A DNA stretch of 64,000 nt, taken from positions 1 through 64,000 of the forward strand of contig JADGOR010000002.1 in assembly GCA_017882855.1 (NCBI GenBank), in the 5' to 3' direction. The position numbers and the translations under genes were made by a program. Below the pieces are notes generated by a model, which was not told the DNA's origin, did not search any database, and was given only the letters and a program-made list of their open reading frames with translations. Below are positions 1 to 64,000 of this stretch, one piece after another. Numbering within the stretch: position 1 is the stretch's first letter; every line of letters begins with the position of its first letter. This DNA is from Cellulomonas sp. (GTDB taxonomy: Bacteria; Actinomycetota; Actinomycetes; Actinomycetales; Cellulomonadaceae).

Positions 1-152
1 GCGAGGCTGGAGAGGGCGGGCGCGTGCTGGCGGGCGTGGTGAGCGCAGAACAGGAGCTCGCCGGTGGCCAGGACCACTCGGACGTACGCCTGAGCGCCGC
101 AGCGGTCGCAGCGGTCCGCTGCAGTCAGGGGCTGGGTCGTTGTCGCGTTCAC
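1..152 (-). CDS. DUF7455 small zinc-ribbon-like protein (C-terminus off window)
   Basis: This is the N-terminal part of a small protein read leftward off the window edge; 50 codons are visible. It starts at a GTG and contains the motif TAADRCDRCGAQAYVRV, followed by a Cys-x-x-His pair (FCAHH). This matches the short actinobacterial DUF7455 proteins of about 60-70 residues, which look like one zinc ribbon (CxxC plus CxxH). Function is unknown. In actinobacteria it often sits next to the second topoisomerase B gene, as here, which supports the call. The upstream ATG at 158-160 runs into a stop after three codons, so GTG is the only sensible start. Confidence 0.85.
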   Translation of the reverse strand, partial: MNATTTQPLTAADRCDRCGAQAYVRVVLATGELLFCAHHARQHAPALSSL

Positions 153-316
153 GTATCCATGTAATCACCCGAACGGGGGTGCCTACGACCATTCGTGGCT
201 CGGTTCGCTATCCGCGAAGCGAATCTCACCCGGTGAGCGGCAGCGACGGCGCGTGGGCGCGAGGCCGAGCGTCGTCGGCCACGGCATGGCACCGCGGCTT
301 CGTCGCACTCAGCGAT

Positions 317-322
317 TAGTGT
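317..322 (+). promoter_or_regulatory. -10 element (TAGTGT) for leaderless parE-like gene
   Basis: TAGTGT fits the actinobacterial TANNNT -10 consensus and ends 7 bases before the GTG start of the topoisomerase gene. Transcription would begin at or next to the start codon. No convincing -35 box and no Shine-Dalgarno sequence are visible. Confidence 0.5.
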
Positions 323-329
323 CAGGCGG

Positions 330-2459
330 GTGTCCAGCACAGCGCCGGCGTCCGACTACATGGCCCGCCATCTCTCCGTCCTCGAGGGTCTCGAAGCCGT
401 CCGAAAGCGGCCGGGCATGTACATCGGTTCGACCGACGAGCGCGGCCTCATGCACTGCATGTGGGAGATCATCGACAACGCCGTCGACGAGGCCCTCGCG
501 GGTCACTGCGATCACATCGAGGTCATCCTGCATGAGGACTCGTCCGTCGAGGTGCGCGACAACGGGCGCGGCATCCCGGTCGACATCGAGCCCAAGACCG
601 GGCTGACCGGCGTCGAGGTCGTGCTCACCAAGTTGCACGCGGGTGGGAAGTTCGGTGGGGGCTCGTACGCGGCGTCGGGTGGTTTGCACGGCGTCGGCGC
701 CAGCGTCGTGAACGCGCTCTCCGCGCGGCTCGACGTCGAGGTCGACCGCGGCGGGGCGACCTATCGGATGAGCTTCCACCGCGGCGAGCCGGGCAACTTC
801 GCGGACGGCCGGGGCGGGCCCGGTCCCGACGCGACGTTCACGCCGTTCGTGAGCGCCTCGGAGCTTGCGATCGTCGGCAAGGTGCCGCGGGCTCGAACCG
901 GGACCCGGGTGCGCTACTGGGTGGACCGGCAGGTCTTCCCCAAGAACGTCGAGTTCGTCTACGAGGAGCTCGTCACCCGGGTCCGGCAGACGAGTTTCCT
1001 CGTCCCGGGACTCGCCATCGTGGTGCGCGACGAGCGCCGCAAGCCCGGCACGCCCGGTGCGCTGGCGGCGCACGTCGAGGAGTTCCGCCACCTGGGTGGG
1101 ACCGTCGACTTCGTGAACTTCTTGGCTACGGACCCGCCGGTGACGGACACCTGGCGGTTCGCGGGCTCCGGCTCGTTCACCGAGACCGTTCCGGTGCTCG
1201 ACGAGCGCGGCCACATGTCTCCCCAGGAGGTCGATCGGAACTGCGAGGTTGACATCGCGCTGCGCTGGGGGACCGGCTATGACACGAACGTGCGCACCTT
1301 CGTCAACATCATCGCGACCCACAAGGGTGGCAGTCACCTGGCAGGTTTCGACCAGGGGATGCTTCGGACCGTGCGGAAGGCCGTCGAGACGAACGCGCGG
1401 CGGCTCAAGATCTCGATGAAGGACGGTGCCGAACGGATCGAGAAGGAGGACATCATGGCCGGCCTCACGGCGGTCGTGACGGTCCGACTGGCCGAACCGC
1501 AGTTCGAGGGGCAGACGAAGGAGGTCCTCGGGACGGCGGCAGTGCGCGGCATCGTCGCAAAGGTGGTCGACACCGAGCTCGGCGCGATGCTCACGTCGTC
1601 CAAGCGAGACGCCAAGACCCAATCAACCCTGCTGTTGGACAAGGTCGTCTCGGAGATGCGGGCGCGCCTCAGCGCGCGCAAGCAGAAGGAGATCTCCCGG
1701 CGCAAGAATGCCCTCGAGACCTCGTCGCTGCCGGCGAAGCTGGCGGACTGCCGGACCGATGTGGTCGAGCGCAGCGAGCTGTTCATCGTCGAGGGTGACA
1801 GCGCCCTGGGGACCGCCAAGCTCGCGCGCAGCTCGGACTTCCAGGCCCTGTTGCCGATCCGCGGCAAGATCCTGAACGTCCAGAAGGCCTCGATCACGGA
1901 CATGCTCAAGAACGCCGAGTGCGCCGCGATCATCCAGGTGATCGGCGCCGGCTCGGGCCGGACGTTCGACCTCGAGGCGGCGCGGTACGGCAAAGTCGTG
2001 CTGATGACCGACGCCGACGTCGACGGCGCGCACATCCGCACCCTGCTGCTCACGCTCTTCTTCCGGTACATGCGCCCGCTCGTCGAGGACGGGCGGGTGT
2101 ACGCCGCCGTGCCCCCGCTGCACCGGGTCGAGCTGATCGGTGCGGCGCGAGCCAAGAACGAGTACGTCTACACCTACTCGGAGGCCGAGCTGGCTGCCCT
2201 GCTCGCCAAGCTCAACCGGGCCGGCCGCCGCTTCAAGGACGACATCCAGCGCTACAAGGGCCTTGGCGAGATGGATGCCGACCAGCTCGCGGAGACCACG
2301 ATGGATCCGCGACACCGCACCCTGCGCCGAGTCACGCTCGCCGATGCGGCGTCGGCCGAGTTCGTGTTCGAGCTGCTGATGGGCACGGACGTGGGACCGC
2401 GGCGCGACTTCATCATCGCGGGCGCGCAGAAGCTGGACCGCAACCGGATCGACGCTTGA
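330..2459 (+). CDS. Type IIA DNA topoisomerase subunit B (ParE/GyrB-like)
   Basis: The ATPase subunit of a second gyrase/topoisomerase IV, 709 residues. The GHKL ATPase domain lies at the N-terminus (IIDNAVDEALAGH, then DNGRGIPVD and GGLHGVGASVVNALS). The transducer domain follows. The TOPRIM metal-binding parts are EGDSALG (about 488) and DADVDGAHI (about 561). The C-terminus ends in the usual RRDFI segment. The partner subunit is encoded about 7 kb away on the other strand (9508-11946). Streptomyces has the same gyrB2/parC arrangement next to DUF7455, so this is probably the paralogue and not the gyrB beside dnaN. The chosen GTG lies just downstream of a -10 element; the in-frame ATG 10 codons later is an alternative. 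Confidence 0.93.
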   Translation: MSSTAPASDYMARHLSVLEGLEAVRKRPGMYIGSTDERGLMHCMWEIIDNAVDEALAGHCDHIEVILHEDSSVEVRDNGRGIPVDIEPKTGLTGVEVVLTKLHAGGKFGGGSYAASGGLHGVGASVVNALSARLDVEVDRGGATYRMSFHRGEPGNFADGRGGPGPDATFTPFVSASELAIVGKVPRARTGTRVRYWVDRQVFPKNVEFVYEELVTRVRQTSFLVPGLAIVVRDERRKPGTPGALAAHVEEFRHLGGTVDFVNFLATDPPVTDTWRFAGSGSFTETVPVLDERGHMSPQEVDRNCEVDIALRWGTGYDTNVRTFVNIIATHKGGSHLAGFDQGMLRTVRKAVETNARRLKISMKDGAERIEKEDIMAGLTAVVTVRLAEPQFEGQTKEVLGTAAVRGIVAKVVDTELGAMLTSSKRDAKTQSTLLLDKVVSEMRARLSARKQKEISRRKNALETSSLPAKLADCRTDVVERSELFIVEGDSALGTAKLARSSDFQALLPIRGKILNVQKASITDMLKNAECAAIIQVIGAGSGRTFDLEAARYGKVVLMTDADVDGAHIRTLLLTLFFRYMRPLVEDGRVYAAVPPLHRVELIGAARAKNEYVYTYSEAELAALLAKLNRAGRRFKDDIQRYKGLGEMDADQLAETTMDPRHRTLRRVTLADAASAEFVFELLMGTDVGPRRDFIIAGAQKLDRNRIDA

Positions 2460-2511
2460 CCCGCGCCAATTGCTGTTGCGCGCCGCCGGGCGCCCCGGTC
2501 ATCGTGGGCGG

Positions 2512-3543
2512 GTGAATCTGGACGCCACGGCCCCGATCGCCGTTCGCGCCGCGGCGCCGGCCGAACTCATCGGGCCCGATGTGGCGCTCGGCCTGACCTG
2601 GCTCCCGCTGTCGCCAGACGACGCGCCGGAGCTCGCCGAGCTCGTCGGCGCGATCGAGGAGGCGGACCGGCACCCGTTCCGTACCTCACCGCAGGAGGTC
2701 GCGGACTGGTTCGTCGGTGCTTGGCGGGACAACCAACGGGACACCCTTGCGGGCCGCGACCCGGACGGCGCGCTCCGCGCTTATGCGCAGGTCACGGTTG
2801 CTCCCGGTGCCGAGCGAGTGGTGCGCGCCTTCCTTTCCGGCGGGGTGCACCCCGGCTGGCGGGGCCGCGGAGTGGGCCGCGCGCTGATCACCTGGATGGA
2901 GGGTCGGGGTCGTCAGCTGCTCGCGGCATCGGGGAGGGACCTGCCGGCCCGGATCGGGGCCTATCTCGACCGGACGGACGACAAGCCGTTGGCGCTCTAC
3001 GGTTCGGCCGGGTTCACGCCGGTCCGTCACTACGCCGACATGCGCCGGTCCCTCGCTCTGCCGCTGCCGGCTGGAAGGATCCCGGCGGGGATCCGGATCG
3101 TCCCGTGGTCGCCGGTTCTGGACGAGCGGGTCCGGCTCGCCCACAACGAGACGTTCGCCGATCACTGGGGGAGTGAACCGCGAACGGTTGAGGTCTGGTC
3201 GCAGCGCGAGAGCACGTTCGCCCCGCAGTGGAGTCGCGTGGCGCTCGACGAGGCGAGAGGTGAGGTCGCCGGGTACCTGCTGTCGGCCCGCTACGAGCAC
3301 GACTGGCGGGTCGTGGGCCACTCCGCCGGGTACATCGACCTGCTCGGCGTGCGTCGGCCCTGGCGCGGTCGCGGTCTGGCGGTGTCCCTGATGGCGAGCG
3401 CGATGGCCGCGTACCGCGCCGATGGGATCGAGTACGCCGAGATCAGTGTGGACACCGAGAACCTGTCCGGTGCGCATCTCCTCTACGAGCGGCTCGGCTT
3501 CGAGGTGTTCCACGGCGCGGTGCTGATGACGATCGAGCTCTGA
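2512..3543 (+). CDS. Tandem GNAT-domain acetyltransferase
   Basis: A protein of 343 residues with two GNAT folds. Each half carries a pyrophosphate-binding signature: GWRGRGVGRAL in the first and WRGRGLAVSLM in the second. The second half ends with the typical LYERLGFE segment. Tandem GNATs of this shape include mycothiol synthase and many uncharacterised acetyl-CoA enzymes. The substrate cannot be told from sequence and the MshD identity is not supported by context. The longer reading frame from 2470 would add 14 low-complexity residues; the GTG at 2512 begins the plausible protein. Confidence 0.8.
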   Translation: MNLDATAPIAVRAAAPAELIGPDVALGLTWLPLSPDDAPELAELVGAIEEADRHPFRTSPQEVADWFVGAWRDNQRDTLAGRDPDGALRAYAQVTVAPGAERVVRAFLSGGVHPGWRGRGVGRALITWMEGRGRQLLAASGRDLPARIGAYLDRTDDKPLALYGSAGFTPVRHYADMRRSLALPLPAGRIPAGIRIVPWSPVLDERVRLAHNETFADHWGSEPRTVEVWSQRESTFAPQWSRVALDEARGEVAGYLLSARYEHDWRVVGHSAGYIDLLGVRRPWRGRGLAVSLMASAMAAYRADGIEYAEISVDTENLSGAHLLYERLGFEVFHGAVLMTIEL

Positions 3544-3550
3544 GCGTCGC

Positions 3551-3590
3551 GGCTCGGTGCGTCGCGTCGCGGCTCGGTGCGGCTCGGTGC
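3551..3590. repeat. Three copies of a 10-bp direct repeat
   Basis: GGCTCGGTGC occurs at 3551-3560, 3571-3580 and 3581-3590, in the gap between two convergent genes. A larger unit (GCGTCGCGGCTCGGT) is also partly duplicated. It looks like slippage in noncoding DNA. Confidence 0.7.
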
Positions 3591-3630
3591 GGGGCGGGTC
3601 GCGGCGCAGCGAGGCGTGGGCGGAAACTGC

Positions 3631-5439
3631 TCAGAACCCGCCGCCCATGCGTGATGCGAGCAGCTGCGCCCGCGCCTTTCGCCGAACCGCTTGTTCGGCC
3701 GGGTCAGGCACCGGGACCGCCGCGAGGAGAGCACGGGTGTACGGGTGCTGCGGATGTCCCAGGACCTCGGCGGTGGTTCCCACCTCGACGAGCTTGCCGT
3801 CGCACATGACGGCGACGTCGTGCGCCACCAGGTCCACGACCGCCAGGTCGTGGCTGATGAAGAGGCAGGCGAAGCCCATCTCCTGCTGCAGGTCCCGGAA
3901 GAGGTCGAGGACGGTCGCCTGGACGGAGACGTCCAGGGCACTCGTCGGCTCGTCGGCCACCAGCAGATCGGGGCCGAGCACGAGCGCCCGGGCGAGGCTG
4001 ACTCGCTGGCGCTGACCGCCGGAGAGCTCGTGCGGGTAGCGGGCCGCGTAGGTGGCAGGCAGCTCGACCGCGTCGAGCAGCTCGATGACACGCGCTCGGC
4101 GCGACGCGTCCGACCCGATCTTGTGGACCAGTAGCGGCTCGCTGATGCACGATGCGACGCTCGCGCGGGGGTTCAGCGAGGACGCCGGGTCCTGGAAGAC
4201 GAAGCCGAAGCGGCGCCGCAGGTCGCGCATGGTGCCGGCAGATGCGTGCGCCAGGTCCGTGCCGAACACCTCGATCCGCCCCTGCGTGGCCGGGACGAGC
4301 CCGACGGCGCACCGGCCGACGGTCGTCTTCCCCGACCCGGACTCGCCCACCAGCCCAAGGACGCTGCCGGCCGCGATCGAGAAGGACACGTCGTCGACGG
4401 CGCGCACGTTCGGGCTGCCGAGATGGCCGGGGAAGTCGACGACAAGGTTCTGCACACCCAACGCGGGCCCAGCTGCAGAGGGTGCCGCGGCGGGGTTGCT
4501 CGCCGCGACGAGGGGGCCGGTCCGCGCGCGATCGTGGACCTCAGCCGACGGCGTTGCGGCGCCCGCCACGGTTGCAGCGCCCGCCACGGTTGCAGCGCCG
4601 TCGACGTCGGCGCTCCGCCCTTGACCGAGGTGCGGCACCGCGGCGAGCAAGCGACGGGTGTACGGGTGGACGGGCGCCGCGAACAGCTGCGCCACCGGCG
4701 CCTGCTCGACGACCCGGCCCTGGTACATCACCACCACGCGATCGGCGAGATCCGCTACCACGCCCATGTTGTGCGTGATCAGGACGATTGCCGTGCCGAG
4801 CCGGTCGCGTAGGTCCCGGAGCAGGTCGAGGATGGCGGCCTGCACGGTGACGTCGAGCGCGGTCGTCGGCTCGTCCGCCACGATGATCTCGGGGTCGCAC
4901 GCGATCGCGATCGCGATCATGACCCGCTGCTTCTGGCCGCCGGACAGCTGGTGCGGGTACGACCTGACCCGCTTCGCGGCGTCGGGGATCCCGACGAGCT
5001 CGAGCAGCTCGACGGCCCGAGCCTTCGCCGCGCGGCGAGAGATCTTCGCGTGCGCGTGCAGCGCCTCGCACACCTGCCAACCGACCGTCCGCACCGGGTC
5101 CAGCGAGGTCGCCGGCTCCTGGAAGATCATCGCGATCCGGCGGCCGCGGATCTGGCGCATCGCCTCACCGCGGAGCGAGGTGAGCTCCTCGCCGTCGAGA
5201 GTGGCAGACCCGGTCACGGTCGCAGTGCTCGGCAACAGGCCGAGCAACGCGCGCAACGTCACGGTCTTCCCGGAACCGGACTCGCCGACCACCGCCACGA
5301 TCTCGCCTGGGCGGACCTCGAAGCCCGCTTCCCGCACTGCCCGGACGGCCCCGGCGTCGGAGGCGAAGGACACGCTCAACCGGGCAAGGCGAAGCACGCG
5401 CTCCGCCTTGCCCGGCCCGGCGAGGGCGTCGGCGCTCAT
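3631..5439 (-). CDS. Fused oligopeptide/dipeptide ABC transporter ATPase (DppD-DppF type)
   Basis: A 602-residue protein with two complete ABC ATPase domains, equal to DppD and DppF joined in one chain. Domain 1 has Walker A GESGSGKT (52-59), signature LSGGQKQR (about 165) and Walker B IIVADEP (about 185-191). Domain 2 has GESGSGKT (365-372), LSGGQRQR and LLVADEP. The HPYTRRLLAAVP segment is typical of oligopeptide importer ATPases. The linker (about 280-325) is rich in Ala and contains a tandem repeat. Its ATG overlaps the stop of the upstream permease gene by 4 bases, so it is the last gene of a four-gene importer operon. It powers uptake of peptides, or possibly nickel or another small ligand. 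Confidence 0.93.
   Translation of the reverse strand: MSADALAGPGKAERVLRLARLSVSFASDAGAVRAVREAGFEVRPGEIVAVVGESGSGKTVTLRALLGLLPSTATVTGSATLDGEELTSLRGEAMRQIRGRRIAMIFQEPATSLDPVRTVGWQVCEALHAHAKISRRAAKARAVELLELVGIPDAAKRVRSYPHQLSGGQKQRVMIAIAIACDPEIIVADEPTTALDVTVQAAILDLLRDLRDRLGTAIVLITHNMGVVADLADRVVVMYQGRVVEQAPVAQLFAAPVHPYTRRLLAAVPHLGQGRSADVDGAATVAGAATVAGAATPSAEVHDRARTGPLVAASNPAAAPSAAGPALGVQNLVVDFPGHLGSPNVRAVDDVSFSIAAGSVLGLVGESGSGKTTVGRCAVGLVPATQGRIEVFGTDLAHASAGTMRDLRRRFGFVFQDPASSLNPRASVASCISEPLLVHKIGSDASRRARVIELLDAVELPATYAARYPHELSGGQRQRVSLARALVLGPDLLVADEPTSALDVSVQATVLDLFRDLQQEMGFACLFISHDLAVVDLVAHDVAVMCDGKLVEVGTTAEVLGHPQHPYTRALLAAVPVPDPAEQAVRRKARAQLLASRMGGGF
4553..4600 (-). repeat. 18-bp tandem repeat in the ATPase linker
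   Basis: Units start at 4553, 4571 and 4589 (the last one partial) with one mismatch. They encode repeated ATVAGA in the linker between the two ATPase domains. The unit is a multiple of three, so copy number can change without a frameshift. Confidence 0.75.
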
Positions 5440-6554
5440 GCCGGCTCCTCCGCCGCGCCCGGACCCGCGTCGCCGGGGTCGAGACCGTCGCCGTCGGGGC
5501 CGAGAGGTTTGCCGTCGGCGCCGAGACCGGCGACCTCTGGGTCGAGAAGACTGCCGTCCGGGTCCAGGCCGGCGACCTCGGCCTCGTCCGCCGTGGTCGC
5601 CCCGCCGCCACGCGTGCGAAGCAGCGGGTTGAGTACGTCGTTGAGGCTCTCGCCGACGAGGGTCACACCCAGGACCACCAGGACGATGGCGAGACCGGGG
5701 AACATCCCGGTCCACCAGATCCCGTTGGTCGCATCGGAGAGCGCCTTCTTGAGGTCGTACCCCCATTCCGCCGCGGCCGAGGGCTCGATGCCGAAGCCGA
5801 GGAATCCGAGTCCCGCAAGGGTCAGGATCGCCTCCGAGGCGTTCAGGGTGGCGAGCACCGGGATGGTCTGTGAGACGTTCGGGAGAACGTGCTTGAACAT
5901 GATCCGGGTCGGTGTCGCCCCCGTGATCCGGGCAGAGTCGACGTATGGCTCGTGGCGCACCGCCACGGCGGCGTTCCGGACTACGCGGAAGTACTGCGGA
6001 ACGAACACCACGGTGATCGAGATCGCCGCTGCCAGGATGCCGCCGAGCGGCGTCGACCGTCCGCCGGTGATCATGATCGACACGACGATCGCGAGCAAGA
6101 GCGACGGGAACGCGTACAACGCATCCGTGATGAGCACCAGGACCCGGTCGAGCCGGCCGCCGATGTAGCCCGAGACGAGGCCGAGCGGGACACCGACCAG
6201 GAGCGAGAGGGCGACGGCCAGGACGATGACCTCGAGCGCGGTCCGCGCGCCGAACATGACCCGCGCGAGAACGTCCTGGCCACCGACGGTCGTGCCGAAC
6301 CAGTGCGCCGCCGAGGGTGCCTGCTGGGTGCCGAAGATCACGCCGTGGGCGCGGTCGTCGTTGAAGCCGTACGGCGCGATCAGCGGGGCGAGCACCGCGA
6401 CCAGGACGAAGACCATGATCATGAACAGGCCGACGATCAGGATGCCGCGCTGCAGACCATGGGTCTGGCGGAGCACGGCGGTACCCGGGATGCCCCGCCG
6501 GCGCGGTGGGGGCGCCTCGAGGCCGGTGGTCTCGGCCGAGATGACGGCGGACAT
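5436..6554 (-). CDS. Oligopeptide ABC transporter permease (DppC type)
   Basis: An inner-membrane permease of 372 residues with about six membrane spans. It has an N-terminal cytoplasmic segment, a first span around residues 38-60, and the binding-protein-dependent transport core with the EAA-type loop (ARITGATPTRIMFKHVLPN). It pairs with the DppB-type permease, whose stop it overlaps. The C-terminal tail of about 50 residues is unusual: acidic, Gly/Pro/Asp-rich and made of degenerate copies of a unit like EVAGLDPDG. Such a tail is not needed for the permease fold and may be disordered. Confidence 0.92.
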   Translation of the reverse strand: MSAVISAETTGLEAPPPRRRGIPGTAVLRQTHGLQRGILIVGLFMIMVFVLVAVLAPLIAPYGFNDDRAHGVIFGTQQAPSAAHWFGTTVGGQDVLARVMFGARTALEVIVLAVALSLLVGVPLGLVSGYIGGRLDRVLVLITDALYAFPSLLLAIVVSIMITGGRSTPLGGILAAAISITVVFVPQYFRVVRNAAVAVRHEPYVDSARITGATPTRIMFKHVLPNVSQTIPVLATLNASEAILTLAGLGFLGFGIEPSAAAEWGYDLKKALSDATNGIWWTGMFPGLAIVLVVLGVTLVGESLNDVLNPLLRTRGGGATTADEAEVAGLDPDGSLLDPEVAGLGADGKPLGPDGDGLDPGDAGPGAAEEPA

Positions 6555-7597
6555 CAGTACCTCACCCTCGGGTCGACGAGCGCGTTGATGATGTCGATCA
6601 GAAAGCTCGTGACCGCCACCACGACGGCGATCGCCGTGACGATGCCCTGGACGGCGACGAAGTCACGGGCCAGAAGGTAGTGCGTGAGCATGTAACCGAG
6701 GCCCTGCCACTCGAAGGTCGTCTCGGTGAGGATGGCGCCGCCGAGCATCATCGCGATCTGCATCCCCATCACCGTGACGATCGGAACCAGCGCATTGCGG
6801 AAGGCGTGCTTGCGCACGACCTTCGCCTCGGACACGCCGCGGGCCCGGGCGGCCATGACGTAGTCGGCGCGCATCGTCTCGAGCAGGTTGATCCGGATCA
6901 GCCGGATGAAGACGCCGGCCGTCAGCAGGCCGAGCGCCAGGGCGGGCATGATCGCGTGACGCAGGACGTCGACGATGTTTCCGGTGTCGCCGTACAGGAT
7001 GGCGTCGACGATCATTATGTTGGTTCTGGGGGTGACGTTCTGAAGCTCGAGGGCGACCGCGGGAGCGGCCCGGCCCGACGCCGGCAGCCAGCCGAGCGTC
7101 GACGAGAACAGCAGCTTCAGCAGCAGACCGAGGAAGAACACCGGCGCGGCGTAGACGAGGATCGCGAACACCCGGATGCTCACGTCACCGAGCCGGTCGC
7201 GGTGGCGGGCCGCAAGCCGCCCGAGCGGGACGCCGACAGCGAACGCCACGATCAGCGCCCAGACGGTCAGCTCGAGGGTCGCAGCGCCGTTCGTGACCAG
7301 CACCTCGCTGATCTGTCGGCGGTCCGTCAGGGCGGTGCCGAAGTCACCGTGCAGGAGTCGGCCGAGGTACTCGAGGTACTGGTTGAGGATGGGCCGGTCG
7401 AAGCCCGCGGCGGCACGACGAGCTGCGAGCTGGTCAGGAGACAACCGACCACCGAGCGCGGCCGTGATCGGGTCGCCGACGACCCGCATGAAGAAGAAGA
7501 CAACCGTGACGAGGATGAGGACCGTCGGGATGATCAGTGCAAGGCGCACCGCGAGGTATCGCAGCAACGGGCTGCGCGGCAGGATCCGGACGGCCAT
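6554..7597 (-). CDS. Oligopeptide ABC transporter permease (DppB type)
   Basis: A 347-residue permease with an N-terminal span (LALIIPTVLILVTVVFFFM) followed by the large periplasmic loop usual for DppB/OppB. A GDFGTAL motif comes next, then five more spans with the EAA-type loop (AARARGVSEAKVVRKHAFRN). It forms the transport channel with the DppC-type partner encoded immediately downstream. Its gene is separated from the upstream binding-protein gene by a strong hairpin, which probably lowers permease expression relative to the binding protein. Confidence 0.93.
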   Translation of the reverse strand: MAVRILPRSPLLRYLAVRLALIIPTVLILVTVVFFFMRVVGDPITAALGGRLSPDQLAARRAAAGFDRPILNQYLEYLGRLLHGDFGTALTDRRQISEVLVTNGAATLELTVWALIVAFAVGVPLGRLAARHRDRLGDVSIRVFAILVYAAPVFFLGLLLKLLFSSTLGWLPASGRAAPAVALELQNVTPRTNIMIVDAILYGDTGNIVDVLRHAIMPALALGLLTAGVFIRLIRINLLETMRADYVMAARARGVSEAKVVRKHAFRNALVPIVTVMGMQIAMMLGGAILTETTFEWQGLGYMLTHYLLARDFVAVQGIVTAIAVVVAVTSFLIDIINALVDPRVRY

Positions 7598-7633
7598 GAC
7601 TTCCGTTCATTCCTAGGGGGTACGTACCGATCA

Positions 7634-7673
7634 TGCCGTTGGGGGGCCACCTCCCGGTGACCCCCCAACGGCA
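7634..7673 (-). terminator. Perfect 13-bp hairpin between binding-protein and permease genes
   Basis: The arms TGCCGTTGGGGGG (7634-7646) and CCCCCCAACGGCA (7661-7673) pair perfectly around a 14-base loop. There is no U tract. It lies 6 bases past the binding-protein stop and 37 bases before the permease start. This position suits partial termination or 3'-end stabilisation of the binding-protein mRNA. Confidence 0.7.
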
Positions 7674-7678
7674 CCGCG

Positions 7679-9289
7679 TCAGCCCTTGCTCAGCACCGAG
7701 TACCGGAACTGGAAGGACGCGTTGAGCGTCTTCTCCACGCCCGAGACGGCGTCGACCGCGACCGCCACCTGCGCCCCTTGGAGGAGCGGCACAGTTGGTA
7801 TGTACTTCGACGCGAGCTCGGTCTGGATCTTCTCGATCGTGGCGGCCCGGGTGGTCGGGTTACCGTCGGTGCGCTCGGACTCGAGCATTGCGCTGATGTC
7901 GGCGTTCTCGAAGTGGCTGTTCAGGAAGTTGCCCTTGTCGAAGAACGGCGTCAGGTAGTTGTCGGCGTCGGAGAAGTCCGGGAACCAACCGAGCTGGTAG
8001 GCCGGGTAGGCGTCCGCGCTGCGCTCCTTGGCGTAGGTGACCCACTCGGTCGCCTGCAGCTCGATCTTGAACAGCCCGCTCGCCTCGAGCTGGCGCTTGA
8101 TGGCGTTGTACTCCTGGTCCGAGGACGAGCCGTAGTGGTCCGGGTTGTACTGCAGGTGCAGCGTCACCGGGGTGCTCACGCCGGCGTCGGACAGCGCCTT
8201 GGTGGCCGCGGCCAGGTCCGGCTTGGTGCCGTACAGGTCCGAGAACGGCTTGGCCGCACCCGGCAGGCCCTCGGGGACGTACGAGTACAACGGCGTGTAG
8301 GTGCCCTTGTAGACCTGCGTGGAGAGCTCCGAACGGTCGACGAGCAGCGCGAAGGCCTTGCGGATCGCGAGCTTCTGGTCCGCGTTGTCGCCCGGCATCG
8401 TGTTCAGGTTGAAGACGACGTAGCGGATCTCACCGCCAGGACCCGTGATGACCTTGACGCCCTTGGTCGTGCCAAGGCTCTCGATGTCGGTCGGGCTCAG
8501 GCTGCGAGTTGCGACGTCGATCGCGGCGCTCGCGATGTCGAGCTTGAGGTTGTTCGAGTCGGCGTAGTACTTCAGCGTCACGCCGGCGTTCTGCACCGAA
8601 CCCTGGACGCCCTGGTAGCCGGCGTACGGCTTGAACTCGACCAGCGTGTTCTTGGTGTAGCTCGCGATCGTGTACGGCCCGGAGGTCGCCTTGGCCGTGA
8701 CGATCGCGTTGTCGTCCAGCAGCTTGTCGGCCGGGAACGATGCCTCGTCGACGATCGGCCCGACGGGCGACGCGAGCACCTGCGGGAACGTCTGGTCGTT
8801 CGGAGCCTTCAACGTGAACGCGACCGTCGTCGGGTCCACGACCGCGACCGAGGCCAGGTTGCCGAGCAACGAGGCGGGTCCGTTCGGGTCGTTGATCTTG
8901 AGCTGGCGGTCGAAGCTGTACTTCACGCTCGTGGCAGTCAGCGGGTTGCCGTTCGCGAACTTCAGGCCGTCCTTGAGGATGCAGGTGTAGACGGCGCCAC
9001 TCGTGAACGAGCAGCTCTTGGCGGCATCTGGCGCGAGGACCGCGCCACCGGGTGCGAAGGACATCAGGAACGAGAAGACCTGGGTCTGGACGTGGAACGA
9101 GCCATTGTCGTAGGAGCCGGCGGGGTCGAGCGTCGTGACCTTGTCGGTGGTGCCGACGATGATGCTGCTGCCGCCGCTCTTCGATGCGGCGGGTGTGTTG
9201 GTGCGGCCGGATCCGCAGGCGGTCAGCGTCAACGCCGTGACGGCGATGGCGGCGACTGCGAGCCCGAGGCGTGTGGTTCGAGTCTTCAC
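7679..9289 (-). CDS. Peptide ABC transporter substrate-binding lipoprotein
   Basis: A 536-residue extracellular solute-binding protein of the SBP_bac_5 (DppA/OppA) family. It starts KTRTTRLGLAVAAIAV and has a lipobox ending LTAC, so it should be cleaved and lipidated at that Cys and anchored outside the membrane. Family features follow: TTLDPAGSYDN near the N-terminus, then a long bilobed domain with YSFDRQLK and AIRKAFALLVDR. The GTG start at 9289 is supported by an AGAAGGG ribosome-binding site; the reading frame upstream has no coding character. It captures the ligand for the two permeases and fused ATPase downstream. Confidence 0.92.
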   Translation of the reverse strand: MKTRTTRLGLAVAAIAVTALTLTACGSGRTNTPAASKSGGSSIIVGTTDKVTTLDPAGSYDNGSFHVQTQVFSFLMSFAPGGAVLAPDAAKSCSFTSGAVYTCILKDGLKFANGNPLTATSVKYSFDRQLKINDPNGPASLLGNLASVAVVDPTTVAFTLKAPNDQTFPQVLASPVGPIVDEASFPADKLLDDNAIVTAKATSGPYTIASYTKNTLVEFKPYAGYQGVQGSVQNAGVTLKYYADSNNLKLDIASAAIDVATRSLSPTDIESLGTTKGVKVITGPGGEIRYVVFNLNTMPGDNADQKLAIRKAFALLVDRSELSTQVYKGTYTPLYSYVPEGLPGAAKPFSDLYGTKPDLAAATKALSDAGVSTPVTLHLQYNPDHYGSSSDQEYNAIKRQLEASGLFKIELQATEWVTYAKERSADAYPAYQLGWFPDFSDADNYLTPFFDKGNFLNSHFENADISAMLESERTDGNPTTRAATIEKIQTELASKYIPTVPLLQGAQVAVAVDAVSGVEKTLNASFQFRYSVLSKG

Positions 9290-9377
9290 GGGTAACCCTT
9301 CTGAGATCGACGCGGTACCGTCCCGCCGCGGACGCGGCCGAACGACACCTGGTAGCGCTGAATCCTGGCAGCGATGT

Positions 9378-9393
9378 GTTACGGCAGCGTAAC
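9378..9393. promoter_or_regulatory. Inverted repeat GTTAC-N6-GTAAC upstream of the importer operon
   Basis: A short palindrome lies 89 bases upstream of the binding-protein start, in the 218-bp gap after the parC-like gene. It could be an operator for the importer operon. Arms are only 5 bp, so chance is possible. Confidence 0.35.
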
Positions 9394-9507
9394 GTCGCAG
9401 ACCGCCCGGATCCGATGAATCGCGCGTGTCTCTTGAACGGCCCGTGCCGCAACACCAAGGCACGCGAGCGAGCGGCCGCCATCGGGGCCGCAGGAGGGGC
9501 GAGCGGT

Positions 9508-11946
9508 TCACCCGATCGCGTGCACGGGCGCTGCCAGGGGGATCCCGGATCCGTCGCGACGCTGGTCCGGACCGGGCAGCGGCATCGGTTGCCCGGCTGC
9601 ACCGGTCGCGTGCGCCGGCGCAGCGCCCACCCACGCGAGCAGCAGGGTGTCCTCACCGCGGATGAAGCGGTGTGCGCGGACCCCCCCGGTGCCCCGCCCC
9701 TTCGCCGGGTACAGCCCGAGCGGCGTCACCTTGGCACTCCCGGCCTGGGTTCCCGGCAAGGCGCCCGAGGTCCCGGCAATGGTCACCACGAGCGCATCGG
9801 CGAGATCGGTGACGACCCCGAAGGCGATGGCCTCTACCCCCAACCCGAGCTTGATGCCCGCCATCCCGCCCGCGGCGCGGCCCTGTGGCCGGACCACCGC
9901 CGCCGGGAAGTGCAGCAGCTGGGCGTCGCTCGTGACGAACACCAGCTCGTCGTCGTCCGTGGCTGTACCGGCGCCGACGACGCTGTCCCCGGGCTTGAGC
10001 GCGACGACGTCCCAGGCGTCGCGATTCCCGGGGTAGTCCGCCGTGACCCGTTTCACCACGCCCTGGGTGGTACCGAGGGTGAGCGGTGCCGCGTCGGGCG
10101 CGAGCGAGGCGAGGGCGAGGACCGACTCACCCGGTTCGAGCAGGCAGGCCTCGGAGACTGGGACCCCGCCGGACAGACTCGGAGCTCCGTTCGTGGGCGG
10201 TAGCGCGGGAAGGTCGAGCACCGCGATGCGGATCATCCGCCCCTTGGACGTGACCGCCCCGACCTCGCCGCGCGCGGTCGTACGGACCGCGGTGCGCAGC
10301 ACGTCGTGCGAGGTGCGGCGCTCGATCCGGTCCGGGCCGGCCTCCTCGGCGGTCCGGGCCAGCAGCCCGGTGGCGGACAGCAGTGCCCAGCACGGCGTGT
10401 CCTCGACCTCCAACGGCGCCACTGCCGGGGTGACGGCCGCGGCGCCCGCCGACTCCAGCAGGATGGTGCGCCGCGGGGTGCCGAACTGCTGCGCGACGTC
10501 GGCCATCTCCGCGGTCACGACGGCCCGCAGCCGCGCCTCGTCGCCCAGGATCTCCTCGAGCGCCGTGATCTCGCGCCGGAGGTCGTCCTGCTCCTTCTCG
10601 AGCTCGATCCGGGAGAACTTCGTCAGGCGTCGCAGCCGCAGCTCGAGGATGTACTCGGCCTGGACCTGGCTGAGGTCGAACACCTCGATGAGTCGGGCAC
10701 GTGCGGTGTCCGCGTCGTCCGAGGAGCGGATCAGCTGGATCACCTCGTCGATGTCGACGATCGCCAGGAGCAGGCCGTCGACCAGGTGCAGCCGTTCCGT
10801 GCGGCGGGTGAGCCGGTATTGGCTGCGGCGCCGGGTGACCGTGAGCCGGTGGTCCACCCAGACCTGGAGCAGCTCGCGCAGCCCCAGGGTGCGCGGCTCC
10901 CCGTCGACGAGCGCGACGTTGTTGATCCCGAAGGAGTCCTCGAGCGGGGTGTGGCGGTAGAGCTGCTCGAGAACGGCTTCGGCGTTGAAGCCGTTCTTGA
11001 TCTCGATGACGAGCCGCAACCCGTGCGCGCGATCCGTCAGATCGGTGACCGCGGAGATGCCGGACAACTTCTTGGACTGCACGCCCTCCTTGATCTTCTC
11101 GATCACCTTCTCGGGGCCGATGAGGTAGGGCAGCTCGGTGATGACTATGCCGGTCCGGCGCGAGCTGACGTTCTCGATGCGCGCGCTCGCGCGGGTGCGG
11201 AACGAGCCGCGGCCGGTGCGGTAGGCGTCCCGGATGCCGTCCAGGCCGACGATCTTCCCGCCGGTCGGCAGGTCCGGGCCCGGGACGAACCGCATCAGGT
11301 CCTCGAGGGTTGCCTTCGGGTTCGCCAGCAGGTGGCGGGCCGCGCTTATCACCTCGATCAGGTTGTGCGGCGCCATGTTCGTGGCCATCCCGACCGCGAT
11401 CCCGGTCGCGCCGTTGACGAGCAGGTTCGGGATGGCGGCCGGCAGCACCTCGGGCTGGGTGAGCTTGTTGTCGTAGTTCGGGACGAAGTCCACGACGTCC
11501 TCGTCGAGCCCGGCCGTCATGGTCATCGCCGATGCCGCGAGCCGCGCCTCGGTGTACCGCGCGGCCGCCGGGCCGTCGTCGAGCGAACCGAAGTTGCCAT
11601 GGCCGTCGACCAGCGGGAGCCGCAACGAGAAGGGTTGAGCGAGCCGCACGAGCGCGTCGTAGATCGCGGTGTCCCCGTGCGGGTGCAGCTTGCCCATCAC
11701 CTCGCCGACGACGCGCGCGGACTTCACGTGGCCGCGGTCCGGGCGCAGGCCCATGTCGGCCATCTGGTACAGGATTCGGCGCTGCACGGGCTTCAGGCCG
11801 TCGCGGGCATCGGGCAGCGCGCGGGCGTAGATGACCGAGTACGCGTACTCGAGGAACGACCCCTCCATCTCGCGGGAGACGTCGACGTCGACGATGGTCT
11901 CGGCGATGTCCTCGGCTTCGGGGGCGGGCGTCTTCTGTCGCGCCAT
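9508..11946 (-). CDS. Type IIA DNA topoisomerase subunit A (ParC/GyrA-like)
   Basis: The DNA-cleaving subunit, 812 residues from the ATG at 11946. It has the winged-helix segment ([19 protein letters not shown]), the quinolone-region motif [10 protein letters not shown] (about 88-97), and the catalytic tyrosine in AARYTEAR (Tyr131). The C-terminal half carries the beta-pinwheel repeats, which are divergent and lack a clear GyrA box (QRRGGKG). That favours a topoisomerase IV-like activity over a supercoiling gyrase, together with the parE-like gene nearby. The frame is open 41 codons upstream but that stretch is Pro/Arg-rich and not protein-like. Confidence 0.92.
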
Positions 11947-12139
11947 GAGGGCTGGAGCTCCAAGGTCGATCGGTACCGGCGGCCCGGGGGTCGGGTGCGG
12001 GCGCGCCCATTCTCGCCGGTTCTCGAGGCGATTGGGGCCAGGCACGCCACACGGCGGCGGACCGGCCACGGGACGTGCCGCGAAGCGCCGTTCGCGGACG
12101 CCTTCAACGGTCCGCGGCGCAAGATGGGAGACTGACCGG

Positions 12140-12715
12140 GTGCGAGGTACGACACCAGAACTGAACGACGAGCTGCGGCGTGCGGGCTACTACCCGGAAC
12201 TGGTCGCGGACGTCATGGACGTCGCGCTCTCCGGCGAGCCGGTGACCGCCTTCTTGGTCCACCCTGAGACGACGTTCGACGAGGAGGCCGTCCGGCGTCA
12301 TGTCACGGTTCTCGCCCTCACGGCGACCAGGCTCGTCGTGGCCCATGTGGATGATCACGGCCCGGACCGGGAGAACCCCGCGACGACAGCCGCCGCGACG
12401 ACGGAGGCGGTCGCGGTGCGCCTGATCCGCTCCGTCATGCTCACGCACGTGGTCGAGGACCCGCAGCGGCACCGGATCGGCGGCCCGCGCAGCGAAGTCA
12501 GCCTTGGCATCGGCTGGGGCGCCGTGTCCCACGTGGACCTGGAGCCGGCCAGCTGCGGCGACCCGGCGTGCGAGGCCGACCACGGTCTGACCGGCAGCAT
12601 CGCGCCCAACGACGTCATGGTGCGGGTGAGCGCGCAGGCGGAGGGTCTTGATGCAGTCCGCAGCGCTACCGCCTTCGCCGTCGCCCTGTCGGCCGCGACT
12701 GCGGGCACTAGATGA
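12140..12715 (+). CDS. DUF5998 family protein
   Basis: A 191-residue protein matching the actinobacterial DUF5998 family, for example by the N-terminal [21 protein letters not shown] and the central VVAHVDDH and [19 protein letters not shown] segments. No catalytic motif is recognised and the function is unknown. The GTG at 12140 follows a GGGAG ribosome-binding site. Its stop overlaps the next start as ATGA, so it is probably translated together with the phosphodiesterase-like protein. The same pair is conserved in other actinobacteria. Confidence 0.8.
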
Positions 12716-13869
12716 CGGACCTGGCGCCGCTCGGGCTGGTCGCGCCGAGCTACGACGGGCTGGGTCTCGGCGCGATCCTGCCCGCATGTGCGGACGCGCT
12801 CGGCGTGCGGATGTCGGTGGCGGGGATCGATGGCGCGACCCGTCGCGCACAGCTTGGACTGCCGCGAGCGGACCGTGTCTGCGTGGTCCTGGTCGACGGC
12901 CTGGGCCATCAGCTGCTCGAGGAGCGCGCGGGGCATGCGCCGTTCATGCGAGATCTGCTTCCGTCGGCCCGCGCCCTGGTCGCGGGGTTCCCGTCGACGA
13001 CGGCCGCGTCGATCGGCCTGTTCGGCACCGGTTGCGGTGCCGGCCAGACGGCTCTCGTCGGCTACACCGCGCGAAACCCGGCGACCGGCGCTCTCGTCAA
13101 TCTGGTCTCCTGGGAGGGCCTGACACCCACCGACCGGTGGCAGCGCGAACCTCGCTTGCTGCACGAGCTGGTCGATGAGGGCGTGGCGGTCACCGCGACC
13201 GGGCCTAGCCGGTTCGCCCACTCCGGTCTGACGGAGGCGGCGCTCCGAGGTGGGACCTACCTAGGAGCCGAGACCCTGGGCCAACGGGTCGACACCGCGG
13301 TCCGGGCCCTTCGCTCGCCCGGGCTCGTCTACCTGTACTGGGGAGACTCGGACAAGGTCGGTCACCACCACGGCTGGCGGTCGCCCCTATGGGCCGACGC
13401 GCTGTCCGCTCTCGACGCCGAGCTGGCCCGGCTACGACGCGAGCTGCCCGCCCAGACGCTGCTTCTCGTGACTGCCGATCACGGCATGGTGGACGTGGAC
13501 CCGGCCGCGCTCCGTGACGTCGCCACGAGCTTGGCGCTGCGCCCCGGCGTCGAGCTCGTGGCGGGGGAGCCACGGGCGATGCACCTGCACTGCTCCCCGG
13601 GAGAAGTCGAAGCGGTCGCGCGACGGTGGACCGACGAGCTGGCGGACGACGCGGTCGTTCTGCTCCGCGAGGAAGCGATCGGCCTCGGTCTGTTCGGGCC
13701 GGTGGCGGAGCATGTGCGACCGATCATCGGAGACGTGGTCGTGGCGATGACGGGCGCTGCCGCGGTGGTCGACTCGAGGACCCAGAGTCCGGCCTCGCGT
13801 GCACTGATCGGGATGCACGGCTCGCTGACACCAAATGAGATGCGCGTCCCGCTGCTGGTCGCTGGTTAG
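12712..13869 (+). CDS. Alkaline phosphatase superfamily protein (nucleotide pyrophosphatase-like)
   Basis: A 385-residue soluble enzyme of the alkaline phosphatase/phosphodiesterase superfamily. Metal-site and nucleophile motifs are visible: VVLVDGLG (Asp62), FPSTTAASIG with the likely nucleophile Thr around 96-97, DSDKVGHHHG (about 218-227), TADHGMVDV and a final MHG. This arrangement resembles nucleotide pyrophosphatase/phosphodiesterases. The substrate is unknown. No signal peptide is seen, so it should be cytoplasmic. It is coupled to the DUF5998 gene by a 4-base overlap; its TAG stop is also part of the -10 box of the next gene. Confidence 0.85.
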   Translation: MTDLAPLGLVAPSYDGLGLGAILPACADALGVRMSVAGIDGATRRAQLGLPRADRVCVVLVDGLGHQLLEERAGHAPFMRDLLPSARALVAGFPSTTAASIGLFGTGCGAGQTALVGYTARNPATGALVNLVSWEGLTPTDRWQREPRLLHELVDEGVAVTATGPSRFAHSGLTEAALRGGTYLGAETLGQRVDTAVRALRSPGLVYLYWGDSDKVGHHHGWRSPLWADALSALDAELARLRRELPAQTLLLVTADHGMVDVDPAALRDVATSLALRPGVELVAGEPRAMHLHCSPGEVEAVARRWTDELADDAVVLLREEAIGLGLFGPVAEHVRPIIGDVVVAMTGAAAVVDSRTQSPASRALIGMHGSLTPNEMRVPLLVAG

Positions 13870-13872
13870 GGT
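13867..13872 (+). promoter_or_regulatory. -10 element (TAGGGT) for leaderless tdk, overlapping the upstream stop codon
   Basis: TAGGGT begins with the TAG stop of the upstream gene and ends 6 bases before the tdk GTG. Transcription starting about 7 bases downstream would begin at the start codon. Confidence 0.45.
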
Positions 13873-13878
13873 GGCTCC

Positions 13879-14559
13879 GTGGCTGAGATGGTGTTCTTCT
13901 GCGGAACGATGGACTGCGGCAAGTCGACGCTCGCACTGCAGATGGACCACAACCACGCCGCGCGTGGCCGGGTCGGACTGATCTTCACCCGGCAGGACCG
14001 GGCCGGCCGCGACCGACTCTCGTCGCGGTTGGGTCTCGAGGTCGTCGCGCGCGAGGTGACCGACGAGACGGACTTCTGGACCGAGGTGCTGGACCGCCGG
14101 ACCCGTGGCGCACGGGTCGACTACCTCGTCTGCGACGAAGCGCAGTTCTACTCGCCCGAGCAGGTCGAGCAGCTCGCCCGCCTCGTCGATGAGCTCGGGG
14201 TGGACGTGTTCGCTTTCGGGATCACGGCGGACTTCCGCACCCGGCTCTTCCCCGGTTCCGAGCGCCTGATCGAGCTCGCCGACAAGGTCGAGGTTCTCCA
14301 GGTCCAGTCGCTGTGCTGGTGCGGTGCGCGCGCGACCCACAACGCCCGCACGATTCGCGGCGTGATGGTCGTCGAGGGCGAGCAGGTGATGGTGGGGAAC
14401 ACCGACGTCGACTCCACGGCGGTCCGCTACGAGGTGCTGTGTCGCAGGCATCACATGCGCCGGATGACCTCCGCGGCGGCTCGAGCCACCGCTTCCGCGG
14501 CCGGCGAGGTGCCGTCCACCGTCGAGGCGTGCCCGCTGCCGCGACCCCTCGACGTCTGA
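13879..14559 (+). CDS. tdk: Thymidine kinase (type II)
   Basis: Phosphorylates thymidine with ATP to give dTMP (salvage). The protein has 226 residues, a Walker A loop GTMDCGKST (9-17), the catalytic DEAQF motif (Glu87) and a zinc-binding lasso region with CWCG and later CRRH, typical of the bacterial TK1-like family. The C-terminal 30 residues are Ala-rich and not conserved. The GTG start lies 6 bases after a TANNNT box, so the mRNA is probably leaderless. dUTPase is encoded about 3.7 kb downstream, so two dTMP-supply enzymes are close together. Confidence 0.95.
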   Translation: MAEMVFFCGTMDCGKSTLALQMDHNHAARGRVGLIFTRQDRAGRDRLSSRLGLEVVAREVTDETDFWTEVLDRRTRGARVDYLVCDEAQFYSPEQVEQLARLVDELGVDVFAFGITADFRTRLFPGSERLIELADKVEVLQVQSLCWCGARATHNARTIRGVMVVEGEQVMVGNTDVDSTAVRYEVLCRRHHMRRMTSAAARATASAAGEVPSTVEACPLPRPLDV

Positions 14560-14570
14560 CGCCGGACGGT

Positions 14571-15650
14571 CTACTCCGGCTTCGCTCCGAACACGATCTC
14601 GTCCCAGCTCGGGACGCTCGCGCGCTGCTTTCGGGCTGCCCGGTGCGCGGGTTTGGGCGCGGTTTCAGCCGCTGCGGGGGAGCTGATCGGGGGCTCGGCG
14701 GCCGGGACGGGCGAGCGCATGGGGAGGACCGTCGCGTCGAGTGCGTCTTCCGGCCGGGAATGGGCCGGGTGCGCCGCGGGCGGCTCGCCGAAACCGGGGT
14801 GATCGGACGACTCGATGTCGAACAGCTGCTGAGGACCGAAGCCCTCGAAGTCGTCGTCGTCGTCATCGTCGTCATCGGGCGCGAGCAGGGGCTGGCGCAC
14901 GCCGCGCTTCTCGCTCAGGTCGGCCAAGAGGCTCGCGGTCGCGTCGTCCGGCTTGGCCTGCTCGGGTACCTTCTGGCTCGCGGTGTCGACCGCCGCCAGA
15001 ACGGGTCGGATCGCTCCGTCGGCCTCGACGTCGTAGACCATGTCGCGGACGGCGGCGAGGTGGCGGCGGGGGATCGGCTCGTCGATGATCTCCGTCTCGG
15101 AGAGCCAGCGTGCCTCGTCCTCGAGAGCGTGCAGTACCTGACGCTGGGGATCGAAGCTCCAGTGCGCCTCGCGGGACTCCTCACCGACCTCGAACCTGGC
15201 GATGACGGTCCACGGCACGTTCCCGATCCGGTAGGTGTCCCAGGCCAGCGTCTCGAGGTCGACCCCCCGGGCTCCCAAGCGGTCCGTGACGAGGTCACCG
15301 AGAGTGGGCGAACTCGATTCGCGTCCGATCCGGGTGCTCCTGGCCTGGCGGGCGACGAACGCGCGCTCGTCGAGCACCGCGCCCTCGAAGCGGCGGACAT
15401 GCTCGATCGGTAGCCCGGTCTCGTCGGCGAGGGTCTGAGCCGTCGCTCCGGCCCGGATCCGGGCCTGGATCTCGCGTGGTGGCAGGGCGCCGGCCTGCTC
15501 GACCCGAAGCTTCTCCAGCTGGGGCCGGTCGCGGCGCACGGCAGCGCGGAGCGGCTCATCGATGCGAAGGCGATACTTCTGACCGTCGGCCGCCGACAGC
15601 ACGAGGTGCTCGCCGTCTTCGTGCAGGCCGACCAGTTCCAGCTCACCCAT
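14571..15650 (-). CDS. sepH: Septation protein SepH (DUF3071)
   Basis: A 359-residue homologue of SepH, the FtsZ-binding helix-turn-helix protein that promotes FtsZ assembly in Streptomyces and Mycobacterium. The N-terminal DUF3071 domain covers about residues 1-185: MGELELVGLHEDGEHLVL at the start, the HTH region around ARIRAGATAQTLADETGLPI, then a conserved segment around NVPWTVIARF. The C-terminal part is disordered, with nine consecutive Asp (259-267), and ends in a conserved SWDEIVFG motif. A strong ribosome-binding site (GGGAGGG) lies 5 bases before the ATG. It is divergent from the IMPase gene and converges with tdk. Confidence 0.92.
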   Translation of the reverse strand: MGELELVGLHEDGEHLVLSAADGQKYRLRIDEPLRAAVRRDRPQLEKLRVEQAGALPPREIQARIRAGATAQTLADETGLPIEHVRRFEGAVLDERAFVARQARSTRIGRESSSPTLGDLVTDRLGARGVDLETLAWDTYRIGNVPWTVIARFEVGEESREAHWSFDPQRQVLHALEDEARWLSETEIIDEPIPRRHLAAVRDMVYDVEADGAIRPVLAAVDTASQKVPEQAKPDDATASLLADLSEKRGVRQPLLAPDDDDDDDDDFEGFGPQQLFDIESSDHPGFGEPPAAHPAHSRPEDALDATVLPMRSPVPAAEPPISSPAAAETAPKPAHRAARKQRASVPSWDEIVFGAKPE

Positions 15651-15768
15651 GTGCCCTCCCGGGATCGTCAATGACGAGCGTGCCACCTCGATCGACCGAG
15701 AGCGTGGAACCCGCCCGGTGTGCCGTCGGGCAGCACCGGGCGGGTCCGGCGTCGGGCAGGATGGTGGC

Positions 15769-16632
15769 ATGACCACTCCCACCGCCGCAGCCATTCCGAC
15801 GCCGGCCGCCATCGCCGAGCTCGTGACCATCGCCGAGCGCCTCGCGCGGGCGGCCGGTGAGCTGATCCTCGACGGACGTCGCTCGACCGTAGAGGTTGCG
15901 GCCACGAAGTCGAGCGCTGTCGATGTGGTCACCGCGATGGACATGGCGTCGGAGCGGCTGCTCCGCGACATGCTGGCCGAGCTCCGCCCGCTCGACGGGA
16001 TCCTCGGTGAGGAGCAGGGCACCAGTGCCGGGACCTCGGACATCACCTGGGTGGTCGACCCGATCGACGGGACAGTGAACTACCTGTACGGCATCCCCAA
16101 CTACGCGGTCTCGGTAGCTGCGGTCGCCGGCCCGCCGGATCCTGCGACCTGGACGGCTCTCGCCGGTTGCGTGCACGCGCCGGCGCTCGGCGCGACGTAC
16201 ACGGGAGGCGCGGGGCTCGGCGCGTTCCGGGACGGCCACGCCATCCGCGTCAACGAGCCACGACCACTCGCGCTGTCCTTGCTCGGCACCGGCTTCGGCT
16301 ACACGCGCAACCGGCGGATCGTGCAGGCCGAGGTCATCGCCCACCTGTTGCCGCAGTTCCGCGACATCCGACGGCTGGGCTCGTCGGCGTTGGACCTGTG
16401 CGCCGTGGCGGAGGGTCGGCTCGACCTCTACTTCGAGCGCGGGCTCAAGCCCTGGGACATGGCGGCGGGAGCCCTGATCGCCACGGAGGCGGGTGCGACC
16501 GTCGTCGGACTGCGCAGCGATCGGCCAGGTGAGGAGCTCGCGATCGCGGGCCCGAAGGAGGGCGTCGAGACGCTCCGCGGACTGCTTCTCGAGCTCGACG
16601 CGGACCGCGACGCGCCCGACACGCGGGGCTGA
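15769..16632 (+). CDS. Inositol monophosphatase family protein
   Basis: A 287-residue metal-dependent sugar phosphatase of the IMPase/FBPase superfamily. Family motifs are intact: GEEQG (metal-binding Glu), WVVDPIDGTVNYLYGIP (the DPIDGT signature) and the C-terminal KPWDMAAGALIATEAG. It would hydrolyse inositol-1-phosphate, histidinol phosphate or a related substrate. Inositol supply would feed the phosphatidylinositol pathway encoded near 54-57 kb, but this link is inferred. An upstream CAGGAT box ends 6 bases before the ATG, suggesting a leaderless mRNA. Confidence 0.9.
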   Translation: MTTPTAAAIPTPAAIAELVTIAERLARAAGELILDGRRSTVEVAATKSSAVDVVTAMDMASERLLRDMLAELRPLDGILGEEQGTSAGTSDITWVVDPIDGTVNYLYGIPNYAVSVAAVAGPPDPATWTALAGCVHAPALGATYTGGAGLGAFRDGHAIRVNEPRPLALSLLGTGFGYTRNRRIVQAEVIAHLLPQFRDIRRLGSSALDLCAVAEGRLDLYFERGLKPWDMAAGALIATEAGATVVGLRSDRPGEELAIAGPKEGVETLRGLLLELDADRDAPDTRG

Positions 16633-16754
16633 GGCTGCATTTTCGCTCGGAATGGTGCACAATCCCCATCGCCTCGTGGGAACAAACCCGGGCGCCCATG
16701 CATTGATCACGCGTACCGCGACGAGCGCACCACGGAACCGGAGAGAACCTGCAG

Positions 16755-17054
16755 ATGGCAACTGACTACGACGCACCGCGCAAGACGGAAGAGGACCTCA
16801 GCGAGGACTCGCTCGAGGAGCTCAAGGCGCGTCGGTCGGACAAGTCCTCGGGCGTTGTCGACGAGGACGAGACCGAAGCCGCCGAGGGCTTCGAGCTGCC
16901 CGGCGCCGACCTCTCGGGCGAGGAGCTCTCGGTGCGGGTGCTGCCGCGACAGGCGGATGAGTTCACCTGCGCGAGCTGCTTCCTCGTGCATCACCGCAGC
17001 CAGCTCGCCTACGTGAAGGACGGGCAGCCGGTGTGCTCGGAGTGCGCCGCCTAG
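16755..17054 (+). CDS. DUF4193 family zinc-ribbon protein
   Basis: A 99-residue acidic protein of the DUF4193 family, found across actinobacteria (Rv2699c in M. tuberculosis). The N-terminal half is charged and probably flexible; the C-terminal half has a four-Cys zinc ribbon (TCASC ... VCSEC). Function is unknown. A GGAGAG ribosome-binding site precedes the ATG. Its TAG stop forms CTAG and shares bases with the stop of the convergent DUF3093 gene. Confidence 0.9.
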   Translation: MATDYDAPRKTEEDLSEDSLEELKARRSDKSSGVVDEDETEAAEGFELPGADLSGEELSVRVLPRQADEFTCASCFLVHHRSQLAYVKDGQPVCSECAA

Positions 17055-17524
17055 ACCCTCAGGCGCTGCGCCGCGGTCACCGCGGCGCACAGCTCTTGAG
17101 GCCGGCGTGTCGACACGAGCCAGTACGGAGTGGTGTCCGCCGTGTCGTTCACGTCCCAGCGAACCATGGCCGGGATCCACGCACGCAGGCAGACGTAGGC
17201 GCGAGCGTCGAGGTCCCGGCCCAGAGCGGCCCGCCGAGCGTCCGGCTCGAGCTCTACTCCCGCACCGAGCAGCTGGACCGGGATGTGCGCGCGTCCCGCC
17301 CGGAGCTCCCCGGCACCGACCTCGACCACCGGAGCGGTCGCGATCGTGACGGCGAGGCTGACGGCCAGCACCACCGCACCCGTCACCATGGCGAGCACGC
17401 CGTTCACCGGGACGAACGCGACCAGCGTGACGGCGCCCGCGCCGACTGCGGTCATCCAGCCGAGGGCACCCGGCCACAGTCGCTCGCGATACGTCGAGCT
17501 GCGGGGCGACGACAGATCCGTCAT
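17051..17524 (-). CDS. DUF3093 membrane protein
   Basis: A 157-residue protein with two adjacent membrane spans near the N-terminus (about residues 18-65), followed by a conserved domain that ends with YWLVSTRRPQEL. This pattern matches DUF3093, which is adjacent to dut and DUF4193 in many actinobacteria (Rv2698 region). Function unknown. It converges with DUF4193, and the two stop codons share the palindrome CTAG. Confidence 0.85.
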   Translation of the reverse strand: MTDLSSPRSSTYRERLWPGALGWMTAVGAGAVTLVAFVPVNGVLAMVTGAVVLAVSLAVTIATAPVVEVGAGELRAGRAHIPVQLLGAGVELEPDARRAALGRDLDARAYVCLRAWIPAMVRWDVNDTADTTPYWLVSTRRPQELCAAVTAAQRLRV

Positions 17525-17553
17525 GTGGCCAGCATGCCAGGTCCCGACCGGGC

Positions 17554-17559
17554 TAGAGT
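17554..17559 (+). promoter_or_regulatory. -10 element (TAGAGT) for leaderless dut
   Basis: TAGAGT ends 8 bases before the dut GTG. It fits TANNNT and implies a transcript that starts at the GTG. No ribosome-binding site is present. Confidence 0.5.
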
Positions 17560-17567
17560 CGTGCGCC

Positions 17568-18053
17568 GTGACTGACTCTCGCCCCGACGGTGGCCCGCAA
17601 GGCTCGGGTTGCGAGGTCCTGATCCAGCTCCTCGACGCCGGGCTTCCGATTCCCGCCTACGCCCACCCCGGTGACGCGGGCGCGGACCTGGTGACCCGGG
17701 TCGATGTGGAGATCCCGCCGCACGCTCGCGTCACTGTGCCGACCGGCGTCGCGATCGCGCTGCCTGATGGCTACGCGGCCTTCGTGCACCCGCGGTCCGG
17801 ACTCGCGGCCAGGCACGGGCTCACGATCGTCAACGCGCCCGGAACGGTGGACGCGGGGTATCGCGGCGAGATCAGCGTCACACTGTTGAACACGGACCCG
17901 GAGCAGACCCTGACGCTGCGCCGTGGCGACCGGATTGCACAGCTCGTGGTCCAGCAGGTCGAGCGGGTCCGGTTTGTGCTCGCCGAGCGGCTACCCGGCT
18001 CGGACCGAGGCGAGGGCGGCTTCGGGTCGAGCGGTGGATGGGGTTCGTCGTGA
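17568..18053 (+). CDS. dut: dUTP diphosphatase
   Basis: Hydrolyses dUTP to dUMP and pyrophosphate, which keeps uracil out of DNA and supplies dTMP precursor. All five trimeric dUTPase motifs are present in 161 residues: AGADL, HPRSGLA, GTVDAGYRGEI, RGDRIAQLV, and the C-terminal RGEGGFGSSG arm. The GTG at 17568 follows a -10 box; the longer reading frame upstream overlaps the promoter and lies antisense to DUF3093. Confidence 0.96.
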   Translation: MTDSRPDGGPQGSGCEVLIQLLDAGLPIPAYAHPGDAGADLVTRVDVEIPPHARVTVPTGVAIALPDGYAAFVHPRSGLAARHGLTIVNAPGTVDAGYRGEISVTLLNTDPEQTLTLRRGDRIAQLVVQQVERVRFVLAERLPGSDRGEGGFGSSGGWGSS

Positions 18054-18123
18054 CTTCCCACGGGCGAACCAGCAGGATGTACCGGGGCTCGGCTGGGGCC
18101 CGCACAGCGAGAGGACGCCAGAG

Positions 18124-18870
18124 GTGAGTCTGTTCCGGCGAGGACGCCGCAGCGAGGACGACGAGGTCGGCGCCGACGGCGCGCAGCCGCTCGACGCCGA
18201 ACCGGTCGAACAGGCCGATCCCGAGGATCAGGACGAAGACGAGGAAGCGTCCGGCGCGAGCGGGTCGGGCCGCGGTCCGTCGGACTCGGCGGATGTGTCG
18301 GAGCCCGGCACCCGGATCGACCTCGGGGCAATGTGGTTGCCGGCTCGCGACGGCATGGAGCTCCGGATGGAGCTCGACGAGGCGAGCCAGCGGGTGACGG
18401 CAGCCGCCATCTCCCTGCACGGCTCGAACCTGCAGGTCCAGGTCTTCGCGGCACCGCGGCGCGAAGGGATCTGGGACGAGATCCGGGCCGAGATCGCGGC
18501 CTCGGTGACCAAGCAGGGCGGAACCGTCGACGACCTTCCGGGTCCGTTCGGACGCGAGCTGCTCGCCCGCTTGCCCGTTCGCACGGCGGAGGGCCGCACC
18601 GCTCATCGTCCGGCGCGATTCATCGGTCACGACGGGCCCCGGTGGTTCCTGCGCGGAGTCCTGACCGGACAAGCGGCGGTCGACCCCGTCGCGGCGGAAG
18701 AGCTTGAGGGCGTCTTCGCGGACGTCGTCGTGGTGCGCGGCAACGATCCACGCGCGCCGCGAGACCTCCTCGACCTGCGCCTGCCGGGCCAGACACCCGC
18801 GGAGACGCCCGTCCCGGGGCCGGCCGACGAGATCCACACCCGGGGTCCCGAGATCACGGAGATCCGATGA
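18124..18870 (+). CDS. DUF3710 family protein
   Basis: A 248-residue protein. The first 70 residues are very acidic and disordered. The DUF3710 domain follows, with RIDLGAMWLPA and WDEIRAEIAASVTKQGG as recognisable conserved stretches and the RFIGHDGPRWFLRGV segment near the middle. Function is unknown; the gene follows dut in many actinobacteria (Rv2696c). A GAGAGGA ribosome-binding site lies before the GTG. Its stop overlaps the next start by 4 bases. Confidence 0.88.
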   Translation: MSLFRRGRRSEDDEVGADGAQPLDAEPVEQADPEDQDEDEEASGASGSGRGPSDSADVSEPGTRIDLGAMWLPARDGMELRMELDEASQRVTAAAISLHGSNLQVQVFAAPRREGIWDEIRAEIAASVTKQGGTVDDLPGPFGRELLARLPVRTAEGRTAHRPARFIGHDGPRWFLRGVLTGQAAVDPVAAEELEGVFADVVVVRGNDPRAPRDLLDLRLPGQTPAETPVPGPADEIHTRGPEITEIR

Positions 18871-19295
18871 CGCCCGACCCGGCAGCTCACGTGATGCACA
18901 CGCCCGCGGACGACGAGGCGGGGCCACTCGACCGGTTGCGCGAGCGCATCGGTTCCCTGTTCTCCTCCCGCGCCGAGATCGAGGCCGTCGAGGAGCGCGC
19001 GGAGACCAGGCGGCAAGGCACGACCGAGGTCGCCGACCTGGTCGAGCGGCACCCTGCCGTGGTCTCGGGCGTGCTGCGCAGCGTCACCCTGCGACCGCGC
19101 ACCGGCGTGCCGGCGCTCGAAGCCGCCCTGTTCGACGGATCGGGAACTCTCGACCTCGTGTGGCTCGGACGTCGGGAGATCACCGGGGTCGACCCGGGTC
19201 GCCGGCTCCGGGTCAGCGGGTTCGTCTGCATGGCGCACGGGCGCCCGACGATGTTCAACCCGCGCTACGAGCTCAAGGCGCATGCCGGTGAGTGA
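18867..19295 (+). CDS. OB-fold nucleic-acid-binding domain protein
   Basis: A 142-residue protein with an N-terminal helical part and a C-terminal OB fold (VVSGVLRSVTL ... LEAALFDGSGTLDLVWLGRREITGVDPGRRLRVSGF). This resembles the tRNA-anticodon-binding-like OB folds. It corresponds in position to Rv2694c-type proteins in the dut-trk neighbourhood. It is coupled by 4-base overlap to DUF3710 and overlaps the DUF3159 start by 14 bases, so the three form one operon with dut. Confidence 0.82.
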   Translation: MTPDPAAHVMHTPADDEAGPLDRLRERIGSLFSSRAEIEAVEERAETRRQGTTEVADLVERHPAVVSGVLRSVTLRPRTGVPALEAALFDGSGTLDLVWLGRREITGVDPGRRLRVSGFVCMAHGRPTMFNPRYELKAHAGE

Positions 19296-19953
19296 GGCGA
19301 CGCCGCCGAGCCGCGGGATCAGCGCCATCCTGGGCGAGGACTTCTCGCTCGAGGACGCGATCGGTGGCAAGCGGGGGCTGGCCGAGTCGGTCATCCCGGG
19401 CCTGGTGTTCGTCGTCGTCTACCTGGCATCGACGTCGCTCGGGGCCGCGCTGGTCGCGTCCGTCGCGGTGGCCCTCGCCGCTGTCGTGGTCCGCCTGGTG
19501 CAGCGGGGACAACCGACCCAGAGCCTGTCCGGGATCGTGGGCATCGCGATCAGCGCGATCTGGGCGTGGCGGTCCGGGCAGGCCGAGAACTTCTACGCGT
19601 GGTCGCTGTGGACCAACGGCGCGTACCTGGTCGCGTGCGTCGTCTCGATCGCGGTCCGTTGGCCACTGGTGGGGATCGTGGTGGGACTCGTCCGGGACCA
19701 GTCGACGGCCTGGCGATCCGACCGCGCGCTCGTCCGGTTGTTCCGATGGGCGACGTGGCTCTGGGCGGCGATGTTCGCCCTGAGGCTCGCGGTGAAGCTC
19801 CCCTTGTACTTCCAGGCCGACGTCGGATGGCTCGGCGCGACCCACCTGGCCCTGGGAGTGCCGCTCTGGGCCCTCACTCTGTGGCTGACGTGGCTCCTGG
19901 TCCGGAACGCAAGAGCTGTTCCAGTAGCTCAGCGTCCGTCTCAGCTCCCGTGA
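19282..19953 (+). CDS. DUF3159 membrane protein
   Basis: A 223-residue integral membrane protein with about six hydrophobic segments. The N-terminal GISAILGEDFSLEDAIGGKRGL, then LVFVVVYL and later GLVRDQSTAWRSD, are typical of DUF3159. Function unknown. It is the last gene of the dut operon. Its 3' end overlaps the 3' end of the convergent RCK gene by 80 bp, so both strands are coding there. A GTG two codons downstream is an alternative start. Confidence 0.86.
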   Translation: MPVSEATPPSRGISAILGEDFSLEDAIGGKRGLAESVIPGLVFVVVYLASTSLGAALVASVAVALAAVVVRLVQRGQPTQSLSGIVGIAISAIWAWRSGQAENFYAWSLWTNGAYLVACVVSIAVRWPLVGIVVGLVRDQSTAWRSDRALVRLFRWATWLWAAMFALRLAVKLPLYFQADVGWLGATHLALGVPLWALTLWLTWLLVRNARAVPVAQRPSQLP

Positions 19954-20560
19954 CGAACAACAGCTCGTCGCCGGCCTCGATCGTGTCGTCCACCGACGGG
20001 GCGATCGGCCGGTTGCCCCGGACGATGCAGGCCAGGACCGTGTCCGGGGGCCATTCCACCTGACCGACGCGGATCCCGCTGAGCGGCGACTCGTGCGGGA
20101 GCGTCATCTCGAAGATGTCGGCGCCGGACTGATGGAACGTGAAGATCCGGACCAGGTCCCCGATCGCGACCGCTTCCTCGATCATGGCGGTCATGCTCCG
20201 AGGCGTCGACACGGCGACATCGACACCCCACGCCTCGTCGAACATCCACTCGTTCTTGGGGTTGTTGACCCGCGCGACGGTTCGGGGCACGCCGAACTCC
20301 GTCTTGGCGAGCAGGGTGATGACGAGATTGGCCTTGTCGTCCCCGGTCGCCGCGACGACGACGTCGCACTCGTCGACGTGTGCCTCGGCGAGCGAGACGA
20401 GCTCGCACGCGTCGGCCAGGAGCCACTCGGCGTCGGCGACCTGGGCGACGCGCATGGCGGCCGGCTGACGGTCGATCAGGGTGACCGAGTGCCCGTTCCC
20501 GAGGAGCTCGCGGGCGATCGAGCGGCCGACGGATCCGGCTCCGGCGATGACGACGCGCAT
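19874..20560 (-). CDS. RCK/TrkA-type NAD-binding potassium-transport regulator (CeoC-like)
   Basis: A 228-residue cytoplasmic protein. The N-terminal Rossmann RCK-N domain has GAGSVGRSIARELL and the acidic LIDRQ end of beta-2, so it should bind NAD(H). The C-terminal RCK-C domain covers about residues 140-220. Such proteins gate Trk/Ktr-type potassium uptake. It pairs with the upstream RCK gene, with start and stop sharing one base. No TrkH/KtrB membrane subunit is encoded in this window; the KimA-like importer next door is the only nearby candidate partner. Confidence 0.88.
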   Translation of the reverse strand: MRVVIAGAGSVGRSIARELLGNGHSVTLIDRQPAAMRVAQVADAEWLLADACELVSLAEAHVDECDVVVAATGDDKANLVITLLAKTEFGVPRTVARVNNPKNEWMFDEAWGVDVAVSTPRSMTAMIEEAVAIGDLVRIFTFHQSGADIFEMTLPHESPLSGIRVGQVEWPPDTVLACIVRGNRPIAPSVDDTIEAGDELLFVTGAETDAELLEQLLRSGPGATSATE

Positions 20561-21222
20561 CACACCACCACCGGTGGGCTGGTGAGGATCCGTTCGACCG
20601 CGGGCGCGGCCTCGGCGAGCATCAGCACGTGCACCAGGTCGTGCTCCTGCAGCACGGTGTCCGGGCCCGGCACGATCCCCTCGCCGAGCCTGGTCAGGAA
20701 CGCGACCCGGACGTCGGCTGCCTCCTCGATCGCGTGGATCGGCCGGCCGATCCACGCCGCGTGGAGGTGGACCTGGGTCAGGGCGACCTTGCCGGAGGAG
20801 TCGCGGTAGTCATCGGTCATGCCGGCGGGGAGCAGACGCCGGAGCACCTGGTCCGCGGTCCACCGCACGGTGGCCACGGTCGGGATGCCGAGACGCTGGT
20901 AGATCTCCGCGCGGCCCGGGTCGTAGATCCGGGCCACGACGTTCGAGACCCCGAAGGTCTCCCGCACGACGCGCGCAGCGATGATGTTCGAGTTGTCGCC
21001 GTCGGACACCGCGGCGAAGCCGTAGGCCTCGTCGATCCCGGCTTGCTGAAGGGTCTCCCGGTCGAAGCCGATCCCGGTCACGCGCTTCCCGGTGAACTCC
21101 GAGTCCAGCCGCCGGAACGCATCGGGGTTCTGGTCGATGATGGCGACGGAGTGGCCCTGGTCCTCGAGGATCTGCGCCAGCGTGGCGCCGGCGCGGCCAC
21201 ATCCCATGATCACGAAGTGCAC
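20560..21222 (-). CDS. RCK/TrkA-type NAD-binding potassium-transport regulator (CeoB-like)
   Basis: A 220-residue RCK protein with an N-terminal nucleotide-binding motif (MGCGRAGATLAQIL and IIDQN) and a C-terminal RCK-C domain. It corresponds to CeoB of mycobacteria, which is also paired with CeoC next to dut. It should form a complex with the downstream RCK protein and sense NAD(H) or another nucleotide. It is divergent from the KimA-like gene with 101 bp between starts. Confidence 0.88.
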   Translation of the reverse strand: MHFVIMGCGRAGATLAQILEDQGHSVAIIDQNPDAFRRLDSEFTGKRVTGIGFDRETLQQAGIDEAYGFAAVSDGDNSNIIAARVVRETFGVSNVVARIYDPGRAEIYQRLGIPTVATVRWTADQVLRRLLPAGMTDDYRDSSGKVALTQVHLHAAWIGRPIHAIEEAADVRVAFLTRLGEGIVPGPDTVLQEHDLVHVLMLAEAAPAVERILTSPPVVV

Positions 21223-21309
21223 GACGGATCACGCTATACCCCGCGCGTGCGCGCACGGAACCGTACGAGCGGGGCGTGGTCCCCGGCGCCGTCATCGGCG
21301 CGATGTGTC

Positions 21310-21315
21310 TAGCAT
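21310..21315 (+). promoter_or_regulatory. -10 element (TAGCAT) for leaderless KimA-like gene
   Basis: TAGCAT ends 8 bases before the GTG of the importer gene, implying a leaderless mRNA. There is no room for a c-di-AMP riboswitch like that in front of Bacillus kimA. Confidence 0.5.
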
Positions 21316-21323
21316 GAGGCCCT

Positions 21324-23354
21324 GTGTCGGACATCTCAGGCGCCATCAAGCGGTTGCTCGTCGGGCGACCCGTCCGCAGCGACAACCTCGGGCAGACGCT
21401 GCTCTCGAAGCGCATCGCGCTGCCGGTGTTCGGCTCGGACGCGATGTCCTCGGTCGCGTACGCACCGGACGAGATCCTGCTCACCTTGTCGATCGCCGGG
21501 TTGAGCGCAGCAGTCGTGTCGCCGTGGGTCGGACTGGGCGTCGTTCTCGTGCTGGGCACCGTGGTGGCCTCGTACCGGCAGAACGTGCACGCCTATCCGT
21601 CCGGCGGCGGCGGCTACGCGGTCGCGACGGAGAATCTCGGGCCGCGCGCCGGGCTGACCGTCGCGAGCGCGCTGATGGTGGACTATGTGCTGACGGTCGC
21701 GGTCTCGATCTCGCAGGCCGCGCAGTTTGCGGCGGCCGCAATTCCGTCCCTCCGCAATCACGAGGCCCCGTTCGCGATCGCCCTGATCGCGATCCTGGCC
21801 CTGATGAACCTCCGGGGAGTGCGGGAGTCGGGCACCGCCTTCGCGGCCCCCACCTACCTGTTCGTGATCGCGATCGGCGTGATGATCGTGGTCGGTTTCG
21901 GCCGGCTCGCGCTCGGCAACCTGCCGATGGCGGCGAGCTCGGTTCTCGACGTCGCGCCCCAGTCCGGCTTCGAGACCGGACTGATGGGGCTTGCGGGCGG
22001 GTTCTTGGTGCTGCGCGCGTTCGCCTCCGGTTGTGCGGCGCTGACCGGGGTGGAGGCCATCAGCAACGGCGTGCCGGCCTTCCGCAAGCCCAAGAGCAAG
22101 AACGCGGCGGCGACTCTCCTCTCGCTCGGCGTGCTCTCGGCGGTGATGATGATGGGCATCCTCGTGCTGAGCCGCATCACCCAGATCCACTTCGTGGACA
22201 TCCCAGCGTTGCAGCTCAGCAACGCCGGGGTGCCGGTGGGTGCCGACTACGTGCAGGACCCGGTGATCGGACAATTGGCCCACGCCATCTTCGCCGGGTT
22301 CCCGCTGGCCTTCTACTTCGTTGCCGCGGTGACCGGGCTGATCCTGGCGCTGGCCGCGAACACGGCGTTCAACGGCTTCCCGGTCCTCGGCTCGATCCTG
22401 GCCCGCGACGGATTCCTGCCGCGCCAGCTGCACACCCGCGGTGACCGGCTGGCCTACTCGAACGGCATCGTCGCGCTGGGGGCTGGGGCGATGGTGCTCG
22501 TTTGGGCGTTCGACGCACAGGTGACGCGGTTGATCCAGCTGTACATCGTCGGCGTCTTCGTCTCGTTCACGCTCAGCCAGCTCGGCATGGTGAAGCACTG
22601 GACTCGCCTGCTGGCGGAGGAGCACGACTCGCGGGCGCGGGGCAAGATGATGCGCGCCCGCGCGATCAACGGCTTCGGCATGGTCCTGACGTTCACGGTG
22701 CTCATCGTCGTTCTCGTCACGAAGTTCGTCCGCGGGGCGTGGATCGCGATCCTCGCCATGGTCGTGATCTTCACGATCATGCGGAGCATCCGGCAGCACT
22801 ACGACTCGGTGCACGAGGAGCTCGCTCTCGGCACCGAGCGGGAGGCTGCCCGCGCGCTGCCGAGCCGCGTGCACGCGATCGTGCTCGTCTCCCGGCTGCA
22901 CAAGCCGACGATGCGGGCCATCGCCTACGCCCGAGCGGCCCGATCGTCCGTCCTCGAGGCCGTCACCGTGGGTGTCGATCCGGGCGAGGTCGACGCGCTC
23001 CGCGCCGAGTGGACTGCTCTCGACCTGCCGGTGGCACTCAAGGTGCTCGACTCGCCCTATCGGGAGATCACCCGGCCGATCATCGACTACGTCCGCTCGA
23101 TCCGCCGCGAGAGTCCCCGAGACCTCGTCGTGGTGTACATCCCCGAGTACGTGGTCGGGCACTGGTGGGAACAGATCTTGCACAACCAGAGTGCCTTGCG
23201 CCTCAAGAGCCGCCTGCTGTTCACCCCGGGCGTCGTCGTCGCGTCGGTTCCGTGGCAGCTGCGCTCGTCGGAGCTCGCGGTGCGCGCCGCGGGAGATGCG
23301 GCCGGCTCGGACGTTGAGGCGTCGGCGCTCGGTCCGGATCCCGATGACGGCTGA
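21324..23354 (+). CDS. KimA-family potassium importer (APC superfamily)
   Basis: A 676-residue membrane protein with about 12 spans and a C-terminal cytoplasmic universal-stress-like domain (about 510-650). Stretches match what I recall of Bacillus subtilis KimA (YdaO): FGSDAMSSVAYAPDEIL, SYRQNVHAYPSGGGGYAVA, TGVEAISNGVPAF, and near the end QILHNQSALRLKSRLLF. KimA is a high-affinity proton/potassium symporter controlled by c-di-AMP. Databases often name this group simply APC or amino acid permease. The divergent RCK pair supports a potassium role. The 3' end overlaps the methyltransferase start by 11 bases. Confidence 0.82.
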   Translation: MSDISGAIKRLLVGRPVRSDNLGQTLLSKRIALPVFGSDAMSSVAYAPDEILLTLSIAGLSAAVVSPWVGLGVVLVLGTVVASYRQNVHAYPSGGGGYAVATENLGPRAGLTVASALMVDYVLTVAVSISQAAQFAAAAIPSLRNHEAPFAIALIAILALMNLRGVRESGTAFAAPTYLFVIAIGVMIVVGFGRLALGNLPMAASSVLDVAPQSGFETGLMGLAGGFLVLRAFASGCAALTGVEAISNGVPAFRKPKSKNAAATLLSLGVLSAVMMMGILVLSRITQIHFVDIPALQLSNAGVPVGADYVQDPVIGQLAHAIFAGFPLAFYFVAAVTGLILALAANTAFNGFPVLGSILARDGFLPRQLHTRGDRLAYSNGIVALGAGAMVLVWAFDAQVTRLIQLYIVGVFVSFTLSQLGMVKHWTRLLAEEHDSRARGKMMRARAINGFGMVLTFTVLIVVLVTKFVRGAWIAILAMVVIFTIMRSIRQHYDSVHEELALGTEREAARALPSRVHAIVLVSRLHKPTMRAIAYARAARSSVLEAVTVGVDPGEVDALRAEWTALDLPVALKVLDSPYREITRPIIDYVRSIRRESPRDLVVVYIPEYVVGHWWEQILHNQSALRLKSRLLFTPGVVVASVPWQLRSSELAVRAAGDAAGSDVEASALGPDPDDG

Positions 23355-24597
23355 GCCGGGGAACGGCGCGCTCGTCGCTCTCGACGTCGGGTCCGTCGCT
23401 CACGGCGGACACTGTGTGGCCCGGTACGACGGGCGAGTCGTCTTCGTCCGGCACTCGCTGCCCGGCGAGCGAGTGCTCGCGAGACTCACCGACGCCGCAC
23501 CGGACGCGCCGTTCTGGCGAGCGGACGCCGTCGAGGTCATCCAGGCGTCCCCGGACCGGGTCCCGTCGGCGTGGCCGGCGGCGGGTCCGGACGGCGTCGG
23601 CGGCGGGGAGCTCTCGCACGTCTCGCTGGACGGTCAGCGCCGGTGGAAGGCCGCCGTTGTCGCCGAGCAGCTGCAACGGCTGGCCCGGATCGAGCGCGAC
23701 GTGGTCGTCGAGGCCGCACCGGGCGACGCGGAACGCGGCGGACTCGGCTGGCGGACCCGGATCGAGCTCGTGACGGACGCACGTGGGAAGGCGGGGATGA
23801 CCCGGCACCGGAGTCACGAGGTCGTCCCGCTCACGTCGATGCCGCTCGCGAGCGAGGCGATCGCGGACCTCGGACTCTTCGACCGGAGCTGGCCCGCGGA
23901 CACCCGTATCTCGGTCGCGGCGCCCGGATCCGGCGACCGACCGGTGATCCTCGTCGGCGGCGCGGTGTGGGGGAGCCACGGCCCGGACAATCGCGCGAAC
24001 GCGCGCACCTCGGTCCGCGAAGAGGTCGAGGCGGCGGGCGAGACGTACCGCTACCGGGTCGCCGCCGATGGGTTCTGGCAGGTTCACCGCTCCGCACCGA
24101 CCGTGCTCGTCAGCGCCGTGATGGCGGCGCTCGGGGATGTCGACGGCGCGCGCGTGCTGGACCTCTACTCGGGCTCGGGACTCTTCACGGCGCCGCTGGG
24201 TCGGGCGGTCGGGCGGAGCGGCTCGGTGATCGCGATCGAGGGTGACCCGCGGGCGGTCCGCGACGCGCGGCGCAACGTGCACGAGAGTCGCCACGTCGAG
24301 CTCCGGCACGGCCCCGTCGAGCGGTTGCTGGCGGCCGAGGAGGGTGGCGCGGTCGATGCAGTCGTGCTGGACCCGCCGCGGGTGGGCGCCGGACGCCGCG
24401 TCATCGGTCAGATCGCGGAGCGAGCCCCGGAGCGTGTCGTCTACGTCGCGTGCGACCCGGCGGCCCTGGCGCGCGACCTCTCCTACCTGGCCGGGCACGG
24501 GTACCGGCTCGAGGACCTTCGCGCGTTCGACCTCTTCCCGATGACCCACCACGTCGAGTGCGTGGCCGTCCTTTCGCGAGTGCGCGGGACGGATTAG
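23344..24597 (+). CDS. TrmA/RlmD-like RNA uracil-C5 methyltransferase, without the Fe-S cysteines
   Basis: A 417-residue SAM-dependent methyltransferase. An N-terminal TRAM domain (about 10-60) precedes the catalytic Rossmann domain, with VLDLYSGSGLF as the SAM loop, DPPRVGAG, and the nucleophile Cys in VYVACDPAALARDL. In RlmD/RumA-type enzymes four Cys hold a 4Fe-4S cluster after the TRAM domain. Here the matching stretch reads SAWPAAGPDGVGGGELSHVS, with no Cys, so the cluster is absent. The target (m5U in 23S rRNA or tRNA) cannot be decided from sequence. The gene ends in TAG, which also begins the -10 box of aconitase. Confidence 0.88.
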   Translation: MTAEPGNGALVALDVGSVAHGGHCVARYDGRVVFVRHSLPGERVLARLTDAAPDAPFWRADAVEVIQASPDRVPSAWPAAGPDGVGGGELSHVSLDGQRRWKAAVVAEQLQRLARIERDVVVEAAPGDAERGGLGWRTRIELVTDARGKAGMTRHRSHEVVPLTSMPLASEAIADLGLFDRSWPADTRISVAAPGSGDRPVILVGGAVWGSHGPDNRANARTSVREEVEAAGETYRYRVAADGFWQVHRSAPTVLVSAVMAALGDVDGARVLDLYSGSGLFTAPLGRAVGRSGSVIAIEGDPRAVRDARRNVHESRHVELRHGPVERLLAAEEGGAVDAVVLDPPRVGAGRRVIGQIAERAPERVVYVACDPAALARDLSYLAGHGYRLEDLRAFDLFPMTHHVECVAVLSRVRGTD

Positions 24598-24600
24598 GAT
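24595..24600 (+). promoter_or_regulatory. -10 element (TAGGAT) for aconitase
   Basis: TAGGAT overlaps the stop codon of the methyltransferase gene. The predicted start of transcription (about 24607) falls inside the 18-bp palindrome that follows. Confidence 0.45.
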
Positions 24601-24601
24601 G

Positions 24602-24619
24602 TATCTTGATATCAAGATA
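24602..24619. promoter_or_regulatory. Perfect 18-bp palindrome, probable repressor operator for aconitase
   Basis: TATCTTGAT|ATCAAGATA is a perfect inverted repeat, AT-rich in a roughly 70% GC genome, and lies just after a -10 box and 17 bases before the aconitase start. The size and symmetry fit a MarR-family dimer. In Streptomyces coelicolor the MarR-type regulator TamR controls aconitase and other citrate-cycle genes and binds sites with a TTGAxxTCAA core, as far as I recall. A repressor acting here is likely; its identity is inferred. Confidence 0.75.
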
Positions 24620-24636
24620 AATCGGGGGAGAGCGGC

Positions 24637-27393
<2,757 letters not shown>

Positions 27394-27489
27394 GGCGGCC
27401 CCCTCCGGCGGTGCCCGGGTGGGCCGCGGAGTGGATGGGGGACGAACCGGAGGGTGCGTCTCGGTGACGTCGGCGGGTCGATTGCGGCC

Positions 27490-27495
27490 TACAGT
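27490..27495 (+). promoter_or_regulatory. Possible -10 element (TACAGT) for dxs
   Basis: TACAGT lies 55 bases before the dxs ATG, with a TGACGT 19 bases upstream as a weak -35 candidate. The spacing is long, so support is limited. Confidence 0.3.
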
Positions 27496-27550
27496 GGGGC
27501 TCTTGACCACGGCGCCGGGGTTGCACTGGCGCGCCACGAGCGGAGAACCC

Positions 27551-29443
27551 ATGGGAGTCCTGGACCAGATCCGTGGACCCGCCGACCTGCGTCGGCTCGG
27601 GCACCGGGCCCTGGTCCAGCTGGCGCAGGAGATCCGTGAGTTCCTGGTCCAGTCCGTCTCGAAGACCGGCGGCCACCTCGGGCCGAACCTCGGCGTCGTC
27701 GAGCTGACGATCGCTCTGCACCGGGTGTTCGAGTCGCCCAAGGACCGGATCGTGTTCGACACCGGTCACCAGGCCTACGTGCACAAGCTGCTCACCGGAC
27801 GCAAGGACTTCTCCGAGCTCCGCCAGCGCGGTGGCCTCTCCGGCTACCCCAACCGGGGCGAGTCCGAGCACGACATCGTGGAGAACTCGCACGCCTCGAC
27901 CGCGCTGTCCTGGGCGGACGGCATCGCCAAGGCCTATGCGCTGCGCGGGCTCACCGATCGCCACGTCGTAGCGGTGATCGGCGACGGTGCGCTGACCGGC
28001 GGCATGGCCTGGGAGGCGCTCAACAACATCGCCGACGGGCACGACCGTCGCCTCGTCATCGTCGTCAACGACAACGGGCGGTCCTACGCTCCGACGATCG
28101 GCGGACTGGCGCGGCACCTCGACTCGTTGCGCGTCGCCCCCGGCTACGAGAACGTGCTGTCGTGGGGGAAGCGCTTCCTCAAGCGCACCGGGCCACCCGG
28201 CCGACTCGTCTATGAGGCCTTGCACGGCCTGAAGAAGGGCATCAAGGACGTCGTCGCGCCGCAGGGCATGTTCGAGGACCTCGGGATCAAGTACCTCGGA
28301 CCGGTCGACGGTCACGACGTCGAAGCGGTCGAGCGGGTGCTCCGGGTGGCCAAGCAGTACGACGGTCCGGTGATCGTGCACGTGATCACCGAGAAGGGGC
28401 GCGGCTACGTCCCGGCCGAGGAGCACGTTGCCGACAGGTTCCACGCCGTCGGCCGGATCCACCCCGAGACCGGCCTGCCCATCGCGCCCGCGCGGTTCGG
28501 CTGGACCTCGGTGTTCGCCGACGAGATGGTCAAGATCGGTCGCCGGCGTCCCGACGTCGTCGCGGTGACCGCCGCGATGCTCGAGCCGGTCGGCCTGGCG
28601 CCGTTCGCGACCGAGTTCCCGAGTCGGATCTTCGACGTCGGGATCGCCGAGCAGCACGCTGCGACCTCCGCCGCCGGGATGGCGTTCGCCGGGCTGCACC
28701 CCGTGGTGGCGGTGTACGCGACGTTCCTCAACCGTGCGTTCGACCAGGTGCTGCTCGATGTGGGCCTGCACCGGGCCGGGGTGACCTTCGTGCTGGACCG
28801 GGCCGGCATCACCGGCGACGACGGGCCGAGCCACCACGGCATCTGGGACCTCGCGCTGTTGCGGATGGTCCCCGGCCTCAAGCTTGCTGCGCCGCGCGAC
28901 GAGGACACGCTGCGAAGTGCGCTGCGCGCTGCCGTCGAGGTGGACGACGCTCCGACCGTGATCCGCTACCCCAAAGGTCCGTTGCCGGAGCCCATCCCAG
29001 CGATCGACGCGCTCGAGGGCGTGGACATCCTCGGCCGCCACGGCGAGGGGACCGGCCCCGACGTGCTGATCGTCGGGATCGGCGCCTTGGTCCCGCTCGC
29101 GCTCGAGGTTGGCGCGGAGCTGGCCGCGCACGGCACCCGCGCCACGGTGGTCGACCCTCGCTGGGTCCTTCCGGTCGAGCCCGCGCTGCTCAAGCTGATC
29201 GGGGAGCACACCGTCACGGTGACGCTCGAGGACGGCATCGTCGACGGTGGGATCGGCGCGCTCGTCGCCCAACGAGCGCTCGAGCACGGTCTTCGCTCAC
29301 CCGTGCACGCGATCGGCGTCCCGTTGCGCTTCATCCAGCACTCGAGCCGGAACGAGATCCTCGACGATCTGGGTCTTCGGGCCGGTGACGTCGCCCGCGA
29401 CGTGCTCGCTGTCGTGGCCCGCCTTCAGACCGGTTCGGACTAG
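27551..29443 (+). CDS. dxs: 1-deoxy-D-xylulose-5-phosphate synthase
   Basis: Condenses pyruvate and glyceraldehyde 3-phosphate to DXP, the first step of the MEP isoprenoid pathway and also a precursor for thiamine and pyridoxal in some bacteria. The 630-residue protein has the transketolase-like layout: the early [18 protein letters not shown], the thiamine-diphosphate motif [16 protein letters not shown], the catalytic Glu region [12 protein letters not shown], and a C-terminal transketolase domain. The ATG at 27551 follows a GGAG. The upstream in-frame extension overlaps aconitase and is not coding. It may be co-transcribed with acnA or use its own promoter. Confidence 0.96.
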
Positions 29444-29467
29444 CGCGCGCCCCCCAAAAGTGCAGTG

Positions 29468-29486
29468 TGACCTGCGTCTCAGGTCA
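29468..29486. promoter_or_regulatory. Inverted repeat TGACCTG-N5-CAGGTCA upstream of pflB
   Basis: A perfect 7-bp inverted repeat with a 5-base spacer lies 99 bases before the pflB start. It could bind a dimeric regulator that responds to oxygen or redox. It does not match the Rex, FNR or DosR consensus sequences I know. Confidence 0.5.
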
Positions 29487-29585
29487 AAGGTCCCATGTAT
29501 TTGCAGACCCCGAGACGTAGCGTCGGAGACGTCGGTACAACGGCGTCGATCGCCCCACCAGGGCGAGTTGAGGGAGTGCAGCGCG

Positions 29586-31868
29586 ATGGCCATCACCACC
29601 GTAGAGACCAGCAACCCGGAGCATGGATCCGAGGTGGCCCAGGAGAGCGCATGGCGCTCGTTCGCCAGTGGCCCCTGGCAGGACGGCATCGACGTCCGAG
29701 ACTTCATCCAACGCAACTACGAGCCCTTCCCCGGTGACTCGTCCTTCCTCGCCGGCCCGACCGAGCGCACCACCGCGATGTGGAACAAGCTCTCGGAGCT
29801 GTTCCCCGCCGAGCGCGAACGTGGCGTCTACGACGTGGACGCGACGACCCCGTCGTCCATCACGGCGCACGCACCGGGCTACATCGACCAGGCGCACGAG
29901 CTGATCGTCGGCCTGCAGACGGACGCGCCGCTCAAGCGCGCGATCATGCCGTTCGGCGGCTGGCGGATGGTGGCCAAGGCGCTCGAGACCTACGGCTACC
30001 CGGTCGACCCCGAGCTCGAGAAGATCTTCACCGAGTACCGCAAGACGCACAACGACGGAGTCTTCGAGGTCTACCCGCCGAACGTGCGCGCGGCCCGCAG
30101 CAGCCACATCATCACCGGTCTGCCGGACGCATACGGCCGCGGCCGCATCATCGGCGACTACCGGCGTGTCGCCCTGTACGGCGTCGACGCCCTCATCGCC
30201 ACGAAGAAGCTCGAGCGCATGGAGATGGACATGCAGCGCTCGACCGAAGACGTCATCCGGGACCGCGAGGAGAACGCCGAGCAGATCAAGGCGCTGGGCG
30301 AGCTCAAGAAGATGGCGGCGTCCTACGGTTTCGACATCTCCGCGCCGGCCCAGAACGCCCGCGAGGCCGTGCAGTGGCTCTACTTCGCCTACCTCGGTGC
30401 GGTCAAGGAGCAGAACGGCGCGGCGATGTCTCTCGGCCGCACCTCGACCTTCCTCGACGTCTTCGTCCAGCGCGACATCGCGGAGGGCGTCCTCACCGAG
30501 GAGTCGGCGCAGGAGATCATCGACGATTTCGTGATCAAGCTGCGGATCGTCCGGTTCCTGCGCACTCCCGAGTACGACGCCCTGTTCTCGGGCGACCCGA
30601 CGTGGGTGACGGAGTCGATCGGTGGCATGTCCGAGGACGGGCGCCCGCTCGTCACCAAGACGTCCTACCGGTTCCTGCAGACGCTGTACAACCTCGGCCC
30701 GGCGCCCGAGCCGAACCTGACCGTGCTGTGGAGCGAGCGCCTGCCGGAGGGCTTCAAGCGCTTCTGCGCGCAGGTCTCGATCGACACCTCGGCCATCCAG
30801 TACGAGTCCGACGAGCTGATCCGGCCGGCCTGGGGCGACGACGCTGCGATCGCGTGCTGCGTCTCGGCCATGGCTGTCGGCAAGCAGATGCAGTTCTTCG
30901 GTGCGCGGGTCAACCTCGCGAAGTCGCTGCTGTACGCGATCAACGGCGGCCGGGACGAGATCAGCGGCAAGCAGGTGGCACCGTTCGCCGCGCCGCTCGC
31001 CGGCGAGGTGCTCGTCTACAGCGAGGTCCGCGCCGCGTACGACAAGCTGCTCGACTGGCTCGCCGAGACCTACGTCGACGCCTTGAACTGCATTCACTAC
31101 ATGCACGACAAGTACGCGTACGAGCGGCTCGAGATGGCGCTGCACGACCAGGAGATCCTGCGCACGATGGCCTGCGGGGTCGCCGGCCTCAGCGTGGCCG
31201 TGGACTCGCTGGCCGCGATCAAGTACGCGACGGTCCGACCGGTGCGCGACGAGACCGGCCTGGTCGTGGACTACGACGTCGAGGGTGAGTACCCCACGTA
31301 CGGCAACGACGACGACCGCGCCGACGACATCGCAGCGGATCTGGTGCGCACCTTCATGGACAAGATCCGTCGCCAGCACACCTACCGCAACGCTCTGCAC
31401 ACCCAGTCGGTCCTGACGATCACGTCGAACGTGGTCTACGGCAAGCACACCGGGAACACCCCGGACGGCCGTCGCAAGGGTGAGCCGTTCGCACCCGGTG
31501 CGAACCCGATGAACGGCCGCGACACGCATGGTCTGCTCGCGTCGGCGCTGAGCGTCGCGAAGCTGCCCTACTCCGAGGCGATGGACGGCATCTCGCTCAC
31601 CGCGACGGTCGTTCCGTCAGGCCTCGGCCGGGTCCGCGACGAGCAGATCACCAACCTGGTCGGGCTGCTCGACGCATACAACATGTCCGCGGGATTCCAC
31701 GTGAACATCAACGTGATCAACCGCGACACACTCGAGGACGCCATGGAGCACCCGGAGAAGTACCCGCAGCTGACCATCCGGGTCTCCGGCTATGCCGTGA
31801 ACTTCGTCCGGTTGACCCGCGAGCAGCAGCGCGACGTGCTCTCTCGGACCTTCCACGGCGGAATCTGA
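29586..31868 (+). CDS. pflB: Formate C-acetyltransferase (pyruvate formate-lyase)
   Basis: A glycyl-radical enzyme that splits pyruvate with CoA into acetyl-CoA and formate under anoxic conditions. The protein has 760 residues, the normal PflB length. The catalytic cysteine pair lies in [10 protein letters not shown] (Cys424-Cys425) and the radical glycine in RVSGYAVNF (Gly735, matching Gly734 of E. coli). A GAGGGAG ribosome-binding site precedes the ATG. The activase gene follows 67 bases downstream. PFL is uncommon in aerobic actinomycetes, so the pair suggests a facultative lifestyle. Its base composition does not differ visibly from its neighbours. Confidence 0.97.
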
Positions 31869-31935
31869 TCGGGGCGTCAGTCCTCGAGGCGACGGCGACC
31901 CGGTCCGGGGTCGCGGCGGCAGGGAAGGAGATCCG

Positions 31936-32748
31936 ATGAGCATCGACGTACCGCTGCAGAGCCGTACCGACGTGATCGACGCGGACGACGACCTGCGCGC
32001 AACCGCTCAGCGCAGCCCCGGGGACACCGGGGCCGTGCACTCGTGGGAGCTCGTCACCTCGGTCGACGGCCCAGGAACGCGGCTCACGCTCTTCCTGAAC
32101 GGGTGCCCGCTGCGCTGCCAGTACTGCCAGAACCCCGACACGTGGCGGATGCGCGACGGCATCACGCACACCGTCGCCGAGGTGATGGATCGCATCCGCC
32201 GCTACGTCCCGGTGCTCAAGGCGACGGGTGGCGGGGTCACGATCTCCGGTGGCGAACCGCTGCTCCAGTCGGCGTTCGTCGCCCGGGTGCTCCACGATTG
32301 CCGCGAGCTGGGTCTGCACACGGCGCTGGACACCTCCGGCTTCCTCGGTGCGCGAGCGAGCGACGAGATGCTCCGTGACGTGAGCCTCGTCCTTCTCGAC
32401 GTCAAGTCCGGACTTTCCGAGACCTACCGTGAGGTCACCGGGCGCGAGCTCGCGCCGACGCTCGAGTTCGGCCGGCGCCTGTCCGACCTGGGGGTTCCGA
32501 TCTGGGTGCGATTTGTCCTGGTGCCGGGTCTGACGGACGAGGTCGAGAACGTCGAGGCGGTGGCGTCGTTCGTGGAGAGCCTGGCCACGGTCGAGCGGGT
32601 CGAGGTCCTGCCCTTCCACCAGATGGGGCGCGACAAGTGGCGCCGGATGGGCGAGCCGTATCGGCTCGAGGCCACTGAGCCGCCCACACCGGAGCTCATC
32701 TCCCGGGTGTGCGACCAGTTCGCCGCTCACGGCCTGACGGTCTTCTAG
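31936..32748 (+). CDS. pflA: Pyruvate formate-lyase activating enzyme (radical SAM)
   Basis: Introduces the glycyl radical into PflB using SAM and a 4Fe-4S cluster. The 270-residue protein has the CxxxCxxC motif (Cys57, Cys61, Cys64 in NGCPLRCQYCQNP), the GGE motif (SGGEPLLQ) and other PflA segments such as DTSGF and LLDVKS. An ideal AAGGAGAT ribosome-binding site precedes the ATG. The first 30 residues are an extra, non-conserved extension compared with E. coli PflA. It works with the adjacent pflB. Confidence 0.96.
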   Translation: MSIDVPLQSRTDVIDADDDLRATAQRSPGDTGAVHSWELVTSVDGPGTRLTLFLNGCPLRCQYCQNPDTWRMRDGITHTVAEVMDRIRRYVPVLKATGGGVTISGGEPLLQSAFVARVLHDCRELGLHTALDTSGFLGARASDEMLRDVSLVLLDVKSGLSETYREVTGRELAPTLEFGRRLSDLGVPIWVRFVLVPGLTDEVENVEAVASFVESLATVERVEVLPFHQMGRDKWRRMGEPYRLEATEPPTPELISRVCDQFAAHGLTVF

Positions 32749-32790
32749 GCGCGACGTCCGGTGCTGTCAACCGGGCCCGCTGCCTGATCG

Positions 32791-34122
32791 TCAGCCGGAT
32801 TCCGGCGACGGGGAAGGTCCGGACGGCGCGGACGGCGCGGAGGCGAGCGCGTCCGCCAGCGGAGCAGCGACGAGCCCGGTCTGCCACTGGCGCGCTCCGC
32901 CGGAGCTCAGACGCTCGTCGATCGACCCGACGTCCAGGTGCGCGGGCGGCGTCCAGCAGAGCCGACGGAGCAGGTCCGGCTGGAGCAGGTTCTCAGCGGG
33001 GATGTGATACCGAAGGGCAAGCTCGGCGATGCTCGCGCGCGCAACCGCGAGTCGACGCGCGGCGGCGGGATCCCGGTCGGGCCAGCTGCGAGCCGGTGGC
33101 GGCGCATCGGTGTGCGGGCCTCGACGCGACGGCAGGGCCGACTCCGGCAGCGCCAGTGCCCGATCGATCGCCCCTTGCCACTGCGACGCACGTCGTCGCT
33201 GGCCCTTCCCTGAGAATGCGGGGAGCTGGGTGAGCTCGACGACGCTGCGCGGCAGGGCCTGCGCGGCAGCAAGGATCGCGGCGTCCGGAAGGACCCGGCC
33301 GGGGGAGATGTCCCGTCGGGCGGCAGTGTCCTCGCGCGTCGTCCAGAGCTCTCGCACCACGGCGAGCGCCCGGGGGTCGCGAAGGACGTGCATCCCCGAC
33401 GTCCGGCGCCACGGGTCCACCCGGGGTGCCGGCGGCGGGGCCAGGCGAACGGCCTCGAACTCCTGTCGCGCCCACTCACCCTTCCCGGCGTCGTCGAGGC
33501 GCTGGCCGAGCTCGACCCGTAGTTCGATGAGGACCTCGACGTCGAGAGCCGCGTAGCGGAGCCATTCCGGCCGGAGCGGACGGGTCGACCAGTCGACGGC
33601 CGAGTGCTCCTTGGCAAGTCCGAGTCCGAGGATCTCGGCCACCACGGCTGCGAGACCGACGCGTTCCATCCCGAGCAGGCGCGCGGCGAGCTCGGTGTCG
33701 AAGACGACCGACGCCCTCAAGCCCAGCGGAATCAGCCCGGGCAGGTCCTGCGACGCCGCGTGCAGGATCCACTCGAAGCCGTCGAGGGCCGCGGACAGCG
33801 TGCTGAGGTCCGGTACGGCGATCGGGTCGATCAGCGCAGTCCCGGCGCCCTCGCGCCGCAGCTGCACCAGGTAGGTGCGCTGCCCGTAGCGATAGCCGGA
33901 CGCGCGTTCGGCATCGACGGCCACGGGTCCGGAACCGCGGCCGAAGGCAGCGACGCAGGCGGCCAGCGCAGCGGCCGTCTCGATGACCGGCGGCACGCCG
34001 TCGGCCGGTTCGACGAGAGGTGTGACCTGGGCCGGTTCGACGAGAGGTGTGACGTCCGGCGGCTGCTCAGCCGACTCCGGGGGCGACTCGACCTCTGGGG
34101 ATGGCGATGCGGTTCCGGACAC
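32791..34122 (-). CDS. Ribonuclease D family 3'-5' exonuclease with HRDC domain
   Basis: A 443-residue protein. The N-terminal DEDD exonuclease domain is visible as VAVDAERASGYRYGQRTYLVQL (Exo I, with Asp and Glu), the SQDLPGL segment (Exo II) and LRYAALDVEVLIEL (Exo III, DEDDy type). An HRDC domain follows (LRDPRALAVVRELWTTRED ...). It resembles Rv2681 and other actinobacterial RNase D proteins that process stable RNA. The GTG at 34122 has a GGTGGGGG just upstream. The N-terminus holds a 9-residue duplication. Confidence 0.88.
   Translation of the reverse strand: MSGTASPSPEVESPPESAEQPPDVTPLVEPAQVTPLVEPADGVPPVIETAAALAACVAAFGRGSGPVAVDAERASGYRYGQRTYLVQLRREGAGTALIDPIAVPDLSTLSAALDGFEWILHAASQDLPGLIPLGLRASVVFDTELAARLLGMERVGLAAVVAEILGLGLAKEHSAVDWSTRPLRPEWLRYAALDVEVLIELRVELGQRLDDAGKGEWARQEFEAVRLAPPPAPRVDPWRRTSGMHVLRDPRALAVVRELWTTREDTAARRDISPGRVLPDAAILAAAQALPRSVVELTQLPAFSGKGQRRRASQWQGAIDRALALPESALPSRRGPHTDAPPPARSWPDRDPAAARRLAVARASIAELALRYHIPAENLLQPDLLRRLCWTPPAHLDVGSIDERLSSGGARQWQTGLVAAPLADALASAPSAPSGPSPSPESG
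34004..34053 (-). repeat. 27-bp tandem duplication in the RNase D N-terminus
   Basis: A 23-base sequence at 34004-34026 is repeated exactly at 34031-34053 with a period of 27 bases. It encodes two copies of VTPLVEPA. The length is a multiple of three, so the frame is kept. Confidence 0.8.
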
Positions 34123-34186
34123 GGCCCCCACCGTACGCGGCCCCGTCGGCCGTGCGGGGGACCGAAACGCAGGTGGGGAGGTCGGA

Positions 34187-34711
34187 CTAGAGGAGGAGCC
34201 CCGAACGGATCGCGATCGCGACCAGCTCGGCTCTTTCACCGGTGCCCATCTTGCGGGAGATCCGGGCCAGGTGACTCTTCACAGTCAGGGCGGACAGACT
34301 CAGCTGCTCGCCGATCTGACGGTTCGTGTGGCCCGCGGCCACGAGCTGAAGGACGCCGAGCTCTCGCGGGGTCAGGGTCGCGTCGACCGAGCTCGGGTCC
34401 GAATCGTTCTCTTCTTCGACGCGGGGAACCGTGAGGATCAGCGGATGGCGTGCCACGACGGGAACCATGGTCTCCGCGACCACGGCGCCGCGGATCCCGT
34501 TTCCGAGCAGGCCGACCAACTCGCGCTTGCCGGCCCGACGCGCGAGAACGATGACACGGGTGTTGCCGCGCCGACGAAGAGCGCGGCCGATGGTGGCACC
34601 GTCGCCTTCTCGCAACTCGTTGACAGCCACACACATCTGTCCGGTGATGGGGGCGCTGGGCTGTGTCGGGGCGGTGTGGAGGGTCGCAGGCTCCACAGTT
34701 CGGGTCGTCAT
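34187..34711 (-). CDS. Orphan LuxR-type regulator with a degenerate receiver (WhiI-like)
   Basis: A 174-residue protein. The C-terminal LuxR/NarL helix-turn-helix is complete (LTPRELGVLQLVAAGHTNRQIGEQLSLSALTVKSHLARISRKMG). The N-terminal region looks like only the second half of a receiver domain: VAVNELREGDG fits the strand that normally carries the phosphorylated Asp, but the residue is Asn31, followed by TRVIVLA. Phosphorylation is therefore unlikely. Its place between RNase D and DUF3000 matches the position I recall for WhiI of Streptomyces, a sporulation regulator with an atypical receiver. The start at the ATG has GGTGGGA upstream; codon usage before it is not protein-like. Confidence 0.75.
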   Translation of the reverse strand: MTTRTVEPATLHTAPTQPSAPITGQMCVAVNELREGDGATIGRALRRRGNTRVIVLARRAGKRELVGLLGNGIRGAVVAETMVPVVARHPLILTVPRVEEENDSDPSSVDATLTPRELGVLQLVAAGHTNRQIGEQLSLSALTVKSHLARISRKMGTGERAELVAIAIRSGLLL

Positions 34712-34907
34712 CGGTCCCACCGTCACGACCTCCCCGTGTCGCACGTCACGTACCGTCAAGGGACATATCGGCTTCTCACGCGAGAACTTGAACCCTGCGT
34801 CGGCGTCGGTCGTGACAAACGGTAGTGGACGGGGCCGATCACGGAGCATCGGTGCACCCAGGTCGGGACTCGGGTGGCCCGAGAGGGGGGCTCCGCAACC
34901 CGAGGGT

Positions 34908-35498
34908 CTAGCGACGCAAGCCGAGCGACGTGACGCCTTCGGGCAGGGGTGGCATCCCGGCGCTGGCGCACAGCAGTGCACCCCACGCGCGGATGTGCGG
35001 CCCGAGGTCGCTCCCGGGCGGGGACCACGACGCGCGGATCTCGACCTCGACGTCGTCGGGGTGGGTCTCGAGCGATCCGAAGCTCTGAGACAGGATGCGC
35101 GTGACGGTTCCGCTCAGCGCTCGGGCCGGAGCGCCCTCAGCTGCTAGCGAGTCGAGCAGCCATGTCCAGGCGACCTCGGCCAGCAGCGGGTCGTTGCCGA
35201 GCTCCGCATCGAGGTGTGCGCGCACCAGCGTGACGATCCGGAAGGTGCCGTCCCACGCTTCCTGGCCGGCCGGATCGTACAGTGCCACGAACCGCCCGGT
35301 GGCGAGTTCTGCGTGATCGTCGAGGGCACCGCCGGGTCCCGCGGGAAGTTCTCCGCTGAGCGCGACCGAGAAGGGCGCGATCCGGGCCGGTGCGGGCACC
35401 TCGGTGAGATGCACCTCGGGTCGTACCCGGTGATTGCGGAGCGAATCCAGGGCTGCGAGGAATTGCGCGGGTACCTGGGCGTTGACCTCTTGGCTCAC
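34908..35498 (-). CDS. DUF3000 family protein
   Basis: A 196-residue protein matching the actinobacterial DUF3000 family (Rv2680-like). It has conserved ATGRFVALYDPAGQEAWDGTFRIV, LLAEVAWTWL, and the C-terminal segment around VEIRASWSP. Function unknown. It usually lies with RNase D and the hemE region, as partly seen here. A TACGCT box ends 6 bases before the GTG, so the mRNA should be leaderless. It is divergent from gnd. Confidence 0.86.
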   Translation of the reverse strand: MSQEVNAQVPAQFLAALDSLRNHRVRPEVHLTEVPAPARIAPFSVALSGELPAGPGGALDDHAELATGRFVALYDPAGQEAWDGTFRIVTLVRAHLDAELGNDPLLAEVAWTWLLDSLAAEGAPARALSGTVTRILSQSFGSLETHPDDVEVEIRASWSPPGSDLGPHIRAWGALLCASAGMPPLPEGVTSLGLRR

Positions 35499-35504
35499 TC
35501 TCGA

Positions 35505-35510
35505 AGCGTA
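35505..35510 (-). promoter_or_regulatory. -10 element (TACGCT) for leaderless DUF3000 gene
   Basis: On the minus strand TACGCT is followed by 6 bases and then the GTG at 35498. No ribosome-binding site is seen. Confidence 0.45.
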
Positions 35511-35613
35511 GATCCGGCCACCGACGGTGTCCGCGGCGGCGCGCGGAGCGCAGTCAACTCACTGGCCCGACTACGCTGACGGGAGCACTCGGCCGAGAAG
35601 GGAACCGTCAAGA

Positions 35614-37050
35614 ATGACCGGAGAAGCGCAGATCGGTGTCACCGGCCTCGCTGTCATGGGGCGAAATCTGGCCCGGAACTTCGCGCGCCACGGGTACCGG
35701 GTGGCGCTGCACAACCGGAGCGTCGAGCGGACCCGTTCGCTCGTGGCCGAGCACGGCGACGAAGGCACCTTCATCCCGACCGAGACGATGTCGGAGTTCG
35801 TCGCCGCCCTGGCGCGGCCGAGGACCGTCGTGATCATGGTGAAGGCAGGCGTTCCGACTGACGCGGTCATCGACGAGCTCACCGGTCTGCTCGAGCCGGG
35901 GGACATCGTCGTCGACGCCGGCAACTCGCACTTCGCGGACACCCGCCGTCGCGAGGCGTCGCTGCGGGAGAGGGGTCTGCACTTCGTCGGCAGCGGCGTC
36001 TCCGGCGGAGAGGAGGGGGCGCTGCTCGGGCCGAGCATCATGCCCGGCGGCTCGGTCGAGTCGTACCGTACCCTCGGGCCGATCCTCGAGGACATCTCGG
36101 CGAAGGTGGACGGCGTCCCGTGCTGCGTGCACGTCGGTCCCGACGGCGCCGGCCACTTCGTGAAGATGGTGCACAACGGCATCGAGTACGCCGATATGCA
36201 GCTCATCGCGGAGGCCTACGACCTGCTGCGCGCCGGGCTCGGTGCCTCGGCTGCGGAGATCGGCGACATCTTCTCGGAGTGGAACGCCGGAGAGCTCGAG
36301 TCGTACCTGATCGAGATCACCGCCGAGGTGCTGCACCACACGGACGCGGTGACCGGCCAGGCCTTCGTCGACGTCGTCCTGGACCAGGCGGAGCAGAAGG
36401 GCACCGGCCGGTGGACGGTTCAGTCCGCGCTCGACCTGGGCGTACCGGTGACCGGCATCGCCGAGGCGACCTTCGCACGGGCCATCTCGGGGGGCGTGAC
36501 TCAGCGCTCTGCGGCCCGCGGCGTGCTGCCGGCCGATGCGACTCCGCTCGAGGTCACCGACCGCGCCGCGTTCATCGAGGACGTCCGGCAGGCCTTGTAC
36601 GCGTCGAAGGTCGTCGCATACGCACAGGGCTTCGATCAGATCGCGGCTGGCAGCGAGACCTACGGCTGGAACATCGATCGCGGCGCGATGGCGACCATCT
36701 GGCGCGGCGGCTGCATCATCCGCGCGCGCTTCCTGAACCGGATCCGGGAAGCCTTCGATCGAGACGGGGCCCTGCCGACCCTGCTGGTCGACCCCGCCTT
36801 CACGGACGTGCTGCGCGCCGGAGTGGCTGCTTGGCGTCGGGTCGTCGCGGGCGCGGCCCGCGCCGGCATCCCGGTACCGGCCTTCGGATCCTCGCTCTCG
36901 TACTACGACGCGCTGCGGGCCGAACGGCTGCCGGCGGCGCTCATCCAGGCCCAGCGCGACTTCTTCGGAGCGCACACCTACCGACGGACCGACCGTCCTG
37001 GGTCGTTCCACACCGAGTGGTCGGGGGACCGGACCGAGTCGGAGGCGTAG
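35614..37050 (+). CDS. gnd: 6-phosphogluconate dehydrogenase, decarboxylating
   Basis: Oxidises 6-phosphogluconate to ribulose 5-phosphate, CO2 and NADPH in the pentose phosphate pathway. The 478-residue length matches the long (E. coli-type) enzyme. It has the NADP-binding GLAVMGRNLARNFARHGYRV with HNRS, then GSGVSGGEEGALLGPSIMPGG, the catalytic HFVKMVHNGIEYADMQ (Lys and Asn), and the C-terminal SLSYYDALRAERLPA and HTYRRTDRPGSFHTEW. The ATP-grasp gene starts on the base after the stop codon, so the two are co-transcribed. Confidence 0.97.
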   Translation: MTGEAQIGVTGLAVMGRNLARNFARHGYRVALHNRSVERTRSLVAEHGDEGTFIPTETMSEFVAALARPRTVVIMVKAGVPTDAVIDELTGLLEPGDIVVDAGNSHFADTRRREASLRERGLHFVGSGVSGGEEGALLGPSIMPGGSVESYRTLGPILEDISAKVDGVPCCVHVGPDGAGHFVKMVHNGIEYADMQLIAEAYDLLRAGLGASAAEIGDIFSEWNAGELESYLIEITAEVLHHTDAVTGQAFVDVVLDQAEQKGTGRWTVQSALDLGVPVTGIAEATFARAISGGVTQRSAARGVLPADATPLEVTDRAAFIEDVRQALYASKVVAYAQGFDQIAAGSETYGWNIDRGAMATIWRGGCIIRARFLNRIREAFDRDGALPTLLVDPAFTDVLRAGVAAWRRVVAGAARAGIPVPAFGSSLSYYDALRAERLPAALIQAQRDFFGAHTYRRTDRPGSFHTEWSGDRTESEA

Positions 37051-38286
37051 GTGACAGTGCTGTTGCCCGTCGCAGTCGGCGGCGACATCGGCGTGTATGC
37101 GCTGCTCCGCGCGTTTCACGAGGAATACGGCTGCCGAGCCGTCGTCCTCTCAGCTGTGGCAACCCGTGCGGTGCGGTACTCCTCGTTCATCGACAACGTC
37201 GTCGAGCCCGGGATCGACGACGCCGAGACCCTCGTTCATGCGCTCGAAGAGATCGCCGCGGCGCACCCGGGCGCGACCAGGGTGCTCGTCACGAACGCCG
37301 ACTGGTACGTGGAGATGCTCGTCGCGAACCGCGCCAGGCTCGAGGCGCACTACCTGATGCCCTTCTGCAGCCCCGAGGTGCTCGGACTGGTCTCGGACAA
37401 GGACGAGTTCGCCCGGGTCTGCGCCGAGCTGTCGATCCCGACGCCGCAGAGCGTCTCGGTGCACATCCCGGACCTGGCCGCGGGGGAGGTTCCGAGTCTT
37501 CCGATCGAGCTCGCCTACCCGCTGGTTGCGAAGCCGGCGTCGAGCGCGGACTACCACTACGTCAAGTTCCCGGGGAAGAAGAAGATCCACCACGTGGCGG
37601 ACCGCGCAGAGCTGGACGAGCTGCTCCTCGCACTGGTCCACGCGGGCTATCGCGGCACGTTCTTGGTCCAGGAGTTCATCCCTGGCGACGAGACCCAGAT
37701 GCGCTCCCTGACGGCGTACCGCGACAGCCGCGGCACCGTGACGCTGCTGGCCACCGGTCGGGTTCTGCTCGAGGAGCACACGCCAGGCACGCTCGGCATC
37801 CCCGCGGCGATCCTGACCGAGCCGTACGAGGACGCGATGGACGCGGCCTCGGCATTCCTGGACCGGGTCGGCTACCTCGGCTTCGCCAACTTCGACTACA
37901 AGTGGGACGTTCGGCGCGAGCGGCACGTGTTCTTCGAGATGAACCCCCGCATCGGCCGCAACAACTACTACGTCACTGCGGCCGGCGCGAACCCGGCCCG
38001 ATTCGTGGTCGAGGACCTCGACACAGGAACTGCGGTCGAGCCGGTGCGGGTTCGTGCCGAGATCCTCTACTGCGTCGTCCCGTTCCGGTGGTTGCTGCGT
38101 TACATCCTCGATCCGGCCTTGCGGGCGCGGTTGAAGCGGGTCGTGCGGCGCGGTGGCCTCGTGCACCCACTCAGGTACCCGGCGGAACGCTCGTGGCGTC
38201 GGCGAGCCACGGTTCTGGCCATCACGGTGAACTACGTCCGCAAGTACCGGCACTACTATCCGCGGCCGACGGCAAGCGGGGCGTAG
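37051..38286 (+). CDS. ATP-grasp ligase resembling D-aspartate ligase
   Basis: A 411-residue ATP-grasp carboxylate-amine ligase. It resembles, along nearly its whole length, the D-aspartate ligase of Enterococcus faecium as I recall it: LPVAVGGDIGVYALLRAFHE, YPLVAKPASSADYHYVKFPG, VQEFIPGDETQMRSLTAY, GYLGFANFDYKWD and FFEMNPRIGRNNYYV. D-Asp ligase links D-Asp to the side chain of Lys in the peptidoglycan precursor. If the role holds, this organism has a D-Asp cross-bridge. No aspartate racemase gene is nearby. The GTG follows GGAGG and directly abuts the gnd stop. Another amino acid substrate is possible. Confidence 0.72.
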   Translation: MTVLLPVAVGGDIGVYALLRAFHEEYGCRAVVLSAVATRAVRYSSFIDNVVEPGIDDAETLVHALEEIAAAHPGATRVLVTNADWYVEMLVANRARLEAHYLMPFCSPEVLGLVSDKDEFARVCAELSIPTPQSVSVHIPDLAAGEVPSLPIELAYPLVAKPASSADYHYVKFPGKKKIHHVADRAELDELLLALVHAGYRGTFLVQEFIPGDETQMRSLTAYRDSRGTVTLLATGRVLLEEHTPGTLGIPAAILTEPYEDAMDAASAFLDRVGYLGFANFDYKWDVRRERHVFFEMNPRIGRNNYYVTAAGANPARFVVEDLDTGTAVEPVRVRAEILYCVVPFRWLLRYILDPALRARLKRVVRRGGLVHPLRYPAERSWRRRATVLAITVNYVRKYRHYYPRPTASGA

Positions 38287-38345
38287 TCGTTCCGGGCTCG
38301 CGCCGGCGGGTTGCGGTCGGGGTGGGCGGCGGCGGAGCCGGCGCG

Positions 38346-39131
38346 TCAGCTCTCGAGCAACCAGCGTCCGAGCAGCACTCCGTCCGCAAGCAGCAGGTGC
38401 GCCAGGTGGGCGGTCCGCGGCGGATCGAGGAAGGCACCTGCGGCGATCGTCCGGACGGCGTCGCCACCGACGACGAGCGGGCTCCAGGTCAGGCACCACT
38501 CGTCCACCAGACCGGCCGCGAACAGCTGACCGAGGAGCTCGGGGCCGCCTTCGCTCAGGACCCGTCGGAGACCGCGGTCCGCGAGAGCGGTCAGGCCCGC
38601 AGCCAGGTCCACGTCGCGCTCCCCGACGGCGATCACCCGTCCGGTGCCCCAGCGCGCCGTCAGGGTCGACTCGGCGTCCGACCCCCGCGGTACTAGGGCG
38701 AGCACGCCGTTCTCGGCCTCGAGGAGAGCATCGGGCAGAGCGCCGGTGCGGGTGACCACGACGAGGGTCGGCACCTCGCTCTGACCCCGGGCCGCGCGCC
38801 CGGCCCGCAGCCCGGGTGGCACCTGGATGGAGCGGTACCGCTCGCCGCGCGCGGTGCGAGCCCCGACCAGGACGCCGTCGGCGGCGGCGCGGAGGACTCG
38901 GAAGACCCGAAGGTCCGCGGCGTTGTTGATCGAGCGCGAGCTTCCGTCGATGCCTGTTGCGGCACCATCGAGAGTGCTCACCATGCCGGCGCGCAGGTAC
39001 CCGCGGCCCGGGCGGACCGGATGCCGGTAGAGCCCGGTGAGCTGGGTCTCCGCGGCATCGAGAGCAAGGGCCGTCCCGGCGAGCTCGGCTGGGGCCAGGA
39101 CCGTCAAGGTCGGCGCTGGACCCCGGATCAT
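38346..39131 (-). CDS. RibD C-terminal-type pyrimidine reductase family protein
   Basis: A 261-residue NADPH-dependent reductase of the RibD C-terminal/dihydrofolate-reductase-like fold. Recognisable parts are RAGMVSTLDGAATG, DLRVFRVLRAAADGVLVGARTAR, and LSEGGPELLGQLFAAGLVDEW. The riboflavin enzyme RibD has a fused deaminase domain, which is missing here. Actinobacteria have many stand-alone members of unclear substrate. The start overlaps the SufE stop by 4 bases, making it the last gene of a three-gene operon. Confidence 0.85.
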   Translation of the reverse strand: MIRGPAPTLTVLAPAELAGTALALDAAETQLTGLYRHPVRPGRGYLRAGMVSTLDGAATGIDGSSRSINNAADLRVFRVLRAAADGVLVGARTARGERYRSIQVPPGLRAGRAARGQSEVPTLVVVTRTGALPDALLEAENGVLALVPRGSDAESTLTARWGTGRVIAVGERDVDLAAGLTALADRGLRRVLSEGGPELLGQLFAAGLVDEWCLTWSPLVVGGDAVRTIAAGAFLDPPRTAHLAHLLLADGVLLGRWLLES

Positions 39132-39577
39132 GCGACCAGGGCCTTCTCGATCTGGCGCTTGACCCGGGAAAGCATCGCCGACATCCCTCGAAGTCGGAGC
39201 GGGCTGACCGCGTGCGCGAGGCCGAGCCGGTCCGGGACGTCCGGTGGAACGGCGAGGACCTCAGCGGCGCTCAGTCCGTCGAGCGCCTCGCGCAGGATCC
39301 CGGCGAAGCCCCGGGTGGTCGGCGCCTCCGGCGGCGCCGAGAAGAAGAGGTGGACGAGCGACTGACGCGTCGGTGCCGCGTCGGCCAGCTCCACCGCTAG
39401 GAACAGTGGCGACTGGCACTCCGGCACCGGCTCGAGCAGCTCGGGGTGCTCGGCGTACCGCGGCGGAAGGTCGGGCAGGTTCTCGGAGAAATCGAGCAAC
39501 AGCTCCAGACGCTCCCGCTCGGTGAGCGCCCCGAAGTCCTCGACGATCCCGGTCAGTGCCGGCGGGAGGTCGCTCAT
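39128..39577 (-). CDS. SufE family cysteine desulfurase sulfur acceptor
   Basis: A 149-residue SufE/CsdE-type protein. The conserved sulfur-accepting cysteine lies in [11 protein letters not shown] (Cys54), and the C-terminal LTPLR-like segment reads [14 protein letters not shown]. It would take persulfide sulfur from a cysteine desulfurase and pass it on for Fe-S cluster or thio-cofactor building. It overlaps the upstream sulfurtransferase gene by 4 bases, as in many actinobacteria, which links the two in sulfur handling. Confidence 0.93.
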
Positions 39578-40476
39578 GCGGGGCCGATCGAACCGGGCTG
39601 GTCACCCTTGACGATCGGGACACCGACCAGGCTGCCCCACTCGGTCCACGAGCCGTCGTAGTTCCGGGTTCTCGAGATCCCGAGCAAGAAGCGCAGGGCG
39701 AACCAGGTGTGGCTGGAGCGCTCGCCGATCCGGCAGTACGTGATGACATCACGGTCGGTGCTGAGGCCCGCGCCCGCGAGGTAGATCTCCTCGAGCTCGG
39801 AGCGCGACTTGAACGTGCCGTCGGCCGCTGCAGCCCTCGACCACGGCACCGAGGCGGCGGTCGGGATGTGTCCGCCGCGCAGCGCACCCTCGTCGGGGTA
39901 GTCGGGCATGTGGGTGCGCTCGCCGGTGTATTCGACGGGCGAGCGGACGTCGATGAGCGGGATGTGCCCGATGGCTGCCCGGACCTCGTCCCGGAACACG
40001 CGGTGCGGGCCGTCGTCGCGGACGATCACCGGGTAGACGCTCGGCGCCACCGTGGGTTCCTGCCGGGTCGTCTCGCGGCCCTCGGCGATCCACAGGTCGC
40101 GACCGCCGTCGAGCAGACGCGTGTCCGGGTGCCCGAACAGGGCGAAGACCCACAGCGCATAGGCGGCCCACCAGTTCGACTTGTCGCCGTAGATGACGAC
40201 GGTGGTGTCGCGGCTGATGCCCTTGGCGCGGCAGAGCGCGGCGAAGCCCGCGCCGTCCACGTAGTCGCGAACGACCGGGTGGTTCAGCTCGGTGTGCCAG
40301 TCCACGTGCACCGCACCGGGGATGTGGCCGGTGGCATACAGCAGGATGTCCTCGTCCGACTCGACGACGACGAGGCCGTCGCGCCCGAGGTTCTCGGCCA
40401 ACCATTCGGTGGTGACGAGGCGCTCGGGGTGCGCGTACTGCGCCAGTCGCGGGTTCGGGTCTGCCGGTCGTGTCAT
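39574..40476 (-). CDS. Two-domain rhodanese sulfurtransferase
   Basis: A 300-residue protein with tandem rhodanese domains, of the thiosulfate/3-mercaptopyruvate sulfurtransferase type. The first domain (about 20-140) is inactive: it has [13 protein letters not shown] where the catalytic Cys would be. The second (about 160-290) carries the active loop [12 protein letters not shown] with Cys248. The C-terminal end YDGSWTEWG is typical of SseA/CysA2 proteins. The ATG at 40476 has a GGAAGG site. It moves sulfur from a donor to an acceptor such as the adjacent SufE; this pairing is inferred from the operon. Confidence 0.93.
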
Positions 40477-40586
40477 CGCTCGAGACCTTCCGTTGCGGTA
40501 CAGGTGGACCCAGGCTAACCGGGCGCCACTTCGGCGTCGGGAAGACCCATCTCCTGGCGGCTCTCGCGCACGCCGCGGGGCGCTGC

Positions 40587-41438
40587 TCAGGCCCCGGCGA
40601 GCCGCTCCTTCTCGGCCTCGACATCGAAGTCCGCGGGTGGCCAGCCGAGCTCCATGCTCTCGAACGCCTCGAGGAGCAGCTCGGTCACGGCCATCCGCGA
40701 GTACCACTTCCTGTTGGCCGGGATGATGTGCCACGGCGCGACCTCGGTGGAGGTCTTCTCGAAGACAGCCTGGTACGCGTCCCGGTAGGCGGGCCACAGC
40801 GCACGCTCGTCCAGGTCGCGTGGCTCGTACTTCCAGTACTTGGCCGCGCTCTTCAGGCGAGCGCCCAGGCGCCTCTTCTGTTCGTCGAGCGTGATGATGA
40901 ACGCGACCTTCACGATGACGGTTCCCGCGGCCGCGACCTTCGCCTCGAAATCGTTGATCTCGTCGTACCGCTTGCTCCAGATCGCCTCGGGCACCAGCTC
41001 GTGCACCCGCACGACGAGGACGTCCTCGTAGTGCGAGCGATCGAAGACGCCCAGGTATCCGGGCGCCGGCAGCGCGCGGCGGATCCGCCAGAGGAAGTGA
41101 TGCTTCAGCTCGACCGGCGTGGGCACCCCGAAGCCGCGGTACTGGACTCCCTGAGGGTCGACCAATCCGATGACGTGACTCACGGTGCCGCTCTTGCCGG
41201 CCGTGTCCATGCCCTGGAGGACGAGAAGGACGGAGCGGTGCCCGCCGGCCTTGCCGTCGGCGTAGAGACGTTCCTGGAGATCCGCGAGCGCCACGCCCTG
41301 CTTCGCCATGTGCTGGACGGCTGCCTTCGCACCGCCTTTCCAGCCGGGCGTGCTCGTCGGGTCCAGAGACTCCAGGCGGAAGCCCTCCGGGACTCTCAGC
41401 ACCTCGTGAGCGGGCTTCTTCCACCTGGTGCGCGCCAT
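40587..41438 (-). CDS. Polyphosphate kinase 2 family protein
   Basis: A 283-residue PPK2-family kinase that transfers phosphate between polyphosphate and nucleotides. Visible motifs are Walker [11 protein letters not shown], the lid-associated [15 protein letters not shown], and [11 protein letters not shown] near the C-terminus. One-domain PPK2s of this size act on AMP or ADP/NDP; the class is not resolved here. An AGGGAGA ribosome-binding site lies before the ATG. It is divergent from the CYTH-CHAD gene, whose domains also bind polyphosphate. Confidence 0.93.
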
Positions 41439-41571
41439 CTCGGTTCTCCCTTGACTCCGGCTGGACGGATATCCCGTCCCGGGCACAAGATCCATCATGG
41501 CGGGCGGGGCCGCCTTCGGGCTACCTCCGTCGCTCTCGCGCACCGCCCACGACGTGGGGTGATACTCGGGT

Positions 41572-43101
41572 GTGCAGACCCAGCCGGAGATCGAGGTGAA
41601 GCTGGCGGCGTCGGCCGGCATCGAGCTGCCACTTCTCGACGGGTTGCCGGGCGTGGCCGCGGTCGAGCATTCCGCTCCGGTGACGCTCGAGGCGGTCTAC
41701 CTCGACACTGCGGACCTCCGCCTCGCACGGTCACGCACGACGCTGCGCCGCCGGACCGGTGGGACCGATCCGGGTTGGCACCTCAAGGTGCCGGTGGCAC
41801 CTGACAGCCGGACCGAGTACCAAGCCGACCTCGGTCCGCAGGATGGTGGCGTTCCGGCCGATCTTGTCGCGCTCGTCCGGGCGAGAGCTCGAGGAGGATC
41901 GCTCGGGCCCGTCGCGTCGCTGACCACGACGCGGACCACGCACCGCCTCCACGATGCCGCCGGGCGCCTTCTAGCCGAGGTCGCGGACGATGAGGTCACT
42001 GCCCGCACGCCCGGTGCAGAACACCGCGTCATCGACCGCTGGCGGGAGTGGGAGATCGAGCTGGTCAACGGCGACCGCACCCTGTTGCGTGCGGCGAGGA
42101 CGCTGTTGATGGCGGTCGGCGGCGTCCCGCCGGTGTGGTGGTCCAAGCTGGCGCGCGCGCTCAGCGACCGTCTGGCGGCCGCGGACGCGGGGCCGTCCGG
42201 TGATCCGAGTCGCATCGGCTCCGCTGGAGCCATCGTCCGCGAGCGGCTGCGGAGTCAGCTCGAGGAGCTGGTTGCCGGTGACCCGCTGGTGCGCACAGAA
42301 GAGCCGGAGAGCATGCACCAGGTGCGCGTCGCCACGCGGCGGATGGGAAGTGCGCTCGCAACCTACCGGCCGTTGCTGGACGGTCGGCGGAGCGACGAGA
42401 TCCGGGCCGAGCTGCGCTGGTTCGCCGGTCTCCTCGGCGCGGCGCGCGACGCGGAGGTGATGCGGCTCCGGTTGACGGAGCTCGTCGCCAAAGAGCCCGA
42501 GGAGCTGCGCGACGTCACGGCGATCGAGCGTCTCGACACGGGCCGTGCGGCTGCCTATCGGCGTGCGTGGGGCGAGGTAAGGGATGCGCTCGACTCGTCG
42601 CGCTACCTGCGCCTCCTGGACGGTCTGGATGCGATCGTCGGCGATCCAAGCCCGGTGGCTGATCTGGAACCGGAGCCTGCGGCGGTTGTCCTCGCCGCGG
42701 GGGTGCGGCGGGAGGCGCGCCGATTGGCCCGCTCGGTCCGCGCAGCCCTGGCGGCTCCGCCCGGCCCGGCCCGCGACGGGCTGCTGCACGAGGCTCGCAA
42801 GGCCGCCAAGCGAACCCGGTACGCGGCGGAGACGGCGGAACCGGCGGTCGGGCGCCGCGCGGCGGAGTATGCGCGCCGCGTCGAGGAGCTGCAGACCCTG
42901 CTCGGAGACCACCACGACACCGTCGAGCTGCGCGCTGTGCTCCGCCGCGTCGGCGGCGAAGCACGTGCGGCGAGCGAGGACACGTTCCTCTACGGACGAT
43001 GGCACGCGATCGAGCAAGGGGTGGCAGAGCGGGACGTGGCGGCGGTGCCCGCCGCCTGGAGGCGGATCAGGGCCGAGCGCCACCGGCACTGGCTCCGCTG
43101 A
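41572..43101 (+). CDS. CYTH and CHAD domain protein (polyphosphate-binding)
   Basis: A 509-residue protein. The N-terminal CYTH (triphosphate tunnel) domain starts with ExExK (Glu6, Glu8, Lys10) and continues with YLDTADLRLARSRTTLRRR and WHLKVP. The C-terminal CHAD domain (about 225-500) is alpha-helical with conserved His and basic residues such as MHQVRVATRRM and LLHEARKAAKRTRYAAE. CHAD domains bind polyphosphate granules; CYTH domains bind or hydrolyse triphosphates. The divergent PPK2 gene supports a polyphosphate role. The GTG is preceded by GATACT 5 bases upstream. Confidence 0.93.
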   Translation: MQTQPEIEVKLAASAGIELPLLDGLPGVAAVEHSAPVTLEAVYLDTADLRLARSRTTLRRRTGGTDPGWHLKVPVAPDSRTEYQADLGPQDGGVPADLVALVRARARGGSLGPVASLTTTRTTHRLHDAAGRLLAEVADDEVTARTPGAEHRVIDRWREWEIELVNGDRTLLRAARTLLMAVGGVPPVWWSKLARALSDRLAAADAGPSGDPSRIGSAGAIVRERLRSQLEELVAGDPLVRTEEPESMHQVRVATRRMGSALATYRPLLDGRRSDEIRAELRWFAGLLGAARDAEVMRLRLTELVAKEPEELRDVTAIERLDTGRAAAYRRAWGEVRDALDSSRYLRLLDGLDAIVGDPSPVADLEPEPAAVVLAAGVRREARRLARSVRAALAAPPGPARDGLLHEARKAAKRTRYAAETAEPAVGRRAAEYARRVEELQTLLGDHHDTVELRAVLRRVGGEARAASEDTFLYGRWHAIEQGVAERDVAAVPAAWRRIRAERHRHWLR

Positions 43102-43140
43102 TTCGGGCAGCGGCCGAGCCGGCAGCACCGAGCGTCGAGC

Positions 43141-44775
43141 TCAGGGCGCCGAGCACCGAGGGTCAACTGTGCCGTCGCGGCTCATCAGCACGATGGGACC
43201 GTCGCGCAGCACCTCGCGGAACCCGCGGGCCTCGGCGTCGGCCATGGCGATCGCCGGGGCAGGGGCCTGCCAGCCGGTGGTGGTCTGGCTCAGGTCGAGG
43301 ACGAGCCACGTCGCCAGAGAGTCGGAGCGGGTCGGGAGGGTGACCAGCCAACCGCTGGTCAGGTGCGGTGCCATCCGGTCGTCGGCCTCGACGCACACGC
43401 TGCGCGGCAGGTGTGCGAGCACGGACTCGATCTGGCCGACCCGCGCGGGCCGGGTGAATGCGGCGCCGGTCAGCATCCGGTTCAACGGGTACATTGCCAC
43501 GCTCACCGCGGTGCCGACGACCACCGCACCCACGACCCAGGCGATCCACAGGTCGGGAATCCGTACGCTCAGGTACGTCGACCACGCGGCACGCCCGGGT
43601 CGACGGCTCCACCGCTTCACCGCCGGCGCAAGTCGACCGAGCGTGTCCACGGCTGCCATCACGATGATCGGAGCAGTGACCGCCGAGTAGTGGAACTCGG
43701 TCGTCCACAGGTAGGTCCGCGAGTTGAGCATGCGCTCGGCCAGGACGGGCAGCGCCAGGAGCAGGTACGGCGATGCGAACGCCGCGAACAGGGTCGGCAC
43801 GAACAGCATCGTGAGGGTGTGCAGCTTGACCGCGGGTGTCACGAAGAGTCGGGCCACGTCGATCGGATGCGTCACGGCGTACCTCAGTGCGCTCGGCAGG
43901 TCCTGGCCGAGTGCCGGGTAGTCCCAATATGCGAAGGTCCCGGTTGGCGCCACCGCCGGGATGAACACATCGGTGGCCAGCCAGAAGGTCAGGATGCCGG
44001 AGACGACGAGCGCGACCCCCGCCGCGCGCCCGGTGCGCAACCACCCGAACCGGCCGACGGGTGGTGCGGCGTCGTCGCGGCGGAGCGCAAGGATCACCCC
44101 CACCATGGCGACGACGGCCCCCATGTCCTCGCGTACCAACAGGAGACCCAGGCAGGCCAGGACGACGGAGCGCACGGCGCGCCGGTCCAACGCGTCGATG
44201 AGGAACGCGAGCAGCGGGACCGCGAAGGCTATTTCGTGGAAGTCGAAGTCGACCGCGCCCTGCAGCGGCCAGCTGAAGACGTAGGCCGCACCGATGGCGA
44301 GCGCGCGGGGCGTGCCGAAACGCCGCGCGGCAAACCGCACCACCGGGATCGCCGACAGCCCGAAGAGCGCGGCCTGCGCGAGGAGCAGCACTCGCGGGTC
44401 GCTCCACACCCAGTACACCGGGGCAAGCACGACCAGAATCGGGCTGAAATGGTCGCCGAGTACGCTGTAGCCGACACCCTTCAACGGTGCGACCGGCGCC
44501 TGAAAGTGCGAATAGGCGCGCACGGCCTGGTCGAAGAGCCCGAGGTCGTAGCCCGCCGTCAGGTACTGCGCGTGGCGCGACAGGGCGTAGGCGCCGTAGA
44601 TCGCGAACGCCGCCAGGGCCAGGAGGCATTCCCAGCCGAACGTCCGGGCGAGCCAGCGAGGGAGACGGCGCGCGAGCCACTCCGATGTGGCTGCAGGTAT
44701 CACCGAAATGCTCCTCGCCTGACTCTGGTTGGCCGACGAACGCCCGACCGGCGCGAGTCCTCGATGCCGGGTCAT
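43141..44775 (-). CDS. DUF2079 multi-pass membrane protein
   Basis: A 544-residue membrane protein with about ten spans. The family core is recognisable: YLTAGYDLGLFDQAVRAYSHF and GDHFSPILVVLAPVYW near the N-terminus, and later DFDFHEIAFAVPLLA and HYSAVTAPIIV. DUF2079 proteins resemble GT-C glycosyltransferases, which use lipid-linked sugar donors outside the membrane, but no activity is known. An AGGGTGG ribosome-binding site lies before the ATG at 44775; the open frame upstream of it is not protein-like. Confidence 0.86.
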   Translation of the reverse strand: MTRHRGLAPVGRSSANQSQARSISVIPAATSEWLARRLPRWLARTFGWECLLALAAFAIYGAYALSRHAQYLTAGYDLGLFDQAVRAYSHFQAPVAPLKGVGYSVLGDHFSPILVVLAPVYWVWSDPRVLLLAQAALFGLSAIPVVRFAARRFGTPRALAIGAAYVFSWPLQGAVDFDFHEIAFAVPLLAFLIDALDRRAVRSVVLACLGLLLVREDMGAVVAMVGVILALRRDDAAPPVGRFGWLRTGRAAGVALVVSGILTFWLATDVFIPAVAPTGTFAYWDYPALGQDLPSALRYAVTHPIDVARLFVTPAVKLHTLTMLFVPTLFAAFASPYLLLALPVLAERMLNSRTYLWTTEFHYSAVTAPIIVMAAVDTLGRLAPAVKRWSRRPGRAAWSTYLSVRIPDLWIAWVVGAVVVGTAVSVAMYPLNRMLTGAAFTRPARVGQIESVLAHLPRSVCVEADDRMAPHLTSGWLVTLPTRSDSLATWLVLDLSQTTTGWQAPAPAIAMADAEARGFREVLRDGPIVLMSRDGTVDPRCSAP

Positions 44776-44836
44776 CGCATCCACCCTAGAGGTGCCCCTC
44801 GGGGGTCCGGCCGCGCCGCCTGGGCACAAAGCGGGG

Positions 44837-45448
44837 CTACCCCCCAGAGGCCGGTGGGCCGGTCATAGGGCAGTGGTTGATGCTCGTGTCACTGTCGTTG
44901 CTGCTCGTGTCCTTGCTTCGGCTCGGCAGGTGCCGGTCCAGCTGGCGGGCACCGGTCCACGCGGCGAGCAGGACGCCCAGTGCGATGAGCACGTCGCCCA
45001 CGCTGAAGGTGTTGGCCAGGGGCAAGGGGGCGGGCCACGCGAACACGTCACCGAGCCAGGGCAGTGTCGGGTGGTCGATGACCGCGGAGTTGGCGAAGGT
45101 CGTGTGGGACTCGATCCCGGCCGAGGCAACCGCGCCTGCCGACGCGGGCAACACCCCGTTGTTGAGCGCGATGGTGATCCCGTTGGCAGCCGCTCCGGCT
45201 GCAACGAGCAGGATGCGGCGGATGTGCCGGTTCGCCCAGACGAACCCGAGCGCGACCAGGTAGGTCATCACGTGCAGGACCGGGGCGAGCTCTCCGGGCA
45301 GCGGGACCTCGACGACGACGACCTGGATCGCCAGCGCCGCCCAGATGAGCAGCGGCCAGCGCCAGCGGTGCAGGAGCAGGCCAGCGGGCCAACGCCCGGC
45401 AAGTAGCGGAGAGACCAGGGCGAGGGCGCAGGCGGCGAGCACCAGCAT
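44837..45448 (-). CDS. DUF5317 membrane protein
   Basis: A 203-residue protein with four to five membrane spans. It has an N-terminal span, PVLHVMTYLVALGFVWANRHI, and the segment ITIALNNGVLPAS, which is typical of DUF5317. Function unknown. It follows the GGDEF-EAL gene by 2 bases, so the two are translated together. The C-terminal 25 residues are polar (Ser/Asp/Asn-rich). Confidence 0.82.
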   Translation of the reverse strand: MLVLAACALALVSPLLAGRWPAGLLLHRWRWPLLIWAALAIQVVVVEVPLPGELAPVLHVMTYLVALGFVWANRHIRRILLVAAGAAANGITIALNNGVLPASAGAVASAGIESHTTFANSAVIDHPTLPWLGDVFAWPAPLPLANTFSVGDVLIALGVLLAAWTGARQLDRHLPSRSKDTSSNDSDTSINHCPMTGPPASGG

Positions 45449-45450
45449 CG

Positions 45451-47523
45451 TCAGCGGACCTCCGCGTGGCAGGGCGTGCCGCGCTGCTGTTCATCTCGCA
45501 GCCGCAGCAGGATCTGGTCGGCTGTGGTCGGCCGGCCCAGGTGGAAGCCCTGCCCGATGTGGCAGCCCAGGTCGCGCAAGGCGAGCGCGGTCTCCTCATC
45601 CTCGATGCCCTCCGCGACCACCCGCAGGCCGAGGTCTCGGGCCAGGGCGATGGTGGACCGGACGATGATGAAGTCATGGGTGTCGCGGCCCATGTCACTG
45701 ACAAAGGACTTGTCCACCTTCAGCTCGTCGACCTCCAGCCGCTTGAGGTAGCTGAGCGAGGCATGGCCGGTCCCGTAGTCGTCGACCGCGATCGCGACCC
45801 CGAGCGTGCGGAGTGCGCTGATGACCGCGTCGACCCGCGCGGGGACGGACAGGATTCCGGTCTCGGTCACCTCGAGCACCAGTGCACCCGGCGGGATGGA
45901 GTGACGGTCCAGCGCCTCGGCAACCTGGCCCGGTAGCGCGAGGTCGGACAGGTGGCGTGCGGAGAGGTTGACCGCCATGTGCAGGTCGTAACCAGCGGCG
46001 CGCCACTCGGCCAGGGTTCCGAGCGCGGTGTCGAGCACGTAGGCGGTGAGCTCGGCGATCAGCCCCGAGTTCTCGGCCAGTGGGATGAAGTTGTCCGGCG
46101 GCACCAGCCCGCGAGCGGGGTGATCCCACCGGATGAGGGCTTCCACCCCGACCGTCCGCGTGGTGATCAGGTCGACCTGGGGCTGGTAGGCCACATACAG
46201 CTCGGCGGTGCCGATGGCGGCCCGCAGGTCGGCGAGCAGCTGGAGCCGCTCGACCGAGTTGACGTCGAACTCGGGGGAGTAGGTGCTGGTACCGTCCCGC
46301 TCGAGCTTGGCCCGGTACATCGCGATGTCGGCGTTCTTCATCAGGGTCGTGACATTGTTGCCGTGCTCCGGCGCGACGGCGACTCCGGCGCTTGCCCGGA
46401 CCAGCAGCTCGAGCCCGCCCACCCGCATCGGGGCCTCGAGCGAGGCCAGCAGGTCACGGGCGAGTGCGGTGCTCTCGGCGAGACCGCCATGGACCACGAC
46501 AGCAAACTCGTCGCCGCCAAGGCGGTTGACGAGTGGGTTGTCTCCCAGTGCGGCGACCAAGCGTTGGGCCACCTGGAGAAGAAGTTCGTCCCCGACGCGG
46601 TGCCCGAGGGTGTCGTTGACGTCCTTGAAATGGTCAAGGTCGAGCAGTACCAGGCCGGGGCCGCGAGTCGGATCGCCGCGAGCGGCGATGAAGGCGCTGC
46701 CGAGCTGACTGAAGGCCAGGTCCCGGTTGCCGACCCCCGTCAACGAGTCGTGCGACGCCTGGTAGCCGTGCCGGATTGCCGCGTCAGTTGCCATGTAGAC
46801 GGCGACCGCTGGAGCGCACAGCAGCGCCAAGAACGCGATTCCACTCTCGGCGACGTTCGCGGCCACCGCTCCGATGCTGAGGAGTACGACCTGGGTGGCG
46901 GCGAAGAAGGCACCGTCCGCGCGGAGGATGTGACCCAGTGGCTGCGACACCGCGATCGCCACGACGATGGCCACGAGCAGCCGGTTGACACCAACCATCG
47001 CGATCCCGCCGGCGAGGAGCGGTACTAGAAGGGACATGTCCACCTTGACCGGCCCGCCGAAGAAGGGCACGCCGGCCAACGTGGAGAAGACCAGGCGGGC
47101 CGCGAGGACACTCAGGGTGTACTGCGCCGCGTTGAAGGCCGACTTCTTGAACTCTCGATGCCTGAGGATGTCGTCTGCCAGGCTGGCGACCACCTGGGTC
47201 AGGACGGCGAATCCGACTCCTCCGACCGAGACGAGAGCCAAGATGAACGGCGCGGAGGTCGAGATGGTCTCCGCAGGTCCGAAGGCCCGCGAGACGGCGA
47301 GCGGCTTCACCTCGCCCACGAAGGCGGCGGCGACGAGGAACGCCATCGGCCAGAGCGCGGCGCCGCTGAGGGGGGCGGCCCAGTCGGTGTTGACCATCGC
47401 GACGACGAAGCCCGCAGCGCCGAGGCAGGAGACCGGCAGGATGTAGGCAAGCAGAAAAAACGGCGGAGCCAGGATCCTAGCCCTGGCTCCGCCGTCGATC
47501 GGTCTGATCAGTTCCACTTCCAC
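45451..47523 (-). CDS. Membrane GGDEF-EAL protein (c-di-GMP cyclase/phosphodiesterase)
   Basis: A protein of up to 690 residues. Seven to eight N-terminal membrane spans (about 22-250) precede a GGDEF domain with an intact GGDEF (336-340) and an EAL domain with intact EAL (461-463, VGVEALIRWDHP) and DDYGTGHASLSYLK. Both synthesis and breakdown of c-di-GMP are possible. The GGDEF domain lacks an RxxD inhibitory site. The start is uncertain. The only in-frame starts are GTG 47523, which overlaps the small upstream ORF by 16 bases, and ATG 47397. The first span reads as real protein sequence, so the GTG is preferred; an intrinsic terminator then lies inside codons 10-23. Confidence 0.88.
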   Translation of the reverse strand: MEVELIRPIDGGARARILAPPFFLLAYILPVSCLGAAGFVVAMVNTDWAAPLSGAALWPMAFLVAAAFVGEVKPLAVSRAFGPAETISTSAPFILALVSVGGVGFAVLTQVVASLADDILRHREFKKSAFNAAQYTLSVLAARLVFSTLAGVPFFGGPVKVDMSLLVPLLAGGIAMVGVNRLLVAIVVAIAVSQPLGHILRADGAFFAATQVVLLSIGAVAANVAESGIAFLALLCAPAVAVYMATDAAIRHGYQASHDSLTGVGNRDLAFSQLGSAFIAARGDPTRGPGLVLLDLDHFKDVNDTLGHRVGDELLLQVAQRLVAALGDNPLVNRLGGDEFAVVVHGGLAESTALARDLLASLEAPMRVGGLELLVRASAGVAVAPEHGNNVTTLMKNADIAMYRAKLERDGTSTYSPEFDVNSVERLQLLADLRAAIGTAELYVAYQPQVDLITTRTVGVEALIRWDHPARGLVPPDNFIPLAENSGLIAELTAYVLDTALGTLAEWRAAGYDLHMAVNLSARHLSDLALPGQVAEALDRHSIPPGALVLEVTETGILSVPARVDAVISALRTLGVAIAVDDYGTGHASLSYLKRLEVDELKVDKSFVSDMGRDTHDFIIVRSTIALARDLGLRVVAEGIEDEETALALRDLGCHIGQGFHLGRPTTADQILLRLRDEQQRGTPCHAEVR
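47455..47494 (-). terminator. Strong intrinsic terminator inside the 5' end of the GGDEF-EAL gene
   Basis: The arms at 47461-47473 and 47482-47494 form a perfect 13-bp GC-rich stem (CGGCGGAGCCAGG) with an 8-base loop. On the minus strand it is followed at once by six U (47460-47455). This is the best Rho-independent terminator in the window. It lies 13 bases past the stop of the 36-codon ORF and inside the reading frame of the GGDEF-EAL gene. Confidence 0.9.
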
Positions 47524-47618
47524 CCAGCGCCGGCAAGTGCGGCAAGGGCGACGAGCGTGCCTACGCTCGTCGTCACGCGGATGATCGTGCTGTTCTTAAC
47601 GCTGCGCCACTTGTCCAT
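47508..47618 (-). CDS. Unannotated 36-residue small hydrophobic protein
   Basis: A small ORF with a good ribosome-binding site (GGAAGGGA, about 7 bases before the ATG). It starts MDKWRSVKNSTIIRV, has one hydrophobic stretch (about residues 11-31, rich in Val, Leu, Ala and Gly), and ends GAGWKWN. It could be a single-span membrane peptide. A perfect terminator follows 13 bases after the stop. It matches no family I know. It could be a true small protein or a leader peptide for the GGDEF-EAL gene, whose GTG lies inside its last codons. Confidence 0.65.
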   Translation of the reverse strand: MDKWRSVKNSTIIRVTTSVGTLVALAALAGAGWKWN

Positions 47619-47670
47619 GATCGATCCCTTCCACGGGGGGGTTGGCGTGTGCGACCGAAGCCGCCCCTGC

Positions 47671-47709
47671 CATGCCCCGACAACCCGAGGTGCGGATTCT
47701 CGGGGCATG
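47671..47709 (-). repeat. Perfect 10-bp inverted repeat upstream of the small ORF
   Basis: CATGCCCCGA (47671-47680) and TCGGGGCATG (47700-47709) are exact complements with a 19-base loop. On the minus strand this hairpin lies 53-91 bases before the ATG of the small ORF, so it could be an RNA leader structure or an operator. Confidence 0.6.
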
Positions 47710-47774
47710 CGCTTGCCATCCACTGGTCTGTTTGGCCGGCAAGGACGCGGCCATGGATAATCTTGTCGCGTCTG

Positions 47775-47796
47775 GCGTTGCAAGTCCATGCAACGC
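47775..47796 (-). repeat. 8-bp inverted repeat with 6-base spacer
   Basis: GCGTTGCA (47775-47782) and TGCAACGC (47789-47796) flank AGTCCA. The size fits a dimeric regulator's operator. It lies about 160 bases upstream of the small ORF. Confidence 0.5.
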
Positions 47797-48157
47797 GCCG
47801 ACCGGATCGCCCTGTGGAGCACGGGTGGCGAGTCTCGGGCGCCGAAGTCTGGCAAGTCTGTTGATCCGGCGCCGCCAATCTTGGGACGGTTCGCCCCGGG
47901 GGTGACGCCCCGTGAGCGAGGGGGGAGCGGTCGATCGGGCGCAGGCATGCCCGATGCCACGCCCCTCGGTGCGGTGCAGGGGTACGAGCTCTCCACCGAT
48001 GCTCGGCCGGCGGTGGCGCATCGTCCGCCCGCGACCACAACTCGGCCGCGTGGTGTCCCGAAGACGCGGTTGCGGCGTGCGTCGGGGTGCAGACCACCTG
48101 GACGCCGAAGAGGCCATCTCGGGTCGCACCGAAACAGCCTCTGATCTGCACCAACGC

Positions 48158-48232
48158 TGGTGGGCGATACTGGGATCGAACCAGTGACCTCTTCCGTGTC
48201 AGGGAAGCGCGCTACCGCTGCGCCAATCGCCC
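48158..48232 (-). tRNA. tRNA-Val(GAC)
   Basis: The minus strand gives a complete cloverleaf. The acceptor GGGCGAT pairs with ATCGCCC, the anticodon loop CTGACAC has anticodon GAC, and the T arm contains GGTTCGATCC. The CCA end is encoded (48158-48160). It is the last of three tRNA genes read leftward. Confidence 0.95.
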
Positions 48233-48239
48233 TCGTGCG

Positions 48240-48310
48240 AGGTGGAGATGGGATTCGAACCCACGTATACGGCTTTGCAGGCCGCTGCCTCGCCACTCGG
48301 CCACTCCACC
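48240..48310 (-). tRNA. tRNA-Cys(GCA)
   Basis: A minus-strand cloverleaf of 71 bases. The acceptor GGTGGAG pairs with CTCCACC, the anticodon loop CTGCAAA has anticodon GCA, and the T arm contains GGTTCGAATCC. CCA is not encoded. It lies 50 bases after tRNA-Gly and 7 bases before tRNA-Val. Confidence 0.95.
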
Positions 48311-48360
48311 ACCGAGGCCTTGCCCGTGACAGCTCCGGGAGCCTGGGGGTCTTGCCTCCG

Positions 48361-48433
48361 AGCGGACGACGGGATTCGAACCCGCGACCCTCACCTTGGC
48401 AAGGTGATGCTCTACCAACTGAGCCACGTCCGC
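48361..48433 (-). tRNA. tRNA-Gly(GCC)
   Basis: A minus-strand cloverleaf of 73 bases. The acceptor GCGGACG pairs with CGTCCGC, the anticodon loop TTGCCAA has anticodon GCC, and the T arm contains GGTTCGAATCC. It is the first gene of a Gly-Cys-Val tRNA operon, an order found in many actinobacteria. Confidence 0.95.
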
Positions 48434-48474
48434 ACGACACGGGCACCGTCTCCGGTGCGTTGTGCGCGTCCCGA

Positions 48475-48505
48475 ACTGTATCCGACGGGGGAGCGGGGAG
48501 TCCAA
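48475..48505 (-). promoter_or_regulatory. Probable promoter of the Gly-Cys-Val tRNA operon
   Basis: On the minus strand TACAGT (48480-48475) is a good -10 box and TTGGAC (48505-48500) a fair -35 box; the 19-base spacer is somewhat long. Transcription would start about 35 bases before tRNA-Gly. Confidence 0.5.
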
Positions 48506-48577
48506 CCAGTCCGGCCCGTCTCGGGATGGTCCCAAATCGATCCGGGACCGGGGAGGATCACCCGGCCGACGCCTCGA

Positions 48578-48583
48578 TACCGT
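48578..48583 (+). promoter_or_regulatory. -10 element (TACCGT) for a leaderless leader ORF before pabB
   Basis: TACCGT ends 6 bases before the GTG at 48590. The spacing equals that of the tdk and pdxS promoters in this window. Confidence 0.45.
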
Positions 48584-48589
48584 GGGCGC

Positions 48590-48622
48590 GTGCAGACAAC
48601 CGACAACGCGAGCTGCGCCTGA
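48590..48622 (+). CDS. Possible 10-codon leaderless leader peptide before pabB
   Basis: GTG at 48590 opens a 10-codon ORF (MQTTDNASCA). Its TGA shares one base with the ATG of the pabB-like gene (TGATG). The GTG is placed where a transcript from the TACCGT box would start. The pabB ATG itself has no clear ribosome-binding site, so ribosomes ending this ORF could restart on pabB. Leaderless small ORFs upstream of coupled genes are known in mycobacteria. The ORF is short enough that chance cannot be excluded. Confidence 0.35.
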   Translation: MQTTDNASCA

Positions 48623-49773
48623 TGCGCCCCGAGCGGCCGGCGAGCGCGGGGCTTGCCGGTGCGGCGTGGTTCCATGGCGTCCATGCGAGCGGGGCCGTTG
48701 AATCGATCGACCTGCGGACCCAGGCGCACCGGCTCCGGGACGGCGGATTCTGGGTCGTCGTCGGCCACTTCGAGGGCCCGGCACGGGCCTGGCGGTTTGC
48801 CGAGGTCGCGAGGTTCGACACCGCTGCGCCGACATTCGACTCGGACGCCCGGGCACTCGGCGACGACGCAGGGTCGACGGTCCAGCGCCCCGCCTGGGTC
48901 GGCCCGGCCGCGGCCGACTGGGTGTCCTCGATGGACGCGACCCGGTACCAGGACGCGGTCGAGCATGTTCGGGCCGAGATCCGGGCCGGAGAGGTCTATC
49001 AGGTGAATGTGTGCCGGGTGCTCAGCGCGCCGCTTCCCGCGGTCGATGGAACCCAGCCACCCGCTTCGGCGCTCGGCAGCATCCTCGATGCCGGCAATGC
49101 CGCCCCCTTCTCGGGCGGGATCCAGGTGCCCGGTGACGACCGGGTCGCACCGGCCTGGGTCGTCTCGGCGTCGCCGGAGCTGTTCTTGCGGTTGGCGGAC
49201 GGCAAGGTGACCAGTGCCCCGATCAAGGGCACCGCGACGGTGCCGAGCGGGCTCACGACCAAGGACGAGGCGGAGAACGTGATGATCACCGACCTGGTCC
49301 GGAACGACCTGCAACGCGTCTGTGAGCCGGGGACGGTCGAGGTCACTCATCTGCTCGAGCTCCAGGAGCACCCCGGCCTGGTCCACCTCGTCTCGACCGT
49401 TGCGGGAGAGCTCCGAGCCGAGGTGGCGACGGGCACCGATCCCTGGGGCGAGATCCTCGACGCGTTGTACCCGCCGGCCTCGGTCTCGGGTGCGCCCAAG
49501 TTCGCCGCGCTGCGAGTCATCGGCGAGCTGGAGCCGGTTCCGCGCGGTCCGTACTGCGGTGCCTTCGGCTGGATCGACGCGGACGCGAACCGCGCCGAGC
49601 TCGCGGTAGCGATTCGCACCTTCTGGTGGGACCCGGGCGACGGCGGCCGACTGAACTTCGGAACCGGCGCCGGGATCACGTGGGGGAGCGACGCCGTCGC
49701 CGAGTGGAGGGAGACTGAGCTGAAGGCGCGTCGCTTGATCTCGCTCGCGAGCACGGGAGGCTGGATGTCATGA
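48622..49773 (+). CDS. pabB: Chorismate-binding enzyme, aminodeoxychorismate synthase component I-like
   Basis: Aminates chorismate to 4-amino-4-deoxychorismate on the way to p-aminobenzoate and folate, using ammonia from a glutamine amidotransferase subunit encoded elsewhere. The 383-residue protein has the chorismate-binding core: IRAGEVYQVNVCRVLSAPL, SASPELFLRL, the PIKGTA motif that marks PabB, DLVRNDLQRVC, PASVSGAPK, and GAGITWGSD. The N-terminal part is shorter than in E. coli PabB. It is coupled by ATGA overlap to the lyase gene that does the next step, which separates it from anthranilate synthase TrpE. Confidence 0.88.
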   Translation: MRPERPASAGLAGAAWFHGVHASGAVESIDLRTQAHRLRDGGFWVVVGHFEGPARAWRFAEVARFDTAAPTFDSDARALGDDAGSTVQRPAWVGPAAADWVSSMDATRYQDAVEHVRAEIRAGEVYQVNVCRVLSAPLPAVDGTQPPASALGSILDAGNAAPFSGGIQVPGDDRVAPAWVVSASPELFLRLADGKVTSAPIKGTATVPSGLTTKDEAENVMITDLVRNDLQRVCEPGTVEVTHLLELQEHPGLVHLVSTVAGELRAEVATGTDPWGEILDALYPPASVSGAPKFAALRVIGELEPVPRGPYCGAFGWIDADANRAELAVAIRTFWWDPGDGGRLNFGTGAGITWGSDAVAEWRETELKARRLISLASTGGWMS

Positions 49774-50624
49774 CCTTGGTGATCTGGGCGGGCGGGTGCC
49801 TGCGGGACGAGTCCGAGCCGGTGATCGGTGCGACCGACCATGGCCTGATGGTCGGCGATGGCGTCTTCGAGACGTGCGAGGTCACCGGCGGCCGAGCGTT
49901 CGCCCTGACCCGGCACCTGCAACGACTCGAGGCGAACGCGCGGGCGCTCGGACTAGCTCCCGTGCCTACGGACGAGGTGCGGTCTGCGGTAGCGGCGGTG
50001 CTCGACGCCGGCGGTGCTGCCCTGGGTCGGTTGCGGATCACGGTAACCGCAGGCCCCGGGCCGATGGGCTCCGGCCGTGGCGACTCGGCGCCGACCCTCG
50101 TGGTCGTCGCTGGTCCCGGGCGGGCCGCCGCGACCGCCCGGGTGGTTCGGGTGCCTTGGGCGCGCAACGAGCGCTCCGCCATCGTGGGACTCAAGACGAC
50201 GTCCTACGCCGAGAACGTCGTCGCGCTGGCGCGCGCGGTCGCGGCGGGCGCCGACGAGGCGCTCTTCGCCAACACCCGCGACGAACTCTGCGAAGGGACC
50301 GGGTCGAACGTGTTCGTCGAGCTCGACGGCGAGCTGCTGACGCCGAGCCTCGAGTCCGGCTGCCTCGCGGGCATCTCGCGAGCCCTCCTCCTGGAGTGGG
50401 CGGCCCAGGACGGCCTTCCGGTCCGTGAGGTCGATCCCGCGCATCTGCCCTACCGCATCCTCGACGACATAAGTGCGGGCCGTGGCGCGCTCGCGCTCAC
50501 GTCGTCAACGAGGCACGTCGCACCCGTCGTCAGCCTGGACGGCGTCGAGCTCGCCGTCGGAGCAGTCTCACGAGCCGCGCGAGAACTGTTCCGCGAGCGC
50601 GCTGCCCTGGATGTCGACCCCTGA
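49770..50624 (+). CDS. pabC: Aminotransferase class IV, 4-amino-4-deoxychorismate lyase-like
   Basis: A PLP-dependent lyase that splits 4-amino-4-deoxychorismate into p-aminobenzoate and pyruvate. The 284-residue protein has DHGLMVGDGVFET near the N-terminus, the PLP lysine in VGLKTTSYAENV (Lys142), and the GTGSNVFVE and TPSLESGCLAGISR segments typical of fold-type IV. The neighbouring pabB-like gene supports lyase over branched-chain aminotransferase or D-amino acid aminotransferase. It overlaps pabB by 4 bases. Confidence 0.88.
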   Translation: MTLVIWAGGCLRDESEPVIGATDHGLMVGDGVFETCEVTGGRAFALTRHLQRLEANARALGLAPVPTDEVRSAVAAVLDAGGAALGRLRITVTAGPGPMGSGRGDSAPTLVVVAGPGRAAATARVVRVPWARNERSAIVGLKTTSYAENVVALARAVAAGADEALFANTRDELCEGTGSNVFVELDGELLTPSLESGCLAGISRALLLEWAAQDGLPVREVDPAHLPYRILDDISAGRGALALTSSTRHVAPVVSLDGVELAVGAVSRAARELFRERAALDVDP

Positions 50625-50633
50625 GACGGGGCA

Positions 50634-50661
50634 CCGCGGGGACGCCGTTGTCGCCCGCGGT
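50634..50661. terminator. Hairpin between convergent pabC and ssgB-like genes
   Basis: ACCGCGGG (50634-50641) pairs with CCCGCGGT (50654-50661) around a 12-base loop, 10 bases after the pabC stop. There is no U tract. A bidirectional terminator role is likely from its position. Confidence 0.5.
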
Positions 50662-50718
50662 ACGTGTTGGGCCGCCAGCCGGGCTCCAGCGCGTGGGCGA
50701 GGTTGGCTGAGTGCCGGG

Positions 50719-51147
50719 TCAGGCTGTGAACAGCATGGCGATGAGATCGGTGAGCTCGGAGTCCATCCGCGCGCCCTCGTCGCCGAAGGGGACCAAGGCC
50801 ACGGTTGCGGCGAGGAAGCGCTCGATCGCGATGGCGGGCGTCGCGAGCAGCGCGTTGCCCTCGACACCGTTCAAGGACAGGAGCGCGTAGCTCGGGTCCT
50901 CGTCGCGCCAGACCTGCACGTCACCCTTGCCGGCTGGGGACGAGATGGTCGAGAGGAGACCCTTGCTGAGGAGTTCGCGGCCGATGAGCCAGGTGGAAGC
51001 GCTGTTGGGGGCCGAGAAGAAGGCCCGCACGGTGTACGGGTCGTTGACTGCGTAGGAGAGCTCGGCGGTGACCGGCAGGGCGGTCCCATCCGCCAGCACG
51101 AGTTGCATCGTGACGACGTGACACACGTCGCTCGTACGCTTGCCCAT
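50719..51147 (-). CDS. SsgA/SsgB-family cell division regulator
   Basis: A 142-residue SsgA-like protein (SALP). In Streptomyces SsgB recruits FtsZ to future division sites. Family features are VVTMQLVLADGTALPVTAELSYAVNDPYTVRAFF, then RELLSKGL and VWRDEDPSYALLSLNG. SsgB itself is about 140 residues and is conserved among morphologically complex actinomycetes, so this is more likely the SsgB orthologue than another SALP. A purine-rich GGGGGGGCGGGG precedes the ATG at 51147. SepH, encoded at 14.6 kb, also acts on FtsZ. Confidence 0.88.
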   Translation of the reverse strand: MGKRTSDVCHVVTMQLVLADGTALPVTAELSYAVNDPYTVRAFFSAPNSASTWLIGRELLSKGLLSTISSPAGKGDVQVWRDEDPSYALLSLNGVEGNALLATPAIAIERFLAATVALVPFGDEGARMDSELTDLIAMLFTA

Positions 51148-51280
51148 CCCCGCCCCCCCACTCGGTTGTCGCGGTGCGCGTCGAGGGTGCGCACTGTGGC
51201 GGTTCCAAACACAGCATCCTGCCAGAAACGCGTCCTGCGGTAGACGCACTTCTCGGTTCGGTATTCTCGGGCCGATTCGC

Positions 51281-51286
51281 TAGCAT
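51281..51286 (+). promoter_or_regulatory. -10 element (TAGCAT) for tRNA-Val(CAC)
   Basis: TAGCAT lies 42 bases before the tRNA start, which fits a promoter for the single tRNA gene. The -35 region has no clear match. Confidence 0.4.
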
Positions 51287-51328
51287 CCCTGTGGACGTCG
51301 CGCGAAGAAGTCTCCTCGTCGGCGTCGC

Positions 51329-51403
51329 GGGCGATTGGCTCAGTGGTAGAGCGCCTCGTTCACACCGAGGAGGTCGCTGGTTCGAATCCAGTATCGCCCA
51401 CCA
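51329..51403 (+). tRNA. tRNA-Val(CAC)
   Basis: A complete cloverleaf. The acceptor GGGCGAT pairs with ATCGCCC, the anticodon loop TTCACAC has anticodon CAC, and the T arm is GGTTCGAATCC. The CCA end is encoded at 51401-51403. The acceptor arm equals that of tRNA-Val(GAC) 3 kb away, so both are valine isoacceptors. Confidence 0.95.
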
Positions 51404-51605
51404 ACCCTGGTCCAGAGCAATCACCCGAACGGGCGGAATGACCCTTTCGTGGCATGGACGGCGCTCTCGACGGTTGCCACGACGACGTGCATCCCGAGGA
51501 CCGCACGTGCTCTATTGGCGCAGCATGGCACGGGTGCCACGCGGGGGCTAGCGTGAAGACGAACCGGCCGAATCTGCCGGACGAGTGAGCTGGAGAGGGA
51601 CATCC

Positions 51606-51806
51606 GTGGGGATCGACGACATCATCAACAGGGCGAAGCATCTCTTCCGAGGCACGACCGACGATGCCAGCGACGCCCAGGCCGGCACGGCCGCCGGCGC
51701 GGATGGCACGGTGTCCGGCAAGCTTGCCGAAGCCGAGGACGAGACTCCAGACGCCGTCGACCCGGTCGTGGACAAGATCGCGGACAAGGCCAAGGACATC
51801 TTCTGA
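51606..51806 (+). CDS. MT0933-type antitoxin-like small protein
   Basis: A 66-residue charged protein starting MGIDDIINRAKHLF and ending VDPVVDKIADKAKDIF, with an Ala/Gly/Glu-rich middle. This matches the Rv0909/MT0933 antitoxin family pattern, though many members have no known toxin. No toxin gene is adjacent: thrS follows. The GTG start has a strong GAGAGGGA site. A TAGCGT box lies at 51549-51554, about 50 bases upstream. It may be a general stress or nucleic-acid-associated protein instead. Confidence 0.65.
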   Translation: MGIDDIINRAKHLFRGTTDDASDAQAGTAAGADGTVSGKLAEAEDETPDAVDPVVDKIADKAKDIF

Positions 51807-51902
51807 TCTGAGTCTGCTGGTCACGTGGGGATGCCGTGTCGGCCGACGGTCGGCGCGGCGCACTCGCGTCCGGGTCACGACGATCTGGTTGGCGAGGCTC
51901 GG

Positions 51903-51908
51903 TAACAT
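51903..51908 (+). promoter_or_regulatory. -10 element (TAACAT) for thrS
   Basis: TAACAT lies 46 bases before the thrS GTG, giving a leader of about 40 bases. The leader is too short for a T-box and contains no T-box motif. Confidence 0.45.
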
Positions 51909-51954
51909 CGACACACGTTGAGTGCAGCGCGCCGAACTCGAGGAGAAGCCAACC

Positions 51955-53955
51955 GTGGCCCAGATCACCATCACCGTAGACTCGACTCCACGGACGGTGG
52001 ACGACGGCACGACCGGTTCGGAGCTGTACCCCGACCGCCGCGACGTCGTGGTGGCGCGAGTGAACGGCGAGCTGTGGGACCTGCACCGCGTCCTGCCCGC
52101 TGGCGCCGCGGTGGAGGGGGTCACGATCGACTCGCCGGAGGGGCTCGGCGTCCTGCGGCACTCCACCGCACACGTGCTGGCCCAGGCGGTCCAGGAGATC
52201 AACCCCACGGCACGGCTCGGCATCGGACCGCCGATCACCGACGGCTTCTACTACGACTTCGATGTCCAGAGCCCGTTCACTCCCGAGGATCTCAAGGCCA
52301 TCGACAAGGTGATGGCGCGGATCGTCAAGGAGGGTCAGACCTTCCGGCGGGTCGACGTCACCGACGACGAGGCGCGCCGTGAGCTCGCTGCCGAGCCGTA
52401 CAAGCTGGAGCTGATCTCTCTGAAGAGCTCGAGCGGCACGGCTGCCGAGGGTGCCGGGGTCGAGGTCGGCGCGGGCGGGCTGACGATCTACCAGAACGTG
52501 CGGAGGGACGGCACGGTCGCATGGCAGGACCTGTGCCTCGGCCCGCACCTGCCGAACACCCGCCTGATCGGCAACGGGTACGAGCTGACCCGCTCGGCAG
52601 CGGCCTACTGGCGCGGCAGCGAGAAGAACCCGCAGCTGCAGCGCGTGTACGGCACCGCGTGGCCGACGAAGGACGAGTTGCGCGCCTACCTCGATCGGAT
52701 CGCCGAGGCCGAGCGCCGCGACCATCGACGGCTCGGCGCCGAGCTCGACCTGTTCTCCTTCCCGGAGGAGATTGGCTCGGGCCTCGCGGTGTTCCACCCC
52801 AAGGGCGGGATCGTGCGCCTGGAGATGGAGGACTACTCCCGGCGGCGGCACCTCGAGGCGGGCTACTCCTTCGTCAACACACCGCACATCACCAAGGGCC
52901 AGCTGTTCCGAACCTCCGGTCACCTCGACTGGTACGCCGAGTCCATGTACCCGGCGATGCACCTGGACGAGGAGCGGGACGCCGAGGGCAACATTCGCAA
53001 GGTCGGCCAGGACTACTACCTCAAGCCGATGAACTGCCCGATGCACAACCTCATCTACCGCTCGCGGGGCCGGTCGTACCGGGAGCTGCCGTTGCGGTTG
53101 TTCGAGTTCGGGACGGTGTACCGGTACGAGAAGTCCGGCGTGGTGCACGGCATGACCCGCGCCCGCGGCTTCACCCAGGACGACGCGCACATCTACTGCA
53201 CCCGCGAACAGATGAAGGGTGAGCTCACGAGCCTGCTGACCTTCGTGCTGCAGCTGCTCAAGGACTACGGCCTGAACGACTTCTACCTCGAGCTCTCCAC
53301 TCGGAACCCGGACAAGTTCGTCGGCTCGGACCAGGTGTGGGAAGAGGCGACCCGCACCCTCGAGGAGGTTGCGACAGCGTCGGGCCTCGACCTCGTCTCC
53401 GACCCGGGTGGTGCGGCGTTCTACGGCCCCAAGATCTCGGTCCAGGCGAAGGACGCGATCGGGCGGACCTGGCAGCTGTCGACCATCCAGCTCGACTTCA
53501 ACCTGCCGGAGCTGTTCGAGCTCGGGTACACCGCGTCCGACGGCTCGAGACAGCGTCCGGTGATGATCCACCGCGCGCTCTTCGGGTCGATCGAGCGCTT
53601 CGTCGCGATCCTGACCGAGCACTACGCGGGCGCGTTCCCGGCCTGGCTGGCGCCCGTGCAGGTCCTCGCGATCCCGGTGGCCGAGCCGTTCAACGGCTAC
53701 CTCGCCGATGTCGTCGGACGGCTCCGTGCGGCGGGTGTGCGGGCCGAGCTGGACGACGGCGACGACCGGTTCGGCAAGAAGATCCGTACCGCGAGCACGC
53801 AGAAGATCCCCTTCGTGCTGATCGCAGGCGGTGAGGACGTCGAGGCCGGTGCCGTCTCGTTCCGGTACCGCGACGGTCGGCAGGACAACGGCGTGGCCAT
53901 CGACGAGGCGATCGCGCGCGTCGTCACCGCGATCCGCGATCGGGTCCAGGTGTGA
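51955..53955 (+). CDS. thrS: Threonine--tRNA ligase
   Basis: Attaches threonine to tRNA-Thr. The 666-residue protein shows the full domain order: TGS domain (about 1-60), the editing SAD domain with [13 protein letters not shown], the class II catalytic core with [41 protein letters not shown] and [15 protein letters not shown], then the C-terminal anticodon-binding domain. The GTG at 51955 has a GAGGAG site 9 bases upstream and gives the usual length. The gene heads a long block that runs into the inositol lipid genes. Confidence 0.96.
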
Positions 53956-53962
53956 CGCCCCG

Positions 53963-54547
53963 ATGAGCGATGTGGGCCAGGAAGCTGAGGAAAGCGCCGT
54001 TGGCGCCGACCCGCTCGACCCGGCAGGGGTCGCGGACGGTTTCGAGCGGCTCTGGACGCCGCACCGGATGCGGTACATCCAAGGCGCGGACCACCCCGTC
54101 GACGACTCGCCGGGGCAGGGCTGCCCGTTCTGTCACGCGCCCGAACGTGAGGACGAAGAGGCGCTCCTCGTCGCGCGCGGCGAGCATGCGTACGTCGTCC
54201 TCAATCTGTACCCCTACAACCCCGGTCACCTGCTCGTCTGCCCGTACCGGCACATCGCGGAGTACACCGAGCTGACCCCGGCCGAGTCCGGCGAGATGGC
54301 GAGTCTCACCCAGGAAGCGATGCGTACGGTGCGCTCGGTCTCGCAACCACGCGGGTTCAACGTCGGCATGAACATCGGTGCCGTCGCCGGCGCCGGCATC
54401 GCCGGCCACCTGCATCAGCACGTGGTGCCGCGCTGGTCCAACGATGCGAACTTCCTGCCGATCATCGCTCGCACCAAGGCGCTCCCCGAGCTGCTCGGCG
54501 AGACCCGCCGGCGGATCGCCGCTGCGTGGCCGGGGCGAACAGCGTGA
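53963..54547 (+). CDS. HIT-family protein, Ap4A phosphorylase-like
   Basis: A 194-residue HIT-domain protein. The catalytic HxHxH motif is GHLHQHVVPRW (His149, His151, His153). The upstream CPFCHAPE zinc-like motif and the LNLYPYNPGHLLVCPYRHI stretch fit the mycobacterial Rv2613c group, characterised as diadenosine tetraphosphate (Ap4A) phosphorylase. It sits 7 bases after thrS and 13 bases before the PIP synthase gene, the same order as in M. tuberculosis, so it is part of that conserved operon. Confidence 0.9.
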   Translation: MSDVGQEAEESAVGADPLDPAGVADGFERLWTPHRMRYIQGADHPVDDSPGQGCPFCHAPEREDEEALLVARGEHAYVVLNLYPYNPGHLLVCPYRHIAEYTELTPAESGEMASLTQEAMRTVRSVSQPRGFNVGMNIGAVAGAGIAGHLHQHVVPRWSNDANFLPIIARTKALPELLGETRRRIAAAWPGRTA

Positions 54548-54560
54548 ACGGGCCTCGGGG

Positions 54561-55169
54561 ATGTTGAGAGGCCTGCGCGCGGGCCTGAACCGACTATTCA
54601 CGCCCGTGGCCGACGTGCTCCTGGGATGGGGCGTATCGCCCGACGCCGTGACGATCGTCGGCACTCTCGGTGTCACGGTCGCGGCGCTGTGGCTCTTCCC
54701 GCTGGGGCACCTGCTCGCCGGCACCCTGGTCATCACGGCTTTCGTCTTCTCGGACTCGCTCGACGGCGTGATGGCGCGGCGGTCCGGGCGGGCGAGCTCG
54801 TGGGGGGCGTTCCTCGACTCGACCCTGGATCGGGTAGCCGATGCGGCGGTGTTCGGGGGACTCACGTTGTACTTCGTGCTCCGCACCACCGACCACCTCG
54901 GTGCCGGCCTCGCGATGGCGTGCCTCGCCCTCGGAGCACTCGTGCCGTACGCGCGGGCCCGCGCCGAATCGCTGGGGATGACGGCGAGCGTCGGCATCGC
55001 CGAGCGGGCGGACAGACTGGTGGCCGCCCTGGTCGCGGCCTTCCTGGTCGGCCTCGGACTGCCGCGAGGCGTGCTGGTGGTGGTCCTCGGGCTGCTTGCC
55101 GTCGCGAGCGCCGTGACCGTCGTGCAGCGCATCCTGACCGTTCGTCGTCAGGCGATGAGCGCGGAGTGA
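54561..55169 (+). CDS. pgsA: Phosphatidylinositol phosphate synthase (CDP-alcohol phosphatidyltransferase)
   Basis: Joins CDP-diacylglycerol and inositol 3-phosphate to make phosphatidylinositol phosphate in the membrane. The 202-residue protein has about six spans and the full CDP-alcohol motif: Asp65, Asp68-Gly, Ala-Arg (72-73), Gly82, Asp86, Asp90. The identity as PIP synthase, rather than PG phosphate synthase, rests on its place in the HIT-acyltransferase-PimA cluster (Rv2612c position). It overlaps the next gene by 4 bases. Confidence 0.9.
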   Translation: MLRGLRAGLNRLFTPVADVLLGWGVSPDAVTIVGTLGVTVAALWLFPLGHLLAGTLVITAFVFSDSLDGVMARRSGRASSWGAFLDSTLDRVADAAVFGGLTLYFVLRTTDHLGAGLAMACLALGALVPYARARAESLGMTASVGIAERADRLVAALVAAFLVGLGLPRGVLVVVLGLLAVASAVTVVQRILTVRRQAMSAE

Positions 55170-56125
55170 ACGCAGCAACCCTGTTCACCCTCGGCTGGCG
55201 CTGGGGTGGGCGGCTACCGGACTGGCTTCGTCGGACCCTCGCTTCCGGTGCGGCCGACGCCACCTGGCTCCGGCACGGGGCCGGCGTCCGCCGGCTCGAG
55301 AAGAACCTCGCCCGGGTGCGGCCGGACGCGACGCGCAGGCAGCTTCGCGCGCTGAGCCGCCGCGGGATGCGCTCGTACCTGAGGTACTTCGCCGAGATCT
55401 TCGCGATGCCGGCGTTCTCGGAGGCACAGATCGACGCGCGGGTGCGCGCGGTCGGACATGAGCTCGTCCTCAGCGAGATCGCGGCGGGGCGCTCGGTCGT
55501 CCTCGCGCTGGGGCACCTCGGCAACTGGGATCTCGCGGGTGCCTGGGCGCACCGCCACCTCGGACCCGTGACGACCGTTGCCGAGCGGCTCGAGCCGGAG
55601 CGTCTGTTCGAGGCGTTCACCCGACTCCGCAGCGGGTTCGGCATCGAGGCGATCCCGTTGTCCGGTTCCGGGGCGGACGTATTCCGCCGGCTGGTTCGGG
55701 TCGCGCGGACCGACACCCGTGTCATCCCGCTGCTCGCGGATCGTGACCTCACAGCGACCGGGGTCGAGGTCGACTTCTTCGGGGAGCGAGCGCGGGTCGC
55801 CGCGGGGCCGGCCGCTCTCGCTGTCACCACCGGCCGCGTGCTGGTCCCCGTCGTCGTCTACTACGAGCGCTTGACCGGGGTGCGGCGTCGGGCCGCGCGA
55901 ACGCCGTGGGGTGTCGTCCTGGATTTTGCCGAGCAGGTCGTGGTCCCGACGGACGTCCCGAGGGCCGACCTGGTGCCACACGTCACCCAGGCCTGGATCA
56001 CTCGGTTCGAGGTTCAGGTGCGTGCTCACGCCGAGGACTGGCACATGCTGCAGCGAGTCTTCGTGAGCGACCTCGACCCCGCGCGTGACGCGGCGATCCG
56101 GTCCGCGGACGGAGCAGCGACGTGA
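55166..56125 (+). CDS. Phosphatidylinositol mannoside acyltransferase (PatA-like)
   Basis: A 319-residue membrane-associated acyltransferase of the LpxL/HtrB-like family. The catalytic-type motif HLGNWD (117-122) and the segment PLLADRDLTATGVEVDFFGE are typical of PatA (Rv2611c), which transfers an acyl chain to a mannose of PIM1/PIM2. It lies between PIP synthase and PimA, with 4-base overlaps on both sides. The GTG start follows from the overlap. Confidence 0.9.
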   Translation: MNAATLFTLGWRWGGRLPDWLRRTLASGAADATWLRHGAGVRRLEKNLARVRPDATRRQLRALSRRGMRSYLRYFAEIFAMPAFSEAQIDARVRAVGHELVLSEIAAGRSVVLALGHLGNWDLAGAWAHRHLGPVTTVAERLEPERLFEAFTRLRSGFGIEAIPLSGSGADVFRRLVRVARTDTRVIPLLADRDLTATGVEVDFFGERARVAAGPAALAVTTGRVLVPVVVYYERLTGVRRRAARTPWGVVLDFAEQVVVPTDVPRADLVPHVTQAWITRFEVQVRAHAEDWHMLQRVFVSDLDPARDAAIRSADGAAT

Positions 56126-57369
56126 GGGGCCGCAGTGCCGAAGTGAGGGGCCCGGTTGCCGGCCCGAGCGGCCAGAGCCTGCGCATCGGCATCGTCTGCC
56201 CGTACTCGTTCGACGTACCCGGTGGGGTCCAGTTCCACGTGCGCGACCTCGCTGAAGCGCTGATAGCTCGCGGCCACACCGTCTCGGTCCTCGCGCCGGC
56301 CGACGACGAGACGCCGCTGCCGGACTACATCACCTCGACCGGCAAGGCGATCCCGGTGCGCTATAACGGGTCGGTCGCCCGGATGACCTTCGGGCCGGTG
56401 ACCGCCTCACGGGTGCGGCGATGGCTCGCAGCGGGCCACTTCGACGTCCTGCACCTGCACGAACCGGTGACGCCGAGCCTCGGGATGCTCGCGCTCTGGA
56501 TCGCCGAAGGGCCGATCGTTGCGACCTTCCACACCGCGTTGATCCGGTCCCGGGCCCTGCAGCTCGCCTACCCCTTGGTGCGGCGCAGCCTGGAGAAGAT
56601 TGCGGCGCGGATCGCGGTGTCCGAGGACGCTCGCCGCACGCTCGTCGAGCACCTGGGTGGGGATGCGGTCGTGATCCCGAACGGCGTCTACGTCCAGAAG
56701 TTCGAGACCGCCGAGCCCGAACCTCGATGGCAGGGCACGCCGGACGCTCCGACGGTCGGCTTCCTGGGCCGGATCGACGAGCCGCGCAAGGGTCTCCAGG
56801 TGATGCTGGCTGCGGTACCCGCGATCCTTGAGCGGCACCCCGGAACCAGATTCCTGGTCGCGGGCCGTGGCGAGACCGGCCCCGACGAGGCCCGCAGCAC
56901 GCTGGGGCCGCTGGCGGACCACGTCGAGTTCCTCGGTTCGATCACGGACGCGGAGAAGGCTCGCTTCTTGTGCTCGCTCGACGTCTACTGCGCCCCGCAG
57001 ACCGGCGGGGAGAGCTTCGGCATCGTTCTGGTCGAAGCGATGAGCGCGGGCGCGGCCGTTGTCGCAAGTGACCTCGGGGCATTCCGGCGAGTCCTCGACG
57101 ACGGTGCGGCCGGCCGGTTGTTCAGGGTGGGCGACCCGGCGGACCTCGCCGCGGCCGTCACTGCAGTGCTGGACGACGACGAGCTTCGTGACTCGATCGT
57201 TCGGGCCGGCGCGGCCGTCGTCCGGCAGTACGACTGGTCTTCCGTGACCGACCGCGTGGTCGCGGTGTACGAGATGGTGGTTGCGGGCGCAGCGGAAGCC
57301 GTCCGGGTCGGCGACGACCCGCGGGTGGCCGGTCACCGCAGTCCTGAGAACGAGCGAGGTCGACGATGA
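56122..57369 (+). CDS. pimA: Phosphatidyl-myo-inositol mannosyltransferase (PimA-like)
   Basis: Adds the first mannose from GDP-mannose to phosphatidylinositol, at the inner face of the membrane. The GT4-family protein has 415 residues with the N-terminal SLRIGIVCPYSFDVPGGVQFHV, the FLGRIDEPRKGLQVML start of the second Rossmann domain, and the donor-site GGESFGIVLVEAMSAG. These match mycobacterial PimA. The first 19 residues from the GTG are an extra extension. It is part of the inositol-lipid operon. Confidence 0.92.
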   Translation: MRGRSAEVRGPVAGPSGQSLRIGIVCPYSFDVPGGVQFHVRDLAEALIARGHTVSVLAPADDETPLPDYITSTGKAIPVRYNGSVARMTFGPVTASRVRRWLAAGHFDVLHLHEPVTPSLGMLALWIAEGPIVATFHTALIRSRALQLAYPLVRRSLEKIAARIAVSEDARRTLVEHLGGDAVVIPNGVYVQKFETAEPEPRWQGTPDAPTVGFLGRIDEPRKGLQVMLAAVPAILERHPGTRFLVAGRGETGPDEARSTLGPLADHVEFLGSITDAEKARFLCSLDVYCAPQTGGESFGIVLVEAMSAGAAVVASDLGAFRRVLDDGAAGRLFRVGDPADLAAAVTAVLDDDELRDSIVRAGAAVVRQYDWSSVTDRVVAVYEMVVAGAAEAVRVGDDPRVAGHRSPENERGRR

Positions 57370-58028
57370 ACGGGGAACAGCTGGTCGTCCTCGTCCTGGT
57401 GATCGTGCTGCTGTTCGGCTGGTGGGTGTGGGTCGCGACCTCGCGGATGGACCGGCTGCACCGCAAGGTGGCCGCCTCGCGGGTGGCGCTCGACCACCAG
57501 CTGGTGCGCCGCGCGATGGTCGCGGCCGAGCTCGCGTCTTCGGAGCTGATGGATCCGGTGAGCTCGGTGCTGGTCGCCGATGCGGCGTGGTCGTCCCTCG
57601 CTGCGGCCGGTGCGGACAGCCCGGCGATGGTGGTGGTCCCGCCCGACCTCGCACTCCTGGTGGAGGAGGTCGTCCCGTCGGGCGCCGCTGACGAGGGTGT
57701 CGGCGCGCGGTACGTCACACGCGAGGAGATCGAGAGCGATCTCTCGCGCACGGTCCGTGCGGCTCTCGGGGGCCCTGAGGACGTCGAACGGATGCATGCG
57801 ATGGCGAGCGGGCCGGAGCTGCTCGACGAGCTGGCCGGCGCCTGGTACCGGGTGCATCTCGCCCGTCGGTTCCACAACGAGGCCGTGACCCAGGCGCGCC
57901 GGGTCCGTCGCAAGACGCTGGTGCGCTGGCTTCGGATCGCCGGGCACGCCGCTATGCCGGAGACCTTCGAGATCGACGATGCCTGGCCCGACGCCCTCGG
58001 CAAGTCGGCGCCGGCCTCACGCCAGTAG
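57366..58028 (+). CDS. Single-span membrane protein (LemA-like)
   Basis: A 220-residue protein with an N-terminal span (about 6-24, [19 protein letters not shown]) and a mostly helical cytoplasmic or external domain with [23 protein letters not shown] and [20 protein letters not shown]. The span plus the helical NxAVxxAR-like segment recalls LemA. In mycobacteria the same position holds Rv2609c, a membrane protein that also has a Nudix domain; here the Nudix protein is encoded separately after pdxS. Function unknown. Confidence 0.72.
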
Positions 58029-58039
58029 CGAGTGCGGAC

Positions 58040-58045
58040 TACGAT
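58040..58045 (+). promoter_or_regulatory. -10 element (TACGAT) for leaderless pdxS
   Basis: TACGAT ends 6 bases before the ATG at 58052, with no ribosome-binding site in between, so a leaderless transcript is predicted. Confidence 0.5.
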
Positions 58046-58051
58046 GACGGC

Positions 58052-59005
58052 ATGCCGCTGCGTCGCGGCCCAATCCCTGTCATCCGGATGAGCGAGGCCT
58101 TTGTGACCATCGAGAACAACCAGCCCGTCGTCGGCACTGCCAAGGTCAAGCGTGGCATGGCCGAGATGCTCAAGGGCGGCGTGATCATGGATGTGGTCAC
58201 CGCCGACCACGCGAAGATCGCCGAGGACGCCGGGGCGGTAGCCGTGATGGCTCTCGAGCGGGTGCCCGCAGACATCCGCGCGCAGGGCGGCGTTGCCCGG
58301 ATGAGCGACCCGGATCTGATCGACGGCATCATCGCTGCCGTCTCGATCCCGGTGATGGCCAAGGCACGCATCGGGCACTTCGTCGAGGCGCAGGTCCTCC
58401 AGTCGCTCGGCGTCGACTACATCGACGAGTCCGAGGTGCTCACCCCGGCCGACTACGCGCACCACATCGACAAGTGGGCGTTCACGGTGCCGTTCGTGTG
58501 CGGCGCGACCAACCTGGGAGAGGCGCTGCGGCGGATCAGCGAGGGTGCCGCGATGATCCGCTCCAAGGGCGAGGCCGGAACCGGCGACGTCTCGAACGCC
58601 ACCACGCACATGCGCACCCTCCGGGACGAGATCCGGCGCTTGACCTCGCTCCCCGAGGAGGAGCTCTACCTCGCCGCGAAGGAGCTGCAGGCGCCGTACG
58701 AGCTCGTCGTCGAGGTCGCGAAGACCGGCAAGCTCCCGGTCGTGATGTTCACCGCCGGCGGCATCGCCACCCCGTCCGACGCCGCGATGATGATGCAGCT
58801 GGGAGCGGAAGGCGTCTTCGTCGGCTCGGGCATCTTCAAGTCCGGGAACCCCGCCGAACGCGCCGCCGCGATCGTCAAGGCCACGACCTTCTTCGACGAC
58901 CCGGGTGTCATCGCCTCGGTGTCGCGCGGCCTGGGTGAGGCCATGGTCGGGATCAACGTGGCCGACATCCCGGTGCCACACCGCCTGGCCGACCGCGGCT
59001 GGTGA
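58052..59005 (+). CDS. pdxS: Pyridoxal 5'-phosphate synthase lyase subunit PdxS
   Basis: Builds pyridoxal 5'-phosphate from ribose 5-phosphate, glyceraldehyde 3-phosphate and ammonia supplied by PdxT. The 317-residue protein carries the two catalytic lysines in VMAKARIGH (Lys104) and [14 protein letters not shown] (Lys172), and the usual [13 protein letters not shown] phosphate site. Length and motifs are normal. A predicted promoter places transcription at the ATG; the next in-frame ATG, 12 codons on, is less likely. pdxT follows after one gene. Confidence 0.97.
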
Positions 59006-59598
59006 CGTCGGGCACCGAGCGCCCGCCGTCGGCGCTGGGGGAACAACCCGCCACCGGGCGCCCGCTTAGCCTGGGACCCGAGTGGATCCTCGGCGCAGAC
59101 GGTCTGCGATTCCGGCGTGCCGCCCGGGTGATCCTCCTCGACGCCTCCGACCGCGTGCTGCTGATGCGCGGGCACGACGTCGACCAGCCGGAGCGGCACT
59201 GGTGGTTCACGATCGGTGGTGGCATCGACGCGGGCGAGGGCGCCCGGGCGGCGGCGGTGCGCGAGCTGCGTGAGGAGACCGGAGTCGTGCTCGACCCCGC
59301 TGAGCTGGTCGGCCCCGTCTTGACCCGCTCAGCGATCTTCGACTTCTACGCCGAGCACTGCCGGCAGGACGAGGAGATATTCCTGGCCCGGACCGACGCG
59401 ATGGACGTCGCCGGGCTGAGCCGGGACGGTTGGACCGACATCGAGCTGGATGTGCTCGACGGGCTCCGTTGGTGGGACCTCGACGCGCTCGACGCGGTGA
59501 CCGACGAGGTGTACCCGCTCGGTCTGGCCCGGCTTGTCGGCGGCCTCCTGAACGGCTGGGACGGCAAGGTGCGGCACCTCGAGGAAGGCCGGCACTGA
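59002..59598 (+). CDS. Nudix hydrolase
   Basis: A 198-residue protein with a complete Nudix box ([22 protein letters not shown]), the metal-binding motif that hydrolyses nucleoside diphosphates linked to other groups. The substrate cannot be read from sequence. Its GTG overlaps the pdxS stop by 4 bases, so it is co-translated with PdxS. It may correspond to the Nudix part of mycobacterial Rv2609c, here a separate protein. Confidence 0.9.
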
Positions 59599-59634
59599 GG
59601 CCCGCCGACCGGCACCGGCCCCCAGCCCGCCCCG

Positions 59635-59640
59635 TAAGAT
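59635..59640 (+). promoter_or_regulatory. -10 element (TAAGAT) for leaderless pdxT
   Basis: TAAGAT ends 8 bases before the pdxT ATG. It suggests that pdxT has its own leaderless transcript in addition to read-through from pdxS. Confidence 0.5.
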
Positions 59641-59648
59641 TGCCGCTC

Positions 59649-60251
59649 ATGACCCCGACTGTCGGCGTGCTCGCGCTCCAGGGAGACGTGCGCGAGCACG
59701 TCCGGATGCTCGAGCGCTGCGCGGTGCGCGCGGTTCCGGTCCGCCGCGAGCGTGAGCTCGGAGTAGTCGACGGCATCGTGATCCCGGGGGGCGAGTCATC
59801 CACGATCGACAAGCTGTTGCGCGCGTTCGAGCTCTTCGAGCCGCTCCAGAAGGCGATCCGCGACGGGCTGCCCGCCTTCGGCTCGTGCGCCGGGATGATC
59901 CTGCTCGCGGACCGGGTGCTGGACGGTATCGAGGGCCAGCAGACGCTCGGCGGCCTCGACGTCACGGTGCGGCGCAACGCGTTCGGGCGACAGGTCGACT
60001 CGTTCGAGGCGGAGCTCGCGGTCGAGGGCGTCGAGGGAGCGCCGTTCCACGCGGTGTTCATCCGGGCGCCCTGGGTGGAGAGCGTCGGACCCCAGGCACA
60101 GGTCCTGGGCACCGTCAGCGCCGGTCCGGCCGCCGGTAGGATCGTCGCAGTGCGGCAGGGCCGCGTCATCGCCACCTCCTTCCACCCGGAGATCACGGAC
60201 GACGACCGCGTCCACCGCGTGTTCGTCGAGATCGTCCGCGAGAACAGCTAG
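59649..60251 (+). CDS. pdxT: Pyridoxal 5'-phosphate synthase glutaminase subunit PdxT
   Basis: Hydrolyses glutamine and channels ammonia to PdxS. The 200-residue protein has the class I amidotransferase triad: Cys80 in FGSCAGMI, and His179 and Glu181 in TSFHPEI. The GGESST motif is also intact. The ATG is the one 8 bases after the -10 box. A full PdxST complex is therefore encoded here. Confidence 0.97.
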
Positions 60252-60264
60252 GGAGTCTGCACAG

Positions 60265-61023
60265 ATGTCGGGTCACTCCAAGTGGGCCACCACCAAGCAC
60301 AAGAAGGCCGTTGTCGACGCCAAGCGCGGCAAGCTCTTCGCGAAGCTGGTCAAGAACATCGAGGTGGCGGCGCGGACCGGTGGCGGCGACCTCGCCGGCA
60401 ACCCGACCCTGTTCGACGCGGTCCAGAAGGCGAAGAAGTCCTCGGTCCCGAACGAGAACATCGACCGTGCGCTCAAGCGCGGTTCCGGTCAGGAGGCCGG
60501 CGGCGCCGACTACCAGTCGATCACCTACGAAGGCTACGGACCCGGTGGCGTCGCAATGCTGGTGGAGTGCCTGACCGATAACCGGAACCGGGCGGCGTCG
60601 GACGTGCGGGTGGCGTTCACCCGGAACGGCGGGTCGCTCGCGGACCCCGGCTCGGTGTCGTACCTGTTCACCCGCAAGGGCGTGATCCTGGTCGCCAAGG
60701 AGGATTCGCTCGGTGAGGACGACGTCCTGAGCGCCGTCCTCGACGCTGGCGCGGAGGAGGTCAACGACATCGGCGACAGCTACGAGGTGATCTCGGAGGC
60801 GACCGACCTCGTCACGGTCCGGAAGGCGCTTCAGGCGGCCGGGATCGACTACGACTCCGCCGAGGTCCAGTTCCTCCCGGCGACCCAGATCGAGGTCGAC
60901 GAGGATGGCGCGCGGAAGATCTTCCGGCTGATCGACGCCCTCGAGGACAGCGACGACGTGCAGAACGTGTTCGCGAACTTCGACGCCTCGGACGAGGTCC
61001 TCGCGGCCCTCGACGCCGAGTAG
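60265..61023 (+). CDS. yebC: YebC/PmpR family protein
   Basis: A 252-residue YebC-family protein starting [28 protein letters not shown], the conserved N-terminus of the family, with later RALKRGSG and [21 protein letters not shown]. Members are described as transcriptional regulators and, more recently, as factors that help ribosomes through proline stretches. It lies just upstream of ruvC, a linkage conserved widely in bacteria. An AGGGAG site precedes the ATG. Confidence 0.95.
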
Positions 61024-61040
61024 CTGCGAGCCGGCGGCTC

Positions 61041-61598
61041 GTGCGCGTCCTCGGCGTCGACCCGGGCCTCACGCGGTGCGGGCTCGGCGTCGTCGACTCG
61101 CTCTCGTCGCGGCGGGTCGCCCTGGTCGATGTCGGGGTGAGCCGAACCCCGCCCGATGCGGCCCTCGCGGACCGGCTGCTGCACATCGCGACCGAGCTTG
61201 ACGACTGGCTGGACCGGTATCGGCCAGATGCTGTCGCGGTGGAGCAGGTATTCGCGCAGCGCAACCTGCACACCGTGATGGGCACCTCCCAGGTGATGGG
61301 TGTCGCGATCCTCGCCGCGGCACGCCGAGGCATCCCGGTGGCGGTGCACACACCCACCGAGGTGAAGGCGGCGGTGTCCGGTTCAGGGCGCGCCGACAAG
61401 GCGCAGGTGCAAGCGATGGTCGCCCGCATCCTCGGGCTGCCGGAGGTCCCCAAGCCGGCCGATGCCGCGGACGCGCTCGCGCTGGCGATCTGCCACGTGT
61501 GGCGTGCTGCCGCTGGCACGGCCGCCCCGGGGACGAGCGGCCCCACCGCGGCGCAGCGCGCGTGGGCCGAGGCCGAGCGGGCGACCCGGCGACCGTAG
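61041..61598 (+). CDS. ruvC: Holliday junction endonuclease RuvC
   Basis: Cuts Holliday junctions during recombinational repair. The 185-residue protein has the four acidic active-site residues: Asp7 ([12 protein letters not shown]), Glu68 (VAVEQVF), Asp141 and Asp144 ([10 protein letters not shown]). The GTG start gives the normal N-terminus. The C-terminal 35 residues are variable. It is followed by ruvA and ruvB. Confidence 0.96.
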
Positions 61599-61685
61599 CG
61601 CCCTCGGCGCGTCGTGCTGGAGGGCACCGCGGCCCGCCGGTACGGTTCTGTTCGTACACCTGTTCGGCTACCACGGGGGCACCCA

Positions 61686-62315
61686 GTGATCGCATCGGTG
61701 CGCGGCAACGTGCAATCCGTCTCGCTCGACAGCGCGGTGATCGAGGTCGGCGGGCTCGGGTTCCTGGTGCAGGCGACACCGGCGACCCTCGCCGCTCTGC
61801 GGGTCGGCGAGGCGGTTGCGCTGGACACGTCGATGGTGGTGCGTGAGGACTCGCTCACCCTGTACGGGTTCGCCGACGCCGATGAGCGCGAGGTGTTCGA
61901 GATCGTCCAGTCGGTCTCAGGCGTGGGGCCACGGATCGCGATGGCGATGCTCGCCGTGCACACGCCCGAGGGGTTGCGACGGGCGGTGGCGGGGGAGGAC
62001 CTGGCGGCCCTGATGCGGGTCCCCGGCATCGGCCGCAAGGGGGCTCAACGGCTCGTGCTCGAGCTGGCGGACCGCCTCGGCCCGCCGAGCGGGACCAGCT
62101 CGACCGAAGGTGCCGGCGGCCGGACGGCGGCTCGGACGCCGGACCGGCGAGGTCAGGTTGCGGAAGCACTGGCGGGCCTCGGCTGGAGCGCGCGACCTGC
62201 GGAGGACGCGGTCGCTGCCGTCGTAGGGGCCGGTCCAGGGCCGACCACCGACGCCGAGGTCGCGGCCCTGCTGCGGGCGGCACTCGCGAAGCTGAGCGGA
62301 GTGACCCGTGGCTGA
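61686..62315 (+). CDS. ruvA: Holliday junction branch migration protein RuvA
   Basis: Binds the four-way junction and loads RuvB. The 209-residue protein has the N-terminal OB fold ([12 protein letters not shown]), two helix-hairpin-helix motifs ([13 protein letters not shown] and [16 protein letters not shown]), and the C-terminal RuvB-binding three-helix domain (about 160-209). A G-rich site precedes the GTG. It overlaps ruvB by 8 bases. Confidence 0.96.
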
Positions 62316-63357
62316 CCTGATCGACTCCGAGCTCGACGGGGCCGCGCCGCGGGTCGTGGACGCGGGCGCGGACGCGCGGGAGCGGGCGGCCGAGGCTGCT
62401 CTTCGACCGCGGCGGCTGGACGAGTTCGTCGGCCAGGACGTGGTCAAGGACCAGCTCGCGCTGGTGCTGCACGCGGCACTCGGGCGCGGCGCGGCGCCCG
62501 ACCACGTGCTGCTCTCGGGACCGCCCGGCCTCGGCAAGACCACCCTGGCGATGATCATTGCCGCCGAGCTCGGCGCGCCGCTGCGGATCACCTCCGGTCC
62601 GGCGATCCAGCACGCCGGCGACCTCGCCGCGGTGCTCTCGTCCCTCGAGGAGGGTGAGGTGCTCTTCCTGGACGAGATCCACCGCCTGGCCCGCCCGGTC
62701 GAGGAGATGCTCTACCTGGCGATGGAGGACTTCCGGGTCGACGTCATCGTCGGCAAGGGTCCGGGTGCGACGGCGATCCCGCTCACGCTGCCGCCGTTCA
62801 CCGTCGTCGGCGCCACCACCCGGGCCGGGCTGCTCCCGGCGCCGCTCCGGGACCGGTTCGGCTTCACGGCTCACCTGGACTTCTACTCGTCCGAGGAGCT
62901 CGTGCGCGTCCTCGTCCGCTCGGCCCGGCTGCTGGGCCTCGAGCTGCCGGGCGACGCGGCGGATGAGATCGCGACCCGTTCGCGTGGGACCCCGCGGATT
63001 GCGAACCGGTTGCTGCGGCGCGTTCGTGACTGGTCCCAGGTGCGGGGCTCCGGCCGCCTCGACCTGGCGGCGGCGCGAGCGGCGCTGGACGTGTACGAGG
63101 TCGATGTGCGTGGCCTCGATCGCCTGGACCGTGCGGTGCTGCGCGCCCTGTGCGAGCAGTTCCGGGGCGGCCCGGTGGGACTGACCACGCTCGCGGTGGC
63201 AGTCGGGGAGGAGCCGGAGACGGTCGAGACGGTGGTGGAGCCGTTCCTGGTCCGCGAGGGCCTGATCGGACGGACCCCGCGCGGTCGGGTCGCGACGACC
63301 CTGGCGTGGGAACACCTGGGGCTGACAGCTCCTCGCGACGCGGCCCTCTTCGACTAG
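62308..63357 (+). CDS. ruvB: Holliday junction branch migration DNA helicase RuvB
   Basis: The ATP-driven motor that moves Holliday junctions. The 349-residue AAA+ protein has Walker [10 protein letters not shown] (71-79), Walker B LFLDEIH (Asp122-Glu123), sensor 1 around [11 protein letters not shown], the arginine finger LRDRFG, and a C-terminal winged helix. The GTG start gives a normal length. It overlaps the ruvA end, giving the usual ruvCAB order. Confidence 0.97.
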
Positions 63358-63394
63358 CCGGACCGACTCATTGGTCTGCGGGTCCGCGCTCGCC

Positions 63395-63400
63395 TAGACT
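63395..63400 (+). promoter_or_regulatory. -10 element (TAGACT) for yajC
   Basis: TAGACT lies 12 bases before the ATG at 63413. The transcript would have a leader of about 5 bases, almost leaderless. Confidence 0.4.
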
Positions 63401-63412
63401 GCGCCCGACACA

Positions 63413-63805
63413 ATGGCCACTCGAAGAGATCGGCACACGTTCATGGACCCAGGAACTTTTGCCTTCGTAGCACTGGCCCTCGGCGCGTTGTGGTTCATGA
63501 CAAGCCGCACCCGTCGGCAGCAGCGCACGGCGATGGGCTTCAGGGCGAACTTGGCACCGGGCCAGCAGGTGATGACGGGGTCGGGGTTCTTCGGCACGGT
63601 CGTCGAGGTGGACGGCGACGCGATCACACTCGAGTCCGCCGGAAGCCGTAGCATCTGGATCCGCGCCGCGGTCCTGAAGCTGGCGGAACCTCCGGTTGCG
63701 GTGCCCGATGACGAGGTTGACGCCGACGGAACCGGTACCGTCGAAGTGCCTGACGACATCTCCTCGCTCGACCCTGGCGACACAGGCGCGCCGCCCACGA
63801 ACTGA
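63413..63805 (+). CDS. yajC: Preprotein translocase subunit YajC
   Basis: A 130-residue protein with one N-terminal membrane span (about 12-30) followed by the conserved YajC domain (NLAPGQQVMTGSGFFGTVVEVDGDAITLES). YajC associates with SecDF in protein export. The acidic C-terminal tail is variable. The start could also be the ATG 10 codons later, but the promoter position favours 63413. secD begins 76 bases downstream. Confidence 0.93.
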   Translation: MATRRDRHTFMDPGTFAFVALALGALWFMTSRTRRQQRTAMGFRANLAPGQQVMTGSGFFGTVVEVDGDAITLESAGSRSIWIRAAVLKLAEPPVAVPDDEVDADGTGTVEVPDDISSLDPGDTGAPPTN

Positions 63806-63880
63806 CCTGCCGGCGCTGCAAGCGCGCGGCCCAAGAACGCGTCCAGCAATGGACGCGCACGTAGGAGAGAAGACAGACCC

Positions 63881-64000
63881 GTGGTCTCAAACACGCGCGG
63901 ACCCCGCCCGGTGCGAACGATTGTCGTTCTCGCGCTGGCCATCGCGATCCTGTTCGCGACGATCATCGCCGGCACCCACTGGTCGAAGGCGACCTTGGTC
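63881..64000 (+). CDS. secD: Protein translocase subunit SecD (N-terminal fragment)
   Basis: Forty codons are visible before the window ends. The GTG start is preceded by a TAGGAGAG site about 11 bases upstream. A positively charged N-terminus (NTRGPRPVRTI) is followed by one membrane span (VVLALAIAILFATIIAG). Position after yajC and the ruv genes, as in many bacteria, identifies it as secD; the diagnostic domains lie beyond the window. Confidence 0.8.
   Translation, partial: MVSNTRGPRPVRTIVVLALAIAILFATIIAGTHWSKATLV

Follow-up and report, generated by a model that had tools for sequence, protein, structure and literature searches.

A predicted TamR-type operator between a trmA-like gene and acnA in Cellulomonas sp. 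and its conservation in relatives

Results

A perfect palindrome upstream of acnA

The window analysed here, a stretch of 64,000 nt from a Cellulomonas genome, carries the aconitate hydratase gene acnA downstream of a gene for a trmA-like RNA methyltransferase (Table 1). The latter ends 39 nt before acnA, so that read-through into acnA is possible. Between the trmA-like stop at 24597 and the acnA ATG at 24637, this 39-bp gap contains TATCTTGATATCAAGATA, a perfect 18-bp palindrome that is present exactly where the original prediction had placed it. Its dyad symmetry extends to 26 bp (24598-24623), with 92% complementarity and one mismatched pair. When up to three mismatches are allowed, TATCTTGATATCAAGATA has a single match in the window and none in 100 shuffles, and this genome, of 2.36 Mb and 90.6% complete, has a single exact copy of its 14-bp core.

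Table 1. Features around the acnA operator, in window positions
Feature	Positions	Strand	Basis
trmA-like RNA methyltransferase gene, upstream; name from reading, start uncertain	22972..24597	+	
Predicted -10 element TAGGAT, ending 1 nt before the operator	24595..24600	+	inference
Operator, predicted TamR dimer site, TATCTTGATATCAAGATA	24602..24619	.	palindrome, shuffles, conservation, 26-bp symmetry
Likely ribosome binding site GGGGGAGAG	24624..24632	+	sequence
acnA, aconitate hydratase, predicted target gene	24637..27393	+	NCBIfam and Pfam match (AcnA)

The palindrome had also been claimed to overlap the acnA transcription start. The TAGGAT hexamer that ends 1 nt before it makes initiation near 24607, inside the palindrome, plausible; a generic sigma-70 scan of the window gave no promoter-like match, and the acnA start site thus stays a prediction.

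Elsewhere in the window, downstream of a dxs-like gene, lie a pyruvate formate-lyase-like gene and an activating-enzyme-like (radical SAM) gene (29247-32748; names from reading), which suggests an anaerobic pyruvate metabolism.

Conservation of the site before acnA in the family

Orthologous acnA was found in 59 of the 61 family genomes, this one included (G025 and G035 gave no acnA match), and the dyad stands upstream of it in all 59. G055 carries an additional, distant acnA (67% identical) with no dyad upstream, which is left out of this count. At the 14 scored positions, 51 of the 59 sites carry no mismatch, five carry one and three carry two, while the dyad core begins from 34 to 219 nt ahead of the projected acnA start codon. 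Thirteen of the 18 dyad columns are invariant across these sites, and the flanking columns hold much less information, except for a promoter-like block. The commonest form in the relatives is TATCTTGACGTCAAGATA, and an operator consensus, TATCTYGAYRTCRAGATA, is now available. In a search of the family genomes, ATCTTGATATCAAGAT with at most two mismatches was present in 54 of 61, against five for the reversed pattern.

Two predicted promoter positions around the operator

In 43 of the 59 genomes, against 8.0 expected from shuffling, a TANNNT hexamer follows the dyad at a distance of no more than 20 nt; in 36 of those 43 the distance is exactly 7 nt, with TATGCT in 31. In 12 genomes, including that of the window, the hexamer (TAGGAT, TACGAT or TAGCAT) precedes the dyad and stops 1 nt short of it (0.4 expected from shuffling). 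No genome has a hexamer at both positions and four have it at neither. With the hexamer downstream, TTGACG of the dyad would serve as the -35 element; the spacer, of 15, would fall short of the usual 16-18. With the hexamer upstream, as in the window, the dyad would sit on the transcription start. Either arrangement suits a repressor that blocks the promoter. That the predicted promoter seems to occupy two positions around an unchanged operator is the unusual detail of this system.

A MarR-family regulator and its own upstream site

A profile search of the Cellulomonas genome gave six matches to PF01047. One of them, P0001, is a MarR protein of 183 aa (G000:C74:9230-9778) that scores above the cut-off with both PF12802 (51.2 bits) and PF01047 (33.7 bits). 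The solved chains nearest to it are 8ylh and 8ylf, then 5dd8 and 2fbk (E 6.8e-10 for the last, which we take to be HucR). Orthologues of P0001, 56-77% identical, are present in 60 of the 61 family genomes, G027 giving no match; further matches at 37-49% identity are paralogues.

The original prediction expected the motif in front of a marR-like gene, and this was borne out. Using a position weight matrix (PWM) built from 58 acnA sites, with the window's own site left out, we found a site upstream of the P0001 orthologue gene, hereafter tamR, in 55 of the 59 family genomes examined, at a PWM score above 4, a cut chosen once the scores were known. The reversed control gave 0 of 59, with a best score of 0.06. 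Six of the 55 sites are barely above the cut, and 37 of the 59 tamR regions score higher than any of 20 paralogue regions, among which the maximum is 11.5. The exact core CTYGANNTCRAG precedes tamR in 53 of the 59. This set of 59 does not include G027 or G051, which has a partial match. The four genomes with no site before tamR are G004, G008, G032 and G049 (loci L181, L109, L098 and L161). There, another reading frame, of TetR type by reading, seems to precede tamR or to overlap with it.

In most of the further loci inspected, the tamR orthologue is accompanied by tam, which encodes trans-aconitate methyltransferase. The nearest model for the tam query is NCBIfam trans-aconitate 2-methyltransferase, at a score under its cut-off (252.6 against 320 bits). 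Among the 29 best-scoring orthologue loci of the class search (L221-L249), the site is found in 28 and tam in 22, in 21 of them divergent. Among the best 80 loci of titled genome records, 79 from Streptomyces and one from an "Actinobacteria bacterium", the site lies upstream of the tamR orthologue in 79, and in 76 a divergent tam lies no more than 600 nt away. The 80 loci encode close relatives of L228, a Streptomyces-type protein with its gene divergent from tam, with which P0001 shares about 64% identity. These comparisons, made through L228, support P0001 as an orthologue of the protein encoded divergently from tam in Streptomyces.

Other sites in the genome and in relatives

The degenerate motif TCTYGANNTCRAGW occurs at five places in the Cellulomonas genome, against one for the control: before acnA, before icd, before tamR and, for the other two, within reading frames. 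Of the five, the acnA, icd and tamR sites alone exceed a PWM score of 4. The icd gene encodes an NADP-dependent isocitrate dehydrogenase, and its site core begins 97 nt before the start. The icd and tamR sites are weaker than that of acnA, with CTCGA half-sites and PWM scores of 7.3 and 9.4, against 37.4 for acnA. The two matches inside reading frames (a pflA-like gene at window position 32394, and L188) were not counted as regulatory. A looser whole-genome search with ATCTTGANNTCAAGAT and three mismatches, which gave 19 places against eight for the reversed control, was too noisy to be used. Sites had further been expected before the citrate synthase and malate dehydrogenase genes; these are absent from the whole-genome degenerate matches.

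Among the motif matches listed for the family, 66 of 71 loci lie before acnA (40), monomeric icd (11), tam (9), dimeric icd (4) or tamR (2), so that 15 of the 71 precede an icd gene. One monomeric icd, incomplete at the edge of its locus, matches a single model, at 826.7 bits against a cut-off of 950. The five remaining loci, named from reading, comprise two VOC-like/moeA-like pairs, one ROK-like/sugar-binding-like pair and two that seem to lie inside reading frames. In the first two (L038 and L071, from two relatives), the motif stands between divergent VOC/glyoxalase-like and moeA-like genes; this pair is a possible further target. As for tam, no match was found in the 90.6%-complete Cellulomonas genome in a search run without a positive control. 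A 25-aa probe detected tam in 17 of the 61 family genomes, this genome not being among them.

Co-occurrence of operator and regulator across the class

With at most one mismatch, TATCTTGANNTCAAGATA is present in 154 of 296 class genomes, and the reversed pattern in two. P0001 orthologues were counted in 187 of the 296 at E <1e-42, a cut chosen on seeing a gap between 4.4e-43 and 3.6e-39; the search scored up to 11 candidates per genome, and 78 of the genomes with no match were taken as the complement. Motif and orthologue occur together in 151 genomes, the motif alone in three, the protein alone in 36 and neither in 106. Thus, 106 of the 142 genomes without the motif at this tolerance are also without the orthologue. 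The three motif-only genomes are G146, G157 and G179, of which G157 is 77% and G179 82% complete. Whole families in the sample, f10 and f24 among them, have neither. The Fisher value for the co-occurrence, 3e-44, overstates independence because the genomes are related.

Discussion

We propose, with high confidence, that a TamR-type repressor of the MarR family controls acnA and has its operator in the palindrome upstream of this gene. The proposal is built on sequence comparison: a conserved operator, a linked regulator gene, a predicted autoregulatory site and shared targets. The reading of the palindrome as a site for a MarR/TamR-type repressor, already put forward in the original prediction, is supported by the site that precedes acnA in all 59 family genomes with the orthologue and the MarR gene in 55 of 59, by the tam-tamR pair in 76 of 80 loci, by the co-occurrence across the class and by the icd and tamR sites of the genome itself. 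That the motif might be missing before acnA in relatives and before other metabolic genes had been named as the outcome speaking against it; the 59 of 59 acnA genes, together with the icd sites, show the opposite.

Three other explanations of the palindrome were weighed. Chance can practically be dismissed. In its strong form the palindrome does occur only once in the genome, but none of 100 shuffles reproduced it and it precedes acnA in every one of the 59 family genomes with the orthologous gene, so that chance is no explanation, and the class-wide count of 154 against 2 of 296 genomes refutes it further. It is also very improbable that the dyad acts as an RNA hairpin (a terminator, an attenuator or a stability element) in a trmA-acnA transcript. 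A 7-bp stem with a 4-nt loop can indeed be drawn in a 51-nt piece, of -12.4 kcal/mol in all (z -2.17), and only 4 of 200 shuffles are as good. No terminator-like match was found, however, and the dyad also precedes icd, tam and tamR. Moreover, in the 43 genomes with a -10-like hexamer downstream, the dyad would lie outside the transcript from that promoter, ahead of its start; as this applies to most relatives, a hairpin is unlikely as its common function.

More consideration is due to another MarR/PecS/HucR-type paralogue binding the acnA site, which we nonetheless hold to be improbable. The Vibrio PecS site, as printed in PMC6391409 (TATCTTTATATTAAGATA), differs from the acnA site only at positions 7 and 12, and two of the 20 paralogue upstream regions exceed a PWM score of 4 (at 11.5 and 5.9). 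On the other side, the remaining five MarR-profile matches of the genome have no site in their loci (1.7-3.2 kb), the genome holds no second P0001 match at E<=1e-20, and in relatives nine of the 20 paralogues have a different dyad, CTTCCNNGGAAG, upstream.

The putative recognition helix of TamR, TSGTMTNR(I/V)DRL, carries Asn in 58 of 59 loci, the window's own protein being counted once in this alignment; we assign this stretch to the recognition helix from MarR structures. Among the paralogues in relatives (L330-L369), all nine with CTTCCNNGGAAG upstream have Lys in place of this Asn, as do five of the 11 paralogues without that dyad. Asn versus Lys may set the specificity within this MarR subfamily, and this position is a candidate residue.

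Similar systems have been described. The primary TamR papers reportedly give as targets aconitase, tam, isocitrate and malate dehydrogenase and malate synthase, isocitrate dehydrogenase being said to come from the 2015 paper. Our literature search on the TamR regulon gave only a review (PMC5487221) and short mentions, and found no published letters of the TamR operator. According to these sources, TamR of S. coelicolor represses aconitase and other citric-acid-cycle genes, with citrate and trans-aconitate attenuating its DNA binding (PMC5487221), it responds to citrate and related compounds rather than to urate (PMC6391409), and it is named as SCO3133 in a proteomics paper (PMC9739823). The system described here resembles that regulon in its MarR protein, close to the Streptomyces-type TamR, in the divergent tamR-tam arrangement of Streptomyces records with the motif upstream, and in the operators of relatives before aconitase, icd, tam and tamR, which agree with the published role as far as these sources give it. 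It differs in that no tam was found in the Cellulomonas genome, and in that the sites found there cover only acnA, icd and tamR. The urate-responsive MarR proteins PecS, HucR and MftR are also related, through the match of P0001 to 2fbk and through the TATCTT...AAGATA shared with the PecS site as printed. Unlike in those systems, operator positions 7 and 12 differ and the targets here belong to central metabolism. Control of aconitase has another known form in Corynebacterium, where AcnR, a TetR-type protein, represses the aconitase gene; both its protein family and its operator differ from those of TamR.

We can propose the following mechanism, in which TamR binding, repression of acnA and the start site are inferred and the ligands are taken from the S. 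coelicolor literature. A TamR homodimer bound to the 18-bp dyad, at the core promoter of acnA, would block RNA polymerase. Citrate or trans-aconitate would build up, for instance when oxidative stress strips aconitase of its iron-sulfur cluster. Ligand-bound TamR would then leave the DNA, and acnA, icd and tamR would be derepressed together.

Given its strong conservation, the predicted TamR site is very probably a genuine switch acting on the citric acid cycle. This kind of switch has already been described in Streptomyces, and the acnA site of this Cellulomonas is a further case. We give an even chance to a broader reading, in which TamR would be a general, probably ancestral, aconitase regulator of the whole class rather than one peculiar to Streptomyces, and would have been retained or lost along with its operator. 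Constraint on the operator would be strong enough for the promoter to have shifted around it, placing the repressor on the -35 region in one group and on the transcription start in the other, to which this genome belongs. The comparison made here turns a regulator known chiefly through two primary studies, both on a single Streptomyces species, into a testable class-wide rule for the control of aconitase and isocitrate dehydrogenase.

Follow-up and report, generated by a model that had tools for sequence, protein, structure and literature searches.

A small open reading frame (ORF) followed by a strong hairpin, both placed at the very beginning of a gene for a GGDEF-EAL enzyme of c-di-GMP, raises the question of what these two elements do for the gene that they overlap. 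A sequence-only reading of the window, that is, of the whole 64-kb stretch of DNA that was analysed, had proposed that translation of the small ORF and the terminator together decide whether the c-di-GMP gene is transcribed. The 36-codon ORF with a good ribosome-binding site that it described is present in both respects. The ORF starts at ATG 47618, stops at 47508-47510 and encodes MDKWRSVKNSTIIRVTTSVGTLVALAALAGAGWKWN (36 aa), and a Shine-Dalgarno sequence, GGAAGGG, lies 7 nt 5' of the ATG. The features of the locus are collected in Table 1.

Table 1. Positions, in the window, of the genes and RNA elements discussed in the text.
Feature	Position	Strand	Basis or remark
Small ORF of 36 aa, including stop; hydrophobic peptide with GAGxKW end	47508..47618	-	conserved in relatives
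Conserved overlapping GTG, putative start of the GGDEF-EAL gene, inside the AAG-TGG of the peptide	47515..47517	-	frame open in 42/49 loci
MASE9-type membrane domain + GGDEF + EAL protein	45451..47517	-	GGDEF, EAL and DDYGTG motifs intact
Conserved RNA hairpin, 16 pairs; with U6, a likely intrinsic terminator in this genome	47459..47496	-	stem, covariation, stability
U6 tract, nearly private to this genome	47455..47460	-	sequence and relatives
Structured 5' UTR, approximate extent	47619..47768	-	covarying RNA in relatives; no Rfam match
5' UTR hairpin P1, GGCCG-CGTCCTTGC-CGGCC	47734..47752	-	loop pairs with 47660-47671 (pseudoknot)
3' partner of the pseudoknot, GGCAGGGGCGGC	47660..47671	-	pairing with P1 loop
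DUF5317 membrane protein, constant third gene of the unit	44837..45448	-	2 nt after the GGDEF-EAL stop

The same peptide is encoded immediately upstream of the homologous gene in Cellulomonas sp. APG4, Demequina sp. NBRC 110051 and an Actinomycetales MAG. A profile search, in which matches of E 0.003 and weaker were counted as chance, gave strong matches (E <= 3.4e-8) in 21 of the 222 genomes of the family. The peptide also occurs in 29 genomes at the level of the order, all of one genus that we call Demequina-like because its locus L114 shares the peptide and the downstream start with the Demequina record L003. Among aligned relatives the entropy at the three codon positions is 0.62, 0.53 and 1.04, and pooled pN is 0.24 versus a pS of 0.45, which indicates that the small ORF is coding; judged on these patterns, the peptide is under selection at the protein level. 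The GAGxKW motif adjoining the stop is the best-conserved part across families, and in the single-copy group the N-terminal K-W and the middle of the peptide are conserved as well, i.e., the peptide is conserved over its full length. Its hydropathy is compatible with one membrane span, and the peptide thereby joins the two attributes expected of a small membrane protein, conservation at the protein level and a single hydrophobic span. Given this conservation and hydropathy, the extra copies and the strict co-occurrence described below, the peptide itself is probably a functional small membrane protein. No profile match to the 36-aa peptide was found in Pfam, NCBIfam, PHROGs or PADLOC, and its assignment to a known peptide, phage or defence family was rejected on these searches. 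As for mobile carriage, one peptide had no match in plasmids and another had none in phages.

Starting 11 nt past the stop of the small ORF we found a hairpin of 16 pairs, two of them G-U, with a loop of 6 and followed by TTTTTT, in agreement with the stem and U6 tract previously noticed there. No other strong hairpin in the entire window has a U tract. A stem of 12-25 pairs is present in 44 of 48 loci, with a median start of 11 nt past the stop, and the median stem energy over all 48 loci is -37 kcal/mol. The four exceptions are L092, where the hairpin was lost by deletion and the genes were kept, L101, with a weak stem, L127, whose best simple stem lies elsewhere and whose usual site holds an interrupted one, and L136, which belongs to an array and does not adjoin the GGDEF gene. 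Across an alignment of 43 loci, the stem is paired in 88.2% of cells, versus 41-51% in slid controls, and double changes occur at all 19 stem pairs; changes on both sides were observed in 166 cells, versus 46 in shuffles. The stability of the stem region also exceeds that expected from synonymous resampling (mean z -2.34, with 28 of 42 loci below -2); in control stretches taken from these genes, the mean z was -0.16 and 8 of 168 lay below -2. Moreover, the stem is retained in L099, L115 and L130, in which the overlapping GTG frame is closed. Covariation, excess stability and retention of the stem where that frame is not open thus show that the RNA is under selection. The comparison with related genomes suggested along with the original proposal therefore gave a conserved peptide together with a stem that does not drift freely. 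Some hairpin loops (L114, L117, L121, L130, L133) and several Demequina-like 5' UTRs share a recurrent CTCAGC motif.

Termination at the hairpin is likely in this genome; its U6 tract should terminate transcription, and hence the hairpin most likely limits read-through here. Four or more U in the next 8 nt were found in only 7 of 48 loci, and termination is doubtful in most relatives because the U tract is missing there. Attenuators of the trp and his type consist of a small ORF and then a hairpin terminator ahead of the main gene, and in this genome the layout is alike. In a classical attenuator, translation of the small ORF or stalling on it would toggle the hairpin between terminator and antiterminator, deciding GGDEF-EAL transcription, and the U6 terminator right behind a well-initiated small ORF, as well as a structured leader RNA, are in line with this. 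However, the locus differs from the trp and his systems in having no antiterminator, no run of control codons, an unconserved U tract and a peptide conserved as a protein. No mutually exclusive antiterminator structure was found: the 5' arm of the stem has no conserved upstream partner (mean z -0.50, with scattered positions), and the interior of the ORF has no RNA structure (z +0.47). In addition, the hairpin also stands behind peptide pairs that are not followed by a GGDEF gene. A nearly private U tract, the lack of an antiterminator and hairpins without a GGDEF gene argue that this is not a classical attenuator, an explanation that we consider unlikely, and the idea that peptide translation and terminator jointly decide transcription of the c-di-GMP gene is not supported, for the same reasons; the proposed mechanism is thus backed only in part. 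Conservation over the full length, arrays and standalone copies would be expected of a functional protein rather than of a sensing leader.

The GGDEF-EAL frame begins within the small ORF, where two GTGs are in frame, 47523 and 47517. The overlap with the end of the small ORF was thus correctly seen in the sequence-only reading, while the exact start, placed by it at GTG 47523, has to be revised, since only GTG 47517 is conserved in relatives, where it sits in the AAG-TGG codons of the conserved ...KW. The hairpin does lie within the GGDEF-EAL frame. No in-frame ATG, GTG or TTG between the stem and the first membrane helix (residues 21-45 of a model numbered from 47523) would retain that helix. 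Five loci (L098, L099, L101, L115 and L130) have a closed frame behind the overlapping GTG and must use another start. A hairpin that stimulates a -1 frameshift could fuse the peptide to the GGDEF-EAL protein, whose frame is indeed -1 with respect to that of the peptide, and the stem is strong and begins 11 nt after the stop; nevertheless, AAG-TGG-NNC-TGA contains no slippery heptamer and the frame relation is broken in loci that retain the stem, which makes such a fusion highly improbable. It was rejected for its lack of a slippery site.

Reinitiation at the overlapping GTG would be the simplest reading of this arrangement. Experimental precedent comes from the Mycobacterium tuberculosis ppe2 leader, with a B12 riboswitch, a translated uORF and termination-reinitiation (PMC11260477). 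Both loci have a structured 5' UTR, a conserved small ORF and a downstream start that overlaps the stop of the small ORF (PMC11260477), and the overlap of stop and start with an open downstream frame, as in a uORF of the ppe2 type, is present in most of the loci compared (Table 1). Unlike in ppe2, the small ORF studied here encodes a peptide that is shared between families and exists in additional copies, the overlap spans about 10 nt and contains a GTG instead of AUGA, a strong hairpin follows the stop, and the leader matches neither B12 nor any other Rfam family. The ribosome may otherwise be arrested: the invariant GAGxKW could stall it at the stop under some signal and so alter access to the overlapping start or to the hairpin. 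The position of the motif at the stop, as the best-conserved part across families, and a hairpin 11 nt beyond it would suit an arrest peptide; against it, conservation in the single-copy group extends to the N-terminal K-W and to the middle of the peptide, and standalone copies retain GAGxKW with nothing downstream to regulate. We give arrest only a small chance.

The leader upstream of the small ORF is structured as well. In the Cellulomonas-like group, the loop of hairpin P1 pairs about 75 nt downstream to form a pseudoknot, in which 92% of cells are paired versus at most 63% when slid (15 sequences), with double changes at 5 of 12 pairs. The Demequina-like group has an 8-bp hairpin and, close to the ribosome-binding site, a long-range helix, paired in 89% of cells versus at most 54% when slid, with double changes at 13 of 15 pairs. 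No Rfam covariance model matched the leader in the window or in 20 relatives, and a known riboswitch was rejected accordingly.

Regarding the enzyme, the N-terminal domain matches MASE9 (Pfam PF20972) in 25 of 27 homologues, aligned from correctly framed loci only, in likeness to MASE9 c-di-GMP enzymes, although the copy of this genome was not reported as MASE9 at the threshold used. The AF2 model of the domain is good (pLDDT 85.6), and residues 1-20, encoded by the hairpin, are predicted to be disordered. The best fold matches of the model in the PDB are ECF S-components and CbiM, weak ones (E 0.04-0.9) that are a hint only. Operon-encoded small membrane subunits are known, such as CydX, KdpF and AcrZ, or CbiN beside CbiM. 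They resemble our peptide in that a tiny hydrophobic protein is encoded together with a large membrane protein, and the weak likeness of the N-terminal model to ECF S-components and CbiM recalls the CbiN/CbiM pair; the comparison is one of gene layout rather than of sequence.

A third gene belongs to this locus. Strong DUF5317 matches were found in 21 of the 222 genomes of the family, and these are precisely the 21 that encode the peptide and the N-terminal domain of the GGDEF-EAL protein; 7 further genomes of the 222 have weak partial DUF5317 matches. In several families, DUF5317 was found downstream on the same strand in all 51 loci checked, at a distance of 2.10-2.45 kb in 50 of them; in G347, which lacks a GGDEF gene at this place, it directly follows the peptide. 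Peptide, stem and overlap are conserved together, which makes this a real and, as had been supposed, apparently undescribed unit: from the sequence comparisons, the peptide and its RNA elements form a conserved gene-and-RNA unit of Cellulomonas- and Demequina-like bacteria. The literature searched contained nothing for these genera about DUF5317, about MASE9 or about a small protein linked to c-di-GMP, no paper that pairs MASE9 with a peptide, and none that describes a partnership of a small membrane protein with a c-di-GMP enzyme and DUF5317. Downstream of DUF5317 there is a gene for a DUF2079 membrane protein (43141-44829).

The peptide is also found outside this arrangement. Related peptides that end in GAGxKW occur as tandem pairs in further families of the class, with a hairpin and a GGDEF-EAL gene behind them (L168, L169, L170, L176, L177), and a profile built mainly from tandem pairs recovers the peptide of the window at E 1.2e-7. 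Standalone copies, still with the hairpin behind them, occur in G640 (several tandem pairs) and G623. G556 contains ten tandem small ORFs (L167:2258-3652), three of full length and seven of 22-23 aa; the short forms, each with its own ribosome-binding site, keep the ends MDKW...GWKWN and lack the hydrophobic stretch. A plasmid of Euzebya pacifica, of another class, carries a 29-aa ORF ending in GAPQKWG (L211:1703-1792, NZ_CP031166.1) ahead of a diguanylate cyclase/phosphodiesterase gene and a DUF5317-EAL fusion gene; the ORF is absent from the gene table of the record, a table known to be incomplete. The amplified copies, i.e., the ten ORFs of G556, seven of which keep only MDKW...GWKW, and the tandem pairs of G640, together with the W/K-rich ends, might suggest a released signal or bacteriocin-like peptide with the membrane proteins as sensor or immunity partners. 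Most pheromones vary more between genera, and here little sequence variation between genera was found and no match to known peptide, phage or defence families; such a role therefore seems quite unlikely. The standalone pairs L171, L172, L173 (G640) and L174 (G623) are convergent to tRNA 3' ends (Val-Cys-Gly cluster, Asn, Asn and Leu, respectively), which hints at a mobile or integration-linked history of these pairs. In the window, a tRNA Gly-Cys-Val cluster (48158-48433) lies about 540 nt upstream of the small ORF, and the same trio flanks the L171 pairs.

Considering this evidence, we slightly favour a three-gene unit in which a leader and a small membrane protein are joined, by reinitiation, to a c-di-GMP enzyme, with an output-limiting hairpin and DUF5317. 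The tiny membrane peptide, the MASE9-type GGDEF-EAL enzyme and DUF5317 would be transcribed behind the structured leader RNA, and the peptide would be translated from its own good Shine-Dalgarno site. At the peptide stop, some ribosomes may reinitiate on the overlapping GTG 47517 and so produce the c-di-GMP enzyme. The hairpin would be a fixed RNA element, delimiting the peptide message at its 3' end and keeping the output of the enzyme lower than that of the peptide. With its U6 tail it would be, in this genome, a true intrinsic terminator, with partial termination, and the enzyme would be encoded by read-through transcripts only. The peptide would be a single-span protein located in the membrane, most likely as a partner of the GGDEF-EAL membrane domain and/or of DUF5317. 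The absence of a hydrophobic stretch in seven of the ten tandem copies of G556 speaks against this three-gene reading, as do the five loci with a closed GTG frame, the loss of the hairpin from L092 with its genes retained, and the missing U tract of most relatives. A broader proposal, which we regard as rather unlikely, is a self-contained peptide/c-di-GMP signalling module shared by part of the Actinomycetota and present in a divergent version in Euzebya. In it, the peptide would serve the MASE9-type GGDEF-EAL enzyme and DUF5317 as a ligand or an obligate subunit, a structured leader RNA of a new class would set the peptide level, and amplification would have given rise to arrays or standalone pairs in some genomes.

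c-di-GMP enzymes are common, and few inputs of their membrane domains are known. A tiny protein whose gene invariably accompanies such an enzyme and DUF5317, and overlaps the start of the enzyme, is a concrete and testable candidate for an input or subunit. The unit ties DUF5317, an unstudied domain, to c-di-GMP signalling and adds a covarying leader RNA outside the known families. It also represents a type of gene that annotation can miss, as exemplified by the copy in Euzebya.
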